Positions 1-64,000 of a DNA stretch of 64,000 nt are shown one piece after another. A program made the translations under genes and the position numbers. The stretch covers positions 62,001 through 126,000 of the forward strand of contig NZ_JBFNXJ010000007.1 of assembly GCF_040812015.1 (NCBI RefSeq), read 5' to 3'. Under the pieces are notes generated by a model that worked only from the letters and a program-made list of their open reading frames with translations, was not told where the DNA came from and did no database searches. Source of the DNA: Chitinivorax sp. PXF-14 (lineage in GTDB: Bacteria; Pseudomonadota; Gammaproteobacteria; Burkholderiales; SCOH01). Each line of letters begins with the position of its first letter. Position 1 is the first letter of the stretch.

Positions 1-859
1 TATCAAGGAGGGTTGCCGCGCCCCAATACAAAAAGGGCAACATCGCATACTTCTGTTGATCCCAGACATATTGGGTACCTGATGGCGGGCCTCGAGGCAA
101 GTCGAAAAGCGTATCTACTCCGGAGCCCTGGGGTAGCCCCTGATTCCCATTCATTGCAACCCCGATCTGATCCCCGGTTGTAGTGGCAATCATTAGCTGC
201 TTCTGGGCCTGCATGGCACTTTGATCAGCCACGCCACTCAGAAACCGTTCACGATTGCTCATGGCATCCGTGATCCGTTGATCCAAGGTGCTGCTTTGTG
301 CAATAAACCCACTCGGATCCGTCAACGTCAGCGGGTTGTTCTGCACATACCCATAGCGGTTGTAGTTCTGCGGATTGTCCGGCGAGCCGATCACCGGGTC
401 GGGCGAGAGGAAGATGCCCAGCCACGGATCCTGAACCCGGCCGTTCATGCGCACCAGGCCCTGGTTTTCCAGGTGTTCCTGTCCGGTGAAGCCGCGGTGC
501 GTGACGATGCCCTTGATGCTGTTGCTGCTGTCGTCGCTGCCGTTGAGCTGGCGGCGCTTGCCCCAGGCATCGTAGGACAGGCGCTCGACAACGCTTGCCG
601 CGTTGTCGGTGATCACCGCGATGGAGCCTAAGTTGTCACGGTGGAAGTAGCGCATGTGCGCCATGCCGTTCTGGCTCTCGAAGCTGCCAATCACCTGGCC
701 CGCGGCATAAACGTAGGCGTTGGTCTTCTCGCTGTCTCCGTTGACGTCCCGCTCATAGGTTGCCCCCAGGTCCAGCCTCGGGTTGAGGTAGACCGTGTAG
801 CTACTGCACCCGGTGGCGCTGACGCAGCGTTTGACGCGGCTGTATGCCGACCCGCGATA
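1..859 (-). pseudogene. Rhs/YD-repeat protein, C-terminal core fragment, cut by window edge
   Basis: The minus-strand frame reads continuously to the window edge and encodes a typical Rhs core: a YLNPRLDLGATYERD stretch, then MRYFHRDNLGSI, LSYDAWGKRR, and the hallmark end of the conserved core (GFTGQEHLENQGLVRMNGRVQDP, SPDP, NRYGYVQNNPLTLTDPSG). After that comes a variable tail, which in this family would be the toxin or effector part. No start codon belongs to it: upstream the frame is stopped at 884-886, and the sequence there switches to an Rhs repeat on the opposite strand. Rhs proteins normally exceed 1000 residues, so this is a detached 3' piece. The tail runs off the window, so its toxin type cannot be judged. 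Rhs identity is firm; that it is a broken gene is inferred from the missing start and the junction. Confidence 0.8.
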
Positions 860-872
860 CGCTGCCGTCAGC

Positions 873-1020
873 GGGGCATTCAACTACGATGGCAACGGCA
901 ACCTGAAGAGCGACAATGGCCTGGCTGTTGCCTGGACAGCTTGAGACATGCCCGCAACCATCAAGCGCGGCAAAGCGCCGACACTTCCAGCCCCTGGCCA
1001 AGCTTGCGTTTGATCATGCG
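873..1020 (+). pseudogene. Degenerate Rhs YD-repeat fragment, inverted relative to its neighbour
   Basis: The plus strand encodes one clear YD repeat (FNYDGNGNLKSDNGLAVAWTA), then an in-frame TGA at 942-944 where a tyrosine or phenylalanine codon is expected. The text resumes as DMPATIKRG and, after a one-base frame change, as KLAFDHA near 1000-1020. In intact Rhs proteins a segment of this kind comes immediately before the SRVKR and YLNPRLD stretch, which is found here on the other strand. The two pieces therefore look like neighbouring parts of one ancestral gene now lying head to head. It has no start, no ribosome binding site and at least two lesions, so it should not make protein. Confidence 0.7.
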
Positions 1021-1052
1021 CTATCTCCTGCCATCGCCCGGCGTCCTCGTGA

Positions 1053-1595
1053 CTAGGCGGCTTCGCCAACGGGCGTCGCAATGCGCTCGACAAACGATTG
1101 CTCGAGCGTGGCGAGTTTGCCCTGATCAAGCCCGCGGGCCTCAAAGAAGGCCAATGGCGTGGCATACCGCATGCCAACATAGTGGGCGCTGGCTTTCATC
1201 GGTGTCAGCACGTCTTCGATCGTGCTGCGGATGAGCCCTGCCTCGGAGTAGGTGTAGGCAGACGCGCCCGCGGTCACCACAGCCAGCATCTCCTTGCCTT
1301 GCAGCGCGGTTCCGCCGGGGCCAAAGGCCCAGCCATAAGTCCAGACCTGATTCAGGTAGGCCTTGAGCATCGGCGTGAGGTTGAACCAGTGGATCGGGAA
1401 CAGATAGACGATGCGGTCGGCCTCTTCACAGGCCCGCTGCTCGGCAGCGACATCGATCGCTGCCATGTCGTTGCCGTATAGCGATTCCAGGTTGCGTATT
1501 TCAACGTCGGCAAGGTGGCTGGCGGCTTGCTGCAATGCCTTGATGGTTTGGGACTGCTCCGGATACGGGTGGGAAACGATGACCAGTGTTTTCAT
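1053..1595 (-). CDS. KefF/MdaB-like flavodoxin-fold NAD(P)H oxidoreductase
   Basis: This 180-residue protein belongs to the flavodoxin-like NAD(P)H-quinone oxidoreductase family (KefF, YwrO, MdaB type). These bind FMN or FAD and reduce quinones or electrophiles by two electrons in the cytoplasm. The N-terminus MKTLVIVSHPYPEQSQT is the phosphate-binding loop. The middle has the family stretch FPIHWFNLTPMLKAYLNQVW followed by the WAFGPGGTALQGK segment, close to the HGWAYG-GGTAL region of E. coli KefF. Length is usual for the family. The ATG at 1593-1595 has AAGGA about ten bases upstream. It lies 45 bp downstream of the DUF1330 gene on the same strand, so the two are probably cotranscribed. No KefC-type antiporter is adjacent, so a KefF role is not implied; a general detoxifying quinone reductase is more likely. 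Confidence 0.85.
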   Translation of the reverse strand: MKTLVIVSHPYPEQSQTIKALQQAASHLADVEIRNLESLYGNDMAAIDVAAEQRACEEADRIVYLFPIHWFNLTPMLKAYLNQVWTYGWAFGPGGTALQGKEMLAVVTAGASAYTYSEAGLIRSTIEDVLTPMKASAHYVGMRYATPLAFFEARGLDQGKLATLEQSFVERIATPVGEAA

Positions 1596-1640
1596 ATTGA
1601 TGTCCTTGGAGTCAGGGATAGTGGGGATGTGGCGGCCTGT

Positions 1641-1937
1641 TTAAGCAACACCCTCGACGAAATAGGCGCGGCTCTCCGCTGCGGCCTGGCGATAAGCAAG
1701 GATGGCTTGGTAGGCAGCCGAGTCATGCCAGGCGTGCGCGAGCGCCAGGCTCGGGAAGCGCAGGATCACGATGCGGCCGGCCGGTGGCAGCCCCTCCAGT
1801 GCCTCCGGCTGGGCGCCGACGACGATACGCTCGCCGCCAAAGGCCTTGTAGGTGTCCTCGACGCGAGCTTGATACGGCTTGATGCCTTCCGGATCGGTGA
1901 TCTTCACGTCGATCACGAAATAAGCGGGTGTTGTCAT
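1641..1937 (-). CDS. DUF1330 family protein
   Basis: This 98-residue protein begins MTTPAYFVIDVKITDPEG and matches the small dimeric ferredoxin-like fold family DUF1330. Family members share an aromatic N-terminal strand, a YK-FGG-R-V-G centre and a final YF-EG stretch, all present here (TYKAFGGERIVVG, AYFVEG). The biochemical role of the family is unknown. The start was set at 1935-1937 because AAGGAGA stands seven bases upstream and similarity begins there; a longer in-frame extension lacks a ribosome binding site. It lies between a truncated alcohol dehydrogenase remnant and the flavin oxidoreductase on one strand, so all three probably share the promoter facing the LysR gene. Confidence 0.85.
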   Translation of the reverse strand: MTTPAYFVIDVKITDPEGIKPYQARVEDTYKAFGGERIVVGAQPEALEGLPPAGRIVILRFPSLALAHAWHDSAAYQAILAYRQAAAESRAYFVEGVA

Positions 1938-1989
1938 GGTGAGTCTCCTTACTGTGTGGCTGCGAATATCTGGCGGCTCACGGCCGGCG

Positions 1990-2097
1990 TCATCGCGCCG
2001 CGCTCGCCGAATCGGGTGGGACAAGCTTGTCCAGTGAAGGCACCGTTTCCTTGCCGAAAACGATGCGGGTCGGCTTCTGGTCATCAAAGTTGAGCAT
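1990..2097 (-). pseudogene. N-terminal remnant of a YqhD-like iron-dependent alcohol dehydrogenase
   Basis: A 35-codon frame starts at ATG 2095-2097 with MLNFDDQKPTRIVFGKETV and continues PSLDKLVP. This is the characteristic start of the YqhD-type iron/zinc alcohol dehydrogenase family (N-F-x-PTRI-FGKG, then a leucine and the L-P helix end). The homology stops after about thirty residues and a TGA follows at 1990-1992; the remaining roughly 350 codons are absent. The simplest reading is an internal deletion that removed most of the gene and brought the DUF1330 gene close to the old promoter. Whether the 35-residue peptide is made is unknown. Confidence 0.7.
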
Positions 2098-2170
2098 GGC
2101 GGAAGTCCCTGCACGACATTGCGATGGCTGCATTCTGGGCAATGGCATTGATTACTGGAACGGCACGTGT

Positions 2171-2189
2171 GGTTTATGATTCATAAACC
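2171..2189. promoter_or_regulatory. Perfect 19-bp palindrome, probable LysR operator
   Basis: The sequence GGTTTATGATTCATAAACC is a perfect inverted repeat around one central base. It contains a palindromic T-N11-A core, the pattern known for LysR-type regulators, and lies between the divergent starts at 2097 (minus) and 2228 (plus). The position fits a site bound by the adjacent LysR protein to control itself and the minus-strand redox genes. That it is bound by this protein is inference. Confidence 0.7.
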
Positions 2190-2227
2190 TGAAGTTGATA
2201 ATCGAACCCCCGAATCGGGAACACGCC

Positions 2228-3181
2228 ATGGATTCCTCGCAACGCGTACGCGCCATCCTGTCCTTCATTCACGTCGCCGACGCCGGCAGCTTCGCGGGCG
2301 GCGCGCGGGCGCAGGGGATTTCGTCGGCCGCGGCCAGCAAGAACGTCGCCGGGCTCGAAAAAGCACTCGGCGTGCGGCTGATGAACCGGACGACACGCAC
2401 CCTGAGCCTGACCGAGGAAGGCAGCGCCTTCCTGCGCCAGGCCCGTATCGCGCTGGAGGCACTGGACGCGGCAACCGATGCGGCCATTGCGTACCGCGCG
2501 ACACCCAGCGGTAAGGTGCGCATTTCAACCAGCGTGGACTTTGGCCGCGACCAGCTGGCGCCGATCCTGCCTGGGCTGCTCGAGACGTATCCGGGACTCA
2601 CAGTGGAAGTGGATTTCGACGACCGACTCGTCAATCTGATCCACGATGGCTACGACCTGGCCCTGCGCGGTGGGCGCATCGTGGACTCGTCACTGGTATC
2701 GCGTCCGGTGTGCCAGTTCCATCTGGTATTGGTTGCCGCCCCGGCCTATCTGGCACATTACGGTGTGCCGCGCACGCCGGAGGATCTGGCCCGGCACCGC
2801 TTGCTGACACGACGTTTTCTCGGTGGCCGTGTATTGGCGTGGAATTTCCGGGCGGCAGACGACAGCATCATCACCTTGAATACCGACAACGCGGTGATGA
2901 CCCTGTCGTCACCCGAGACGCTTGCCGAGTCTGCCGTCGCCGGCGTCGGCATTGCCGAGGTCGGCGTGCATCATGTCTGGCGACACCTGCTGGCCGGGCG
3001 GCTCAAACTCCTGTTGCTGGATGCCCACCATCCCGGCAGCTTCGAGATGACCCTGCAATATCCGCACCGCGCACTGCTGGCGCCGCGCGTCAGGGTGACG
3101 GTGGAGTATCTGCTGGAGCGCCTTGCCAGGCTGGAAGAACTTCACGTACCACTTTCCGCGCTGAGAGGCTACGCAGCCTAA
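2228..3181 (+). CDS. LysR-family transcriptional regulator
   Basis: This 317-residue regulator has an N-terminal winged helix-turn-helix (residues about 8-65: FIHVADAGSFAGGARAQGISSAAASKNVAGLEKALGVRL, then RTTRTLSLTEEG) and the two-lobed periplasmic-binding-protein-like sensor from about residue 90. It is most like the CrgA/AaeR subgroup (GKVRISTSVDFGR, then P-L-VEVDFDDR-VNLI-DGYDLALRGG). The start at 2228 begins MDSSQRVRAIL, where family similarity begins; ribosome binding is weak there. A longer frame from 2195 is possible but unsupported. It is divergent from the redox locus and separated from it by the palindrome at 2171-2189, the usual LysR layout, so it probably controls those genes in response to a small molecule, perhaps a quinone or aldehyde. 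Confidence 0.88.
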   Translation: MDSSQRVRAILSFIHVADAGSFAGGARAQGISSAAASKNVAGLEKALGVRLMNRTTRTLSLTEEGSAFLRQARIALEALDAATDAAIAYRATPSGKVRISTSVDFGRDQLAPILPGLLETYPGLTVEVDFDDRLVNLIHDGYDLALRGGRIVDSSLVSRPVCQFHLVLVAAPAYLAHYGVPRTPEDLARHRLLTRRFLGGRVLAWNFRAADDSIITLNTDNAVMTLSSPETLAESAVAGVGIAEVGVHHVWRHLLAGRLKLLLLDAHHPGSFEMTLQYPHRALLAPRVRVTVEYLLERLARLEELHVPLSALRGYAA

Positions 3182-3352
3182 GCACCGACACGACGACAGG
3201 TTTTCCTACGGCAGAGCAATGTGCTCTCACCCTGACGGGCCGGGCCCCCCTCTCCGCACCCAGTGTTCTCCACCGGCCAGCGGCTCGCATTGCGGGGCGT
3301 CGGCCCGGTCGGCTTTGATCTGCCTCAAGTGGATCATCTCCCCTGTCTTTTT

Positions 3353-3372
3353 ATATTCGTCAAATCGAATAT
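3353..3372. promoter_or_regulatory. 7-bp inverted repeat in an AT-rich promoter region
   Basis: ATATTCG and its exact complement CGAATAT flank a six-base spacer, 35-54 bp before the ATG at 3407. The surrounding DNA is AT-rich, unlike the flanks, and probably holds the promoter of the exported-protein gene. It may be an operator; no cognate regulator can be named. Confidence 0.4.
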
Positions 3373-3406
3373 ACTAAAGCAGTCAGATTTTTCAGGAGGA
3401 ATGACG

Positions 3407-4573
3407 ATGCGCTTGAAACCATTGGTTCTACTTGCCGGCTTGTGCCTGCCGATGCTGTCGCCAGTCAGGGCGGAGGATCTGCCACCGGGCATGACGCCAC
3501 AGATGCTGCTGCAGATGCTGGTGACGCGGAGCGCCGCGATGCAGGGCAACCCACAGCAGGAACAGGCCGCGCCGCTGGCCATCGAGAGCCGCACCGAGGC
3601 GCAGCTGGCAGCATGGCCCAAGGCGCCGAGCGGGCTGGTCATCGAGGGCATGCGCGACGGTTTCAACGTCAACGGCAAGCGCTTCATCGACCCGGAAGGC
3701 CGTATCGTCAAATATGGTTCCGACGCCATGACGGGCAATGTCAGCTACCTGGTGGAGCAGAGCAGCCAGTCCTACCTCGTCAAGATGGCGCGCGCCGGCG
3801 GTGCCGTGGAGCCGGTAACGATCGCCGTGGCGAGCCGCGCCGCCGGCAATTGGCAGGTTACGACGGCATCCGGCAAGAAGCTCGTCGGCGACCGCCTGAT
3901 CCCGACCTCCACCGGCCTGCTGGTGGGACGCGGCAATACCGGCTTTCTGTATGAAACCGGCAAGGGGGCGACCAGCTTTGCCGGGCAGGAGGATTTCGAC
4001 ATCGCCGCCTTCCAGTCCGGCGACATCGGCAGCACCGGCTATGTGCTGCTGGAACGGCGCCAACAGGTGGAAGCGCAGGACAGTGCCTCGAAGCTGTTCA
4101 ATTCGGTGAAGGCGCTGGGCAGCATGGTCGGCGTGACGGAAAAGCAGGATTACCAGCTGCTCAACGTCAAGACGGGCAAGGCGGTGTCGCTCAATATCCC
4201 CATCGACAACAAGTCCGTGACTGTCGGGGCGTCGGGCTGCGTACAGCAGAACCGCTTCGCCCAGCGCTGCACGAACTTCGAATTCGCCGAGTCGCTGTAT
4301 GACACGAGCGGCTTGCCCAACTACGGCCACTACTTCTGGCGCATCCGCAGGTACAAGACGGCGAACCGCAGCGTGGTCTTCGCGCTGGAAGACGGCCTGC
4401 GCCACCTCAACGCCATCGACCTCGACAGCCAGGCCAAGGTCACGCTGTTCGACCGCGTGCTCGGCATCGGCGGCTTCCGCACGGAAGTAAACGGCGAGGG
4501 CAAGATCAGCGTGATCGCCAAGATGGGCTTCAGCGAAGAGCGCAAGGACGACGCGGTGGGCGCGCTGAATTAA
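3407..4573 (+). CDS. Exported protein of unknown function
   Basis: The 388-residue product starts MRLKPLVLLAGLCLPMLSPVRA, a standard Sec signal peptide with cleavage expected after the AxA-like end near residue 22, so it should be periplasmic or surface-located. The start at 3407 is preferred over ATG 3401 because AGGAGGA ends at 3400, six bases before 3407. The mature part alternates short hydrophobic strands with turns (GFNVNGKRFIDPEGRIVKYG, TSTGLLVGRGNTGFLYE), which suggests a beta-rich, possibly propeller-like fold; no catalytic motif is visible. Two cysteines (SGCVQQNRFAQRCTNFEF) could form a disulfide. I do not recognise a family. An AT-rich inverted repeat precedes it and a long stem-loop follows it, so it is probably transcribed alone. 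Confidence 0.75.
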   Translation: MRLKPLVLLAGLCLPMLSPVRAEDLPPGMTPQMLLQMLVTRSAAMQGNPQQEQAAPLAIESRTEAQLAAWPKAPSGLVIEGMRDGFNVNGKRFIDPEGRIVKYGSDAMTGNVSYLVEQSSQSYLVKMARAGGAVEPVTIAVASRAAGNWQVTTASGKKLVGDRLIPTSTGLLVGRGNTGFLYETGKGATSFAGQEDFDIAAFQSGDIGSTGYVLLERRQQVEAQDSASKLFNSVKALGSMVGVTEKQDYQLLNVKTGKAVSLNIPIDNKSVTVGASGCVQQNRFAQRCTNFEFAESLYDTSGLPNYGHYFWRIRRYKTANRSVVFALEDGLRHLNAIDLDSQAKVTLFDRVLGIGGFRTEVNGEGKISVIAKMGFSEERKDDAVGALN

Positions 4574-4599
4574 GACACGGCCCTGCTGCCAAGGCATCG

Positions 4600-4636
4600 A
4601 TTCACCGGCTGATTTCTCGGGAAATGGCCGGTGAAT
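4600..4636. terminator. Long stem-loop after the exported-protein gene
   Basis: ATTCACCGGC pairs exactly with GCCGGTGAAT, and the loop between them contains a second pairing of ATTTC with GGAAAT. The hairpin begins 27 bases after the stop at 4573. There is no thymine run behind it, so it may act as an mRNA-stabilising structure or a weak terminator. Confidence 0.45.
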
Positions 4637-4820
4637 TCACATCCGCCTGATCGGCCACGGCCAGCGGCATGGCGTCGCTGCGATGGTGAATGCGCATCTG
4701 GCATCAACGCGCCAGACGCATCGATGGCAACGATGCCCGCATCCGCTGATTGGGCCGTGCCGGCCTGTAGCACTGGTGGACGCGGCCAGCCAACATGTAA
4801 AACTATTGGGGAGAGATATC

Positions 4821-5315
4821 ATGAAGAAACGGCTGACAGGGATTCTGCTGTTGCTGGCCGCCAGCCTGGCAATGGCGGGCAATAATGCGACCCCGCTAGG
4901 ACTGGAAGTCGGCACGGCGACCTACGCGCAAGCACAGGCCGCGCTGGGCAAGCAGGTGGCGCTGGAGCAGGAAGGGACCAACAAATATACCGGCGGCCGC
5001 ATGGTGAAGGCTGACGGAGCGGGACTGGATATAGACGGCCTCCACACGGTACTGTTGATTTTCAACAAGGCCGACGTGCTGGAAGGTGTCGTCCTGACCA
5101 TGAACAAGGACCCCAAGGGCATCTACAAGGCGTTGTCACAGAAGTACCAGGCGGTCAGCAATCGCATCGATACCTTCATGAACAATGGCTATGCCACGTT
5201 GCAAAAGGGCAACTCGTTCATCGAAATCGATACCAAGCCCCTGATGGATGCCTACGGCCAGGCGGTGAACAGCGAAAACGCAGCCAAACAGCAGAAGAAG
5301 GCGAACGCCCTGTAA
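4821..5315 (+). CDS. Small exported protein of unknown function
   Basis: The 164-residue product has a clear signal peptide, MKKRLTGILLLLAASLAMAG, with cleavage expected after AMA. The start at 4821 is supported by GGGGAGAG about seven bases upstream; the longer upstream frame has neither a ribosome binding site nor a signal sequence. The mature protein (PLGLEVGTATYAQAQAALGKQ, then LLIFNKADVLEGVVLTMNKD) looks like a compact alpha/beta periplasmic domain of the kind that opens with PLGL-xxG-T and measures how a substrate changes along a repeat; function is unknown. The C-terminus is basic and glutamine-rich (KQQKKANAL). It follows the other exported-protein gene on the same strand after 247 bp, so it probably has its own promoter. 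Confidence 0.75.
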   Translation: MKKRLTGILLLLAASLAMAGNNATPLGLEVGTATYAQAQAALGKQVALEQEGTNKYTGGRMVKADGAGLDIDGLHTVLLIFNKADVLEGVVLTMNKDPKGIYKALSQKYQAVSNRIDTFMNNGYATLQKGNSFIEIDTKPLMDAYGQAVNSENAAKQQKKANAL

Positions 5316-5511
5316 CGCGCTTCACCTGGGCATCGTAGGCACGTACGAAAAATTGGCTGGCAACAGACGCTTAGTTGCCAGCAAAAACCGGGGGCGGCAG
5401 CGCTCCGGCGTCATCTCGGCTACATTCGATAGCAAAGAGACCAAGCAGCGAGCATGTCGGGCGCTCCGGCCCGGCCAACCCTCTGGACACGGCATGCCGT
5501 GCCGAAAGCAC

Positions 5512-6873
5512 TCAGGGCGAGCCCGCATCGCGCTGCAGGCTGGCGGCGGCCGGCAAGGGCATGGCCAGCAGATCGGCGGCCTGCAGGATGCCGGTGCCGT
5601 ACTCGTTGGCATTCCATGCCACCCCCTGTGGCGGCTTCGCGCTGGCCTTGAGGTTGGCGACGAAGGCCGCCACCCGCTGCCAAGGCTCGGCATAGGCCGC
5701 CAGTGCGTCGCGGTGGCGGGCCAGCCACAACGCCGCGGCGCCGCCGACGAGCTGGGTGGCGAACGAGGTGCCATCGCCCTGGCCGTAGCCGAAACGCCCT
5801 CCCCTATCCACCGAGCCGCGCCGCACCTGGTCGGCCGGCGCGCTGACATCGACGGTGGCGCCATGGCTGCTGCCCGACCACGGCACGCCGCCGAGCGTGG
5901 TGCCGCCCACCGCCACCGTGCGCGGGTAGCGTGCCGGCGCCACCACCGCGTCGATCAGGTTGCCGGCGGCACACACATAGATGATGCCGCGCTCGTAGGC
6001 GCGGTCGATCTGCCGCGTGACCTTGCCGGGCAGCACCGGCGGCAGCGCCACACCGAGACTCATGGTGATGACCTGGCAGCCGCGCTCGATCAGCCAGTCG
6101 AGCGCATCGGCGAGGCCGTCGGTGTTGTTGTTGATCCACACCGAATTGGTGATGCGCACCGGGATCAGGGGCACGCGCGGCGCGGCGCCGTAGTAGTTCG
6201 CATCGGGTGCATAGCCCGACAGCACGCTCGAGGTGCGCGTGCCGTGGCCGCCGTTGGGGCCGGTGACCGGGTCCTCCGCCGAATTGGGGTCGCGCGGGGT
6301 GAAGGTACCGATATTGTGGGGCGTCGGGTAGAGCTCGGCGTAGTAGAAATTACGGTCGCGGTCGGTCAGCACCCACGGGCTGCTGCCGTCCTGCCAGCCC
6401 AGGCAGGGGTGGGGGGTGAAGCCGGTATCGATGTGGCCGACGATCACGTCGCCATAGTCGATGTGCTCGACGCCGCCGAGCAGCGCCCACGCGGCGGGCA
6501 GCTGGCAGGCATCGAGGTGCCAGTCAAAGGTGTCCGCAGCGGCGACCAGCGCGGCAACGGCCGGTGCCGGGGCGGCGGCGGTGCGCGTCGGCAGTTCGAG
6601 CACCTCGCGCCATTGATGCAGCTCGACCAGCTCGCCCGGCGCCACCGCGCGTGCCTCGACGACCCCGGCTGTGCGCTGCAGCCGGCGCAGCAGCGGGCGC
6701 CCCGGCTCGCGCCGCGCCAGCTCGTTGGCCGCGCTGGCCGGCAGCACCGAGCGCATCGCGCTCAGCGGGTACAGCGCATTGCCGCCGAGGCGCTGCCCAT
6801 CCGGCTGGAAGGCGGCATTGAGGCGCTGGAACGCGCCCTTCTGGTGGACGATCAGATAGGCTGGTTCACTCAT
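5512..6873 (-). CDS. Subtilisin-family (S8) serine protease without a signal peptide
   Basis: The 453-residue protein carries a full S8 catalytic set: Asp149 (GHIDTGF), His210 (GGHGTRTSSVLSG), the oxyanion Asn305 (CAAGN) and the nucleophile Ser370 (GDGTSFATQLVGGAAAL). All spacings are normal, so it should be active. A region of about 110 residues precedes the catalytic domain and resembles no propeptide I know. No signal peptide or membrane anchor is visible (MSEPAYLIVHQKGAF), so an intracellular protease or export by a non-Sec route is suggested. The ATG at 6871-6873 has GGAGAC close upstream. It is divergent from recC with 167 bp between the starts. Substrate is unknown. Confidence 0.9.
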   Translation of the reverse strand: MSEPAYLIVHQKGAFQRLNAAFQPDGQRLGGNALYPLSAMRSVLPASAANELARREPGRPLLRRLQRTAGVVEARAVAPGELVELHQWREVLELPTRTAAAPAPAVAALVAAADTFDWHLDACQLPAAWALLGGVEHIDYGDVIVGHIDTGFTPHPCLGWQDGSSPWVLTDRDRNFYYAELYPTPHNIGTFTPRDPNSAEDPVTGPNGGHGTRTSSVLSGYAPDANYYGAAPRVPLIPVRITNSVWINNNTDGLADALDWLIERGCQVITMSLGVALPPVLPGKVTRQIDRAYERGIIYVCAAGNLIDAVVAPARYPRTVAVGGTTLGGVPWSGSSHGATVDVSAPADQVRRGSVDRGGRFGYGQGDGTSFATQLVGGAAALWLARHRDALAAYAEPWQRVAAFVANLKASAKPPQGVAWNANEYGTGILQAADLLAMPLPAAASLQRDAGSP

Positions 6874-7040
6874 GGCAGGTCTCCGCGGCGATCATGGGTC
6901 ATGATGGGTTCGGCTCCAGATGTAGTCCCAATCGCGCGCCCAGGCAAATGGATTCGACCATGCGCAGAAACGGAGGCCGGTCGCGCCATCCGCGCCGGCT
7001 GTGACACAATGCGGGCAGCCATCCACCGCCCCTTCCACAC

Positions 7041-10000
7041 ATGAATCCAGCCATCACCCCGGGCCTCATCGTCCTGCACGGCAACCAGCTCGAACTGCTG
7101 CGCGACGCGGTATTCGCCTGGCTCAGGGAGACCCCGCTCGGCCCGCTGGAACAGGAAACCTTCCTAGTGCAATCGAACGGTGTGGCGGAGTGGCTGAAGA
7201 TCGCGCTGGCCGAACGCCAGGGCATCTGCGCGGCGACCAGCGTCGCGCTGCCGGCGCGTTTCCTGTGGGATTGCTACCGCGCGATGTTCGGCCAGGCCGA
7301 GGTGGCGCGCCGCTCGGCCTTCGACAAGGCCGCGCTGAGCTGGCGGCTGATGCGCCTGCTGCCCGACCTGCTCGGCGAGCCCGATTTCGAGCCGTTGCGC
7401 CATTTCCTCGCCGACGGCGAGGCCGAACGCCGGCTGCAGCTGGCCAGCCGCCTGGCCGACCTGCTCGACCAGTACCAGGTCTACCGCGCAGACTGGCTCG
7501 CCGACTGGGCCCAAGGCCGCGACCAGCTCAGGCGCGCACAGGGCGACGTGATCGAGCTGGCGCCCGATCAGCGCTGGCAGGCACGGCTGTGGCGGGCCAT
7601 CCTCGCCAGCATGGACGACGCGGCCCGCGGCAAGGGCCGCGCGCACCTGCACCGCCGCTTCGTCGATGCCATCGAGTGCGGCGAGCAGCCGGTGGCCCCG
7701 CTGCCGCGCCGCGTGGTGCTGTTCGGCATCTCCGCGCTGCCGCACCAGACGCTCGAGGCGCTGGCGGCGCTGGCGCGCCACACCCAGGTCATCCTCGCCG
7801 TGCCCAACCCCTGCCAATACCACTGGGGCGACATCATCGACGGCCGCGAGCTGCTCAGGAGCGAGCGCAGGCGCCAGCAGCTCAAGGGAGGACAGGAGCT
7901 GGCCTGCGTCCCGCTCGAAGCGCTGCACGCAGCGAGCCACCCGCTACTGGCGGGCTGGGGCCGCCAGGGGCGCGATTTCATACGCATGCTCGATGCCTTC
8001 GACGATGCCGAGGCCACGCGCGGGCGCTTCGCCAACCTGCGCATCGACCTGTTCAGCGAAGGCGATGGCGATACGCTGCTGGCGCAAATGCAGGCGGCGA
8101 TACGCGACCTCAGGCCGCTGGCCGAGCACCCGCACGGCGTGCCGGCCACAGCCGACCGCTCGATTGAATTCCACATCGCGCACAGTGCGCAGCGCGAGGT
8201 CGAAATCCTCCACGACCGTCTGCTCGGCCTGCTGGCCGAGCCACAGGCGGCGCCGCTCAAGCCGCGCGACATCGTCGTCATGGTGCCCGACATCGAGTGC
8301 TTCGCGCCGGCCATCCGCGCCGTGTTCGGCCAGTACAGCCGGCACGATGCGCGTTACCTGCCGTTCGAGATCGGCGACGTGCGCGACCGCAGCGTCAACC
8401 CACTGCTGGTTGCACTCGACTGGCTGCTACGGCTGCCGCAGCAACGCTGCCGGCAGAGCGAGGCACGCGATCTGCTCGACGTGCCGGCGCTCGCTGCGCG
8501 CTTCGGCCTCGACGCCGAGGACCTGCCGCTGCTCGGCCAGTGGATCGAGGGTGCCGGCGTGCGCTGGGGCCTCGACCTGGCGCACCGCGAGGGCCTCGGG
8601 CTCGGCGCGGCAGGCGAGCAGAACGCCTGGCTGTTCGGCATCCGCCGCATGCAGCTCGGCTACGCCAGCGGCGGCGAGGCGAGCTTCGCCGGCATCGAGC
8701 CCTATGCCGAGGTGGGTGGTCTCGATGCCGCGCTGGCCGGCTCGCTCGCGCTGTTCGTCGAGGCACTGCTGCGCTGGCGGGCCTTGCTCGCCGAGCCGGC
8801 GTCGCCGGCCACCTGGGGCCTGCGCGCACGCGAGCTGCTGGCGGCGTTTTTCGCGGCCGACGACGAGGCCGACAAGCTCACGCTGGCGCTGCTCGACGGC
8901 GCCCTGCAGCGCTGGCTCGAAGCCTGCGACGACGCCGGCTTCGTCGAGCCGGTGCCGCTCGCGGTGCTGCGCGAGGCCTGGCTCGGCGCGCTCGACGAGC
9001 CCACGCTCAATCACCGCTTCGTGTCGGGCGGCGTCACTTTCTGCACGCTAATGCCGATGCGCGCGATCCCGTTCCGCGTGGTGTGCCTGCTCGGCATGAA
9101 CGATGGCGACTTCCCGCGCCGCGCGCCGCGCGCCGACTTCGACCTGCTGATCCAGCCCGGCCTGGCGCGCCCCGGCGACCGCTCGCGCCGCGACGACGAC
9201 CGCTACCTGATGCTGGAGGCGGTGCTGGCCGCGCGCGACAAGCTCTACCTGAGCTGGGCCGGCCGCAACGAGCGCGACAACAGCGTGCAGCCGCCATCGG
9301 TGCTGCTGTCGCAACTGCGCGACTACCTCGCGGCGGGCTGGCAGCTCGACCTCACCACGCTCACCACCGAGCACCCGCTGCAGCCGTTCAGCCGCCGCTA
9401 TTTCGAACAGGGCGGGTTGACCACCTATGCACGCGAATGGCGCGCCGCCCACGCCGGCCCCGACGCGGCCCCTGCCGCACTGCCGGATGCCGCGCTGGAC
9501 GAGGATTTCCGGCTCACGCTGGGCGAGCTCGCGCAATTCGTCCGCAAGCCGGTGCAGTATTTCTTCCGCCGCCGCCTCGGCGTGGTGTTCGCCGACGATG
9601 CCGTGGCCGGCGAGGACGACGAGCCCTTCGGCCTCGATGCGCTCGAGCACTACCACATGGCCGACACCCTGCTCGACGACAGCGGCGAGCGCGAGACGCC
9701 GGCCGAGATCCCGGCCAGGCTGCGACTGCGCGCCGAACGGCTGCAACGCACGGGCCTGCTGCCGGTCGGCGAGCTCGGCAGCCTGTGGCGCGACGAACTG
9801 GTGCACAGCCTGGCCCCGGTGCGCCAGGCCTGGCTCGCGCTGTGCGAGCGCTTTCCGCTCGAAACCGGCAAGCTGCCGCTGAGCTTCGAACACGCCGGCA
9901 TCACGCTCGACGACTGGCTCGACCGGCTGCATGGCGACGGCCGGCGCAGCGTCTGGCTCGCCCAGACCGCGAGCAAGACGATGAATGGCAAGGACGAACC

Positions 10001-10436
10001 GCGTGCCGACAAGCTCGTCGACAGCTGGCTCAAGCAGCTCGCGAGCGCCGCCGCCGGCCACGACACCGGCGGCTACCTGCTTGGCCGCAACGCCATCATC
10101 GAGATGCAGCCCTTGCCAGCCCCCGAGGCCCGAGCCACGCTCGCCGCGCTGATCGACTGCTGGCGCGAGGGCCTGAGCCGGCCGCTGCCAACCGCGCTCG
10201 CCACCGCACTGGCCGTACTGCGGGACGGCAACGCGCAGGAGGCCTACGACGGCGGTTTCGAGCGCAGTGGCGACGTGGCCGAGCCCTGTCTCGCGCGGCT
10301 GTGGCCCGATTTCGAGGCCTTGAGCGGCGAGCCCGACTGGGAGCCATGGTCGCGCCGGCTCTATGCGCCATTCGCCGACTGGCTCGCACAGGTGAACGTC
10401 GTGGCGATCGCCACCGACGCGGAGGACGAGGCATGA
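7041..10436 (+). CDS. recC: Exodeoxyribonuclease V gamma subunit RecC
   Basis: RecC (1131 residues, near the 1122 of E. coli) is the Chi-recognising subunit of RecBCD, the helicase-nuclease that processes double-strand breaks for RecA-dependent repair and degrades linear foreign DNA. The start has the family stretch LIVLHGNQLELLRDAVFAW followed by QSNGVAEWLKIALAE. The inactive helicase core is visible at VALPARFLWDCYR and in the FCTLMPMRAIPFRVVCLLG segment followed by MNDGDFPR. The inactive nuclease-like C-terminal domain starts near LGELAQFVRKPVQYFFRRRLGV. The stop overlaps the recB start (ATGA), so translation is coupled. E. coli has the protease gene ptrA between recC and recB; here it is absent. 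Confidence 0.97.
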   Translation: MNPAITPGLIVLHGNQLELLRDAVFAWLRETPLGPLEQETFLVQSNGVAEWLKIALAERQGICAATSVALPARFLWDCYRAMFGQAEVARRSAFDKAALSWRLMRLLPDLLGEPDFEPLRHFLADGEAERRLQLASRLADLLDQYQVYRADWLADWAQGRDQLRRAQGDVIELAPDQRWQARLWRAILASMDDAARGKGRAHLHRRFVDAIECGEQPVAPLPRRVVLFGISALPHQTLEALAALARHTQVILAVPNPCQYHWGDIIDGRELLRSERRRQQLKGGQELACVPLEALHAASHPLLAGWGRQGRDFIRMLDAFDDAEATRGRFANLRIDLFSEGDGDTLLAQMQAAIRDLRPLAEHPHGVPATADRSIEFHIAHSAQREVEILHDRLLGLLAEPQAAPLKPRDIVVMVPDIECFAPAIRAVFGQYSRHDARYLPFEIGDVRDRSVNPLLVALDWLLRLPQQRCRQSEARDLLDVPALAARFGLDAEDLPLLGQWIEGAGVRWGLDLAHREGLGLGAAGEQNAWLFGIRRMQLGYASGGEASFAGIEPYAEVGGLDAALAGSLALFVEALLRWRALLAEPASPATWGLRARELLAAFFAADDEADKLTLALLDGALQRWLEACDDAGFVEPVPLAVLREAWLGALDEPTLNHRFVSGGVTFCTLMPMRAIPFRVVCLLGMNDGDFPRRAPRADFDLLIQPGLARPGDRSRRDDDRYLMLEAVLAARDKLYLSWAGRNERDNSVQPPSVLLSQLRDYLAAGWQLDLTTLTTEHPLQPFSRRYFEQGGLTTYAREWRAAHAGPDAAPAALPDAALDEDFRLTLGELAQFVRKPVQYFFRRRLGVVFADDAVAGEDDEPFGLDALEHYHMADTLLDDSGERETPAEIPARLRLRAERLQRTGLLPVGELGSLWRDELVHSLAPVRQAWLALCERFPLETGKLPLSFEHAGITLDDWLDRLHGDGRRSVWLAQTASKTMNGKDEPRADKLVDSWLKQLASAAAGHDTGGYLLGRNAIIEMQPLPAPEARATLAALIDCWREGLSRPLPTALATALAVLRDGNAQEAYDGGFERSGDVAEPCLARLWPDFEALSGEPDWEPWSRRLYAPFADWLAQVNVVAIATDAEDEA

Positions 10437-13400
10437 GCCATATTCTTGAACCGCTGGTGTTCCCTCTGCACGGCTCGCGTCTGATCGAGGCCAGCGCCGG
10501 CACCGGCAAGACCTGGACCATCGCGGCGCTCTACCTGCGCCTGGTACTGGGCCATGGCGACGAGCAGGCGTTCGCGCGGCCGCTGCTGCCGGCGGACATC
10601 CTCGTCATGACCTTTACCCGCGCCGCCACGCGCGAGCTGTCCGACCGCATCCGCGCCCGCCTGGTCGAGGCGGCGAAGTGCTTTCGCGGCGAGGCGCAGG
10701 CCGAGGGCGACGCCTTCCTGGCCGCGCTGATCGACGCCTACCCGCCCGGCACGCCCCGGCTGCAGGCCGCCTACCGCCTGACGCTGGCGGCCGAGGCGAT
10801 GGACGACGCGGCCATCTTCACGATCGATGCCTGGTGCCAGCGCATGCTGCGCGAACACGCCTTCGACAGCGGCAACCTGTTCGACGAAGCGCTGCTGAGC
10901 GACCAGACCGCACTGTTCGACGATGCCGTGCGCGACTACTGGCGCCAGCAGGTGTACCGTCTCGACGGCCCGGCACTGGCGGCGCTGCTGCAATGCTGGT
11001 CCGATCTCGGCGCGCTCGCGCAGGCCACGCGCCATCTGGTGAACCACGCGGGGGAACTGGCGCCGCCGGAGATGCCGCTCGCACCGCTGATCAACGGCTT
11101 CCGGCGCGAGCAGCAGGCCGCGCTCGCGCAGCTCAAGCACGGCTGGGTCGAGCGCGCCGGACGCATGCAGGCATGGCTCACCGCACAGCTGGCGGACAAC
11201 CCGAAATGCTTCAACGGCACCAAGCTCAAGCTGGAGCGCGCGCTGGGCTGGTTCGACGCGCTACGCAGCTGGGCCGCCGACCCCGCCCAAACCCGGCCCG
11301 AACTGAACGACACCGCCTGGAACCGCCTCGCCCCGGACGGCCTGCTGGACGCCTGCAGCAAGGGCGTCAGCCTCGCCGTGCCGGCCGATTTCGACGCGGT
11401 ATCTACGCTGCAGGCAGCGCTGGCGGCGCTGCCTGAGCTCAAGCCGCTGCTGCTCGCCCACGCCAGTCACCGCATTGCCGCGCGCATGGCGGAACTCAAA
11501 CGCTGGGGCCGGCAATTCGGCTTCGCCGACATGCTCGAGCGGCTGCGCGCGGCGCTTGAAGGGCCGCACGGCGCAGCCCTGCGCACGCGCATCGTGGGCC
11601 AGTTCCCGGTCGCGCTGATCGACGAGTTCCAGGACACCTCGCCGGCACAATACCGCCTGTTCGACCTGCTCTACCGCGTCGCCGACAACGAGCCAGCCCA
11701 CGCGCTGCTGCTGATCGGCGACCCCAAGCAGTCGATCTACGGCTTCCGCGGCGCCGACATCCACAGCTATCTCGCCGCGCGCCGGGCTACCAGCGGGCGG
11801 CACTATGTGCTCGACACCAATTTCCGCTCGACCGGGCCGCTGGTCGCGGCGGTGAACCGCGTGTTCCTCCATGCGGAGGGTGCCGACGGGCGGCCGGGCC
11901 ACGCGGCGGGCGCCTTCCGTTTCCGCCGCGACGGCGACAACCCGCTGCCCTACGAGGCGGTGCAGGCACGCGGCCGCGCCGAGCGGCTGTGCGATGGCCA
12001 GGGCGAGCAGCCGGCGCTGACGCTGTGGCAGGCGCCGGCCGACGACCTCAAGGCCGATGACTACCGCCGGCTGTTCGCCGCGCGCTGCGCCGAGCACATC
12101 GTGCAGCAGCTCAACGATGCGGCCGTCGGTTTCCGCCGCGACGCGCCCGACGCAGCTTTCACGCGCCTCAAGCCGGCCGACATCGCGGTGCTCGTGCGCG
12201 ACCGCAACGAGGCCCAGGCGGTGCGCCGGGCGCTGCAGCAGCGCGGCGTGGCGAGCGTCTACCTGTCGGACAAGGAATCGGTGATGGAAGGCCAGGAGGC
12301 CGCCGACCTGCTGCGCTGGCTGCAGGCGGTCGCAAACCCGCTCGATGGCCGTCTGGCGCGCGCCGCCTTCGCCACGCCGAGCGCGGACCTGCCCTTGCCC
12401 ACGCTGGCCGCGCTGGCGAGCGACGATCACGCCTGGGAAGCACGCGTCGAGCAACTGAAGGCGCTGCACCTGAGCTGGCAACGCCAGGGCGTGCTGGCCA
12501 TGCTGCGCCGGCTGATCCACGAGCTCGACCTGCCGGCGCGGCTGCTCGCCACGCCGGGCGGCGAGCGCCGCCTGACCAACCTGCTGCACCTGGCCGAGCT
12601 GTTGCAGGGCGCGAGCCAGCAGCTCGACGGCGAGCAGGCGCTGATCCGCTGGCTCGCCGAGCAGATCGAGAGCGGCGGCGAGGCCGGCGACGAGCGCATC
12701 CTGCGGCTCGAAAGCGATGCCGAGCTGGTCAAGGTGATCACCGTGCACAAGTCCAAGGGGCTCGAATACCCGCTGGTCTACCTGCCCTTCGCGGTGACGG
12801 CGCGCCCGGTCGAGCGCCGCAATCGCAGCTTCGTCGATTATGTCGATGCCACGGGTCAGCGCCGGCTCGATCTGGCGCTGTCGGAGCCGGCCATGGCGGC
12901 GGCCGAATCGGCACGCCTGGCGGAAGACCTACGGCTGCTCTACGTGGCGCTGACGCGGCCGCGCCATGCGCTGTGGCTGGGCATCGCCGCGCTGCCCGCG
13001 CGCAGGAAGGGCGAAAACCGCCTGCACGAATCGGCTCTCGGCTATCTGCTGACCGGCGGCGCCGCGCTGGCGGCCGGCCAGCTGGCCGCCGCGCTCGATG
13101 CCTTGCGCGGCGGCAATCCGCATATCGCGATCGAGACGGTGAGCCGCGATGTCGGCCACACCATGCTGTCGCGTATCGAGGCACGCCCGCCGCTGATCGA
13201 CGCGCCGGTGTACCGCGCCGATTTCGAACGCGACTGGGGCATCGGCAGCTTCAGCGCGCTGACCCGCGCCATGGCCACGCCTGTCCACGCCCTCCCGGTG
13301 CCGATCCACGCGCTGCAGCAAAAGCTCATGGATGCGGAGATCGCCACGCCGGCGCCCACCGCCGACGAGGCGCCGTGGCACCGCTTCCCGCGCGGCGCCC

Positions 13401-14098
13401 TGCCCGGCAACTTCCTGCACGAGCAGCTCGAATGGCTGGGCCACGAAGGCTTCGCCAGCGTCCACGCGCCAGCTTTCGACGTGCGTCTCGCGGCCCGCTG
13501 CGAGCGCGCCGGCTGGGAACACCGCCAGGAGGACGTGATCGCCTGGATCAAACAGGTAGCGGTGACACCGCTGCCGCCGCTCGGTGCGGCGCTCAGCGAC
13601 ATCCGCCACGCCGTGCCCGAGATGGAGTTCTGGTTCCCGGCCGATGGTCTCGATGCTGCCGAGCTCGATCGCCTGTGCCACGGCAAGCTGCTCGACGGGC
13701 GGCGCCGGCCCGCGCTGCCCGTGCGCAAGCTGCAGGGCATGCTCAAGGGCTACATCGACCTCGTGTTCGAGCACGAGGGCCGCTACTGGGTCATCGACTA
13801 CAAGTCGAACGCGCTCGGCGCCGGCGATGCCGACTATCACGCTTCGGCGCTGGCCGACGCCATGGCGGCCCACCGCTACGAAGTGCAGGGCGCCCTCTAC
13901 CTGCTGGCGCTGCACCGGTTGCTGAAAAACCGCCTCGGCGCACACTATGACCCGGCGCGGCAGCTCGGCGGCGCGATGTTCCTGTTCCTGCGCGGCATCG
14001 CCGGGCCCACGCACGGCTGCCACCTGCTGCCGGCCGACACGGCGCTGCTCGATGCACTCGACAGCCTGATGGGCGATGCGACGGAGGCCACGGCATGA
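10433..14098 (+). CDS. recB: Exodeoxyribonuclease V beta subunit RecB
   Basis: RecB (1221 residues) is the 3'-5' SF1 helicase and the single nuclease of the RecBCD complex. Walker A is EASAGTGKTWTIAALYLRL near residue 15. Walker B and motif II are ALIDEFQDTSPAQYRLFDLL, motif V/VI regions are TVHKSKGLEYPLVYLP and LLYVALTRPRHALWL, and the C-terminal nuclease domain has the metal site in GYIDLVFEHEGRYWVIDYKS (Asp and the Asp-x-Lys pair). All expected residues are present. The start at 10433 overlaps the recC stop; the same frame is open for 2.1 kb upstream but that part lies across recC and is not coding. The stop overlaps the recD start in another ATGA. Confidence 0.97.
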   Translation: MSHILEPLVFPLHGSRLIEASAGTGKTWTIAALYLRLVLGHGDEQAFARPLLPADILVMTFTRAATRELSDRIRARLVEAAKCFRGEAQAEGDAFLAALIDAYPPGTPRLQAAYRLTLAAEAMDDAAIFTIDAWCQRMLREHAFDSGNLFDEALLSDQTALFDDAVRDYWRQQVYRLDGPALAALLQCWSDLGALAQATRHLVNHAGELAPPEMPLAPLINGFRREQQAALAQLKHGWVERAGRMQAWLTAQLADNPKCFNGTKLKLERALGWFDALRSWAADPAQTRPELNDTAWNRLAPDGLLDACSKGVSLAVPADFDAVSTLQAALAALPELKPLLLAHASHRIAARMAELKRWGRQFGFADMLERLRAALEGPHGAALRTRIVGQFPVALIDEFQDTSPAQYRLFDLLYRVADNEPAHALLLIGDPKQSIYGFRGADIHSYLAARRATSGRHYVLDTNFRSTGPLVAAVNRVFLHAEGADGRPGHAAGAFRFRRDGDNPLPYEAVQARGRAERLCDGQGEQPALTLWQAPADDLKADDYRRLFAARCAEHIVQQLNDAAVGFRRDAPDAAFTRLKPADIAVLVRDRNEAQAVRRALQQRGVASVYLSDKESVMEGQEAADLLRWLQAVANPLDGRLARAAFATPSADLPLPTLAALASDDHAWEARVEQLKALHLSWQRQGVLAMLRRLIHELDLPARLLATPGGERRLTNLLHLAELLQGASQQLDGEQALIRWLAEQIESGGEAGDERILRLESDAELVKVITVHKSKGLEYPLVYLPFAVTARPVERRNRSFVDYVDATGQRRLDLALSEPAMAAAESARLAEDLRLLYVALTRPRHALWLGIAALPARRKGENRLHESALGYLLTGGAALAAGQLAAALDALRGGNPHIAIETVSRDVGHTMLSRIEARPPLIDAPVYRADFERDWGIGSFSALTRAMATPVHALPVPIHALQQKLMDAEIATPAPTADEAPWHRFPRGALPGNFLHEQLEWLGHEGFASVHAPAFDVRLAARCERAGWEHRQEDVIAWIKQVAVTPLPPLGAALSDIRHAVPEMEFWFPADGLDAAELDRLCHGKLLDGRRRPALPVRKLQGMLKGYIDLVFEHEGRYWVIDYKSNALGAGDADYHASALADAMAAHRYEVQGALYLLALHRLLKNRLGAHYDPARQLGGAMFLFLRGIAGPTHGCHLLPADTALLDALDSLMGDATEATA

Positions 14099-16026
14099 AC
14101 ACCACGCTGCTCGACCATCTCGACACTCTGGCCGAAACAGGCCAACTGCGCCGCCTCGGTGCCGCGTTCGCGCGCTTTGTCGCCTCGCTCGGCGAGGCGG
14201 GCCCACCGCTGATCGTCGCCAGCGCCCTGCTGTCCGAGCTTGAAGGGCGCGGCCACAGCTGCCTGCAGCTCGATGAACTGGCCCGCGAGCCCGGCACGCT
14301 GCTCGGCTGGCCGCCGGAGACCTGGCAGGACCTGGCCGCCAGCGCCGGGCCGCTGCCTGACGATGTCGACGGCTGGCGCCGTGCGCTCGCCGTCTGCACG
14401 CAGGTGTGGAACTGCGATCTCGCCGACTGCGCGCAACCGCTCGTGCTCGACGGCCAGCGCCTCTACCTGCGCCGCTACTGGCGCGACGAGACGCGGGTGG
14501 CGCGGGCGGTGCGCGAGCGGGCGGCGATGGCACGCGAGGTGGATACGGCGGCCATCCAGCACTGGCTCGGCCGCCTGTTCGATACCGGCGACGACCGGCC
14601 GGACTGGCAGCAGGTCGCCTGTGCCGTCGCGGTGCGCGCCGGTTTCTCGGTGATCACGGGCGGCCCCGGCACCGGCAAGACCTACACCGTGGCGCGCCTG
14701 CTGGCGCTGCTGTTCGCGCTCGCCGACGAGCCAGGCCGCCTGCGCATCGCACTCGCGGCGCCAACGGGCAAGGCGGCGGCGCGCCTCAAGCAGGCGATCG
14801 ACCAGGCGCTGACGGCGCTGGCCGGCAAGGTCGGCACGGCCCTGCCGCTGGCCGCGCTGATGGCGCGCATGGGTGCGGCGCGCACGCTGCACAGCCTGCT
14901 CGGCGCGCGGCCCGACACGCGGGCCTTCCGCCACCACGCGGGCAACCCGCTCGACGTCGATGTGCTGATCGTCGATGAGGCCTCGATGGTGCATCTCGAA
15001 ATGATGGCCTCGCTGCTCGACGCGCTGCCACCGCAGGCCATGCTGATCCTGCTCGGCGACAAGGACCAGCTCGCCTCGGTCGAGGCCGGCGCGGTGCTCG
15101 GCGACCTGTGCCGCGACGCCGAGACCGGTGCCTACGATGCGGATACCGCAGCGTTTGTCGCCAACGTCACCGGCCATGCGCTGCCCGACGCCTTTCTCGG
15201 CCATGGTGGCGCACTCGCCCGGCAGACCGTGATGCTGCGCAAGAGCCGCCGCTTCGGCGGGCCGATCGGCGCGCTCGCGCTGGCCGTCAATGCCGGCGAC
15301 CCGGTGGCGGCGGAGGCCTGCCTGCGTGCCGGCGCCGACCCGGCCCTGGCCTGGCATGCCGGCACCCACCAGGCCGCGCTGCTCGATCTCGCGCTGGCCG
15401 GCCGGCCCGGCGCCGAGGGCGGCTACCGCGCCTACCTGTCGCTGCTCGGCCAGCCGCCGGCCGACGCCACCGCGCACGAAGACTGGGTGCGCCAGGTGCT
15501 GCTGGCCTTCGAGCGCTTCCGCATCCTGTGCGCAGTGCGCGAGGGCGAGTGGGGGGTGAGCGGGCTCAACCAGGCGATCGAGCAGCATCTCGACGCACAG
15601 GGGCTGATCCGCCGCCGCGGCGAGTGGTATGTGGGGCGGCCGGTGATGGTGACGCGCAACGACTACGGGCTCGGCGTGTTCAACGGCGATATCGGCATCA
15701 CGCTGGCCGACCCGCAGCGGCCCGATGCGCTGCGCGTGTACTTCCTCGAGGGCGAGGCGGTGCGCTCGGTGCTGTCGACGCGCCTGCGCGATGTCGAGAC
15801 GGCCTACGCGATGACGGTGCACAAGTCGCAGGGCTCCGAGTTCCTGCACACGGTGCTGGTGTTGCCGCCCGAGCCGGTGCCGGTACTCGCGCGCGAACTG
15901 GTCTACACCGGCATCACGCGTGCGCGCGAGCGTTTCACGCTGGTATCGCCCGAGCCGTCGGTGCTGCGCATCGCCATCGAGAAACGCACGCGCCGCGCCA
16001 GCGGCCTGCGCGACCGGCTGGCCTGA
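14095..16026 (+). CDS. recD: Exodeoxyribonuclease V alpha subunit RecD
   Basis: RecD (643 residues) is the 5'-3' SF1 helicase of RecBCD, which loads on the opposite strand to RecB and regulates nuclease activity at Chi. Walker A is GGPGTGKT at residues 189-196. Motif II is VLIVDEASMVHLEMMASLLD, followed by LLGDKDQLASVEAGAVLGDL. The SH3-inserted 2B part is followed by AMTVHKSQGSEFLHTVLVLP and LVYTGITRARERFTLV, standard motifs V and VI. The N-terminal domain (1-170) that contacts RecC is present. It is the last gene of the recC-recB-recD operon and converges on the acyltransferase gene, with only seven bases between the stops and no obvious terminator. Confidence 0.97.
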   Translation: MNTTLLDHLDTLAETGQLRRLGAAFARFVASLGEAGPPLIVASALLSELEGRGHSCLQLDELAREPGTLLGWPPETWQDLAASAGPLPDDVDGWRRALAVCTQVWNCDLADCAQPLVLDGQRLYLRRYWRDETRVARAVRERAAMAREVDTAAIQHWLGRLFDTGDDRPDWQQVACAVAVRAGFSVITGGPGTGKTYTVARLLALLFALADEPGRLRIALAAPTGKAAARLKQAIDQALTALAGKVGTALPLAALMARMGAARTLHSLLGARPDTRAFRHHAGNPLDVDVLIVDEASMVHLEMMASLLDALPPQAMLILLGDKDQLASVEAGAVLGDLCRDAETGAYDADTAAFVANVTGHALPDAFLGHGGALARQTVMLRKSRRFGGPIGALALAVNAGDPVAAEACLRAGADPALAWHAGTHQAALLDLALAGRPGAEGGYRAYLSLLGQPPADATAHEDWVRQVLLAFERFRILCAVREGEWGVSGLNQAIEQHLDAQGLIRRRGEWYVGRPVMVTRNDYGLGVFNGDIGITLADPQRPDALRVYFLEGEAVRSVLSTRLRDVETAYAMTVHKSQGSEFLHTVLVLPPEPVPVLARELVYTGITRARERFTLVSPEPSVLRIAIEKRTRRASGLRDRLA

Positions 16027-16033
16027 GCCGCTT

Positions 16034-16987
16034 CTAGGCCTTGCCGACTGCCGCGCGCGGCGCGCCGAATGTCGGCAGCCGCTCCGCCAGCTTGCGCGTC
16101 ACCAGCGAGATGGCGAGGATCAGCAGCAGCGAGACGGCGAAATCGACGGCCAGCCAGCCCGTCGGGTGGATGAAGAAATGCGTGTGCAAGATGTAGATTT
16201 CCAGCACGCAGGCGGCAAACGGCTTGAACGGCGCGTGCACCCAGGCCGGCAGGTGCAGCCGCAACAGGCCCTGGATCACGAACAGCGCCAGCGCCGAAAT
16301 CGCGACGAGCGAGGTCACCGGCGCGCCGAAGCCAAAACGCGCGATGGCGGCGGCCACGGCCAGTGCCACGAACAACAGCACGCTGTGGCGCACCGACGCC
16401 TGCCAGCGCTGGTTCACATAAGCCACACCGAAACAGAACGAGAACGCCGTCAGCCACAGCATGTGGCCGTAGCGGATGCGGTCGGACAGCACGAAGGCCG
16501 CCAGCAACAAGGCGAAGGTCGCCACGGTGCCGCCCGCACCGGGCCGCAGCAAGCGCGCCAGCAGCGGGTAGGCGATGTAGAACAGCAACAGCAGCGTGAA
16601 ATACCATAGGCCACCGCCGAAGGGGCTCGGGTTGGGCAGGTAGAACCAGCTGAGAAAGCCGCTGAGCCCGGTCACGCCGAGCAGCGACTGCCAGCTGAAG
16701 ATGCCTGCCCGCCCCTGCACCAGGAACAGCACCAGCAGCAGCAGATTGATCGCCAGCAGATCGGGCCCGAGCCGGCTCAGCTTGTTGCCGATGAAGCGGC
16801 CGGCGGCCGGCGTGGCGCCGTAGATATGGGCGGTGAAATAGCCCGAGGCAAAACCGAACAGGCACAGCGCGGCCGACACGACGATCCAGAACGCCGACGG
16901 CGGAAAGAAATGGCCGGCAGCAACGATGAGGATGGATGCGACCTTGGCGCTCTCGAAGTTGCGGCTGACATCCTGCGAAAACGCCAT
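16034..16987 (-). CDS. Acyltransferase-3 family membrane protein
   Basis: A 317-residue polytopic protein with about ten hydrophobic segments, of the OafA/acyltransferase-3 type, which moves acetyl or other acyl groups onto surface glycans across the inner membrane. Helix 1 (SAKVASILIVAAGHFFPPSAFW) contains the His expected early in the family, and the SGFLSWFYLPNPSPFGGGLWYF segment matches the loop before helix 5. The extreme C-terminus is short and soluble. The ATG at 16985-16987 was chosen because AAGGAG lies about ten bases upstream; a GTG at 17014 would place that site inside the gene. The start is 94 bp past the stop of the response-regulator/EAL gene, so it may be read with the chemosensory operon. 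The acceptor glycan is unknown. Confidence 0.7.
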   Translation of the reverse strand: MAFSQDVSRNFESAKVASILIVAAGHFFPPSAFWIVVSAALCLFGFASGYFTAHIYGATPAAGRFIGNKLSRLGPDLLAINLLLLVLFLVQGRAGIFSWQSLLGVTGLSGFLSWFYLPNPSPFGGGLWYFTLLLLFYIAYPLLARLLRPGAGGTVATFALLLAAFVLSDRIRYGHMLWLTAFSFCFGVAYVNQRWQASVRHSVLLFVALAVAAAIARFGFGAPVTSLVAISALALFVIQGLLRLHLPAWVHAPFKPFAACVLEIYILHTHFFIHPTGWLAVDFAVSLLLILAISLVTRKLAERLPTFGAPRAAVGKA

Positions 16988-17081
16988 GAAATCTCGACTC
17001 CTTGCCTGGAACACGCGGCGGACATGCCTGCGTCATCGCCAGTGTCGCAGATTTTGCCGGGCAGGGGCAGTCGCGTCGGCG

Positions 17082-18308
17082 TCAGGCGCGCAGCTCGGCG
17101 AGACGCGCGTTGTGCTCCCTGAGCCAGCCGGGCAAGGCGTCGCCGGCCATCGGCCTGGCGATCAGGTAGCCCTGGCCCAGCGTGCAGCTCGATGCCTGCA
17201 GCAGGCGCCAGTCCTCCATGGTCTCGACGCCCTCCGCCACCGTGGTCAGCTTGAGGCGGTTGGCCATGTCCAGCGCCGACTGCAGGATCACGCGCAGGTG
17301 CTCGCGCTGGTGCGCGCCATGCACGAAGGAGCGGTCGACCTTGAGCTCGGTGAACGGGATGCGCGACAGCTGCTGCATCGAGGCAAAGCCGGTGCCGTAG
17401 TCGTCGATCGACAGCCCGAAGCCCTTGAGCCGCAGCCGCGCCAGCGTGCCGAGCGACATGCCGAGATCGGCCACGATGGAGCTCTCCGTCACCTCCCACA
17501 CGATCTGCTCGGCCGCCAGCCGGTGGGCGTTGAGCAGCTCGGCCACCTCGGTGACGAATTCGGGTCGGTTCAGCAGCAGCGGCGACAGGTTGACGGCAAC
17601 CGACAGCTTGAGGCCATGCGCGTTCCAGACCGCGGCCTGCTCGAAGGCCTGGCGCACCACTTCGAGCGTCAGATCGTGGATCAGCCCATGCGACTCGGCC
17701 AGCGGGATGAACTGCACGGGCGGAATCCAGCCGTGCTCGGGGTGCTGCCAGCGTGCGAGCGCCTCCACCCCCTTGATCATGCCGGTCTTCATGTCGACCT
17801 TGGGCTGGAAATGCACCGAGATCGTCCGCGACACGATAGCGTGGGCCAGCTCCGCGATGCTGGCCACGGGCGCCGGGCTGGTCACTGGCGTGTAATGGCC
17901 GGGGGTGTCGCGGTGCCGCAACAGCGCGGCGCGCAGCTGCGCCTCGGTCAGCGGCTTCTGCAGCGCGGCCAGCAACGGCAGGCCGAGCGCCTGGGCCATG
18001 GTCTCGACCGAGCTGATCAGCGTGCTGTCCTTGCTCGACGCCACGATCAGCAAGGCCGGCAGATGATGTTTGGCGAGCTGGTGGATGAACTCGACGCCAT
18101 CCATGCCCGGCATTTCGAGGTCCACGATCACCAGCCGCGGGTGCGGCAGGGTGGCCAGTTTCAGCAGCCCCTCGGCGCCGTCCGCCGCCTCGTATACCTG
18201 GGCCATGCCCACCTTGCGGCACAGCTCCACGGCATGCTGCCGCTGCAGCGGGCTGTCGTCGACCACCAGCACGATGTCGATCGGCGGGTTGAGCGGATCA
18301 ACGGCCAT
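17082..18308 (-). CDS. Response regulator with EAL (cyclic-di-GMP phosphodiesterase) domain
   Basis: The 408-residue protein joins an N-terminal receiver (Asp63 as phosphoacceptor, in [12 protein letters not shown]; acidic pair in VVDDSP) to an EAL domain. The EAL metal- and substrate-binding residues all appear: EALARW (182-187), [32 protein letters not shown] and GQGYLIARP. It should therefore hydrolyse cyclic-di-GMP to pGpG, probably under control of phosphorylation by the neighbouring CheA. The start overlaps the end of cheB by 11 bases, so translation is probably coupled and the gene belongs to the chemosensory operon. There is no GGDEF partner domain. That CheA is its kinase is inference from position. 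Confidence 0.9.
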
Positions 18309-19416
18309 GGCGCTCGATCACTGTGGCAATGCGGTCGAGCGGGATGACCTCGCTGACGCCGCCCAGTGCAATCGCCTCCTTGGGCATGCCGAACACGACA
18401 CAACTCGCTTCGTCCTGGGCATAGGTGGTGGCCCCCGTGCCGTGCAGCTCCTTGAGCCCGCGCGCGCCGTCGTCGCCCATGCCGGTCATGATGAAGCCGA
18501 CCGCGTTGCGCCCGGCCGCCTTGGCCACCGAGCGGAACAGCACATCGACCGATGGCCGGTGGCGGCTCACCAGCGGGCCGTCGACCACCTCGACGTAGTA
18601 TTGCGCACCGCTGCGCTTGACCAGCATATGCCTGCCGCCGGGCGCGATCAGCGCCAGGCCGGGTACGATGCGGTCGTTGCTGGCGGCCTCTCTCACCTCG
18701 ATGCGCGACAGGCTGTTGAGGCGACTGGCAAAGCTCTGCGTGAACTTCTCCGGCATGTGCTGTACGACGACGATGCCCGGGCTGGTGGCCGGCAGCGCCG
18801 TCAACACCACCTCGAGCGCCTGGGTACCGCCGGTCGAGGTGCCCAGCGCCACGATCTTCTCGGTCGTCGGCAGGTGATGCGCCGCACCCGGCGCATCGAG
18901 AATGGCGTCGGCCGACAGCTTGGGCGCCGCCATGCGCTCGTTGATCAGCGCATCGACGCCGCCGGGGCGTGCCGCTGGCCGCTCGGCCCCGGCAGGCGCG
19001 GGCCGCAGCCGGTTCATGCGCGCCTGAGCTGCGGCGCGCACGGCCGAGATCAGGTCGGCGGAGCTGTCCTGGATGAAATCGCGCAGGCCGATCGAGGGCT
19101 TGGTGATAACACCGATCGCGCCGGCAGCGAAGGCCTGCATGGTCACGTCGGCACCCTTCTCGGTCAGCGACGAACAGATCACCACCGGGGTCGGGCGCGA
19201 AGCCATCAGCTGCTTGAGAAAGGTGATGCCGTCCATGCGCGGCATCTCGATATCGAGCACGATCACGTCGGGCCACACCGTCTTCATGCGCTCCATCGCG
19301 AACAACGGGTCGGACGCGGTGCCGACGATCTCGATGTCGCGGTGCTTGCCCAATACCTCCTGCATCACCTGCCGCACCACGGCAGAGTCGTCGACGATCA
19401 GTACCTTGATGCTCAT
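18298..19416 (-). CDS. cheB: Chemotaxis protein-glutamate methylesterase CheB
   Basis: CheB (372 residues) removes methyl groups from, and deamidates, MCP receptors and so resets their sensitivity. The N-terminal receiver carries Asp55 ([13 protein letters not shown]), which CheA phosphorylates. A proline/alanine-rich linker follows, then the esterase domain with Ser ([13 protein letters not shown]), His ([14 protein letters not shown]) and Asp ([12 protein letters not shown]) of the catalytic triad. Start at 19414-19416 ([10 protein letters not shown]) gives a product of normal length; it is two bases downstream of the cheD stop. The gene overlaps the downstream response-regulator/EAL gene by 11 bases. 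Confidence 0.97.
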
Positions 19417-19418
19417 GG

Positions 19419-19904
19419 CTAGGCCGGCACCGCCTGCGGCATGGAGGCGCCATAGCGCACCCACACGTCGCCGGTATCGAGTTGAAATCGCAGGTAGCGG
19501 TAGCCGCGGCCGCCGAGATCCTGGTTGATTGCCTTCAGGCCGGTGTCGGCGATCAGCGTGCGGGCGAACTCGGCGTTGATCTGCCCGACGCCCTCGGCCT
19601 GCTCGCGGTCGAACACGCGCGCGCCGCCGAACAGCTTGACCTCGCAGCCTTCGATATCGGCACCGTGCGCCGCCATCTGCCCGCACAGCAGCGCCATCGC
19701 CTCGTCGCCATAGCGCCCGTCGAGCGCCGCCGGAGCGCGCTGCGGCATGCCATGCCTGGGCAGCAGGAAATGGCACATGCCGCCGATCTGGCGGCGTGCA
19801 TCCCACAGGGTGATGGCGACGCAGGAGCCGAGCACGGTTTCGATGCGCTCGTCGGGGCGGCCGACATAGACCTCGCCCGGGTTCAGGTAGACGCGGATGC
19901 TCAT
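19419..19904 (-). CDS. cheD: Chemoreceptor glutamine deamidase CheD
   Basis: CheD (161 residues) deamidates glutamines in MCPs and tunes adaptation together with CheB and CheR. The active-site Cys lies in [13 protein letters not shown], the His in [10 protein letters not shown] and the third residue in the KLFGGARVF region, as in the family. The start was set at [12 protein letters not shown] (19902-19904) because it overlaps the upstream cheR stop in an ATGA and the family starts just there; the longer frame to 20759 lies across cheR. It stands between cheR and cheB in the usual adaptation block. Confidence 0.95.
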
Positions 19905-20728
19905 GGCGCGCGCTTCCGGTAGATCGACGGCATCACCAGCTCCAGCCCGCTGTCCATGCCGTGCAGGCTTTCCGAATGGCCGACGAACAGCCAGCCGCCC
20001 GGGCGCAGGTGCTCGGCCACGGCACGCACCACGCGCGCCTTGGTCGGCAGGTCGAAATAGATGATCACGTTGCGCAGAAACACCACGTCGAACAGGCCCA
20101 GGGATGAAGGCAGCCCCATCAGGTTGAGCTGCCGGAATTCCACTTTCTTGCGCAGTTCCTGTTGCACCAGGAACTGCCCCTCGTACTGCCCCAGCCCCTT
20201 GAGGCAGAAGCGTTTCAGGTAATCCTTGGGGATCTTTTCCCCGCGCGCCATCGGGTACAGGCCACGGCGCGCCGCCGCCAGCACGCGGCTCGAGATGTCG
20301 GAGCCGAACACCGCCCACGGCAGATGTGCGCGCGTCGCTTCGAGCAGCATCGCCACCGAGTAGGCTTCCTCGCCGGTCGAGCTCGCCGCGCTCCATATCT
20401 TCAGTGTATGCGAGCGATCGGCGCTCGGCAGGATTTGCTGCCGCAGAAAATCGAAATGCTTGTGTTCGCGGAAGAAGTAAGTCTCGTTGGTGGTGATCAG
20501 GTCGATCGCCTGCTGCCGCTCCTCGTCCTGCTCCGGCGCCATCAGCAGGTTGTAATAGTCCTTGAAGCTGGGGAGCCCGAGCATCCCCAGTCGCTTGACC
20601 AGGCGCCCGCTGACCAGCGATTTCTTCGAGCTCGACAGGTGCAGGCCGATCTCGCTGTGGAACAGCTGCCGCAGCAGGCGGAACTCCTCGTCGGACAGCG
20701 TGGATGGCGGCAGCATCATCGCACCCAA
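19901..20728 (-). CDS. cheR: Chemotaxis protein-glutamate methyltransferase CheR
   Basis: CheR (275 residues) uses SAM to methylate receptor glutamates. The N-terminal all-helical domain (about 1-85) ends before [17 protein letters not shown], which contacts [21 protein letters not shown] is the glycine-rich SAM loop (CSTGEE-like), and [10 protein letters not shown] is the post-motif strand. No pentapeptide-binding beta subdomain seems missing. The local MCP lacks a terminal NWETF-like pentapeptide, so methylation would occur without receptor tethering. The stop overlaps cheD by four bases and the start is 11 bases past cheW. Confidence 0.96.
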
Positions 20729-20739
20729 TGGGGAGCCCC

Positions 20740-21276
20740 TCAGTCTGCGGTTTCTTCACCGTGCGTCAGGCCGATCAGCGCCGACATCTCGTCCACCGAC
20801 AGCACCTGATGGATGTCGAGCGTGATGACGAAACGGTCGTTGCGGCTGAACATGCCCTCGATGAAGTCGGCGCGGATCTTGGCGCCGAACGAGGGCCTGG
20901 GCTCCATCTCGCTGCTGTCGAGCGTCAGCACCTCGTTGACGGCATCGACGATCACGCCGAGCGGCTGCATCTCCTCTTCCTGCGCCACCTCCAGGATCAC
21001 GATGCAGGTGCGCCGCGCGATCTGCGTCTCGCTGCGGCCGAAGCGGATCGACAGGTCGATCACCGGCACCACCGCCCCACGCAGATTGATCACCCCGCGC
21101 AGGAAGGCCGGCATCAGCGGTATCTCGGTAAGGCCGCCAAATTCGATGATCTCGCGGATATGCTCGATCTGGATCGCAAACAGCTCCGCTCCCAGGGTGA
21201 ACGTCAGGTACTGGCGCGTCTGTACCTGCTCCTTGGCCTTGACGGCCCTGCCGTTCTGCGTCGCAAGCTGGGACAT
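20740..21276 (-). CDS. cheW: Chemotaxis coupling protein CheW
   Basis: CheW (178 residues) couples receptors to CheA in the cytoplasmic array. It shows the double SH3-like barrel pattern: QYLTFTLGAELFAIQIEHIREI, LRGVINLRGAVVPVIDLSIRFG and the C-terminal VDAVNEVLTL. An extra 20-residue N-terminal tail and an extended C-terminus (GLTHGEETAD) make it slightly longer than E. coli CheW (167). It lies 11 bases from the MCP stop and 11 bases before cheR, inside the operon. Confidence 0.95.
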   Translation of the reverse strand: MSQLATQNGRAVKAKEQVQTRQYLTFTLGAELFAIQIEHIREIIEFGGLTEIPLMPAFLRGVINLRGAVVPVIDLSIRFGRSETQIARRTCIVILEVAQEEEMQPLGVIVDAVNEVLTLDSSEMEPRPSFGAKIRADFIEGMFSRNDRFVITLDIHQVLSVDEMSALIGLTHGEETAD

Positions 21277-21287
21277 GGGCGTATTCC

Positions 21288-22934
21288 TCAGAAACGGGTG
21301 AACGAGGTTTCGTCGACCGTCTCGTCACCCCGGCTCGCCTGTGCCGCGCGCGCGCGCGGCTGGGCGGCTGCGGCCTTGCGCTGGGCCGGGCGCTGGCCGA
21401 CGACCTTGCGCCCCTGGCCATCCACCTTGAAGAAGGTGATCAGCTCCTGCAGCTGGATGGCCTGCGCGCTCATTTCCTCCGATGTCGACGACAGCTCTTC
21501 CGAGGCCGAGGCGTTCATCTGCGTGGTCTGCGCCAGCTGGGTCACCGCGGTATTGATCTGCTCCAGCCCGTTGGTCTGCTCGCGCGAGGCGGCAGTGATT
21601 TCCTGCACCAGGTCGGCCGTCTTGCGGATCGACGGCACCATCTGGTCGAGCAGGCCGCCGGCGCGCTCGGCCAGCGTCACGCTGTTGCCGGCCACCGAGC
21701 CGATTTCCTGCGCAGCGACCTGCGAGCGCTCGGCCAGCTTGCGCACCTCGGCCGCCACCACGGCGAAGCCCTTGCCGTGCTCGCCGGCACGCGCGGCTTC
21801 GATCGCCGCGTTGAGCGCCAGCAGGTTGGTCTGGTAGGCGATGTCGTCGATGATGCCGATCTTGTCGGCGATCTGGCGCATGGCCACCACCGTCTGTTTC
21901 ACCGCGTCGCCACCTTCGGCCGCATCGGTCGACGATTTGCTCGCCATGCCGTCGGTGACGCGGGCGTTCTCGGCGTTCTGCGCCACAGTGGCGGAAATCT
22001 CCTCGACCGAGGCGCTGGTTTCCTCGACGTTGGCCGCCTGCTCCGAGGCATTCTGGCTGAGCGCCTGAGCCGAGGCCGACACCTCCTCCGAGGCCGAGGC
22101 CAGCGAATCGGCCGAGGTGCGCACGTCGGAGATGATGTCGGTCAGCTTGGTCACCACTTGGCGCAGGCTGAACAGCATGCTGCTGCTGTCACCCTGGCGC
22201 ACCGGCACATCGACCGTCAGGTCGCCCTCGGCAATGCGCTGCAGCAGATCGACAGCATATTCGGGCTCACCGCCAACCTGGCGCGTGACAATTCTTGCCA
22301 GCAGGATACCCAGGGCGATCGATAGCCCAAAAGCGATCAATACCGCCACAATGGTCAACAGCCGTACGCTCGATACCATCTTGCTGTTTTGCTGGTTGGC
22401 GTCTTCGGCCTGCTTCTCGTTGTCGGTGGCAATCTCGTCAAACACCTTGTCGATCTTGCCGATCAGGATACGCAAGTCGCCGTTGATCAGCTTGGTCGCC
22501 TCCTGCTCCTGCCCGCCCCTGATCAATTTGATGGCGTTGTCGCTCATCTTGAGATAATCGGCTTGCATCACCTTGAACTCCTCGCGCCACCGCACCTCAT
22601 TGGCGGAGGGCTCGGTTTTCAGGTACAGGTCCCAGAATTTGTTGGTCTTCTCGTTATACCCTTCGTATCTGGACACGGAGGCATTCAGGCCCTCGGGGTC
22701 GGCCGCCTGACTCATCATGCGCACCACCGTGCGTGCCGAAGCGACCATATTCACATTGGCTCGTCCCAGATTGCTGATGGCCAGCAGGTTGGTGACATAG
22801 ATGCTCTCGCCACCCTCGCCGACCCGCTGGATGTTGATCACACCCCACGCGCCGATGATCAAGGTCAACATGGACGACAACACGAATGCCACCAGCAGCT
22901 TGGACCCCAGCTTCAACCTCATGAACCATCCCAT
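21288..22934 (-). CDS. Methyl-accepting chemotaxis protein of the chemosensory operon
   Basis: A 548-residue receptor of classic topology. A first membrane helix ([19 protein letters not shown], about 14-32) is followed by a periplasmic four-helix-bundle type sensor of about 160 residues, a second helix ([21 protein letters not shown], about 196-216), a HAMP domain (about 217-270) and a signalling domain with the invariant hairpin [44 protein letters not shown]. The extreme C-terminus (DETSFTRF) is not a canonical CheR-tethering pentapeptide. The start is ATG 22932-22934 with AAGGAGA seven bases upstream. The gene lies 10 bases after cheA. Ligand is unknown. Confidence 0.93.
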
Positions 22935-22944
22935 TGCCGTCTCC

Positions 22945-25146
22945 TTAACCAATATTTTGTTGTGGACTGGACTGCTGCGACAGCGACGCGTCCCTAGCCG
23001 CCCCCTCGCTACGACTGGCACTCGTCACCAAGTGCGGTACATCGAGAATCAGCGCCACCCGCCCGTCGCCGAGAATGGTCGAGCCGCCGATGCCCTTGAC
23101 CCGGGTGAACAGGCTGCCCAGCGGCTTGATCACCGCCTGGAATTCACCGAGCAGGCGGTCCACCACCAGGCCGGCGCGGGTCTGCCCGTACTGCACCACG
23201 ACCAGGCTTTCGCGCCGTGGCGCCTCGCCCGGCAGCTCGAACAGCTCGCGCAGGCGCAGGTAGGACAGCGGCTCGCCGCGCAGATTGACGATATGGTGGG
23301 CATTGCCGGCCGAACTGTGGTCGGCGCATTCGATCACCATGTCGAGCGGGATGACGAACACGGCATCGTTCACCATGACCTGGAAGCCGTCGATGATCGC
23401 CAGCGTGAGCGGCAGGCGGATGCGCACCGTGGTGCCCTGGCCGAACACGCTGAGGATATCGACCTCGCCGCGCAGCGATTCGATGTTCTTTCTCACCACG
23501 TCCATGCCGACGCCGCGCCCGGACAGGTTGGTGACGGCCTCGGCGGTGGAAAAGCCGGGCTCGAAGACGAGGTTGAAGATCTCGCTTTCGCTCAGCACCT
23601 GGTCGGCGCTGACCAGGCCACGCTCGATCGCCTTGGCGAGTATGCGCTCGTGGTCGAGACCCTTGCCGTCGTCTGACACCTCGATGACGATGCTGCCCGA
23701 CTCATGATAGGCATTGAGGCGCAGCGTGCCGGTGAGCGGCTTGCCGCGCTCCAGGCGCACCTCGGTGGGTTCGATGCCGTGGTCCATGGCGTTGCGCACG
23801 ATATGCATCAGCGGGTCGGCGAGTTTCTCGACCATCGATTTGTCGAGCTCGGTCTCGGCGCCGGTGATGACCAGCTCGATGTTCTTGCCGAGATCCTTGG
23901 AGATGTCGCGCACCACGCGCGGAAAACGCTGGAACACCTCGCCGATGGGCACCATGCGCAGCGTCAGCGCGGCATCGCGGATCTGCTCGACCAACGCAGA
24001 CAGCGTCTGCGTGGCCTCGTCGAACTGATTGTCCTGTTTCTTCTTGGCCACCAGGTTGGCGCCGGCGCCAGCGATCACCAGCTCGCCGACGAGGTTGATC
24101 AGCTGGTCGAGCTTGTTCACCTCGACCTTGATGAAACGCTGCTCCTGCGTGCGCTTCTCCTCGCCCTGCTTCTGCTTGGAGAGCGCGGCGGCGACCACCG
24201 TGCCGGGCACCAGCTTCTCTTCGACCAGCATGGTGCCGATCGGCTTGGGCGGGATCGGCTGCGCCTGTTGCTTGTCGAGAATGGCTTCAAGCTCGTGCTC
24301 GGTCAGCGCGCCGCCCTTGACCAGTATCTCGCCCAGCCGCTTGGGTGGCTCGGGCAGGGTTTCGATCAGCTTGATGTATTCGGCGATCTTGCTGTGCGGC
24401 GGAATGATGTGGATCTGGCTTTCATCGCGCACGAACTCGAAAACCCCGTCGATGGTCTGGCGGTCGGCATCCGACGCAAAATCGATCTCGAAGCCGAGGT
24501 AGCAGCTTTCCGGGTCCAGCTGCTCGGCGTCGGGCAGGTTGTCGACCAGCGTGTGCAGGTAGGTGATGCGGCCCAGCGTGGCGAGGTAGCGGATGAAGGA
24601 CAGCGGGTCCATACCGTTCCTGAGCACGTCGATGCCGAAACGCAGCGACAGGTGCCAGGTGTCGGCATCGACATGGCCGCCGCCCTCGATCTCGACTGCC
24701 GCCTCGCTCGGCTCCGCCTGCGGGCTGGTGGTGGCGGGCAGGTGGACGGCATCCTTCACGCCGAGATAGCCGTTGAGCCCCGCTTCGAGGTCGATGCGCG
24801 CCGCTGGATCGGGGTCGTCGCGTTCACGGCCGTCCTCTATCATATCGATGAGCGCCGAGATGTAGTCGCCGCAGCGTAGCAACAGCGACAGCATGGCCTC
24901 GTCGATGGCGAGCTTGCCGTTGCGCACGCGGTCGAGCAGGCTCTCGACGATATGGGTGAAGGCCACCACGCCGTCGAGCGCGAACAGCCCGGCCGAGCCC
25001 TTGATGGTGTGGGCCGCGCGGAAGATGGCGTTGATCGCCTCGGGCGTCGCGCCACCCTGTTCGATATCGAGCAGCGCCGCCTCCATCGCGGCCAACAGCT
25101 CCCTCGCCTCCTGCACCAGCGCACTGCGTGCGGCATCGAGCTCCAT
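22945..25146 (-). CDS. cheA: Chemotaxis histidine kinase CheA with an inserted MshEN-like motif
   Basis: The 733-residue kinase phosphorylates CheY, CheB and probably the EAL regulator. It has an HPt domain with His46 (AHTIKGSAG), a middle domain (about 164-260), a dimerisation/HATPase part ([30 protein letters not shown]) and a C-terminal CheW-like domain. Between the middle and dimerisation domains, residues 270-325 hold two 24-residue repeats. The first starts [10 protein letters not shown] and ends LDKQ; the second starts [10 protein letters not shown] and ends ALSKQ. This pattern resembles the MshEN (T2SSE N-terminal) domain, a cyclic-di-GMP receptor. That resemblance comes from reading motifs and is not proven. 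The start, ATG 25144-25146, is 8 bases past the STAS gene stop. Confidence 0.95.
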
Positions 25147-25154
25147 GGCGGCCC

Positions 25155-25475
25155 CTAGTTGAGATGGGTGATCAACACCGGGTCGCCCAACACCCCGGCC
25201 AGGTTGAGCAGGTCGATCACGCTCAGCGCCGCGGCACTATGACGCACGAAGCTCAGCTGCCTGGCGGTGCGCGCCGCCTCGCGCTTGAGCATGAGCATGA
25301 GCTGCACACCCGAGGTATCGATCTCGTCCACGTGCGACAGGTCGATCTCGATGTCGTGGCCGCTCGCCAGGCACTCCAGCAGGGCCGGCTTGAGCTCCGC
25401 GGCACGAAAGATGTTGAATTCACCTTCGATGCGAGCCAGGATACGCTCGCCTTGTTGCTCGATGACCAGCGCCAT
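25155..25475 (-). CDS. STAS-domain protein in the chemosensory operon
   Basis: A 106-residue single-domain protein of the STAS family (sulfate transporter and anti-sigma factor antagonist). The LSHVDEIDTSGVQLMLMLKR segment carries the Asp-x-Ser/Thr pattern around the phosphorylation site found in SpoIIAA-type proteins (Asp-Thr-Ser, near residues 53-55). No partner kinase or anti-sigma factor is visible nearby. STAS genes occur next to cheA in several chemosensory clusters, where they are thought to join the signalling array or MlaB-type processes; the role here is open. It lies between cheY and cheA with 8 and 26 base gaps. Confidence 0.85.
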   Translation of the reverse strand: MALVIEQQGERILARIEGEFNIFRAAELKPALLECLASGHDIEIDLSHVDEIDTSGVQLMLMLKREAARTARQLSFVRHSAAALSVIDLLNLAGVLGDPVLITHLN

Positions 25476-25501
25476 GATTGGCCCTCAGCGGGTGCGGTGG
25501 G

Positions 25502-25870
25502 TTAAGGGAGAATCAGCTTGGCTACGGCATCCAGCAGGATAGGCGGCTGGAATGGCTTGATCACCCAGGCACGCACGCCGGCCGCCTTGCCTTCGGCCTT
25601 CTTGGTCTCGTCGGCCTCGGTGGTAAGCATGATGATGGGCGTGAACTTGTAGTTGGGCAGCTGCTTGGCCGCCTTGACGAAGGTGATGCCGTCCATGTTC
25701 GGCATGTTGACGTCGGAAATGATCAGGTTGAACTTGCGCCCGTCGAGCTTGGTCAGCGCGTCCTTGCCGTCCACCGCCTCCACGACCTCGTAGCCGGTAC
25801 TTTTCAGGGCAATCGCCACGGTCTGCCGCAGGCTGAAGGAGTCATCCACGATCAGGATGGTCTTGCTCAT
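25502..25870 (-). CDS. cheY: CheY-type single-domain response regulator
   Basis: A 122-residue receiver with Asp53 as phosphoacceptor (LIISDVNMPNMDG), the acidic pair in IVDDSFS, the conserved Thr in MLTTEAD and Lys in VIKPFQPP. It is of the CheY/PilH type and would carry the signal of CheA to the flagellar motor or another output. It is the first gene of the operon, so it may be the most abundant. The start has GGTATCGAGTA upstream, a weak ribosome binding site. The intergenic region of about 120 bp before it holds an inverted repeat and probably the operon promoter. Confidence 0.92.
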   Translation of the reverse strand: MSKTILIVDDSFSLRQTVAIALKSTGYEVVEAVDGKDALTKLDGRKFNLIISDVNMPNMDGITFVKAAKQLPNYKFTPIIMLTTEADETKKAEGKAAGVRAWVIKPFQPPILLDAVAKLILP

Positions 25871-25958
25871 TACTCGATACCTCGGTGGTTGGCATACCTA
25901 GCGTTATAGGTGAGCGAACGGCAGCTAGACAAGATGAGACGCGCAGGTCGTCCGGGCT

Positions 25959-25976
25959 ATTTCATGACCATGAAAT
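25959..25976. repeat. 18-bp inverted repeat between the second MCP gene and cheY
   Basis: ATTTCATGACCATGAAAT has perfect 8-bp arms and a two-base centre, 13 bases after the MCP-like stop and about 90 bp before cheY. A two-base loop is poor for a terminator, so an operator for the chemosensory operon is more likely. No T-run follows. Confidence 0.4.
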
Positions 25977-25989
25977 CGGCGCCGCGACC

Positions 25990-27117
25990 TCAGAAAAACT
26001 CGACCGATGACGTCGCCACGCCGGCCGTCGCGCTGCCCGCATGCGCCTCGCGCTGTTCCAGCGTGGTATAGGTTTTTTCCAGATCGGCCAGCCAGCGCTC
26101 GCGGTCGAGTGCCGGTATCAGCCCCTGGCGCCCGGCCGTGTCGATGGCATCGCGCAGCTTGTCGATATCGCGCTGCACATGGTCGAGAATCTGGCTCACC
26201 CGGTCCTGGAACTGCAGGTTCACCAGCACATCCTGCACCTCGCGTTCCACCGCCTTGCTTTCGCCCTCGAGCTGCTGCACGGTCTGGTTCAGCCTGACCG
26301 CGGTTTGCTGGAAACCCGAGATCACGGCACGGATCACCGTGTTGGAGTTGCCGATCAGCGCGGCGTCGTCCTGCGCCAGCCGGTCGGCCACCGCCGACGC
26401 AGAGCCGATGGCCTGGTTCACCGCATCCACCTTCTCGCTGATGCGCTTGCCCGTCTCGCCCGACATGGTGGACAGCTTGCGCACCTCATCGGCCACCACG
26501 GCAAACCCCCGTCCCGCCTCGCCCGCCCGCGCCGCCTCGATGGCGGCATTGAGCGCCAGCAGATTGGTCTGCGTGGCGATGGCGCCGACCTCGGAGGCCA
26601 TCCGCTTGAGCTCTTCGTTGAATTGCCCCAGCTCACTGATCTCCTTGAGCAGCTGGCTGCGTGCCCCCAGCGCCTGTTCGAGCGCCTGCACGATGCCGCC
26701 GAGCTCCTGCTCGGATTGCGAAATGGCGTGCAGCACCTCGCCGCCGCTACTGGCAGAGGCCAGCGATACCGCCGCGCCGAGCCGCTCGTTGATGCCGGTG
26801 AAGCGCATGGCCAGGGTATCGACCGCCTCCCGCGTCTGGTTCCGGCCCAAGTCGATGTGGCGGCGCCACAGCGGCAGGATGCTGGCCAGCAGCGGCGACA
26901 GGGTATCGGCTGCCGGCTCCGGGCCGGCCTGGGCTGCATCGCCCACGGGCGGCATCCCTTGGGCGACAGTGGGCGGCTTCGACAGCCACAGCCAGGCAGC
27001 GCCGATCAGCAGACCGGTAATCAGCCCCTGCCACCAGCTGGCGGCAAGCACGCTCATCAGCACTAGGTTGACCAAGGCGAGCACACCCGCCAGCAATAGA
27101 TTTCTCGGTAAGGACAT
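25990..27117 (-). CDS. MCP-like signalling protein with an N-terminal membrane hairpin
   Basis: The 375-residue protein starts with two membrane segments ([19 protein letters not shown] and [16 protein letters not shown]) and has no periplasmic sensor. The cytoplasmic part contains the MCP hairpin tip region ([20 protein letters not shown], then [20 protein letters not shown]) and a coiled coil ending in [22 protein letters not shown]. Such receptors sense cytoplasmic or membrane state. Start chosen at ATG 27115-27117; a TTG at 27132 would add five residues. Its stop lies 119 bp upstream of cheY on the same strand, so it may be cotranscribed, but it is more likely a separate unit. Confidence 0.85.
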
Positions 27118-27474
27118 GTTCGGCAATCGCAATGGTCTCTGTATCGTGCTAGTTGATCGCGCAGACTAAAGCAAGCCGGCCAGGGGCGGCCCCGCGCAGC
27201 ATCGTGAAAAAAACCTGCACCGCGCGCAAAATTCTTGCGTATCACGCGATTGGCATATCACGTTGACAATCGCTGCCGGGCACGGCAATATCTATTTGAT
27301 ACATCAGTCTTTTCTACTATTCCCGCATTGCGGGATTCGCATCTTCTTCCCGCAAAACCCCATCAGCCGGGGCTTGGCGGCTCACAGAACCTTTGCAATT
27401 CCGGCCAAACAGTGGTTCGATACGCAGTCAGGCCATGTCCCGGCCCTGCTCCGACAATACCAAACGAGGATTCC
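27118..27474. other. 357-bp gap holding promoters of the MCP gene and the HU gene
   Basis: No gene is supported here. The strand-divergent neighbours both need a promoter in it. A good sigma-70 element toward the HU gene is at 27263-27291. The rest is moderately AT-rich with short pyrimidine runs and no hairpin of note. Confidence 0.7.
27263..27291 (+). promoter_or_regulatory. Sigma-70 type promoter for the HU-like gene
   Basis: TTGACA at 27263-27268 is followed after 17 bases by CAATAT at 27286-27291, an excellent -35 and spacing with a fair -10. It points toward the HU gene and predicts a leader of about 175 bases. Confidence 0.6.
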
Positions 27475-27753
27475 ATGAGAACCAAGAAAGAACTGATCGA
27501 CCTGGTCGCCGAACGTACTCAACAGCCAAAAACCGTTGCCGAAGCTTTTGTTGACGCGCTGGGCGACGCCATTCGCGACGTGCTGGCCAAGGGCGACGAA
27601 TTCGTACTGCCAGGCGTCGGCAAGTTCGCGGTGAAGGCCAAGGCTGCCAAGACCGGCCGCAACCCGAAGACTGGCGAAGCGATCGAGATCGCCGCGCGCA
27701 AGGCTCCGTCCTTCAGCGCCGCCAAGGCACTCAAGGATGCCGTGAACGTCTGA
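27475..27753 (+). CDS. HU-family DNA-binding protein
   Basis: A 92-residue nucleoid protein of the HU/IHF fold: N-terminal helices (KKELIDLVAERTQQPKTVAEAFVDAL) and the DNA-bending beta arm around KTGRNPKTGEAIEIAARKAP. It wraps and bends DNA in the nucleoid with little sequence specificity. The start at 27475 is preceded by CGAGGA. Normal length for HU. It is monocistronic between a sigma-70 promoter and a strong terminator at 27777-27806. The sequence is somewhat divergent (GVGKFAVKAKAAKTG), so it may be a second HU paralogue; the main hupB may lie elsewhere. Confidence 0.9.
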   Translation: MRTKKELIDLVAERTQQPKTVAEAFVDALGDAIRDVLAKGDEFVLPGVGKFAVKAKAAKTGRNPKTGEAIEIAARKAPSFSAAKALKDAVNV

Positions 27754-27776
27754 TCGTTCACCCGGCACCACCCAGA

Positions 27777-27806
27777 CAGCCCCGCAAACGCGGGGCTGTT
27801 TGTTTT
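27777..27806 (+). terminator. Rho-independent terminator of the HU gene
   Basis: CAGCCCCGC pairs with GCGGGGCTG across an AAAC loop and is followed by TTTGTTTT, 23 bases after the HU stop. The convergent peroxidase gene ends at its distal edge. Confidence 0.9.
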
Positions 27807-30697
27807 CACGGGGCGGCGAAGGCCGGATCGCTCTCCGCACCCGGCCTCGGCTTCCAGGCAATCGAGTAATAGTGACCACGGGCGCGCGCCCACGGGTCGA
27901 ACACATTGCGCACCGACTGTAGCTCGGGCGCCAACTCGGGCATCGCACGCAGCAGCACGCGCTTCAGCGGCGACACCTCGACCGCGTGGCCGTTGTCGGC
28001 CTCGGGCTCCATCTTCCGCCCATCCGGGCCGTTGTTGTTGACCCAGTCCACCCCAAGCCTGGTGTAGAACTCCGGGCGGAAGCTGGAGGTAAAGAAACGG
28101 TCGCTGAACAGCCGCCGCGAGGCGTTGAGGATGAACACCTGGAACTGCGTCTCAGAGATCGCGAAGCCATGTGGCCGCGTGAATTCCGCCAGCCAGCCGA
28201 CCACGGTATCGACATCCTCGATGTTGTCGACCAGGCTGCCATCCGGGTGGCCCAGGCAGTCGTTGATCGGCGAGCCGTCGTCGTTGCGCTGTGAGCTGGT
28301 GATCACCTTGGTGGCATCGCAGCGATGCTGGCCGTAGACCTCGCGCATCACGCCGATGATGCGCTCCTGCTCGTGCCGCTGCGGCGAATCGGCCGGCAGT
28401 GTGTGATCGACGAAATCGTCGAAGCCCGTCAGTGTCTTCAGCCCGTACTGGCGGCGGAACTCGTTGAAGCGCGGCACACCGCGCTCGCGGTCGCGCAGGA
28501 TGTCGAGCGCGGCGATATCGGCCTGCCGGATCGGCGCGGGCTGGCGCGTGATGTCGAGATTCTGCAGGAATTGCGGCGTGTTCTGCAGCGTCAGCAGGCC
28601 CAGCCGCTGGCGCCCCATCGACAGTGCCCAGCTGGCCAGCCCGTGATCGCGCATGGCGGCGGTGGCGCGGCCACGGAAGGTCTGCACCACGGCCACCTTG
28701 TTGCGGATCTGGTTCGGGTCCTGGTTCCACTCGCGGTATTCGATCAGGTCCGGCACCAGGGCGTGCAGCCGGTACACCGACACGAATTCCTCGGGGAAGT
28801 TGAACGGTGAGCCGAAGTGGTTGATGCCGCCGTTCACATGGTCGGGATTGGAGATGCGCCACAGGTCGTCCTTGGCCGGGTCGTATGCGGCGAATACCCT
28901 GTCGTCGGCGTAGACATGGCTGCCCAGGCCGAAGATGCCCGGCCCCGAGGCAAAGGCCGAGTACCATTGCGTGGCTTCCTTGGCCTCCTTCGACTTGCCG
29001 AAGTTGTCCGTCACGATCTTGGCCAGCGCGCGCTCCACCAGCTCCTTGCCGTCGAACAGGCCCTTCCAGTTCGAGTTCATGCCCAGGTAGAGCGGCTCGT
29101 CGTAGAGCAGCTGCGGCGTCCACTCGGTGGTATGGATCTTGGCGATCTCGGCCGACACCACCAGCCGTGCCGCCTCGAACAGCTCGCCCGCGCTCACATC
29201 GCGGTTGGTGATCACGCGGTCCGGCTCGCTCGGCCGACGCAGACCCGAGTCCTCGTCCGGCTTCGCCGCGGCCAGCTGGCGGAAGGCATCGACAAAGGCA
29301 TTGTGTTCACGCGCGAACAGATTGGTGTAGAAGCTCGTGCCAATCGACCAGTTGTCGGGGAAGGCCGTCGCCTCCTGGCCCGACCACTGCGGCGCGATCG
29401 GGTCACCCGCCTCGAACACCGGCAGATAGCCCTTCGCCTCGCCCTCACCGGGGCGCTTGCCCACATGCACCAGCAGCAGCCTGGCCGGGTCAGCCGGCGA
29501 GCGCTTCACGCGGCGGCGCGAGGTGTCGTCGTAGCCATAGATCTGCGAGGCATCCCACCAGGCCGTGACATTGTTGCGCATGGTCTTGTAGGCGCGCGTG
29601 AGGTGCGGCTTGCCATCTACCGTGATGACAGCCGGCGCGCCGCTGTCGGCGACGTAGCCGCGGTCGATCACGTCCGCCGGGCGGCAGCCCAGCCGCGCGA
29701 CATCGGCCGGGCTCAGCGGCTGCTCGACATTGCCGACGCGCTGCGAGGAGCAGCCCAGCGGCATCGTCGCGGTGTCGTTGTGGCCGTCTTCCAGATGCGA
29801 GAACCAGTCGTGGGTCATGAACTGGATCCAGAACGCCGCCAGCACGTTGAAGAACGGCGCCTTCTGATAATCGCAGCTCGCCGCCGGCGAATCCCCGGGC
29901 AGGCCGTAACCGTGCTGGCACTTGTCCGGCTGCGACTGCTGGCGCGTCAGCAGCTTGCGGCTGATCACCTGTGGGTCGGGCCGCAGCAGCGCCAGGCGGT
30001 CGCCATGGCGGTTGCGCGCGAGCAGGTTGTCGCTCAGGTCGGGAAAGGTGGTCTCGAACTCGACATTACGCGCAAACAGCTGGTGTGACGCCCCCATGGC
30101 CGGGTTGCGCAGATCGTTGCAGCTGCCGTCGAGATTGCGGAAGCGGATCAGCTCGCCCTGGCACAGCTGCGGGCCGGCGCCGCCGACCGCGGCGTAGAAC
30201 GGATGGCCGCTGGCGAGCCGCATCTCCGGCCAGGTCTTGATCGCAGGCCCGGCGACACCTTCACGTCCGAGCAGGTAATCGCGGAAGGTGCCGCTGTTGT
30301 CGAACAGGTTGAACTTGATCAGCTCCATGCGCTGGTATTCGAGATCGAGCAGCGCACCGTCGATGCCTCGCCCGTTCGCCCCGAGGTGGCCACCGACACC
30401 ATCGCTGCCGGGCGTGAGGCTGCCCGTGTCGGCGGTGGCCCAGTAATGCGCCCAGTCGACGTAGGGCAGGCCCATATAGGCCTTGGCACGAGGCCCGCCG
30501 CGGCAACCGGCGGTCGCCGGCTGCACCTTGCCGAGAAAGCGCTGATCGCGCTCGGCGGCGATCGGGCGGAAACCACCCAAGAGCATTTGGCCACAATCGC
30601 CGGCATCGGCCGGCGCCTCGTCCTGCGGCGGGTTGCTTGCACAGCCGGCCAGCGTGGCCACCAGAAACAGCAACAGTCCCAAACAGCGCGTCGTCAT
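27806..30697 (-). CDS. Large lipoprotein of the animal heme peroxidase superfamily
   Basis: The 963-residue protein starts with a lipoprotein signal (LLFLVATLAGCAS, lipidation Cys19), so it should be membrane-anchored outside the cytoplasm. The peroxidase domain shows a distal His296 (IQFMTHDWFS), the WWDASQIYGYD segment, a distal Arg463 (FAREHNAFVD), and the proximal-side motif VYRLHALVPD with His645. The Tyr three residues before that His matches the arrangement of cyclooxygenase Tyr385/His388 and plant alpha-dioxygenases. The domain ends with a DILRDRERGVPRFNEFR segment typical of the superfamily. It could oxidise fatty acids or halides; substrate is unknown. Neighbours give no further hint. 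Its stop abuts the HU terminator. Confidence 0.88.
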   Translation of the reverse strand: MTTRCLGLLLFLVATLAGCASNPPQDEAPADAGDCGQMLLGGFRPIAAERDQRFLGKVQPATAGCRGGPRAKAYMGLPYVDWAHYWATADTGSLTPGSDGVGGHLGANGRGIDGALLDLEYQRMELIKFNLFDNSGTFRDYLLGREGVAGPAIKTWPEMRLASGHPFYAAVGGAGPQLCQGELIRFRNLDGSCNDLRNPAMGASHQLFARNVEFETTFPDLSDNLLARNRHGDRLALLRPDPQVISRKLLTRQQSQPDKCQHGYGLPGDSPAASCDYQKAPFFNVLAAFWIQFMTHDWFSHLEDGHNDTATMPLGCSSQRVGNVEQPLSPADVARLGCRPADVIDRGYVADSGAPAVITVDGKPHLTRAYKTMRNNVTAWWDASQIYGYDDTSRRRVKRSPADPARLLLVHVGKRPGEGEAKGYLPVFEAGDPIAPQWSGQEATAFPDNWSIGTSFYTNLFAREHNAFVDAFRQLAAAKPDEDSGLRRPSEPDRVITNRDVSAGELFEAARLVVSAEIAKIHTTEWTPQLLYDEPLYLGMNSNWKGLFDGKELVERALAKIVTDNFGKSKEAKEATQWYSAFASGPGIFGLGSHVYADDRVFAAYDPAKDDLWRISNPDHVNGGINHFGSPFNFPEEFVSVYRLHALVPDLIEYREWNQDPNQIRNKVAVVQTFRGRATAAMRDHGLASWALSMGRQRLGLLTLQNTPQFLQNLDITRQPAPIRQADIAALDILRDRERGVPRFNEFRRQYGLKTLTGFDDFVDHTLPADSPQRHEQERIIGVMREVYGQHRCDATKVITSSQRNDDGSPINDCLGHPDGSLVDNIEDVDTVVGWLAEFTRPHGFAISETQFQVFILNASRRLFSDRFFTSSFRPEFYTRLGVDWVNNNGPDGRKMEPEADNGHAVEVSPLKRVLLRAMPELAPELQSVRNVFDPWARARGHYYSIAWKPRPGAESDPAFAAP

Positions 30698-30924
30698 CGC
30701 CCGCCCTCCTGCTGGTTGGTCAGCGCCTGCACAGCGGCCGGGCGCTCAGATTCTAAGCATTCGCCAAGAAACCACGGCCTTCAAGCCCCGATTGGGGGTG
30801 CACATTACACCGCCAACGTCACATCCGCCCATGGCGATGTCAGGCCGGCAAATGGCCAGCCAGCGCATAGCTCCGCCCAATATCGCATGCCTGCATGTGG
30901 ACTTGCACACATGGCCTGCAGCAC

Positions 30925-30948
30925 AAAAAAACGGCCCCGAAGGGCCGT
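30925..30948 (-). terminator. Rho-independent terminator of uppP
   Basis: On the minus strand ACGGCCC and GGGCCGT enclose a four-base loop and are followed by seven thymines, 24 bases after the uppP stop. The peroxidase gene lies further downstream and so needs its own promoter in the 274-bp gap. Confidence 0.9.
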
Positions 30949-30971
30949 CGATGCGTCGATGCCATGCCCGC

Positions 30972-31796
30972 TCAGGCAGACCAGTCCACCATGCCGGTGT
31001 AGTAGGTCAGCAGCACCAGCCCGCCAAAGGCGATGCGGTACCAGGCAAAGGCAGTGAAATCGTGGCGGACCAGGAAGCGGATCAGCGCCCGCACAGCGAT
31101 CAGCGCGAAGATGAAGGCAACGATGAAGCCGATCGCGAACACCCCGATGTCCGAGCTGCTCAGCGCCTCGCGATGCTTGTACAGGCTGTAGAGCGAGGCC
31201 GCGCCCAGCGTCGGGATGCCGAGGAAGAACGAGAACTCGGTGGCCGTCTTGCGCGACAGGCCGAGGAACAGGCCGCCAATGATCGACGCACCCGAGCGCG
31301 AGGTCCCCGGGATCAGCGCCAGGCACTGCGCGAAGCCGACCTTCAGCGCATCCTGCCAGCTCATGCGATCGACATCGTGCACGCGCACGGTGTGCTCGCG
31401 GCGCTCGGCCCACAGGATGATCAGGCCGCCGACGATGAAGGCCGACGCCACCGGCACCGGCTTGAACAGCACCGCCTTGATATGCTCGCCGAACAGCTTG
31501 CCGAGAATCGCCGCCGGGATGAAGGCAACGATCAGGTTGGTCAGGAAGCGCTGCGCGCCGAGGTCACGCCGCGCATTGGCCAGCGCGCCGAACAGCTTGG
31601 CGCGGTATTCCCATACCACCGCCAGCATCGCGCCCAACTGGATGAAGATCTCGAAGACGTCGCGCTTTTCCTTGTCGAGGAAATTCAGTAGATCGCCGGT
31701 CAGGATCAGGTGGCCGGTCGACGAAATCGGCAAAAACTCGGTGATACCCTCGACCATGCCCATGATCAGGGTTTTCAGAATCAGAATGAGGTCCAT
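30972..31796 (-). CDS. uppP: Undecaprenyl-diphosphatase UppP (BacA)
   Basis: UppP (274 residues) is an inner-membrane enzyme that dephosphorylates undecaprenyl diphosphate to recycle the lipid carrier of peptidoglycan and LPS synthesis; overproduction gives bacitracin resistance. The two catalytic regions are EGITEFLPISSTGHL (near residue 17) and PGTSRSGASIIGG (near 170). Eight or so membrane helices fit the family. The start is ATG 31794-31796 at MDLILILKTLIMGMVEG; ribosome binding is weak, but this is where family members begin. A strong terminator follows it, so it is transcribed alone or with a gene upstream. Confidence 0.95.
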   Translation of the reverse strand: MDLILILKTLIMGMVEGITEFLPISSTGHLILTGDLLNFLDKEKRDVFEIFIQLGAMLAVVWEYRAKLFGALANARRDLGAQRFLTNLIVAFIPAAILGKLFGEHIKAVLFKPVPVASAFIVGGLIILWAERREHTVRVHDVDRMSWQDALKVGFAQCLALIPGTSRSGASIIGGLFLGLSRKTATEFSFFLGIPTLGAASLYSLYKHREALSSSDIGVFAIGFIVAFIFALIAVRALIRFLVRHDFTAFAWYRIAFGGLVLLTYYTGMVDWSA

Positions 31797-31925
31797 TGGA
31801 AATTCAGGGTTGATTGAAGAAATCGCAGGAGCGCGGGATTCGCTCAGCGCCATGACACGCAAAAAATGTTCCCGGCATATCGCCGGATGATACCGTGATT
31901 GTGTGACAGCCGCGCCAAACAAATG

Positions 31926-31946
31926 GCCCACCCGCGTTGGGTGGGC
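31926..31946 (-). terminator. Hairpin terminator after the LysE-family gene
   Basis: GCCCACCC pairs with GGGTGGGC over a five-base loop. On the minus strand the T-rich CATTTGTTT follows it, 50 bases after the LysE-family stop at 31996. Confidence 0.65.
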
Positions 31947-31995
31947 TATTGCCGATAACGCTTGAACGAAGCGGCGGTTTACCGCGCCCGACGAC

Positions 31996-32595
31996 TCAGT
32001 TGCCGACCGCGAGCCGCACGCCGAAACCGACGAATACCGTGCCCAGCAGCTTGTTGAGCAGCTTGGAGAAGCGCGGCGCCTCGGACAGATGTGCACCGAT
32101 GCGCGAGGCAAAGCAGATCAGCGCCGTCTGGTACAGGCAGTTCATCGCCAGGAAGGATGCGCCGAGGATCAGAAACGCCGGCGCCCCGGCATCGCGCGTC
32201 ACGAACTGCGGAAAGAAGGCCATGAAAAACACGATCGCCTTGGGGTTCGACAAGGTCACGATCAGCCCGCGGCGGAACGCATCGCCATCGGTCGGCGGCA
32301 CCGTCAGCACCGCGTCGCGCGCACGCCAGGCGCTGAAGCCAAGCCATACCAGATAAGCCGCGCCGGCATACTTGACTGCCTGAAACGCCACCGGGTTGGC
32401 CCGAAGCAGCGCCGCCACGCCGACCGCCGCCAGCGTCATCAGCGTCGCATCGCCCGCGCTGGTGCCGGCCAGCGCCATGAAACCGGAACGGCGCGAACGC
32501 ATCGACCAGCCGAGAATATTCATCGTCCCCGGCCCCGGCGACAGGATCAGCAGGATCGAGGCGGCGATGAAGGCCCAGATGTCGACGATACCCAT
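31996..32595 (-). CDS. LysE/RhtB-family amino-acid exporter
   Basis: This 199-residue inner-membrane protein is of the LysE/RhtB translocator family, which exports amino acids such as homoserine, threonine or lysine. The signature LLILSPGPGTMNILG of helix 1 and the FLALMTLSNPKAIVFF-like stretch (VTLSNPKAIVFFMAFFPQFV) of the middle are clear. Six helices are expected. The substrate cannot be read from sequence. Start at ATG 32593-32595 has CTGGAG eight bases upstream. It is followed by a hairpin terminator and precedes uppP on the same strand by 200 bp. Confidence 0.9.
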   Translation of the reverse strand: MGIVDIWAFIAASILLILSPGPGTMNILGWSMRSRRSGFMALAGTSAGDATLMTLAAVGVAALLRANPVAFQAVKYAGAAYLVWLGFSAWRARDAVLTVPPTDGDAFRRGLIVTLSNPKAIVFFMAFFPQFVTRDAGAPAFLILGASFLAMNCLYQTALICFASRIGAHLSEAPRFSKLLNKLLGTVFVGFGVRLAVGN

Positions 32596-32785
32596 AATGT
32601 ACTCCAGATGGCAAAAACAACCATTCTATCAGCGGCTTGGGATCGCGGCAGGGGCAGATCGACGGCAAATGGCCCGACACAGCGCGTGGGCTGATTAGGT
32701 TGGCGCGAGGCGCGTCCGGCTTGGGCTCCCTGTGCACCGAGATCGGCGCGCGCGGCGACCGGGAGGCCCCCCGTACAGGCCCGGC

Positions 32786-33139
32786 TCACACCAGCACGTG
32801 GCGAGCCGATTCGAAATAGGCAAATACCTGGCGCTCGATCTCCGCATCGACGTAGTGTTCCGGGCGGCGGCCATGCGGGCACGGCAGGCGCGGCGTGGTA
32901 CCGAACAGCCGGCAGATCAGCGGCCGCTCGGCATACACCGTGCAGCCGCACTCGCCCAAGTGCGGGCAATTCAGCGCCGCCAGCGCCGCCGCATGCTCGG
33001 CCTCGGTCTTCACCGGCAGCCGCGCCATCTCCACCGTCGAGGTCGTCACCGGCCCGCAACAGTCATGGCAACCCGGCACACACTCGAAATCGGGGATGCG
33101 GGTGCGAAAGAAACGGACTTTCTGGATATTGCCTATCAT
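32786..33139 (-). CDS. YkgJ-family cysteine-cluster protein
   Basis: A 117-residue protein with the cysteine pattern of the YkgJ (UPF0153) family: CVPGCHDCCGPVT near the N-terminus, CPHLGECGCTVYAERPLICRLFG in the middle and CPHGRRP later. These cysteines probably bind zinc or an iron-sulfur cluster. Family function is not established. Start ATG 33137-33139 (MIGNIQKVRFFRT). A second YkgJ-type protein is at 50143-50430, of a different subtype. It is a single gene, 190 bp from the LysE-family gene. Confidence 0.85.
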   Translation of the reverse strand: MIGNIQKVRFFRTRIPDFECVPGCHDCCGPVTTSTVEMARLPVKTEAEHAAALAALNCPHLGECGCTVYAERPLICRLFGTTPRLPCPHGRRPEHYVDAEIERQVFAYFESARHVLV

Positions 33140-33301
33140 GGCGCATTCAACTTATTGAGAGCTGCAACCGTCAAGCTAGCAGCACGAGGTATTGCAACAC
33201 AACCGAGATCGGTGTCAGTCGTGCAGACGGAATGGCCGATGGGCCACAGCCTGAATCTGGTGAAGGCAAAATGCGGGGATGGCACATCGCAGGAGACGAA
33301 A

Positions 33302-33742
33302 TCATCCTTTTCTATGTCGCCGGCTCATTTGCCGTCCATCACGGATGTTCAGTCCCATGAGGAAAAGATTGGTCGCGCCAGCCATCAATTCCAAGCACTG
33401 CACAATGTAAAACCAGGTATCAAATTCACCGGCCTGCGCCTTGATTCTCAGAAAAACTGCTGCTGGAATCAGAATAAGCACACCATTTGCGCCAATGATG
33501 GGCATACGCCGACGCTTTGTGACGAGTAAGGGGAAGGTGCTTTTTCCACCCATGGCCAACCCTGTGGCCCCTGTCATCGCCATACATGGAATGAAGACAA
33601 CGAGCGCATAAGTAACGGCGATCTTTACGTTGGTGACAGCGCCATGGTCCAGGAACAGTTCTGAAATAAGTGTGGAAATCCAGAATGTGGCAATAAACAG
33701 GAAGGACGCAATGCCTGCAACTACGTGAATATTACGTTTCAT
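33302..33742 (-). CDS. Four-helix membrane protein cotranscribed with a MarR regulator
   Basis: A 146-residue inner-membrane protein with four hydrophobic segments (VVAGIASFLFIATFWIST, TYALVVFIPCMAMTGATGL, MPIIGANGVLILIPAAVFL, FYIVQCLELMAGATNLFL) and a short basic C-terminus. I do not recognise a function. The start at 33740-33742 is well supported by GAGGAG eight bases upstream; it overlaps the end of the marR gene by 11 bases, so translation is coupled. The two genes and the DNA around them are visibly less GC-rich than their neighbours, a sign of acquisition. Given the neighbour, a role in efflux, drug tolerance or membrane stress is plausible but not shown. Confidence 0.75.
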   Translation of the reverse strand: MKRNIHVVAGIASFLFIATFWISTLISELFLDHGAVTNVKIAVTYALVVFIPCMAMTGATGLAMGGKSTFPLLVTKRRRMPIIGANGVLILIPAAVFLRIKAQAGEFDTWFYIVQCLELMAGATNLFLMGLNIRDGRQMSRRHRKG

Positions 33743-34199
33743 CACGTTCTCCTCGAACCGGAACGCAATGAAGCTTGGCAAGTTGAGCCAGGGTTCGTTG
33801 TGTTGTCGCTATGTCATTTTCGGAGAATGCCTCAGCTATCTTGGCAGCGTGTTTCTCCCACGCCAGATTCACCCGCTGAAATAATGAATCACCCTTCTCG
33901 GTAAGATAGTAACGCGGGGAGCGTTGATGCGAGGGATTCGGGCGCTTTTCAATCAACCCATCTTCAACAAGGAGATTGAGTTGCTTCTGTGCCCCTTGGC
34001 GCGAGACGCCCATCTGCTCGGCGATTTGTGGGGCTGTCTGTTCTTGTCCGGCCCAAGCGATAGCGCCAAGTATTTGCCAGCGGGCACTGGTCAGGTTGAA
34101 CGGGGCGGTAAAGGCATCCCCCCACTCCAGCATCTTGCCGTTCGCATGGAAAAGTGCGAGGACGGTCTCTGAAATGAGTTGGGTAGTCTTTGCTTGCAT
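33732..34199 (-). CDS. MarR-family transcriptional regulator
   Basis: A 155-residue winged-helix dimeric repressor. The helix-turn-helix is seen in QTAPQIAEQMGVSRQGAQKQLNLLVEDGLIEKRPNPSHQRSPRYYLTEKG, with the wing in NPSHQRSPRYY. The start was set at 34199 (MQAKTTQLISETV) where the family begins; the frame extends upstream into the operator. It is coupled to the following membrane-protein gene, and a 34-bp palindrome lies 26 bp before its start, so it is probably autoregulated and controls the pair. Lower GC than its neighbours. Confidence 0.9.
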   Translation of the reverse strand: MQAKTTQLISETVLALFHANGKMLEWGDAFTAPFNLTSARWQILGAIAWAGQEQTAPQIAEQMGVSRQGAQKQLNLLVEDGLIEKRPNPSHQRSPRYYLTEKGDSLFQRVNLAWEKHAAKIAEAFSENDIATTQRTLAQLAKLHCVPVRGERDET

Positions 34200-34225
34200 A
34201 CGATGAGTCTCACGGCAACTAACAC

Positions 34226-34259
34226 GACAACCAGTTTCCATTAACGGAAACTGGTTGTC
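34226..34259. promoter_or_regulatory. 34-bp near-perfect palindrome, MarR operator
   Basis: The arms GACAACCAGTTTCC and GGAAACTGGTTGTC are exact complements, 14 bases each, flanking ATTAAC. It lies 27 bases before the marR start. On the minus strand its outer end overlaps a TTGACA -35-like element, so bound repressor would block the promoter. Confidence 0.85.
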
Positions 34260-34496
34260 AATCACTATCTCATCTCGGCAATGCCGCAACCAATGAAACA
34301 CAATGCAGTGAGAACAGTTAAAGCCATCTGACTGGCCGCTATGAGGTCAAATGCAGACTTGCCAAAGTTGGAGAGTGGCTGTCGGCCGGTAGCGATAATT
34401 CTGTCGCCCAGCTTCAAAAGCCCTTTTCGCTCGACCGCAGTTGAGCTGAGGACGTTTCAAAGGGCAATCTCCGGCCCCCTCACCCGAACCGCAGCC

Positions 34497-34545
34497 CAAA
34501 AACAAACCGGCGCGGCATCCCGCTCATCGGGACACCGCGCCGGCT
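34497..34545 (-). terminator. Strong rho-independent terminator of the thiolase gene
   Basis: On the minus strand a long GC-rich hairpin (GCCGGCGCGG with CCGCGCCGG, and inner TCCCG with CGGGA) is followed by TTTGTTTTT. It begins 39 bases past the thiolase stop. Confidence 0.9.
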
Positions 34546-34584
34546 TCGAGTCATGGCGGTGCGGGTGGCCCCCACCCGCCTCGC

Positions 34585-35868
34585 CTACTTCTCCAGAATC
34601 GCCGTCACACCCATGCCGCCTGCCGTGCACACCGAAAGTAGCGCGCGGCCGCTGCCCTTCTCGTTGAGCAGCTTGGCGGCGGTAGCCAGCACGCGGCCGC
34701 CGGTGGCGGCGAAGGGGTGGCCGACGGCGAGCGAGCTGCCCTTCACGTTCATTTTGGCGGGGTCGATGCTGCCGAGTGCGCGGGCCAGGCCCAGGCGCTC
34801 GCGGCAGTACTTGTCCGATTCCCAGGCGCGCAGCGTGCACAGCACCTGGGCGGCGAAGGCTTCGTGGATTTCGTAGAAGTCGAAGTCCTGCAGCGTCAGG
34901 TTTGCGTCCTTGAGCATGCGGGCAACGGCGACGGTCGGCGCCATCAGCAGCCCTTCCCCACCGACGAAATCGACCGAGGCAGTCTTGCCGTAAGTCAGGT
35001 AGGCGAGCACGGGCAAGCCGCGCGCACGCGCCCATTCTTCGGATGCCAGCAGCACCGACGAGGCGCCATCGGTCAGCGGCGTGCTGTTGCCGGCGGTCAG
35101 CGTGCCCTTGCCCGAGCTCCTGTCGAAGGCGGGCTTCAGCGTCGCGAGCTTGTCCAGCGTGGTGTCGGGGCGCAGGTGGTTGTCGCGGGTGACGCCGGCA
35201 CAGGGCACGATCAGGTCGTCGAAGAAGCCTTCTTCATAGGCCTTGGCGGCCTTCTTGTGGCTCTCGTAGGCGAGCTTGTCCTGATCGGCGCGGGCGATGC
35301 CCCACTCCTTCGCCATCAGTTCGCAATGGTCGCCCATCGCCATCTTCGTGCGCGGCTCGCCGGCGCCCGGCGATTGCGGCTTGAGTTCGCCAAAGCCGAA
35401 ACCCTTGAACGCAGCCAGCCGCTCGCCGAAGGTCTTGGCGTTCGAGGCCTTGATCAGCCGTTGCGCGAACTTGCGGCCGAACACGATGGGCGCGTCGGAG
35501 GTGGTGTCGGCGCCGGCGGCGATGGCCGAGTCGATCTGGCCGATGGCGATCTTGGCGCCCAGTTGCAGCGCGGCCTGCAGGCTGGTGCCGCAGGCCATCT
35601 GCAGCGTGTAGGCGGTGGTCAGCGGCGACAGCCTGGTGCCGAGCACGGCCTCGCGCGCGAGGTTCCAGTCCTTCGAATGCGAGATCACCGCGCCGGCGCC
35701 GACCTCGTCGATCTCCAGCCCGGCAAGGTTGAACTTGTCCGCCAGGCCGTTGATCGCAGCCGACAGCATGTCGAGGTTCGTCAGGTCGGCGTACAGCGTG
35801 TTGGAACGGCAGAACGGGATGCGGCTACCGCCGACGATGGCGACGCGGCGCAGGGAACGGTCGGACAT
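34585..35868 (-). CDS. Acetyl-CoA C-acyltransferase (FadI-like thiolase)
   Basis: A 427-residue thiolase with all catalytic residues: nucleophile Cys93 (QMACGTSLQAA), EIHEAFAAQ, His384 (AVGHPFAATGGR) and Cys414 (SVCTAGGMGVT). It cleaves 3-ketoacyl-CoA with CoA to give acetyl-CoA in fatty acid beta-oxidation, or runs in reverse. The length and the MACGTSLQ region fit the FadI-type longer thiolases. No fadB/J partner is adjacent; ferredoxin-NADP reductase lies upstream on the same strand at 353 bp. An operator-like palindrome upstream of the start suggests fatty-acid dependent control. It ends at a strong terminator, so it is probably one gene per transcript. Confidence 0.93.
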   Translation of the reverse strand: MSDRSLRRVAIVGGSRIPFCRSNTLYADLTNLDMLSAAINGLADKFNLAGLEIDEVGAGAVISHSKDWNLAREAVLGTRLSPLTTAYTLQMACGTSLQAALQLGAKIAIGQIDSAIAAGADTTSDAPIVFGRKFAQRLIKASNAKTFGERLAAFKGFGFGELKPQSPGAGEPRTKMAMGDHCELMAKEWGIARADQDKLAYESHKKAAKAYEEGFFDDLIVPCAGVTRDNHLRPDTTLDKLATLKPAFDRSSGKGTLTAGNSTPLTDGASSVLLASEEWARARGLPVLAYLTYGKTASVDFVGGEGLLMAPTVAVARMLKDANLTLQDFDFYEIHEAFAAQVLCTLRAWESDKYCRERLGLARALGSIDPAKMNVKGSSLAVGHPFAATGGRVLATAAKLLNEKGSGRALLSVCTAGGMGVTAILEK

Positions 35869-35913
35869 GATGGGCTCCGGCTGGGGTGGGCGACGCAGCC
35901 ATCATAGCACCGA

Positions 35914-35935
35914 TTCGATCAAACGCTTGATTGAA
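35914..35935. promoter_or_regulatory. 22-bp imperfect palindrome before the thiolase gene
   Basis: TTCGATCAAAC faces GCTTGATTGAA, which match as complements at 9 of 11 positions. It is 46-67 bases upstream of the thiolase ATG. The AT-rich palindrome with a CAAAC half-site resembles sites of TetR-type fatty-acid regulators (PsrA/FadR class). Assignment to a named regulator is inference. Confidence 0.5.
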
Positions 35936-36221
35936 ATCAAGGTAAGTCAGCAGCAGACGCGATGCTAGCTTGCGCCCGGCACCGCGGCCCAGCGGCCTGT
36001 TTGCAGGCACCGGAGATAGGCGCTCATGGCCCGCCGACTGGCGGGCACGGTATCTGGCAGCCTGGCTTTGCAAGGTATCTCAGCCCCTGCTATCGGGGCG
36101 CGCCGAGCGGAACGGGCGACGCACTTTCGGCCATGCCGGCGCAGCCAGCCGGGCGGCTCACCACCCGGCGCGGCCAGCCCCGGTCGTGCGGATCAGCCGC
36201 AGACAGGCGGTCGTGTCGCCG
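35936..36221. other. Upper part of the fpr-thiolase gap, no gene seen
   Basis: This GC-rich part of the 353-bp gap has a GCCCGCC/GGCGGGC hairpin at 36029-36046 without a thymine run. It holds no supported ORF; frames here are shadows. Confidence 0.6.
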
Positions 36222-36998
36222 TCAGAAGCCGTTCTCGGTCACCAGATTGCCCGGCTGGCCACGCCGCGGCACGTTGAGGCCGTAGCGCTCCTGCAGCAGC
36301 TGGCGCAGGTCGGCCACCATATTGGGGTTGCCGCAGATCATCACGTGCGAATGCGCCTTGTCGACGGCCACCCCGGCGACGCGCTCCAGCTCGCCGCTCG
36401 TCAGCAGCTCGGTGATGCGCCCCTTGAGCGTGCCGGGCTTTGGCTCGTCACGGGTGACGGCACGCAGGTAGCGCAATTTGTGCGTGAACTCGCCGACCAT
36501 CGGGTGCTCGGCAAAGGCGGCGATCTCGGCCTCGTAGGCCAGCTCGCTTTCGTGGCGCGCACCGTGCACCAGCACCAGCCGTTCGTAGTGCTGCCACACG
36601 GCCGGGTCCTGCAGGATGGACAGGAACGGCGCCAGCCCGGTGCCGGTGGACAGCATCCACAGGTCGCGGCCGAGCTCGAAGCGATCGGTGGTCAAATAGC
36701 CGAAGGCCTGCCGGTCGAGGTAGATGTCGTCGCCCACGCCGAGCCTGGCCAGCTCGGGCGTGAATTCGCCATCGGGCACCACGATCGAATAGAACTCGAG
36801 AAAGTCGTCGTAGTCGGCCGAGGTCATCGAATAGGCGCGCCACACGATCTGCTCGCCCTTCTTCACGCCGAGCCGGGCGAACTGCCCCGGGATGAAGCGG
36901 AAGCCGGGGTCGCGCGTGATGCGGAAGGTAAACAGGCTCGGCGCCCAGGTCTGCTTGGCGATGATGGTCTGGCGGGTATACTTCTCGTTCTGGCTCAT
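36222..36998 (-). CDS. fpr: Ferredoxin-NADP(+) reductase
   Basis: A 258-residue flavoprotein of the subclass typified by E. coli Fpr. It moves electrons between NADPH and ferredoxin or flavodoxin. The FAD site is RAYSMTSADYDDFLEFY, the loop after it has the VPDGEFTPELARLGVGD segment, and the NADP part has STGTGLAPFLSIL and LVHGARHESELAY, with MICGNPNMV near the end. The C-terminus, GQPGNLVTENGF, is a short aromatic end as in this subclass. The start at 36996-36998 (MSQNEKYTRQTI) has a weak upstream site. It is divergent from the GAF-kinase gene over 128 bp. Confidence 0.95.
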   Translation of the reverse strand: MSQNEKYTRQTIIAKQTWAPSLFTFRITRDPGFRFIPGQFARLGVKKGEQIVWRAYSMTSADYDDFLEFYSIVVPDGEFTPELARLGVGDDIYLDRQAFGYLTTDRFELGRDLWMLSTGTGLAPFLSILQDPAVWQHYERLVLVHGARHESELAYEAEIAAFAEHPMVGEFTHKLRYLRAVTRDEPKPGTLKGRITELLTSGELERVAGVAVDKAHSHVMICGNPNMVADLRQLLQERYGLNVPRRGQPGNLVTENGF

Positions 36999-37126
36999 GG
37001 TCGGATCCGGCTTGCCGCGCTGGCGGCGGCGCTGATACCGCCATTCTACTTGGCCGGCCCGGACGATTCACCCACGATGGCAGCAGGGTTGCCATGGGCG
37101 GTACGGCAATCTGCTAAAACGAAGAC

Positions 37127-38578
<1,452 letters not shown>

Positions 38579-38599
38579 CGGCGCCCGCCGGCGTGCCGG

Positions 38600-39799
38600 C
38601 TACACCGCCCCACCGGCACGCAGCGCGGCAATCGCCTCGTCTGCATAACCGAGCTCGCGCAGGATCGCCTCGGTATGTTCGCCCAGCGCCGGACCGAGCC
38701 ATTCGGTCGCGCCGGGCGTGTCGCTGAGCTTGGGCACGATGCCGGGGACCTTGAACGGCTTGCCGTCTGGCAGCGTGGCGCTCTCGATCATGCCGCGCGC
38801 AAGGAATTGCGGGTCGCGGAACATGTCGGCAACCGAGTAGACGCGGCTTGCCGGCACCTCGGCCTGCTCCAGCACCGCCAGCACCTGTTCCTCGTCGTGG
38901 GCCGCGGCCCAGCCGTCGATCACCGCGTACAGCTCGGCGCGGCGCGCATCGCGGCCGGCATTGTCGGCGAGCGTCGGATCGGCCGCCAGGTCGTCGCGGC
39001 CGATGGCCAGCATGAAACGCCTGAAGATGGCGTCGCCATTGGCGCCGATCTGGATGTGCTTGCCGTCCCGGGTGGTGTGGATGGACGACGGCGTGATGCC
39101 GGGCATGATGTTGCCGCTGCGCTCACGGATGAAGCCCATCACGTCGAACTCGGGCACCAGGCTTTCCATCATCGCGAACACCGCCTCGTACAGCGCGACA
39201 TCGACCACCTGACCGCGGCCGCCGTTGACCTCGCGATGCCGCAGCGCCATCAGCGCGCCGATCACGCCCCACAGCGCGGCGATCGAATCACCGATCGAGA
39301 TGCCGGTGCGCACCGGCGGGCGGTCCTCGAAACCCGTTACGTAGCGCAGGCCGCCCATCGATTCGCCGACGGCGCCGAAGCCGGGCTGGTCCTTGTACGG
39401 GCCGGTCTGGCCGAAGCCCGACAGTCGCAGCATGACGAGGCCCGGCTTGATCGCCGACAGCACGTCCCAGCCTAGGCCAAGCTTTTCCATCACACCGGGG
39501 CGGAAGTTCTCGATCACGATGTCAGCCTCGACGACGAGCCGCTTGACGATCTCGACCGCCTCGGGATGCTTCAGGTTCAGCGTCAGCGACTGCTTGTTGC
39601 GCGCCTGCACGAACCACCATAACGACGTGCCCTCGTACAGCTTGCGCCATTTGCGCAGCGGGTCGCCACCGTCGGGCGACTCGATCTTGATCACCTCGGC
39701 GCCGAATTCGGCACAGATACGGGCCGCAAAGGGGCCGGCAATCAGCGTGCCGAGTTCGATCACCTTGAGGCCGGTGAGGGGTTTGTTGGGTGGGGTCAT
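38600..39799 (-). CDS. CaiB/BaiF-type class III CoA-transferase
   Basis: A 399-residue enzyme of the family III CoA-transferases, which move CoA between carboxylic acids through aspartyl-CoA. Catalytic Asp171 (SIGDSIAALWG), the N-terminal GLKVIELGTLIAGPFAAR, and the R-NKQSLTLNLKHPE segment are standard. The acid substrates cannot be told from sequence. The start was put at ATG 39797-39799 (MTPPNKPLTG) with GGAG eight to eleven bases upstream; a longer frame lacks support. It converges on the GAF kinase gene and lies divergent from the small NTF2-like gene. Confidence 0.9.
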   Translation of the reverse strand: MTPPNKPLTGLKVIELGTLIAGPFAARICAEFGAEVIKIESPDGGDPLRKWRKLYEGTSLWWFVQARNKQSLTLNLKHPEAVEIVKRLVVEADIVIENFRPGVMEKLGLGWDVLSAIKPGLVMLRLSGFGQTGPYKDQPGFGAVGESMGGLRYVTGFEDRPPVRTGISIGDSIAALWGVIGALMALRHREVNGGRGQVVDVALYEAVFAMMESLVPEFDVMGFIRERSGNIMPGITPSSIHTTRDGKHIQIGANGDAIFRRFMLAIGRDDLAADPTLADNAGRDARRAELYAVIDGWAAAHDEEQVLAVLEQAEVPASRVYSVADMFRDPQFLARGMIESATLPDGKPFKVPGIVPKLSDTPGATEWLGPALGEHTEAILRELGYADEAIAALRAGGAV

Positions 39800-40213
39800 G
39801 GCGGGGCTCCATATGCGATGAGTGAGTCTAGTGCCGGTCGCCACCGCAACTCAAGGCGCCAGCCTTGCGTATGGCGAAATTGGGGTACATCGCGGGAACG
39901 CTCGTGAAGCGACTCCATGCTTGGGCAGCCATCATCACCGGCCTGGTATCCAGCCTCGGCCACGCAGCCATTCATGGCGTGATGCGCGGGCGGACATGCT
40001 CGCAGACCCCATCCCACGGATACCGGGCGAGCTGGCGTCAAGGCCATGCACAGGGCTGTGTGCGGCCCATCGTACGCGCATCGTCTTTCCTGCCCATGCG
40101 AAGCTGCTATGGTACGTAGTGAGGGCCTGCCTGGTATTGGCGGAGCCGTTCAATCAACGGGTATTGCGCAATTTCCGCGCTGTGCGGCGCGGCTGATCGG
40201 GGACCATGACAAG
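39800..40213. other. 414-bp divergent gap, no gene seen
   Basis: It must contain the promoters of the CoA-transferase and the NTF2-like gene. Frames within it (for example the plus frame entering at 40046) have no ribosome binding site and no family likeness. I see no strong repeat, hairpin or T-run. Confidence 0.6.
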
Positions 40214-40648
40214 ATGAACGACCATGTGAAGACGGTACAGGCAATCTATGAGGCATTCGGCCGGCGCGACATCGAGGCCATGCTCGGCTATCTGGACGAC
40301 GACGTGAGCTGGGAAGAGTGGGACGACAACCAGGCGCAACTCGCCGGCGTGGCATGGATGGCGCCGCGCCGCGGCAAGGCCGGTGCGGCGGAGTTCCTGC
40401 GCATCGTCGGCGGCTTCACCTTTCACAGCTTCAATGTCGTGAGCCTGCTGGCGGGTGAGGACAAGGTGGCGGCCGAGGTGACGGTCGAGGCCTCGGTACC
40501 ATCCACCGGCGGCCATTACCGCGACCAGGAAATGCACCTGTGGTGCTTCAACCCGGCGGGCAAGGTGGTGAGCTTCCGCCACTACCTCGACACGGCCAAG
40601 CATATCGCCGTGGCGAAAGGGAATAGCGACCTGCAGAACCCGGTGTAG
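40214..40648 (+). CDS. NTF2-like (SnoaL-type) protein
   Basis: A 144-residue protein of the NTF2/SnoaL superfamily: MNDHVKTVQAIYEAFGRRDIEAMLGYLDDDVSWEEWD is the common N-terminal helix, helix and strand, and the later pieces FHSFNVVSLLAGEDKVAAEV and GKVVSFRHYLDTAKHI are the sheet. Such domains make barrel-like pockets used as enzymes (isomerases, cyclases) or binding proteins; no catalytic set can be assigned. The start at 40214 follows the weak site GACAAG; the plus frame is open to 40046 but the family begins here. It is monocistronic. Confidence 0.8.
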   Translation: MNDHVKTVQAIYEAFGRRDIEAMLGYLDDDVSWEEWDDNQAQLAGVAWMAPRRGKAGAAEFLRIVGGFTFHSFNVVSLLAGEDKVAAEVTVEASVPSTGGHYRDQEMHLWCFNPAGKVVSFRHYLDTAKHIAVAKGNSDLQNPV

Positions 40649-40701
40649 CGGCGGGAGGCAGTCCACGGGCCGGACCGGCTGGTTTCACGTGAAACCAGCT
40701 A

Positions 40702-41307
40702 TCAGGCCTGCCCGCCCAATAGTGCCGCCAGCTCGACGGCGGTCTTCACGCCCATCTTTTCGAGGATGCGGGCGCGGTGCACTTCCACCGTCTTCATGCT
40801 GATGTCGAGGTCGTCGGCGATCACCTTGTTGAGCTTGCCGGCAATGATCAGCTTCATCACCTCGCGCTCACGCGGCGTGAGCTGCGCCAGCCGCGCCTCG
40901 ATGCCCTGCCTCGCGTGCCAGCGCCGGCGCTGCTCGGCGTCACGCTCGAGGCAGCGCTCGGCCATGTCGACGAGGTCGTTGTCGTTGAACGGCTTCTGGA
41001 TGAAATCGGCGGCCCCGCCCTTGAGCGCGTTGACCGCCATCGGCACGTCGCCATGGCCGGTCAGGAAGATCACGGGCGGGTGATAGGGCTGGGCCTTGAG
41101 CGCATCGAACACCTCGAGGCCGGACATGCCCGTCATGCGCACATCGAGCAGGATGCAGCCGAACTTGTCGGGGTTGAAGTCGGCGAGAAACACCTCGCCC
41201 GAGTCGAACGCGACGGTTTCGTGCGCACGCGTCGAAAACAGCCAGGCGAGCGCCTCGCGCGTGTCCTGGTCATCATCGACGATACAGATGGGGCGCTCAT
41301 TCGACAT
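40702..41307 (-). CDS. FixJ-type response regulator (receiver plus LuxR helix-turn-helix)
   Basis: A 201-residue transcription factor. The receiver has Asp55 (CILLDVRMTGMSG), CIVDDDQD, FLTGHGDVPMAV and the Lys in FIQKPFNDND. After a linker, LTPREREVMKLIIAGKLNKVIADDLDISMKTVEVHRARILEKMGV is the LuxR-type DNA-binding domain. The start was set at ATG 41305-41307, since GGAAAAGGAA lies upstream; it overlaps the kinase stop by 11 bases, so both are cotranslated as a two-component pair. Output genes are unknown. Confidence 0.93.
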   Translation of the reverse strand: MSNERPICIVDDDQDTREALAWLFSTRAHETVAFDSGEVFLADFNPDKFGCILLDVRMTGMSGLEVFDALKAQPYHPPVIFLTGHGDVPMAVNALKGGAADFIQKPFNDNDLVDMAERCLERDAEQRRRWHARQGIEARLAQLTPREREVMKLIIAGKLNKVIADDLDISMKTVEVHRARILEKMGVKTAVELAALLGGQA

Positions 41308-43603
41308 GGGCGGGTTCCTTTTCCACAATCACCGGCAGGGTAAAACAGAAACAGGCGCCGCCGGTGGCTGCCGCTTCAAACCAGAGATGCCCGTGATGGC
41401 TTTCGACGATGGAGCGACAGATATTGAGCCCCATGCCCATGCCTTCGGACTTGGTACTGTAGAACGGCATGAACAATCGCGCCACGTCGGCCTCGCCAAT
41501 GCCGGGGCCGCTGTCCTCGATGCGCACCGCGACGCGGCCTTCGTCCAGCCGGTAGCGCACGGCCAGACGGCGCTGCCGCGCGGGGGTATCGGCCATCGCC
41601 TCGATGCCGTTCTTGATCAGGTTGAACAGTACCTGTTCGAGCATCACCCGGTCGGCCATCACGGCAACCGCGGCATTCGGCCGCTCGACGCTGAGCTTGA
41701 CCGAGGACTTGCGCAGCTCGGCGGTCAACAGGCCGAGCACGGTATCGAGCATCTCGGCGAAATCGCAGCGGCTGCGGTGCGGCTCGCGCTTCTGCACGAA
41801 TTCGCGGATGCCGCGGATGATCTGCCCTGCCCGCTTGGCCTGTTCGCCGATCTTGGTGAACGCCTGGCGCAGCATGCCCATCGACGGCTTGTCGTGCTCG
41901 AGCACGTTGAGGCCACCGGTGCTGTAGCTGGCGATCGCCGACAGCGGCTGGTTGAGCTCGTGCGCGAGGCTGGAGGCGATCTCGCCCATGCTGATCAGGC
42001 GTGCGGTCTGCTGCAGCTTTTCCGCCTGCTGACGCTCGAGATCGGCCGCATGCCTGGTTTCGGTAATGTCGGCCGCAATGTCGAGCCATACCTCGGCGCC
42101 ATCGACCCAGGCGCTCTTGCGTCGATGCATGTGATACCAGCGCTGCGACGGCGCATGGTAGACCTCGATGTCGGCCGCCTCGGCCTGCGGGAACGGCACC
42201 ATCGGCAAGGCGCACAGCGGCGGGCCATCGTCGGCCAGGCCGAACACGTTGCGGAAGGGCTGGTTACACATGAGCAGCTGGCCGCTCGACACCTGGCTGA
42301 CCGACACAGCCGCGTCGAGCCCGTTGAGCAGCGTGACGAAGCGTTGCTGCGAGGCCCTGAGCGCCTCGCGCTCGCGCTTGAGCTCGGTGATGTCGTAGAG
42401 CGAGCCGACCCAGCCGACATGGCGGCCATCGGCGTCGATCAGTGGCGAGGAATACACGCGCACATCGATGCGGTTGCCGTTCTTGTGCATCATGCGCGTG
42501 GTGTAGCCGGTGGACGACACGTCGCCGCGCAGCACCGCGTTGAGCGAGTCGGCGCATTGCTTGGCGTCCTCGGGCGGCCAGTAGGGCAAGGGCGGCTCGG
42601 CACCGACCAGCTCGCGCTCGTGGTAGCCGATCAATTCGCAGAAGGCGCGGTTGACGTAGGTGATGCGGCCATGGCGGTCGAGCGCCGTCATGCCGGTGCG
42701 CATCGAGTCTTCCATCGCCTGGCGCCAGGCCGTCTCGCGCTTCAGCCGCTGCTCGACCGCCAGCCGCTCGCGCATGTGCTGGCGAAGGCTCCACAGCGAG
42801 GCGAGCATCAGCAGCGACAGGCCGATCAGCGTCACCGGCAGCGCCTGGCCGAGTATCCCGCTGCCCCGCTTGTAGTTGTCCGCGCGCAGCTTCAGTGTGT
42901 AGCCGAAGGCATCGAAATTGATGACGTGGAAATCGTCGCTGCGTTCGAGGTTGAGATCCACCTTGCTGGCGATCAGCCTGCCCTCGATATCGGTGATGCT
43001 GATCTGGTAGCGCTTGGCGATCCACCACGGCACCAGGTTCTGCAGCAGGCTCTTGAGCGAGTAACGCACGGTCAGCAGGCCGACGACCCGCCCCGTGTCG
43101 ATGATGGGCGTGAACAGGATCACCGCCGGCGAGCCGTTGGGCGAATACACCACCGGCGAATAGTTGGGCAGCGCGGTGCGCAGCGTGCGCTGGCGGGTAT
43201 CGACCAGGTCGGACTGGCTGAACAGGGCCGGCGCCATCGCGTCGATCGGCATCTGGCGCTCCACCCTGCCCTGCACGTCAAGCTGGGCGGCGGCCGTCAC
43301 CTCGGCGCTGGTCGCGGCCAGAATGCGGATGTTGGAGCGGAACTTGATGTCGTCCATGCCGCCAGCGGCAATCTGGCGCGCGAGGTTCTCCAGCGTATGC
43401 TGGTTGGTCTGCAGCTGCAGCCGGATGGCCTGCTCCAGCCACAGCACATCCTCGATCAGGGCATCGCGCCGCTTTTCCTGCTCGTTGGCATGCAAGAGCC
43501 ACAGGAAGCTCAGCAGCGCAGCGACGAACAGCAACACCGAGACACTGGGCATGAGCCAGAGCCAGCGGTTGCGTTGCGGCAGGGACAGGCGGCGCGCTTT
43601 CAT
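41297..43603 (-). CDS. Membrane PAS-domain sensor histidine kinase
   Basis: A 768-residue kinase: membrane helix 1 (about 16-38), a periplasmic domain of about 215 residues (like the DctB/double-Cache class, VYSPNGSPAVILFTPIIDTG), helix 2 (about 252-272), a first PAS (about 293-410, GMTALDRHGRITYVNRAFCELIGY), a second PAS (about 417-517), then HisKA with His548 (SSLAHELNQPLSAI) and the HATPase with NLIKNGIEAM, DSGPGIG, FMPFYSTKSEGMGMGL. It is a DctB/FixL-type sensor of an external acid or redox state, paired with the FixJ-type regulator that follows. The PAS shows no heme His signature I can point to. Confidence 0.92.
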   Translation of the reverse strand: MKARRLSLPQRNRWLWLMPSVSVLLFVAALLSFLWLLHANEQEKRRDALIEDVLWLEQAIRLQLQTNQHTLENLARQIAAGGMDDIKFRSNIRILAATSAEVTAAAQLDVQGRVERQMPIDAMAPALFSQSDLVDTRQRTLRTALPNYSPVVYSPNGSPAVILFTPIIDTGRVVGLLTVRYSLKSLLQNLVPWWIAKRYQISITDIEGRLIASKVDLNLERSDDFHVINFDAFGYTLKLRADNYKRGSGILGQALPVTLIGLSLLMLASLWSLRQHMRERLAVEQRLKRETAWRQAMEDSMRTGMTALDRHGRITYVNRAFCELIGYHERELVGAEPPLPYWPPEDAKQCADSLNAVLRGDVSSTGYTTRMMHKNGNRIDVRVYSSPLIDADGRHVGWVGSLYDITELKREREALRASQQRFVTLLNGLDAAVSVSQVSSGQLLMCNQPFRNVFGLADDGPPLCALPMVPFPQAEAADIEVYHAPSQRWYHMHRRKSAWVDGAEVWLDIAADITETRHAADLERQQAEKLQQTARLISMGEIASSLAHELNQPLSAIASYSTGGLNVLEHDKPSMGMLRQAFTKIGEQAKRAGQIIRGIREFVQKREPHRSRCDFAEMLDTVLGLLTAELRKSSVKLSVERPNAAVAVMADRVMLEQVLFNLIKNGIEAMADTPARQRRLAVRYRLDEGRVAVRIEDSGPGIGEADVARLFMPFYSTKSEGMGMGLNICRSIVESHHGHLWFEAAATGGACFCFTLPVIVEKEPAHVE

Positions 43604-43754
43604 CGAGTCAGTCAGGGGAGCCGGTTGCGGGATTCAACCCCGATTGTACCGCGCAACCAATATTGGAATTCCCCTACATGAAGCAAGCCGCCGCAGGCGA
43701 CGCCGTGCCCCGGCTGGCTCGCCGCCGTGGCACCCACCATCCCGCCTGTCGGGG

Positions 43755-44153
43755 CTATCCGCCAAGCAGGCCGGATTTCAGCACGTTCAGGCCCTGGTCA
43801 AGCAAGCCGCCCTGCTCGATGCTGCCGTTCGGCGTGAGCTTGTCGACCACCTGTGGTAATAGCTGCGCCAGATGCCCGCCCACCTCGTCTGGCGACACGC
43901 CGAGCTTGCCGGCGATGTCCGCCAGCGGCCCGCTGCCGAGCACCTGCTGTAACTGGTCGGCCGAGATCGGCTGGTTCGCGCCCGTCCCCACCCAGGACGC
44001 GACGACATCACCAAGCCCACCCTGCTGAAATTTTTCCACCAGGCCAGACAGGCCACCTTGCTGGTTGATCAGCTGGCTCACCGAACCCAGCAGGCCATCC
44101 TGCTGCGCCCCCTGGCCCAACAAGCCACCCGCGATTTGATCGAGCAATCCCAT
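43755..44153 (-). CDS. YidB-family (DUF937) protein
   Basis: A 132-residue protein of the YidB/DUF937 family. It begins MGLLDQIAGGLLGQGAQQDG and has the family stretch GGLGDVVASWVGTGANQPIS followed by DQLQQVLGSGPLADIAGKLGV, plus VSPDEVGGHLAQLLPQVVDKLTPNG. Function of the family is unknown. A glycine-rich, glutamine-rich start suggests a disordered N-terminus. Start at 44151-44153 with GGAGAG ten bases upstream; a TATATA box lies about 35 bp further up. It is divergent from the HD-GYP gene. Confidence 0.88.
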   Translation of the reverse strand: MGLLDQIAGGLLGQGAQQDGLLGSVSQLINQQGGLSGLVEKFQQGGLGDVVASWVGTGANQPISADQLQQVLGSGPLADIAGKLGVSPDEVGGHLAQLLPQVVDKLTPNGSIEQGGLLDQGLNVLKSGLLGG

Positions 44154-44231
44154 GTCGGTCTCTCCATACCGTATCGATGCGCTTTATATATAGCGGACTT
44201 TCCGTCTGCGGACAGAGTTGGGCAGATTTCC

Positions 44232-44237
44232 TATACT
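44232..44237 (+). promoter_or_regulatory. TATACT -10 element for the HD-GYP gene
   Basis: TATACT predicts a transcript starting near 44244, too late for in-frame starts at 44218 or 44242 and in good register with ATG 44272. No strong -35 is seen. It supports the shorter start of the HD-GYP gene. Confidence 0.4.
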
Positions 44238-44271
44238 GCATATGTTCAAGCCAAGATCACCCGGACCCCGC

Positions 44272-45495
44272 ATGCTCAAGAAAATCCACGTCAGCCAACT
44301 CAAGCTTGGCATGTACATCCATGACCTGAATTGCGACTGGTTCACCCATCCCTTCGTGGTCAGCCGTTTCAAGCTCAGCACGGACGAAGAAATCGAGCGC
44401 ATCGTCAAGGCGGGCATCCACGAGCTGTCCATCGATACCTCCAAGGGGCTGGACGTCGCCGACGCGCCAACGCAGGAAGAAGCGGATGCCGCCGTCGAGG
44501 CCGAGATGATCGCCGTGGCCGCCAGCATGAACAGCGCGCCGCTGCGCCTATCGCTGGCGGAAGAACTGGCGCGGGCGCAACAGGTCAAGAACCAGGCCCA
44601 CAAGCTGGTACGCAACGTGATGCAGGACGCACGCCTGGGCAAGGCCATCGAGCTCGATCAGGTCGAGCCGGTGGTGGAACAGATCACCGAGTCGATCCTG
44701 CGCAACGCCGGCGCGCTGATCGGCCTGATGCAGATCAAGAGCAAGGACGACTACACCTTCCTGCATTCGGTCAGTGTGTGCACGCTGATGGTGGCATTCT
44801 GCCGCTCGCTCGATCTCGATGCCGAAACCACGCGCCAGGCAGGCCTCGGCGGGCTGCTGCACGATACCGGCAAGGCGCTGGTGCCCGACGCGGTGCTGAA
44901 CAAGCCCGGCCGCCTGACCGAGGAAGAGTTTGCGATCATCCAGCGCCACCCCAAGGATGGCTACGACATCCTGCTCAAGACGCCGCAGATCGGTCCGATC
45001 CCGCTCGATATCACGCTGCACCACCATGAGCGCATGGATGGCAGCGGCTATCCGGACAAGATGCCGGGCGACCAGATCAACACACTGGTGCAGATGTCCT
45101 CGATCGTCGATGTCTACGACGCGATCACGGCCGACCGCTGCTACCACAAGGGCATGCCCGCCACCGACGCGCTGCGCAAGCTCTTCGAATGGAGCAAGCA
45201 CCACTTCAACCCCAACCTGGTGCAGGCCTTCATGCGCTGCGTCGGCATCTACCCGGTCGGCACCCTGGTCAGGCTGGAGAGCGGCAAGCTGGGTGTGGTG
45301 ACCGAGCAGAACGAAAGCAATCTGCTGTCGCCCAAGGTCAAGGCATTCTTCAGCACCAAGTCGAACGTCTACATCAAGCCGGTCGAGATCGACCTCGCCA
45401 AGCCCATGGGCAAGGGTGGCGCAGACAAGATCGTGAGCCACGAGAGCCCCACAAAATGGGGCCTCGACCCCATGCGATTTCTCGCTGCAACCTAG
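44272..45495 (+). CDS. HD-GYP cyclic-di-GMP phosphodiesterase
   Basis: A 407-residue soluble protein with an N-terminal DUF3391 domain (MLKKIHVSQLKLGMYIHDL) and an HD-GYP domain with LHSVSVCTLMVAF, GLLHDTGKALVPDAVLNKPG, HPKDGYDILLK, and HHHERMDGSGYP, which holds the GYP triad and metal ligands. It should degrade cyclic-di-GMP to GMP. The start at 44272 is favoured because family members begin here and a TATACT element at 44232 fits it; a GTG or TTG further up would add 10-18 residues. A strong terminator follows, so it is monocistronic. Confidence 0.93.
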   Translation: MLKKIHVSQLKLGMYIHDLNCDWFTHPFVVSRFKLSTDEEIERIVKAGIHELSIDTSKGLDVADAPTQEEADAAVEAEMIAVAASMNSAPLRLSLAEELARAQQVKNQAHKLVRNVMQDARLGKAIELDQVEPVVEQITESILRNAGALIGLMQIKSKDDYTFLHSVSVCTLMVAFCRSLDLDAETTRQAGLGGLLHDTGKALVPDAVLNKPGRLTEEEFAIIQRHPKDGYDILLKTPQIGPIPLDITLHHHERMDGSGYPDKMPGDQINTLVQMSSIVDVYDAITADRCYHKGMPATDALRKLFEWSKHHFNPNLVQAFMRCVGIYPVGTLVRLESGKLGVVTEQNESNLLSPKVKAFFSTKSNVYIKPVEIDLAKPMGKGGADKIVSHESPTKWGLDPMRFLAAT

Positions 45496-45546
45496 TCCTG
45501 GCGCGGGGTCTCGGCCTCCGCCGAGCACACCCGCCGTAATCGTCAA

Positions 45547-45571
45547 ATGCCCCGTAGCGGGGCATTTTTTT
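45547..45571 (+). terminator. Rho-independent terminator of the HD-GYP gene
   Basis: ATGCCCCG pairs with CGGGGCAT over a TAG loop and runs into seven thymines, 51 bases after the stop. Confidence 0.92.
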
Positions 45572-45872
45572 GCCATTGCCCACGATTGGTGCAAATACTC
45601 GAAATCCTGGCGGAAAACCCCGAATCGCCGCCGGTTATGGCCGGAATACCTTGTCAGTACTTATCGTTAGATGTTACCGAGATGTAAATTATGCCAACAT
45701 GTTGTGCTGGCGCCACTTGCTCCACGCTATATATTCAACGCCCAAAAAAATATAATTTGGTTTTACCTGCTGTAGGTGGAATTACCTATACATCATATAG
45801 TTGACCTAACACGCAAGGCTAATGGCATAATTCGGTCGGGAGTCTTAAATCTGGATCGAGAAAGGAAAACTC
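45572..45872 (+). other. AT-rich leader/promoter region of the PEP-CTERM gene
   Basis: The 301 bp between the terminator and the PEP-CTERM gene are AT-rich, unlike the flanks. They hold an ACCT-N5-AGGT inverted repeat (45765-45777), a second ACCT (45784-45787), and TTGACC (45801-45806) followed 19 bases later by CATAAT, which could be a sigma-70 promoter with long spacing. I see no gene. Confidence 0.5.
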
Positions 45873-46403
45873 ATGAAGTTCTCGCGTAAATTGATGGGCG
45901 CAGCTGTCGCTGCCGGCTTGGCCTTCGCCGCCGCTGGCGCGCAAGCCGCTGTCGACCACACCTTCAGCGTCGGCTCGCTGCCCTACAGCCAAGCCGTTAC
46001 CTACACCAACAGCACCACGTTCTTCGACGACGTATTCAACTTCTCGCTGAGCCACGGCAGCGATGTGAACGTCGGCTTCGGCGAAATCACGTCGAGCGCG
46101 TTCCCCAACCTGTTCAAGCTGTCCATCCTGGACGCTGACGTTTACCAAAAAGTCGGCAACAGCTACTCGCTGGTATACGACGGTATCGCTCAAGCCGGTT
46201 CGCAAGAGCTGTTCAGCTCGTTCAACACCGGCCTGCTCGGCGCTGGCAACTACATCCTGAAGGTCAGCGGCGCCGTTTCCGGCATCGCTGGCGGTGGCTA
46301 TGTTGCGCAAATCGCTGCTGTACCGGAACCTTCCGAGTACCTGATGATGCTGGCTGGCCTGGGCATCGTTGGCTACGCAGTTCGCCGCAAGCGCGCTGTC
46401 TAA
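45873..46403 (+). CDS. FxDxF-type PEP-CTERM surface protein
   Basis: A 176-residue exported protein. The signal peptide (MKFSRKLMGAAVAAGLAFAA, cut after AQA) is followed by a beta-rich body with the FFDDVFNFSL motif of the FxDxF PEP-CTERM group. The C-terminal sorting signal is VPEPSEYLMMLAGLGIVGYA followed by the basic RRKR end. Exosortase would cleave at the VPEP element and hand the protein to the outer surface, often within exopolysaccharide. Start ATG 45873 with AAAGGA upstream. It has its own AT-rich promoter and terminator. No exosortase gene is in the window. Confidence 0.92.
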   Translation: MKFSRKLMGAAVAAGLAFAAAGAQAAVDHTFSVGSLPYSQAVTYTNSTTFFDDVFNFSLSHGSDVNVGFGEITSSAFPNLFKLSILDADVYQKVGNSYSLVYDGIAQAGSQELFSSFNTGLLGAGNYILKVSGAVSGIAGGGYVAQIAAVPEPSEYLMMLAGLGIVGYAVRRKRAV

Positions 46404-46423
46404 GCAGTAAACGCTCCTGCAGA

Positions 46424-46453
46424 AACGGGCACCGATGGTGCCCGTTTTTGTTT
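46424..46453 (+). terminator. Rho-independent terminator of the PEP-CTERM gene
   Basis: AACGGGCACC pairs with GGTGCCCGTT over a GAT loop, then TTTTTGTTT. It starts 21 bases after the stop. Confidence 0.93.
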
Positions 46454-46490
46454 GGCAAGATGCAGCCGGTGGCCCGGCTGCCATGCGTCG

Positions 46491-49400
46491 TCACTGCCGC
46501 AGCGTGAAATCGGCCCGGCTGGCCGGCCCGCTGCCGTCCTTGTCCTTGCCGTCGAGGTGGGGCGCGATCAGGAACACCCTGTCCTCGCCAAGCCTGGCGG
46601 ACTTCAGCAGATAATCCTTCACCAGCTGCGCGCGGCGATTGGCGAGCAGGCGCAGGTCTTCGGCGGTCAGTGAGAGATTCGCCAGCATCAGCTTCTCCAT
46701 CTCCGCCACCGGCAGATCTTTCGGCAGGCCGATCAGGTTACGCGGCTTGGGGAAGCTCTCCTGCTTGTAGGCGGCCTTCAGGTAGACGGGGTACTCGGCC
46801 TCGCTCACCGTCAAGGTCGCCTCGTCCGCGGCCTGCCCGTCGGCCAGCCTGGCCTTGAGCTTCTGCGCCCTGACCATCTCCTGCAGCTTGGCGCGCCGCA
46901 GCCCAACCAGGTCGTTGTCGGCATCGACGCGCCCGGCAACATCCATGCGGATCGCGGGCTTGTCCGTCATCGCCTGGCCCAGCTTGTCGAGCTTGTCACG
47001 CGCGGCCGGTGACAGCTCGGCCAACCCCGGCTGGAACTCGACGAAAGCCATGTCCTCGCCACCGCCGAAGGCGCTGCCCAGCAGGCTGAATGGCGATGTC
47101 ACAGCCTTCTCGAACAGGTTCTTGATCACCTGCCAGATGATGCCGCCGACACTGAACTGCGGATCGTTCAGCGTACCGCTGATCGGCAGGCGCACATTGA
47201 TCTGGCCCTTGCGGTCGGTCAGCAGCGCCACGGCGAGCTTCACCGGCAGCGAGACGGCCTCGGGGCTGTCGATCTTGTCGCCGAACGCGAGCTGGTCGAG
47301 AAACAACGCATTCTCGGCCTTCAATTCACCGTTCTCCACGTGGTAGCTCACGTCCATCGTCAGCTTGCCGCGCTCGATCGCGTAACCCACATACTTGCCC
47401 GAATACGGCGAAGTGGTGGGCATCTCGAAGCCCTTCACGCCGCCCTTGATGTCGAGAAACAGGTCCTTCGCGAGCGGGTTGAGGCTACCCTTGATCTCGA
47501 CCGGCGCGTGATTGTCGACGCTGCCCGCGAGCGCCAGCGTGGCGCGTGTCGCGGCGTTGGACGACAGGCCGCTGACGGTGCCGCCGATCTGCGTCAGGTT
47601 GGCCGAGTAGTTGGGCTTGATGAAGTAGTCGCTGAACTGGATGTTGCCGCCCGCCAGTGTCACCTTGGCCACCGAGATCGGCGGCAGCTCGGCCTTTGCC
47701 GTGGCCACCGGCGCCGTTGCCTGGGCTGTTGCGGCTGCCGCGGCCGGCTCGGCGGGGGCTGCGTCGGCAGCTCGCGGCTCGGTGGTCGATACCGCACCGC
47801 CCTCGTGCACCACGATATCCTGCAGATTGAGGCGACCGTTGGCATTGACGATCAGCCGCGAGAAGAAGTCGCTGAGCGCGACCTCGCCGACATCGAGCTT
47901 CAGCGGCTGGCTTTGCGCGCGGATATTGCCGACGTACAGCGACTTCCAGCTGAGGAAATCGGCAGCATTGAGCTTGTCCACGGCCTGGAAACCGGTCACC
48001 GCCAGATTGCCGCGGTAGCCCGCCTCGAATGGCGCGGCCTGCTTGAGCGCGAGCTGGCCGCGTGCGTTGAGCTGGCCGCGCGTCAGCGCGATGTTCAGGT
48101 GCTCGGCGAAATAGGGCTGCACGCCGACGATGTCGAGATTCCTGGCATTCAGCGCCAGGTCCGCCGCGAACGGCGCCGGCGTCAGGCTGCCCTTGACGGC
48201 CAGCGTGCCGCGCTTGCCCAGCGCCAGCGAGATGTCGACCTTGCCCTGCTCGCCGGGCACCGTGCTGAGCTGTTCGAGCTTCGCGTCGAGCTTGGACACG
48301 GCAAGCCTGACCGCTTGCGAGGGCGACTTGTCCTGCCAGTCGATGCCATAGCCGGCGAGCCTGAGCGCAGCCATGCGTACCGCCCACGGCTTGCCTGCAG
48401 GCCCCGCTCCTGCTTGCTCCTGCGGCAGGGCGGCGAGCCAGTTGAGGCGGCCCCTCGCGTCGCGGCTGAGGGCAAGCCGGCCATCGTCGCTGGCCAGCTC
48501 GGCGAGATCGAGCCTGCGCTCGCGGGTGTCGAGGGCCAGGCCGGCGAGCGTCAATCTGGGGATCGTCAACGCCGGTGATTTCTCACCCTTCAGGCCCAGC
48601 TTGAAGTCCGCCAGGCTGGCCTTGACCTCGCTCAGCGTGAAATTGTCCGGCGAAAAGCGGTACTCGCCGGCGAGATCGAGCTGGCCGCCCGTCAGCTGCA
48701 AACCAGCCGGCAGATACGGCGCATAAGCCGGCAGCACCGCACCGTCGAGTTCGACCTTGCCTTGCGCGGTGAATGGCGATGCCGTCAGCTCGCCTTCGTG
48801 GTGCAGCCGTTCGCCGCGCTCGCTGCGGGCGCTGATGACCAATTTGGCCGGGTGGCTGGCCGGCAGCGCGAGGCCCGCCAGCGTCAGATCGAGATCGTGC
48901 AGGGTGGTCTCGAAGCCCTCGCCGGGCACGGCGTCGTTCCAGTGTAATACACCGCCGCGCAGGGCGATTTCACCGAGCGCGAACTGCGTGGCGGCGCGCG
49001 CTTCGGCCTTGGCGGGCTCGGTGCTGCCCGCAGCGGGTTTGCCGTCGCCGGCCGGCAGCAACTTAAGCAGGTTCAGCGCGCCATCCTTGCCGCGACGCAC
49101 ATGGAGTTCAGGCGCCTCGAGCGCCAGCCTGGTGAACCGCAACTTGCCGGCCAGCGGTTGCAGCTCGCCGAGCGTCAGCGTGGCGGCTTTCCAGGCCAGC
49201 AGCGGCGAGTCGTCCAGCTCGGCCAGGCGCAGCTTGCGCACGCTCACGCTGCCGCCCAGCGTGACCGCCGGCTCGCCCTGCGCCGGCTTGCTGAACGCCA
49301 CCGTCAGCCGGCTGTCGAGCAGCGCCTGTTGCAGCTTGAAGCCGAGTTTGAGCGGCAGGTAATCGACCCAGCGCGTCAGGTCGAGGCCATCGAGGTCGAG

Positions 49401-50048
49401 CGCCAGTGTCGAGTCGAGCGTGGTCTTGAATGGCTTGGCGCGGCCCTTGAGATCGAATACCGCGCCATCGATGCGTGCCGCCAGCCCAGGCTCGACGGCG
49501 GTGTCGGTGTAGTAAGGCAGGCTCGACACGAACGGCAGCTTGAGCGTCAGCGCCTCGATCCGGTGCGTCTGCTGCTCGGGCTGGTCGATGAAGTCGATGC
49601 GGCCATCGAGCAGCTGGATGTTGTTCAGCGAGAAACGCGGCTTCTCGGGCGGGCTCGGCTCCTTGAGAAAGCGCTCGACGATATCCGAGATGTTGTAGCG
49701 ATTGGCCCCGGTGCGTACCAGCCGCAGCTGTGGATGATCGAGGCGAATCTCGCGCAGCACCGCGCCGCGCTGCCAGATCGATGCCAGTTCGAGGTCGAGC
49801 AGCAGCGAATCGAAGCGCAGCAGCGGCAGGCCATCGCTATCGACGATGCTGACGCCCGACAGCGTGGCCTTGAACAGATAGGGGTTGATCGACAGACCGT
49901 CGATGCTGACCTTGCGCTGCAGCTTCTCGCCTGCGAGTTGCGCCACGCGGTCCTTCAACAGCGGCGGCAAGGCCAGGCCGGCCGCCCCGAGTACCACCAC
50001 GATGCCGGCACCGGTAAGCGCCGTGCGTTTGAGCCATTTGTTTTTCAT
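46491..50048 (-). CDS. AsmA/DUF748-family envelope protein with OmpA-like end
   Basis: The 1185-residue protein has a single N-terminal membrane helix (TALTGAGIVVVLGAAGLALP), then long repeats of DUF748/AsmA-like beta structure (VSIDGLSINPYLFKATLSGVSIVD). The C-terminal 140 residues (FVEFQPGLAELSPAARDKLDKLG, then VAGRVDADNDLVGLRRAKLQEMV) resemble the OmpA-like region usual for DUF748 proteins. AsmA-type proteins form bridge-like structures moving phospholipid between membranes; a role in envelope lipid transport is the best family-based guess. The start was set at ATG 50046-50048; an upstream TTG at 50087 has no ribosome binding site. A stretch of alanine-rich linker is near residue 770. Confidence 0.88.
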   Translation of the reverse strand: MKNKWLKRTALTGAGIVVVLGAAGLALPPLLKDRVAQLAGEKLQRKVSIDGLSINPYLFKATLSGVSIVDSDGLPLLRFDSLLLDLELASIWQRGAVLREIRLDHPQLRLVRTGANRYNISDIVERFLKEPSPPEKPRFSLNNIQLLDGRIDFIDQPEQQTHRIEALTLKLPFVSSLPYYTDTAVEPGLAARIDGAVFDLKGRAKPFKTTLDSTLALDLDGLDLTRWVDYLPLKLGFKLQQALLDSRLTVAFSKPAQGEPAVTLGGSVSVRKLRLAELDDSPLLAWKAATLTLGELQPLAGKLRFTRLALEAPELHVRRGKDGALNLLKLLPAGDGKPAAGSTEPAKAEARAATQFALGEIALRGGVLHWNDAVPGEGFETTLHDLDLTLAGLALPASHPAKLVISARSERGERLHHEGELTASPFTAQGKVELDGAVLPAYAPYLPAGLQLTGGQLDLAGEYRFSPDNFTLSEVKASLADFKLGLKGEKSPALTIPRLTLAGLALDTRERRLDLAELASDDGRLALSRDARGRLNWLAALPQEQAGAGPAGKPWAVRMAALRLAGYGIDWQDKSPSQAVRLAVSKLDAKLEQLSTVPGEQGKVDISLALGKRGTLAVKGSLTPAPFAADLALNARNLDIVGVQPYFAEHLNIALTRGQLNARGQLALKQAAPFEAGYRGNLAVTGFQAVDKLNAADFLSWKSLYVGNIRAQSQPLKLDVGEVALSDFFSRLIVNANGRLNLQDIVVHEGGAVSTTEPRAADAAPAEPAAAAATAQATAPVATAKAELPPISVAKVTLAGGNIQFSDYFIKPNYSANLTQIGGTVSGLSSNAATRATLALAGSVDNHAPVEIKGSLNPLAKDLFLDIKGGVKGFEMPTTSPYSGKYVGYAIERGKLTMDVSYHVENGELKAENALFLDQLAFGDKIDSPEAVSLPVKLAVALLTDRKGQINVRLPISGTLNDPQFSVGGIIWQVIKNLFEKAVTSPFSLLGSAFGGGEDMAFVEFQPGLAELSPAARDKLDKLGQAMTDKPAIRMDVAGRVDADNDLVGLRRAKLQEMVRAQKLKARLADGQAADEATLTVSEAEYPVYLKAAYKQESFPKPRNLIGLPKDLPVAEMEKLMLANLSLTAEDLRLLANRRAQLVKDYLLKSARLGEDRVFLIAPHLDGKDKDGSGPASRADFTLRQ

Positions 50049-50142
50049 TGTTGAAACCCGATTGATGCGGTTTGGCGTTTTTATCAAGCATAGTCGGTGC
50101 GCGCCGCCGAGTCGGCGGCAGGGGCTCGCCCCGACTTACCCG

Positions 50143-50430
50143 TCAGCGGGTCAGCGTTTCCAGCTCGGAGAGCCAGCGCAAGGCGTGAACCCGGTCGGTG
50201 CCGCACATCTCGGCGGCGGGTATCAGGCTCGCGCACACGGCCGGCCGGCGCGGATCGCCGAAAATCCGGCAGCGCTGCGCGTCATCGAGCTGGATGCAGC
50301 GCACCCCGGCCGGCTTGCCGTGCGGCATGCCGGGGATGGGGCTGGAGATCGACGGCGCGATGCAGCAGGCACCGCAGCCGGGGCGGCAGGCTGCCGCCGT
50401 CACGCTGGCGCCGGGGGTGCTTAGGTTCAC
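50143..50430 (-). CDS. YkgJ-family cysteine-cluster protein
   Basis: A 95-residue protein close to E. coli YkgJ: the [20 protein letters not shown] stretch, then [32 protein letters not shown] and [22 protein letters not shown]. Its cysteines (CxxxCxxCC and later CRIF, C, C) suggest a metal cluster; function is unknown. It starts with GTG at 50428-50430, overlapping the stop of the SEC-C gene in GTGA; no other start would remain in frame without reading through the upstream gene. This start is too short for many gene finders. Confidence 0.85.
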
Positions 50431-52271
50431 GCGCTCAACCTGGCCAGCACGCCACCGTCGCGCCACAGCGGCAGGTAGCGCTCGCGGTAGAGCCAGGCCT
50501 CGTCGTCGCCGCCGATGCTGACATGTTCCGGATCGAGCTTGGGCTTGCGCGGCTTGGCCGCCGTGAGCATCGTCCATACCTTGGGCCAGTCCTGCTTTGC
50601 AGCCTGCAGCGCTGCTGCGGCCTCGGCATCGCGCCCGAGCTGGGCCAGCGCCAGCACGCGGCCGAAGGCCAGCTCGGCGGAAGCCTCATCCGCATGGGCG
50701 GTGCACAGCGCCAGCGCGGCCTCGATCTGCCCGCTCGCGAGGTAGAGCCGGCACAGCACGTAGCGAATGCCCTGGTTGTCGTCCGGGTTCAACGTATTGA
50801 GCAGCCATTCGAGCAGCTGCTGCGCCTCGTCGCCGTCTTCGGCTTCCTGCACCAGAAGCCATGCGTAGTTCTGCACGGCACGCAGCGCAGCACGGTTCTC
50901 CAGCCAGCCCCATTCGAGCCGGCAGCCCTCGGCCCGGTTCGCCGCGAGCACCGCGCGCAGCAGCGCCACGCCATGGCGATACAGCGGCATCAGCACGTCG
51001 GGCAGCCAGTCCTGGTCTTCCTCGACCAGCCAGAAGCCGAGCTGCGCCACGTCGTCGATCACCTCGAAGCTGTTCCAGGCCTCGGGATGGGCGGCGAGCC
51101 AGGGCACCCACTGGTCGGCTCGATCGAACGCCAGTTCGTAGTTGTCGGGTGACCAGCGGGCGTCGGGGTCGTCACCGTAGAATGCGCGCAGCCATTGCGC
51201 ATGCAGCGAGGCCAGTGCCGCATCGGGCTGCAGGCCGCCAGCGTCGCCGTTGGCGACGGTCAGGGCATAGTGGCTCTGCGGCGCAGGCAGCTGGCCGAGC
51301 TGTTCGGCCAGCGCATCGTAGGGCGAAGGGCCGGCACCCATTGCGGCACGCACCTCGTCCGCGTGGTCGATCATGTCCTGCAGCATGTCGGCCAGGTCGT
51401 CGTAGCCGCCCATGCGGCGGTAGTGGCCGATCCAGTGCTGGCCACGGGCGGCGGCCTCGTCCTTGCGGCCCTCGACGAGCAGCAGCAGGACTTCGAGGCG
51501 ACCGAGTTCGGGATGATCGGGCAACTCGCGCGTCGCTTGCTCGAATGCCTGCCAGGCGGCGGCAAAGTCGCCGGCGTCGGCGTCGATGGTCGCCTGGCGC
51601 TGCCACGCGGCGGCACGCAGCACGCGCTCGGCGGACTGTTTGGCGAGGTCGAGCAGCTGTGCGCGTTTCTTCGGCTTGCCCAGCTCTTGATAGGCGTCCA
51701 TCAGCAGGTCGAAACCCATTTCGGCACGGTCGTCGAGCTTGATCGCACCGGCAAACAGGGGCTCCAGCACCAGCGTCACGCGCTCGGCCTCACCTGCGTC
51801 CAGCAGCTCGCCGGCCGCCGTGGCCAGGCGTTCGACGCCGATCTGCTCGATCGGCAGGCCCTTCAGCTGCGTCTTGGGCAGCACGGCCAATACCTGTCCG
51901 AGCAGGTCGCCCAGCGGGCCGAGCTGCTTGTCGAGATCGGCAAACGCGCTGCAGCACTGCTTGAATTTCTTGCCCGAGCCGCAATAACACGGCGCGTTAC
52001 GTTCCGGCTTGGCCAGCGTGCGCGGGCGATAGCGGTTGTCGGGCAGCGGCGTGGCGTTCCAGATCGCGCGTGCCAGGGCCTGCACCGGGCGCGGGTCGGT
52101 GCTGGCATCGACGGTGTCGCCGAGCAGCGGCAGCCAGGCGCGATAGCCATCGGCCACCATCCAGTCGATCAGCGGCTGTGCATCCGCTTGTTTGAGGGCT
52201 CGTCTGACGGCCTCTTGCAGCAGGTCATCGAGTTGTTGGCGTTGGGAATCGTCGAGATTGGGCAGGTTCAT
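50427..52271 (-). CDS. SEC-C motif protein with helical-repeat body
   Basis: A 614-residue soluble protein with a zinc-binding SEC-C motif near residue 94 ([19 protein letters not shown]), followed by alanine- and leucine-rich helical repeats resembling TPR (for example [19 protein letters not shown] and [19 protein letters not shown]). SEC-C motifs bind SecB or ribosomes in known proteins; here the role is unknown. It is coupled to the small YkgJ gene downstream by GTGA, so the two may act together. Start ATG 52269-52271 with the weak ACCGAGC site. Confidence 0.82.
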
Positions 52272-52376
52272 ATGGGCTCGGTATGAAATCAGTCGAAGCG
52301 CGAATCGTCACGCGAATCCGTTGGGGCCACGGTCCGGCGCGGGGCGGCCTGGCATGTGCCGCCGCGCCGGCTGGCA

Positions 52377-54368
52377 TCAGTGTTGTGGCGCTGGGCGCTT
52401 GCGGTGGAAGGTCAACGGCGCCACCGGCACGCTCACGGGCGGCGGCGAATTGAGGATGTGCTTCTTCATCTTGCCGACCACGTGCATCTCGCACGGTTTG
52501 CAGTCGAAGCGCAGCGTCAGCTTTTCGTTGCCGTTGACCAGCGTCATCGGCTCGGCCCGCACCTGGCCCTGCACGCCCTTGATGCCCTTGGCCTGTTTCG
52601 GGCACAGGTTGAACGAAAAGCGCAGGCAGTGCTTGGTGATCATCAGGCTCACCTCGCCGTCTTCCTCGTGCGCCTCGTAGGCCGCGTCGATCAGCTGTAC
52701 ACCGTGCTTGGCGTAGAAGGCACGCGCCTTGTCGTTGTAGACGTTGGCCAGATAGCTCAGCGAGGTTTCCGGGTAAGCCACCGGCGGCTCGATGGCCGCC
52801 TTGCGCAGCGGCCGCGCCCAGGCGGCCAGGCGCGTTGCTATGAGCTGGTCGACCGCGTCGCGGCGCAGCGCGTTGATCGTCGATGCCGGCACGAACCACG
52901 GCTGGCGCAGTGCCAGCGTAATCTCGTACGCCTGGAACATCGTGTTGCCGAGCTTGGCGAGGCCATCACGCAGGCCGGCCTCGGCGCGCTCGGTGTTCTG
53001 CGCCGGCTCCAGCGCGAGATCGACGGCCGCGGTGGCGCTACAACCGTCCGCATCGGTCAGCGTCAGCGCGAGGCCCGTGGCCGACTCCGCCAACCGCATC
53101 CAGACATCGACCTTGCGCTCGGCGGACTTTTTCAGCAGCGCCTGTTCCCAGCCATGGTCGCGGTTGCGGCTGATCTGCAGCCCAGGCTTGAGGCCCGCCA
53201 GCGCGGCCAGCGGCTCGTTCGGGAATACGCGCCAGACGGCGCCCTGCTCGCCCGCGCCCATGGCCTCTACCACGTTGGCCTGCAGGCCCACCACCTCACG
53301 CTTCTTCATGAAGTTGAGGCCGTCGCCGTTGGCCATCACCTCGCCGGCGTCGGTCGTTTCGAGCTCGAACCAGTTCGGCCCGAGCCGCGTCACGTGGCCC
53401 AGCGGCACGCCGACGAAGGTCGGGGTATCGAAGGCGCCGACGTTGTCGCTGCGATCGTGCGCGAAGTATTCTGTGTGGCCGCGGTGGAAGCTCTTGTCCG
53501 GGTTCGGCGTGAACAGGATCTCGCTGTGCCCGCTCGATGCGCGCGCCAGTTCCGGCCGGCGTTCGAGAATTTCGTCGAGCAGCAGGCGGTAGTGGGCGGT
53601 GATGTTCTTCACATAGCCCATTTCCTTGTAGCGGCCCTCGATCTTGAACGAGCGCACGCCGGCGTCGATCAGGGCCTCCATGTTCGCGCTCTGGTCGTTG
53701 TCCTTCATCGACAGCAGGTGCTTCTCGAAAGCCACCACGCGGCCCTGCGCGTCGCTCAGCGTGTACGGCAGGCGGCAGGCCTGCGAGCAGTCGCCGCGAT
53801 TGGCGCTGCGGCCGGTCTGCGCGTGGCTGATGTAGCACTGGCCCGAATAGGCCACGCACAGCGCACCGTGGATGAAGTGCTCGATCGTCGCCGCGTCGCC
53901 CACCGCCGCGTGGATCGCGCCGATCTGCTCGATCGTCAGCTCGCGCGCCAGCACGATCTGCGAAAAGCCGGCAGCGGCCAGGAATGTCGCCTTGTCCGCA
54001 CTGCGGATGTCGCACTGCGTGCTGGCATGGAGCTCGATCGGCGGGATGTCGAGTTCGAGGATGCCCATATCCTGCACGATCATCGCGTCGACACCGGCGT
54101 CGTACAGCTCGTGGATCAGCTTTTGCGCGGGCTCGAGCTCGGCATCGTGCAGGATCGTATTGAGCGTGACGAAGATGCGCGCATGGTAGCGGTGCGCGAA
54201 TTCGACCAGCCAGGCGATCTCGCTGACCTCGTTGCAGGCATTGTGCCGCGCGCCGAACGACGGCCCACCGATGTACACCGCATCCGCCCCATGCAGGATG
54301 GCCTCGCGGCCGATCTCGGCAGTCTTGGCGGGGGACAGCAGTTCGAGTTGGTGGGCGGGGAGCGACAT
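52377..54368 (-). CDS. rlhA: 23S rRNA 5-hydroxycytidine C2501 synthase RlhA (U32 family)
   Basis: The 663-residue protein is a U32-family enzyme very like E. coli RlhA (YdcP), which hydroxylates C2501 of 23S rRNA in an iron-sulfur, prephenate-dependent way. Shared stretches: HQLELLSPAKTAEIGREAIL, GADAVYIGGPSFGARHNA, VQDMGILELDIPPIELHAST, HGALCVAYSGQCYISHAQTG and SANRGDCSQACRLPYTL with the cluster cysteines. The C-terminal half is the longer RlhA-type extension, ending CPKQAKGIKGVQGQVRAEP. Start at 54366-54368 (MSLPAHQLELL). The gene stands alone behind a sigma-70-like promoter. Confidence 0.93.
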   Translation of the reverse strand: MSLPAHQLELLSPAKTAEIGREAILHGADAVYIGGPSFGARHNACNEVSEIAWLVEFAHRYHARIFVTLNTILHDAELEPAQKLIHELYDAGVDAMIVQDMGILELDIPPIELHASTQCDIRSADKATFLAAAGFSQIVLARELTIEQIGAIHAAVGDAATIEHFIHGALCVAYSGQCYISHAQTGRSANRGDCSQACRLPYTLSDAQGRVVAFEKHLLSMKDNDQSANMEALIDAGVRSFKIEGRYKEMGYVKNITAHYRLLLDEILERRPELARASSGHSEILFTPNPDKSFHRGHTEYFAHDRSDNVGAFDTPTFVGVPLGHVTRLGPNWFELETTDAGEVMANGDGLNFMKKREVVGLQANVVEAMGAGEQGAVWRVFPNEPLAALAGLKPGLQISRNRDHGWEQALLKKSAERKVDVWMRLAESATGLALTLTDADGCSATAAVDLALEPAQNTERAEAGLRDGLAKLGNTMFQAYEITLALRQPWFVPASTINALRRDAVDQLIATRLAAWARPLRKAAIEPPVAYPETSLSYLANVYNDKARAFYAKHGVQLIDAAYEAHEEDGEVSLMITKHCLRFSFNLCPKQAKGIKGVQGQVRAEPMTLVNGNEKLTLRFDCKPCEMHVVGKMKKHILNSPPPVSVPVAPLTFHRKRPAPQH

Positions 54369-54400
54369 GAAGACGACCGGGGCTGGCAAGAAAGGTGCGA

Positions 54401-54428
54401 AGTATAGCGCCAAGCGTGCCTGATGTAA
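54401..54428 (-). promoter_or_regulatory. Sigma-70 type promoter for rlhA
   Basis: On the minus strand TTACAT at 54428-54423 and TATACT at 54406-54401 are spaced 16 bases, 33 bp before the rlhA start. Confidence 0.5.
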
Positions 54429-54784
54429 TTAAGTGCTTGATATTGCAAGGCAGATGGCGATTTTTGCCGCGTCCGGCCGTGCAGGGAGTGGGCAACTACA
54501 TTTGTTGGTACATGCCGTGCTCCCTCGCCCCAATCCCCATGCGCCCGCTGGCACGGCTGCAGGGGGCGCTAGTATTGGCTCCCAGCGGGGTGGGCCGCGT
54601 TGCAGCTCGATCCCGCGGTGAAAAGCCGTCAAGCACGGGAGGTTGGGTAGGAAGCCAGATCAGGCCGGCGTTTGCCCTCTCCCCGACCCTCTCCCTGGGA
54701 AAGAGGGGGTTGCTAGCTCCTCTTAGGGAAGGGGGTCAAGAAGGATGAGAGATTTTTGGTGCATCTCAACTGCGATTTGCAGTG
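54429..54784. other. Gap with a CCCTCTCC/GGGAAAGAGGG type repeat
   Basis: 356 bp without a supported gene. At 54675-54740 there are inverted runs (CCCTCTCCCCGACCCTCTCC followed by GGGAAAGAGGG and then AGGGAAGGGGG), the look of dispersed intergenic repeats common in beta- and gammaproteobacteria. It can fold into several hairpins and may act as a weak terminator of the glycosyltransferase gene. Confidence 0.5.
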
Positions 54785-55936
54785 TCAGCCGCGGCCCAAC
54801 ACGTGTTGATAGAAGGCCGCGAGCCGCTGTGCCGTGGCCGGTGCGCTCCATTCCTGCGCATAGCTGCGGGCATCGGCGCCGATGCCGGCGCGCCGGGCCG
54901 GGTCGGCCAGCAGCGCCACGAGTGCGGCGGCGAACTCGTCCGGGTCGGTGCTGACCGGTACGCAGCCACGGCCGGGCGAGAGGATGTCTTTCGCGCCCAT
55001 GACCGGGATTGCCAGCACCGGCACCCCCATCGCCATTGCTTCGAGCAGCACCAGCCCCTGCGTCTCGGTGGTCGAGCCGAACACGAACACGTCGGCGGCA
55101 CTGTAGCAATCGAGCAAGGCCCGCTCGCGTTCGAGATAGCCGATGAACTTCACGTGCCCAGCCAAGCCCAGTTTGCCCGCCAGCGCCTGCAGGTGCGCCT
55201 CGGCTGGGCCTTCGCCGGCCACCACGAGCAGCAGGTTGGGGCGCTGCCGCCGCGCGCGGTCGGCCACCTGCAGCAGCAGGTCGATATTCTTCTCGTGCGC
55301 AACACGGCCGACGAACAGCGCAAGCTCGCGCTCCGGCCCGATCCCATGCGTGGCGCGGAACCCCGAGCCATCGCCAGGCTGGAACTGCGTCAGCGGGATG
55401 CCCGTGGGGATCACCTCGATCGGCGCCTTCACGCCGTAGGCGAGCAAGGTGTCACGCATTGCCGTCGACGGCGCGATCACGCCCTGCGTCGCATTGCACT
55501 GCGAGCGCGAGAAGCGCCGCGCCAGCGCGCGTGTCCAGCCGGCCGGCACGACCCTGGCGTAGTGATGGAGGTATTCCTCGAAAAACGTATGGTAGGTGGT
55601 GACCGCCTTGAGCCCCAGCGCCCGCGCCAGCGCGAGCCCTGAATAGTGGGCCACGAACGGCGTCTGGATATGCACCAGCGCGTAGCCGCGCTTGCTCAAT
55701 GCCGGCAGCTGCGCCATCAGCGCGCCGCGCCGCATCATGCGGTCTTCCGGGTCGAACGGCAGGTAGCGCGAAGCGATGCGCGTCACACCAGGCTGCTCGA
55801 CCTCGTTCGGATAGGCCGGCGCGATCAGATCGACCTCGACGCCCATGGCCGCGAGCTCATGGCGAAAGGTCGCAATCGACGTCGATACGCCGTTGACGCG
55901 TGGGAAATACACATCGGACACCATCAGCACCCGCAT
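54785..55936 (-). CDS. GT4-family glycosyltransferase
   Basis: A 383-residue cytoplasmic GT-B enzyme of the GT4 family. The N-terminal acceptor domain begins MRVLMVSDVYFPRVNGVSTS, typical of this subgroup (MgtA/alpha-mannosyltransferase-like); the donor domain has ELALFVGRVAHEKNIDLLLQ, KFIGYLERERALLDCYSAAD and the E-x7-E pattern in GSTTETQGLVLLEAMAMGVP. It adds a sugar, probably to a lipid or a cell-surface glycan. Donor and acceptor are not readable. Start 55934-55936; no clear ribosome binding site. It has no glycan gene neighbours. Confidence 0.88.
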   Translation of the reverse strand: MRVLMVSDVYFPRVNGVSTSIATFRHELAAMGVEVDLIAPAYPNEVEQPGVTRIASRYLPFDPEDRMMRRGALMAQLPALSKRGYALVHIQTPFVAHYSGLALARALGLKAVTTYHTFFEEYLHHYARVVPAGWTRALARRFSRSQCNATQGVIAPSTAMRDTLLAYGVKAPIEVIPTGIPLTQFQPGDGSGFRATHGIGPERELALFVGRVAHEKNIDLLLQVADRARRQRPNLLLVVAGEGPAEAHLQALAGKLGLAGHVKFIGYLERERALLDCYSAADVFVFGSTTETQGLVLLEAMAMGVPVLAIPVMGAKDILSPGRGCVPVSTDPDEFAAALVALLADPARRAGIGADARSYAQEWSAPATAQRLAAFYQHVLGRG

Positions 55937-56146
55937 CGGCCGCTCACTCTCAGGCAGGAAGGACCCAAGAGCCTAGTGGATGAATATCTCGCGCGGATGA
56001 CAGGGCATGCAGCGCAAGCGGCTTCGCTTCGCCTGTCCCTCTTTTATCAAGGGGCAGAGAGCGCCTATCGCCTCTTCAAAACGTCGCTCAATGAGAACGA
56101 TGCCGCATTGCGCCAGCATCGAAACAGCAAATGAGGCCCATGAAGC

Positions 56147-56174
56147 AAAAAAGCAGCCGATATGGCTGCTTTTT
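56147..56174 (-). terminator. Rho-independent terminator of thiC
   Basis: On the minus strand AGCAGCC and GGCTGCT close a five-base loop and run into TTTTTT; A-rich on the other side, so it could also work on the plus strand. It is 21 bases past the thiC stop. Confidence 0.92.
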
Positions 56175-56194
56175 CTGGTGGCATCAGGTGACGC

Positions 56195-58252
<2,058 letters not shown>

Positions 58253-58395
58253 CCAGGTCAGAAATGGCCATATCAATCGTCGCCATTGCTTGCCTGGGTC
58301 TGAGTCATGTGAAGCTAATGGAATTATGGGATAATTGCAAGTTAGGCAAAATCCGGAAAGGCGCGCGGCGCCAGCGATTAACGGGAGCAAAAACA

Positions 58396-59049
58396 ATGAA
58401 TTGGGAAGAAGCACGTTTCAATATGGTCGAACAGCAGATCCGCCCTTGGGATGTGCTCGATCAGCAAATCCTTGAACTGTTGTTCGAAGTCAGACGCGAA
58501 GAGTTCGTGCCGGAAGCCAACCGTGCACTGGCCTTCGTCGACATGGAGCTGCCGCTGCCCTGCGGCAAGAAGATGTGGCAGCCGAAACTGGAAGCCCGCG
58601 TGGTGCAGGAACTGGCCGTCAAGGTCAGCGACAAGGTGCTGCAGATCGGCGTCGGCTCGGGCTATCTCGCCGCCCTGCTGGCCAAGCGTGCGCAGCATGT
58701 GTACTGCGTCGAACTGCACCCGGACATGAAGACCTTCGCCGAAGGCAACCTGAAGCGCGCCGGCATCGGCAACGTCACGGTGGAGCAAGGCGACGGTGCA
58801 CGCGGCTGGAGCAAGCAGGCGCCTTACGACGTCATCGTGGTGACCGGCTCGCTGCCGATCGCCCCCGAGGAACTGGAACAACAGCTCGCCAAGGGCGGCC
58901 GCCTGTTCTACGTGCAGGGTGAGTTGCCCGTCATGTCCGGCACGCTGGTCACGCGTGGCGACCATGGCGCGCTGAGCAGCGTGAAGTTGTTCGAAACGGC
59001 GCTGTCGCCGCTCGAGCACGCGCCCCAGCCGGAACGTTTCAAGTTCTGA
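58396..59049 (+). CDS. pcm: Protein-L-isoaspartate O-methyltransferase-like protein
   Basis: A 217-residue SAM methyltransferase. It matches the PCMT family by MVEQQIRP, REEFVP, a QP before the binding domain (KKMWQPKLEARVVQEL), the SAM loop VLQIGVGSGYLAALLA, and ARGWSKQAPYDVIVVTGSLP. It lacks the canonical TISQPY residues right before the SAM loop, so the enzymatic activity is less sure than the family. It would repair isoaspartyl residues in damaged proteins. Start ATG 58396 with GGGAG close upstream. The rhodanese gene follows at 19 bases, so both probably form one operon. Confidence 0.8.
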   Translation: MNWEEARFNMVEQQIRPWDVLDQQILELLFEVRREEFVPEANRALAFVDMELPLPCGKKMWQPKLEARVVQELAVKVSDKVLQIGVGSGYLAALLAKRAQHVYCVELHPDMKTFAEGNLKRAGIGNVTVEQGDGARGWSKQAPYDVIVVTGSLPIAPEELEQQLAKGGRLFYVQGELPVMSGTLVTRGDHGALSSVKLFETALSPLEHAPQPERFKF

Positions 59050-59068
59050 TCGGTAAGCCCTCGGCACC

Positions 59069-59392
59069 ATGCAACAAATTACCGCTCATATGCTCGACCA
59101 GTGGCTGCGCGACGACTCGCGCGGCCAGCCCGTGCTGCTCGACGTGCGTGAAGGCTGGGAGTTCCAGCATTGCCACATCGCCGGCTCGGTGCACATCCCG
59201 ATGCACGAAATTCCGTCGCGGCTCAACGAGATCGACGACGAGGTCGATACGGTGGTGATCTGCCACCACGGCATGCGCTCGATGCAGGTCGCGCAGTATC
59301 TCGAACGGGCCGGCTTCGGCCGCGTGCACAATCTGCAGGGCGGCGTCGACGCCTGGTCGCGCGACATCGACCCGAGCGTACCGTTTTATTGA
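59069..59392 (+). CDS. Single-domain rhodanese
   Basis: A 107-residue rhodanese-like sulfurtransferase domain with the active Cys in VVICHHGMRSMQVA, HCHIAGSVHIPMHEIPSRL and GGVDAWS. The active loop (CHHGMR) has His after Cys, as in many single-domain bacterial rhodaneses. It moves sulfane sulfur to an unknown acceptor in the cytoplasm. It is 19 bases after the methyltransferase gene. A strong bidirectional terminator follows. Confidence 0.93.
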   Translation: MQQITAHMLDQWLRDDSRGQPVLLDVREGWEFQHCHIAGSVHIPMHEIPSRLNEIDDEVDTVVICHHGMRSMQVAQYLERAGFGRVHNLQGGVDAWSRDIDPSVPFY

Positions 59393-59412
59393 TCTGTCAG
59401 GCTCGGCTCAAT

Positions 59413-59449
59413 AAAGAAACAGGGCGGAATCATCCGCCCTGTTTCTTTT
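59413..59449. terminator. Bidirectional terminator between rhodanese and diguanylate cyclase genes
   Basis: AAGAAACAGGGCGG pairs with CCGCCCTGTTTCTT over a six-base loop; thymine-rich DNA follows on both strands. It serves the rhodanese gene (+) and the convergent diguanylate cyclase gene (-). Confidence 0.92.
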
Positions 59450-59477
59450 CATGACGTCGATATCGCCAATAATCTGG

Positions 59478-61328
59478 TCAGGCTGCCTTGCTCAGCACAT
59501 CGCCGCGTTCGACCCGGTTACGGCCCTCGCGCTTGGCGCGGTACAAGGCTTCGTCTGCGGCGCTGATCAGCTCGCGGCTGTGCATGTTCTCCTGCGGCAC
59601 GACCGTACAGACGCCGATGCTGGCGGTCACCGGCAACCACTTCTCGTTGTACTCGAGCCCCATGCCCTGGATGCGGTGACGTATCCCGTCGGCGACCTTC
59701 ATGGCGCCCTTGGAGTCGGTCAGCGGCAGAATCACGATGAATTCCTCGCCGCCGTAACGCGCCATGACATCGCACGGCCGCTTCAGGCAACTCTGGATGG
59801 TGACGGCAACCTCGCGCAGACAGAAATCGCCGGCCTGGTGGCCAAAGTTGTCGTTGATCGACTTGAAATGGTCGATATCGAACAGCATCACGGTCAGGTT
59901 GTAGCCGCCACGCTGGGCCCTCGCCCACTCACGCTCGATCTTCTGGTCAAAGTATTTACGGTTGCGCACGCCGGTCAGGCCATCGGTGAAGTTGAGCGCC
60001 TTGAGCTTGGTATTGGCCTCGGACAGCTTCTTCAGCGCCTCATCGAGTTCATGCGTGCGCTGCGACACCCGCGCCTCGAGCAGGGTATTGGCTTCCAGAT
60101 GGACCTTCTTGTTCTCGTCCGTCGTCAACTTGATGCGATGCGCCAGCGCAAACGACAGCAGGATGACCTCCATCACCGAGCCGGCCTGCAGCGCATACTC
60201 AGTGACAAAGTTGGTCGGCAGCACGTTGAAGGTCTTCAGCACATACAACATGATGCCGAGCAGCAGAGCCGACCAGGCCAACAGGAAATAGCGTGCCTGC
60301 TTGAGATTGTTGCGCCAGGCCAGGAGCCCGGCGACAAAGGCGTAGCAGACGCAGGTGAAGGCAAGGATAGCCGCGGCCTGGATCACGATCGAGTAATCGA
60401 GCACCAGCGATGCCACGATGATGATGCAAAACAGGCCCCAAATGATCTTACCGACCTGATCGAGCATCGGCTGACGCTGCCTGAGCTGCAGGAAACGCCT
60501 GACAAAGGTGACGGCGCCCAGGAAAGCCACACCGATGAAGAATGGCGTGGCCACGTTGCCCCAGGCAGGCCAGTCGGGCCAGATGAATTCGAGTGCCAGG
60601 CCGTTGAGTGACATCTGGAACAGGATGTAGCCCAGCAGATAATGCACGTAATGCAGGTAGTTGCGGTCGCCGATCGAGAAATAGATCAGCAGGTTGTAAC
60701 ACAGCATCGCCAGCAGCACGCCGTAGTACAGGCCGAAGACATAGAACTCGGCTTGATCCTGCTGCAGCAGCAAGGATGGGGTAACGAGCTGGATGGGCAG
60801 TTGCAGCGAGCTTTGCGTGGCCACGCGGATATACACGTCCATCGCCTCGCCTGGCGCCAGCTCGACCGGAAAGCTGATGTTGCGGTGCTGGATTTCGCGC
60901 TGGTGGAATGGCAACAGGTCGCCGTTCGCCATATGCCTGAGCAGCTTGCCATCGCGCACATAATAGGTGTCGACATGATCGAGCATCGGATACTCGGTTT
61001 CCAGTATCCAGTGGCTCGGTGCCGTGCGATTGGCCAGTTGCAGCTTGAACCAGTAGGCCGATCGGGTGAAGCCGAAATTGGGCACCCGCTGACGGGATAC
61101 CGTGAATCGGCGTGCTGCGTCCGCCTCGATCACCTGTTCGAGATTGAGCCGGCCGGATTTGTCCTCGAGCCAGCTCAGGTGGCCGCCCAGAAGATATTGC
61201 TGCTTGCCGCCGGTGAGCTCCAGCGCGGTCGCAACACCGGGCAGCAACCAGCACAGCAACAACAGCCAGCTGGCATAGCGGAGCCGGTAAAGCTGGGAAG
61301 ACCTTGCATGCCTGCTTCGAACCATCAC
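59478..61328 (-). CDS. 7TM-DISM diguanylate cyclase
   Basis: A 616-residue protein: signal peptide or first helix (YASWLLLLCWLLPGVATA), a periplasmic 7TMR-DISM sensing domain (residues about 40-185, FGFTRSAYWFKLQLANRT), seven membrane helices (about 195-410), a coiled coil, and a GGDEF domain with RYGGEEFIVIL (active site), the FDIDHFKSINDNFGHQAGD segment and DEALYRAKREGRN. It should make cyclic-di-GMP in response to an extracellular ligand. No RxxD inhibitory site is obvious before GGEEF. Start ATG 61326-61328, with an in-frame ATG three bases later also usable. It shares the terminator at 59413-59449. Confidence 0.93.
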   Translation of the reverse strand: MMVRSRHARSSQLYRLRYASWLLLLCWLLPGVATALELTGGKQQYLLGGHLSWLEDKSGRLNLEQVIEADAARRFTVSRQRVPNFGFTRSAYWFKLQLANRTAPSHWILETEYPMLDHVDTYYVRDGKLLRHMANGDLLPFHQREIQHRNISFPVELAPGEAMDVYIRVATQSSLQLPIQLVTPSLLLQQDQAEFYVFGLYYGVLLAMLCYNLLIYFSIGDRNYLHYVHYLLGYILFQMSLNGLALEFIWPDWPAWGNVATPFFIGVAFLGAVTFVRRFLQLRQRQPMLDQVGKIIWGLFCIIIVASLVLDYSIVIQAAAILAFTCVCYAFVAGLLAWRNNLKQARYFLLAWSALLLGIMLYVLKTFNVLPTNFVTEYALQAGSVMEVILLSFALAHRIKLTTDENKKVHLEANTLLEARVSQRTHELDEALKKLSEANTKLKALNFTDGLTGVRNRKYFDQKIEREWARAQRGGYNLTVMLFDIDHFKSINDNFGHQAGDFCLREVAVTIQSCLKRPCDVMARYGGEEFIVILPLTDSKGAMKVADGIRHRIQGMGLEYNEKWLPVTASIGVCTVVPQENMHSRELISAADEALYRAKREGRNRVERGDVLSKAA

Positions 61329-61422
61329 CGCGACCCGAGAATATTAAACTCCGGTAATATAGATGAGATGCTGTTGGCATTCCAGCAACAGCGGGATCGA
61401 GCTGACGAGCGGTCGGCCCCGG

Positions 61423-62682
61423 CTAGCCGAGAGGGGCTGCCAGATCGGGCAGCATGGCCATGATGCGTTCAGTCGCGCCGCCATGGGCGCGACTGAACGC
61501 CATGGCAGCCTGCTGCATCGCGGTACGCCGAGCGGGAGAACGCAACAGCTCGAGCACCGTGTCGATGGTCGCATCGACCCCCTCGCATTGCTGCGCAGCA
61601 CCAGCCTCGCAGGCCAGCCTCGTGGCCTCTGCAAAATTGAACATATGCGGTCCGACGATCACCGGCGTACCAACCGCGCTGGCTTCGATCAGGTTGTGGC
61701 CGCCCAGCGGCAAAAAGCTGCCCCCCACCACGGCAATATCGGCCGCAGCGTAGTAGGCCGCAAGCTCACCCATGCTGTCACCCAGCCATACCTGCCGATC
61801 TGCACCAGGTAGTTCGCCACTGCTGCGCCGGCACAGGCTCAGACCATGCACCGTCACCTGGTTCGCCACCTCGTCGAAACGTTGCGGATGCCTGGGTACG
61901 ATGATCAACAAGGCCTGCTCAAAACCCCGTTTACGACACCAGGCATCGAGCAGCAGCGTTTCCTCGCCGTCGCGCGTGCTGGCGAACAGTACGACGGCCC
62001 GCTCCCCGATCGACTCGTGCCAGGCCCGGCCCAGTGCCAACTGGGCAGCAGGTGGCACGATATCGAATTTCACGTTGCCACACACGACGGGCGCGGCGGC
62101 ACCGAGTGCGGCCAGGCGTAGCGCATCGTCCTTGCTTTGCGCCGCCACGCCGGCCAGCCGGGCCAGGGCCGGCGACACCAGGCGCGCGATCTTGCCATAG
62201 CCCCGCGCCGACCGGGCCGACAGGCGCGCATTGACAAGAAATAACGGAATACCGGCATCGGCCGTGGCATGGATCAAGTTCGGCCAGATCTCGGTCTCCA
62301 TCAGCAAACCGAATGCCGGCCGGAAGTGTCGGATGAAGCCATTGATGGCAAACGGCAGATCGTAGGGCAGATAGACGGCCTCGACATCGTCCTTGTACAC
62401 CTCCCTGGCGGTATCGCGCCCCGTCGGTGTCATCTGCGTCAGGATCAGCCGGTGACCAGGATAACGCCGCCGCAACGCCTGGACGAGCGAGGCCGCGGCA
62501 CGAGTCTCGCCCACCGATACCGCATGGAGCCAAATCGTCGGCCCGGTGACCGGCGTCCGGTAGCGCCCGAAACGCTCGGCCCAATGTTGCCGATAGCCCG
62601 GCTGCTGGCGGCCGCGCCACCACAGCCGGCACAGGATCAGCGGCAACAGCAGCCAGAATATCGCGCCATACAGCCGCCTCAT
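61423..62682 (-). CDS. waaA: 3-deoxy-D-manno-octulosonic acid transferase WaaA
   Basis: WaaA (419 residues) attaches Kdo to lipid IVA in the inner membrane, starting the LPS inner core. It has an N-terminal membrane anchor (LYGAIFWLLLPLILCRLWW), the donor/acceptor motifs WLHAVSVGETRAA, LTQMTPTGRDTA, LPYDLPFAINGFIRHFRP, METEIWPNL and the GGSFLPLGGHNLIEASAVG stretch. Start ATG 62680-62682. Its start overlaps the waaC stop by four bases (ATGA), so the two are coupled. Confidence 0.95.
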   Translation of the reverse strand: MRRLYGAIFWLLLPLILCRLWWRGRQQPGYRQHWAERFGRYRTPVTGPTIWLHAVSVGETRAAASLVQALRRRYPGHRLILTQMTPTGRDTAREVYKDDVEAVYLPYDLPFAINGFIRHFRPAFGLLMETEIWPNLIHATADAGIPLFLVNARLSARSARGYGKIARLVSPALARLAGVAAQSKDDALRLAALGAAAPVVCGNVKFDIVPPAAQLALGRAWHESIGERAVVLFASTRDGEETLLLDAWCRKRGFEQALLIIVPRHPQRFDEVANQVTVHGLSLCRRSSGELPGADRQVWLGDSMGELAAYYAAADIAVVGGSFLPLGGHNLIEASAVGTPVIVGPHMFNFAEATRLACEAGAAQQCEGVDATIDTVLELLRSPARRTAMQQAAMAFSRAHGGATERIMAMLPDLAAPLG

Positions 62683-63641
62683 CCTGCCAACACCCCGTTC
62701 AGCTTGCACCAGACTTCGTCTACCGTCGGCACCTTGCCGATGCCGCCCAGGTTGCAGACGAAGCCATTGCCAAGCACACCGGTCAGGATCGGATCGCTCG
62801 CGGTAAACAATGCAATGACCGGGCACATGACGGCGGCGGCCAGGTGGCTCAGGCCGGTATCGACACCAATGGTCGCGCGAGCCCCCTTGAGCAGACCGGC
62901 CGCAGCAGTCAAGCTCAGGCGCGGGGCAACGATGCCATTCGGCATCATCTGCACCAAGCGCTCGGCATCCGTCTTTTCGCTGGCGCTGCCCCATGGCAAC
63001 ACGCAGGCCAGCCCTTGTTCATGGCAGCGTCGCGCCAGCTCGGCCCAGCCATCGGGCTGCCATTGCTTGTCCGCCCGGCTGGTGGCGTGCAGGCAGACAA
63101 TATAGGGTTGTGGCGGGAGCCAGTCCGTAACCAGCGCTGAGGTCGACGAAAGCCCATAGTCGGGCAGGCCGCTAACGGTATAACCCAGCGCCGCCGCGGC
63201 AAGCTGCCGGTTGCGCGCGACTGCATGCTGTTGCCGGGCGATAGCAAAGCGCCGATCGTAAGCCAGGCTAGCCAAGGGTTCACGAGCGCTGGCCCAATCG
63301 TAGCCTGCCCGCGTAGCAGGTACCTGCCGCACGATCCATGCACTCTTCACCAGACCCTGCAGGTCAATGACCCAATCGTAGTCGGCCTCGACGAGTGAAC
63401 GACGGAACGTTCGAAGCTCGGCGCGTACTGCCGTCGTCCACCAGGCCTTGCGCCAGCGCCGGATGGCGACCGGCAGGACGTGCCTGACCCCGGGATGAAG
63501 CCGCGGCAACTCGGCAAATCCTTCCTCGACAACCCAATCGACAGCCGTCCCCGGCAATTGGGCGAGCAGATCGGTGACTGCGGGCAAGGCATGAATGACA
63601 TCGCCCATGGACGAAGTCTTGACGATCAATATCGATGACAT
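62679..63641 (-). CDS. waaC: LPS heptosyltransferase I WaaC
   Basis: WaaC (320 residues) is a GT9 enzyme that adds the first heptose to Kdo2-lipid A in LPS core synthesis. It begins SSILIVKTSSMGDVIHALPAVTDL, the standard family start, and shows DWVIDLQGLVKSAWIV, CLHATSRADKQWQPDGWAEL and GVDTGLSHLAAAV. Start ATG 63639-63641. It is the promoter-proximal gene of the waaC-waaA pair, next to the AT-rich gap at the window end. Confidence 0.95.
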   Translation of the reverse strand: MSSILIVKTSSMGDVIHALPAVTDLLAQLPGTAVDWVVEEGFAELPRLHPGVRHVLPVAIRRWRKAWWTTAVRAELRTFRRSLVEADYDWVIDLQGLVKSAWIVRQVPATRAGYDWASAREPLASLAYDRRFAIARQQHAVARNRQLAAAALGYTVSGLPDYGLSSTSALVTDWLPPQPYIVCLHATSRADKQWQPDGWAELARRCHEQGLACVLPWGSASEKTDAERLVQMMPNGIVAPRLSLTAAAGLLKGARATIGVDTGLSHLAAAVMCPVIALFTASDPILTGVLGNGFVCNLGGIGKVPTVDEVWCKLNGVLAG

Positions 63642-64000
63642 GGGCGGATTTTAGCAGCCGGCACCGTCAAAAAACGGCCAGCCGCCTGTACGACGGCAAA
63701 AATCCACAGCTTTTCCCTTGTTTGTCCGACCCATGACGAACTGCCTAGTCGATTGAAATATCGGGATAAACCGGGTTTATCCCAGCTGGCCGGAAAAATC
63801 CGGATGGCAAACCCGCCGACAGCAATAGCAAGCACACACTGTGGAAAACTTGCCAAATAAAATTTCAACAAATCAAAAACCAATATTATTCAATAGGTTG
63901 AAAGAAATTCAGCAATGTGGACAACAAGCATGGATGAAATGTGCAGAACCGGCAGTGGAGGCAGCACCGAAAAATCCCCACACATCACCGACACAGGCGC
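63642..64000. other. AT-rich gene-free end with DnaA-box-like elements (candidate oriC or dnaA promoter)
   Basis: The last 359 bp contain no convincing gene. Four near-consensus DnaA boxes (TTATCCACA or its complement TGTGGATAA) lie here: AAATCCACA at 63700-63708, TTATCCCAG at 63777-63785, TGTGGAAAA at 63840-63848 and TGTGGACAA at 63916-63924. A perfect inverted repeat with 9-bp arms, GGGATAAAC and GTTTATCCC, lies at 63763-63783. Bases 63850-63915 form an AT-rich stretch like an unwinding element. No box is exact. A single dnaA or other regulated gene may start beyond 64000; orientation is unknown. An 85-residue frame across 63626-63883 is a shadow. Confidence 0.4.

Follow-up and report, generated by a model that had tools for sequence, protein, structure and literature searches.

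An MshEN_N domain, a candidate cyclic-di-GMP receptor, lies between the P2-like and P3 domains of a Chitinivorax CheA histidine kinase

The window, by which we mean the whole 64,000-nucleotide stretch of contig NZ_JBFNXJ010000007.1 of Chitinivorax sp. PXF-14 that was analysed, carries a chemosensory gene cluster in the order MCP, CheY, STAS, CheA, MCP, CheW, CheR, CheD, CheB and REC-EAL (Table 1). An earlier reading made from the sequence alone had the operon ending with an EAL regulator, and this gene is indeed present and looks intact, with the motifs EALAR, IDDYG and EGVE recognisable by eye. An animal haem peroxidase domain is recognised (Pfam PF03098, E=4.6e-64) in the 963-aa product of window positions 27806-30697, also on the reverse strand.

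Table 1. Genes of the chemosensory cluster and segments of its CheA, with positions in the window.
Feature	Position	Strand	Basis or remark
MCP-signal protein, 380 aa, first in cluster	25990..27132	-	Pfam MCPsignal; position conserved
CheY-type receiver	25502..25870	-	Pfam PF00072
STAS domain protein, anti-sigma antagonist-like	25155..25475	-	Pfam STAS_2
CheA histidine kinase, 733 aa, P1(Hpt)-P2-like-MshEN_N-P3-P4-P5	22945..25146	-	translation, Pfam, AlphaFold
P1 Hpt domain, residues 8-98	24853..25125	-	Pfam PF01627
P2-like domain, residues about 160-250	24397..24669	-	secondary structure in AlphaFold model; no Pfam match
MshEN_N-like domain, residues 270-325	24172..24339	-	NF053729, PDB profile matches, predicted fold
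Motif I, residues 270-293	24268..24339	-	one core position is A, otherwise consensus
Linker QAQPIPPK, 8 residues	24244..24267	-	between motif I and motif II
Motif II, residues 302-325	24172..24243	-	R38->P, L39->I, G47->K, L54->V vs V. cholerae MshE
P3 dimerisation domain, residues 337-392	23971..24138	-	Pfam PF02895
Transmembrane chemoreceptor	21288..22934	-	Pfam 4HB_MCP + MCPsignal
CheW	20740..21276	-	Pfam
CheR methyltransferase	19901..20728	-	Pfam
CheD-like deamidase	19419..19904	-	named from sequence and operon position; matched across relatives
CheB methylesterase	18298..19416	-	named from sequence and operon position; matched across relatives
REC-EAL response regulator, PvrR-like	17082..18308	-	Pfam PF00563 E=1.6e-66, PF00072; NCBIfam PvrR 7.8e-92

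The CheA protein has the Hpt, P3, HATPase_c and CheW domains expected of such a kinase, and its phosphorylatable histidine, H46, is invariant. Pfam places Hpt at residues 8-98, H-kinase_dim at 337-392, HATPase_c at 444-581 and CheW at 587-709, and gives no match of any kind for residues 99-336. It is within this stretch that the sequence-only reading had described two 24-residue repeats, at residues 270-325 and between the middle and dimerisation domains; the coordinates and residue numbers are exact, and the segment is flanked by the P2-like domain on one side and P3 on the other. Scored against the strict MshEN consensus for each 24-residue motif, RLGxx(LVI)2xxG(LVI)2xxxxLxxxLxxQ, the motif pair reaches 17 of 22, far above chance, the best of 1000 shuffles of the protein having scored 14. 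Motif I departs from the consensus at a single core position; motif II agrees at 7 of 11 strict positions and at 10 of 11 positions of the relaxed motif of Wang et al. (2016; PMC5013675), failing at G47.

Profile comparisons, which had been proposed as a check, identify the segment as well. NCBIfam NF053729, which models the MshE-related c-di-GMP motif over 53 positions, matches CheA at residues 270-325 with E=5.7e-8; its curated cut-off is 38 bits, and the score is 32.4 bits for the whole protein, below that cut-off, and borderline for the segment taken alone, at 38.2 bits for 76 aa and 37.2 bits for 97 aa. The same model matches all 66 family segments of our alignment A1, the window's included, at E<0.001 (best 4.6e-13). 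A profile built from these 66 segments matches PDB entries of PilF (1.3e-20), PilB (5.7e-11) and MshE with c-di-GMP (5htl; 2.6e-7), as well as 8pfa, the c-di-GMP-binding domain of PilF (E=1.9e-5). The Pfam model named MshEN, PF05157, has no match in CheA or in any of the 66 segments. In other open reading frames of this genome PF05157 lies directly downstream of NF053729, adjacent and non-overlapping, so that it covers the MshEN_C half here, and it misses CheA because CheA lacks that half. Weak similarity to Pfam DUF4388 is seen in 40 of the 66 members (best 4e-4).

The predicted structure agrees with this assignment. AlphaFold models the segment alone with a mean pLDDT of 81 and four helices at about 90, and models the full-length CheA with a mean pLDDT of 86 and blocks of 88-93 across residues 271-330. 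The helices occupy residues 271-277, 283-295, 303-309 and 315-338, reproducing the four-helix fold of MshE 9-61, and helix 4 (315-338) runs up to P3, whose own helix follows at 343-369. Foldseek gives the PilB N-domain (7lkm) as the most probable match (probability 0.96, 1.6 A over 51 columns) and also finds MshE bound to c-di-GMP (5htl; 0.84, 1.8 A over 58 columns); the respective E-values of 0.97 and 2.4 are not significant, which is to be expected of a domain of about 60 residues. The profile, the match in sequence to MshEN domains of known structure and the predicted fold all back the MshEN-type identity first suggested from the sequence, and we regard it as near-certain that CheA 270-325 is homologous to MshEN_N, standing between P2 and P3 without MshEN_C.

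Among the other frames of this genome with MshEN_N motifs are the following two. One (G000:C7:133331-133486, L007), which lies some 7 kb past the end of the window, is a 239-aa frame with a strong motif (63.5 bits) that precedes a region of unknown function, with no ATPase recognisable by eye; the other (G000:C4:211943-212098, L009) has an N-terminal motif in a 312-aa frame with the look of a ParA/EpsG-type chain-length ATPase.

Of 399 genomes sampled within the order, 84 have full-length orthologues of this CheA. Among 93 orthologues that were aligned, 68 carry the segment, 66 of them recognised by the two-motif pattern and two (L065 and L113) by eye. The linker between the motifs, 5 residues in the canonical MshE and 8 in the window's CheA, ranges from 5 to 20 among the relatives. 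In the wider class, profile scores fall into two clean groups, above 72 bits for frames of CheA length and below 47 for the others, and named relatives include Andreprevotia, Thauera, Azospira, Duganella, Aquabacterium, Pseudomonas, Aeromonas and Methylococcales. No relative was found in viral contigs, and public plasmid records annotate such proteins as CheA only. Mapped onto a kinase-core tree, a quick build with many weak forks, presence of the domain requires 11 changes, at least four of which are forced by supported branches. Some CheAs that lack the domain retain eroded remnants of motif I, such as CGALTEAEAAEL in L100 and CGSLDEAELAAL in L103. The domain was probably ancestral in this CheA family and lost several times, a history more in keeping with an added regulatory part than with one on which catalysis depends, and the decayed remnants suggest that it is dispensable for the kinase itself. 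Decayed forms of motif I occur in L100, L101, L103, L105, L109 and L049, and most of the operon is kept where the context is available.

Whether the domain is likely to hold a ligand can be judged from the residues that contact c-di-GMP in MshE. Across the 66 segments the equivalents of G11 and G40 are kept in all 66, those of Q32 and Q61 in 65 each, and the Leu29 equivalent is invariant. Mean conservation is 3.76 bits at the twelve MshE contact positions, 3.16 at the hydrophobic core and turn, 2.29 at other motif positions and 2.22 in the flanks; contact positions exceed other motif positions (p=1e-4) and do not differ significantly from the hydrophobic core (p=0.10), and part of the conservation therefore reflects the fold rather than the ligand. 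The second half-site is consistently altered: position 1 is Arg in 55 of 66 sequences in motif I, and in motif II, where MshE has Arg38, it is Pro in 45 of 66 (P302 in the window's CheA), the Gly47 turn is variable and Leu54 is replaced by Val. Helix 4 of motif II also has a family-specific conserved Ala-Ala pair and a Lys (positions 19, 20 and 23 of A1), which are not MshE ligand contacts and possibly form a packing or partner surface.

In the binding data of Wang et al. (2016; PMC5013675), variants of MshE at Gly11 or Gly40 show poor, if any, binding and single changes of conserved hydrophobic contacts weaken it more than 10-fold, whereas changes of Arg9, Asp12 or Gln32 cost at most about fivefold; at position 1, K, P and N are permitted besides R in their relaxed motif. 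Since the relaxed motif accepts Pro and the Arg9 change is tolerated to this degree, we take the replacement of Arg38 by Pro as a departure from the typical sequence and not as the failure of a defining feature. Nor is the missing MshEN_C an obstacle, because the isolated MshEN_N (residues 1-62) binds c-di-GMP with a KD of 0.35 uM (PMC5013675). By analogy with known MshEN domains, the CheA MshEN_N probably binds c-di-GMP, with an affinity that is uncertain.

The altered second half-site admits other readings. The fold may have become a structured spacer between P2 and P3 whose nucleotide binding has gone, as in XpsE of Xanthomonas, and this would accord with a motif II that lacks R38 and G47 and has Val for L54, with the repeated loss of the domain from operons that were retained, and with contact positions that are not significantly better conserved than the core. 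We consider it unlikely, however, given that both Gly and both Gln equivalents are kept at 98-100% in 66 divergent sequences and Leu29 is invariant, and that a surface Gln has no evident reason to persist in a mere spacer; in XpsE, Gly11, Gly40, Leu29, Leu58 and Gln61 are all changed (Wang et al. 2016, PMC5013675). Retention of the Gln and Gly ligand contacts likewise speaks against the bundle being a docking module for a PilZ protein or a CheY/STAS partner, in the manner of the PilB N-domain that binds PilZ. The top Foldseek match is that very domain in complex with PilZ (7lkm), and the conserved A19, A20 and K23 of motif II lie outside the MshE ligand contacts; even so, we would give this possibility only a small chance.

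A further alternative accepts a nucleotide ligand and changes its identity or range: with motif I near-perfect and motif II consistently changed across the family (P1, V17 and K23), the modified half-site could read another dinucleotide, such as 3',3'-cGAMP, which VcMshEN binds weakly (PMC5013675), or serve a lower-affinity range. The abundance of c-di-GMP enzymes in the genome, with 49 GGDEF domains, makes this improbable, and for the same reason c-di-GMP is very probably produced in this organism.

From the EAL regulator at the end of the operon, the sequence-only reading had proposed that the operon may both read and change the level of c-di-GMP, and the comparison of relatives does not bear this out. 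Among operons with complete context, REC-EAL is found in 16 of 49 with an MshEN-bearing CheA and in 10 of 18 without, which is no enrichment and runs in the opposite direction (Fisher p=0.10); controlling for the tree leaves only 3 independent supported pairs, too few to settle the matter. As REC-EAL is no commoner beside MshEN-bearing CheAs, a c-di-GMP loop with the EAL gene is without comparative support.

The best explanation of the locus, to which we assign a probability of about 0.6, is a c-di-GMP-sensing MshEN_N module that feeds into the CheA dimerisation helix. What the analysis itself shows is the homology, the predicted fold, the conservation and the place of the domain beside P3. 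One molecule of c-di-GMP would be bound between the two helical repeats and would hold helix 4 in place; in the model this helix passes almost without a break into those of the P3 dimerisation domain, and its positioning could alter how CheA autophosphorylates or how it is coupled to the receptor array. Control of the kinase by MshEN_N and the direction it would take are inferences, the control itself at roughly even odds. More tentative, and somewhat short of an even chance, is the general proposal that the chemosensory kinases of a widespread beta- and gammaproteobacterial lineage sense intracellular c-di-GMP directly, using an MshEN_N domain whose second half-site is modified, and gate their output between P2 and P3 with no PilZ adaptor. 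To our knowledge, links between c-di-GMP and chemosensory arrays run via adaptors or CheY-like effectors (MapZ-CheR and Cle proteins). If the proposal is true, a kinase with its own c-di-GMP receptor puts the motile-to-sessile signal directly on the array. Members of the family are common, and their sequences are available from, among others, Pseudomonas, Aeromonas, Thauera and Duganella.

One close counterpart is the MshEN_N of Vibrio cholerae MshE (5htl), with which the CheA segment shares two 24-residue motifs, four helices and the Gly and Gln contacts, at 29% identity over the structural match. The two differ in that CheA has no MshEN_C, a linker of 8 rather than 5 residues and the motif II changes R38P, L39I, G47K and L54V, and in that the domain forms the N-terminus of a secretion ATPase in MshE, whereas in CheA it lies inside a histidine kinase. 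The best profile match, Thermus thermophilus PilF (6f8l and 8pfa, the latter titled as a c-di-GMP binding domain), differs in being a pilus ATPase with several tandem MshEN domains. In gene content the cluster is like the F7/F8-type clusters of Ortega et al. (2020; PMC7184735), with cheY, anti-sigma antagonist, cheA, mcp, cheW, cheR, cheD and cheB, and the main text of that paper does not mention c-di-GMP. The earlier reading knew of no CheA of this kind. Wang et al. (2016), however, had named MshEN associated with CheA and CheX (PMC5013675, Suppl. Table 4), the same domain pairing, given there as a bioinformatic association. Our literature search, which covers few subscription-journal papers, found no experimental test of an MshEN-bearing CheA. 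The MshEN-CheA fusion is therefore a type already listed in 2016, of which the present member has a modified second half-site.
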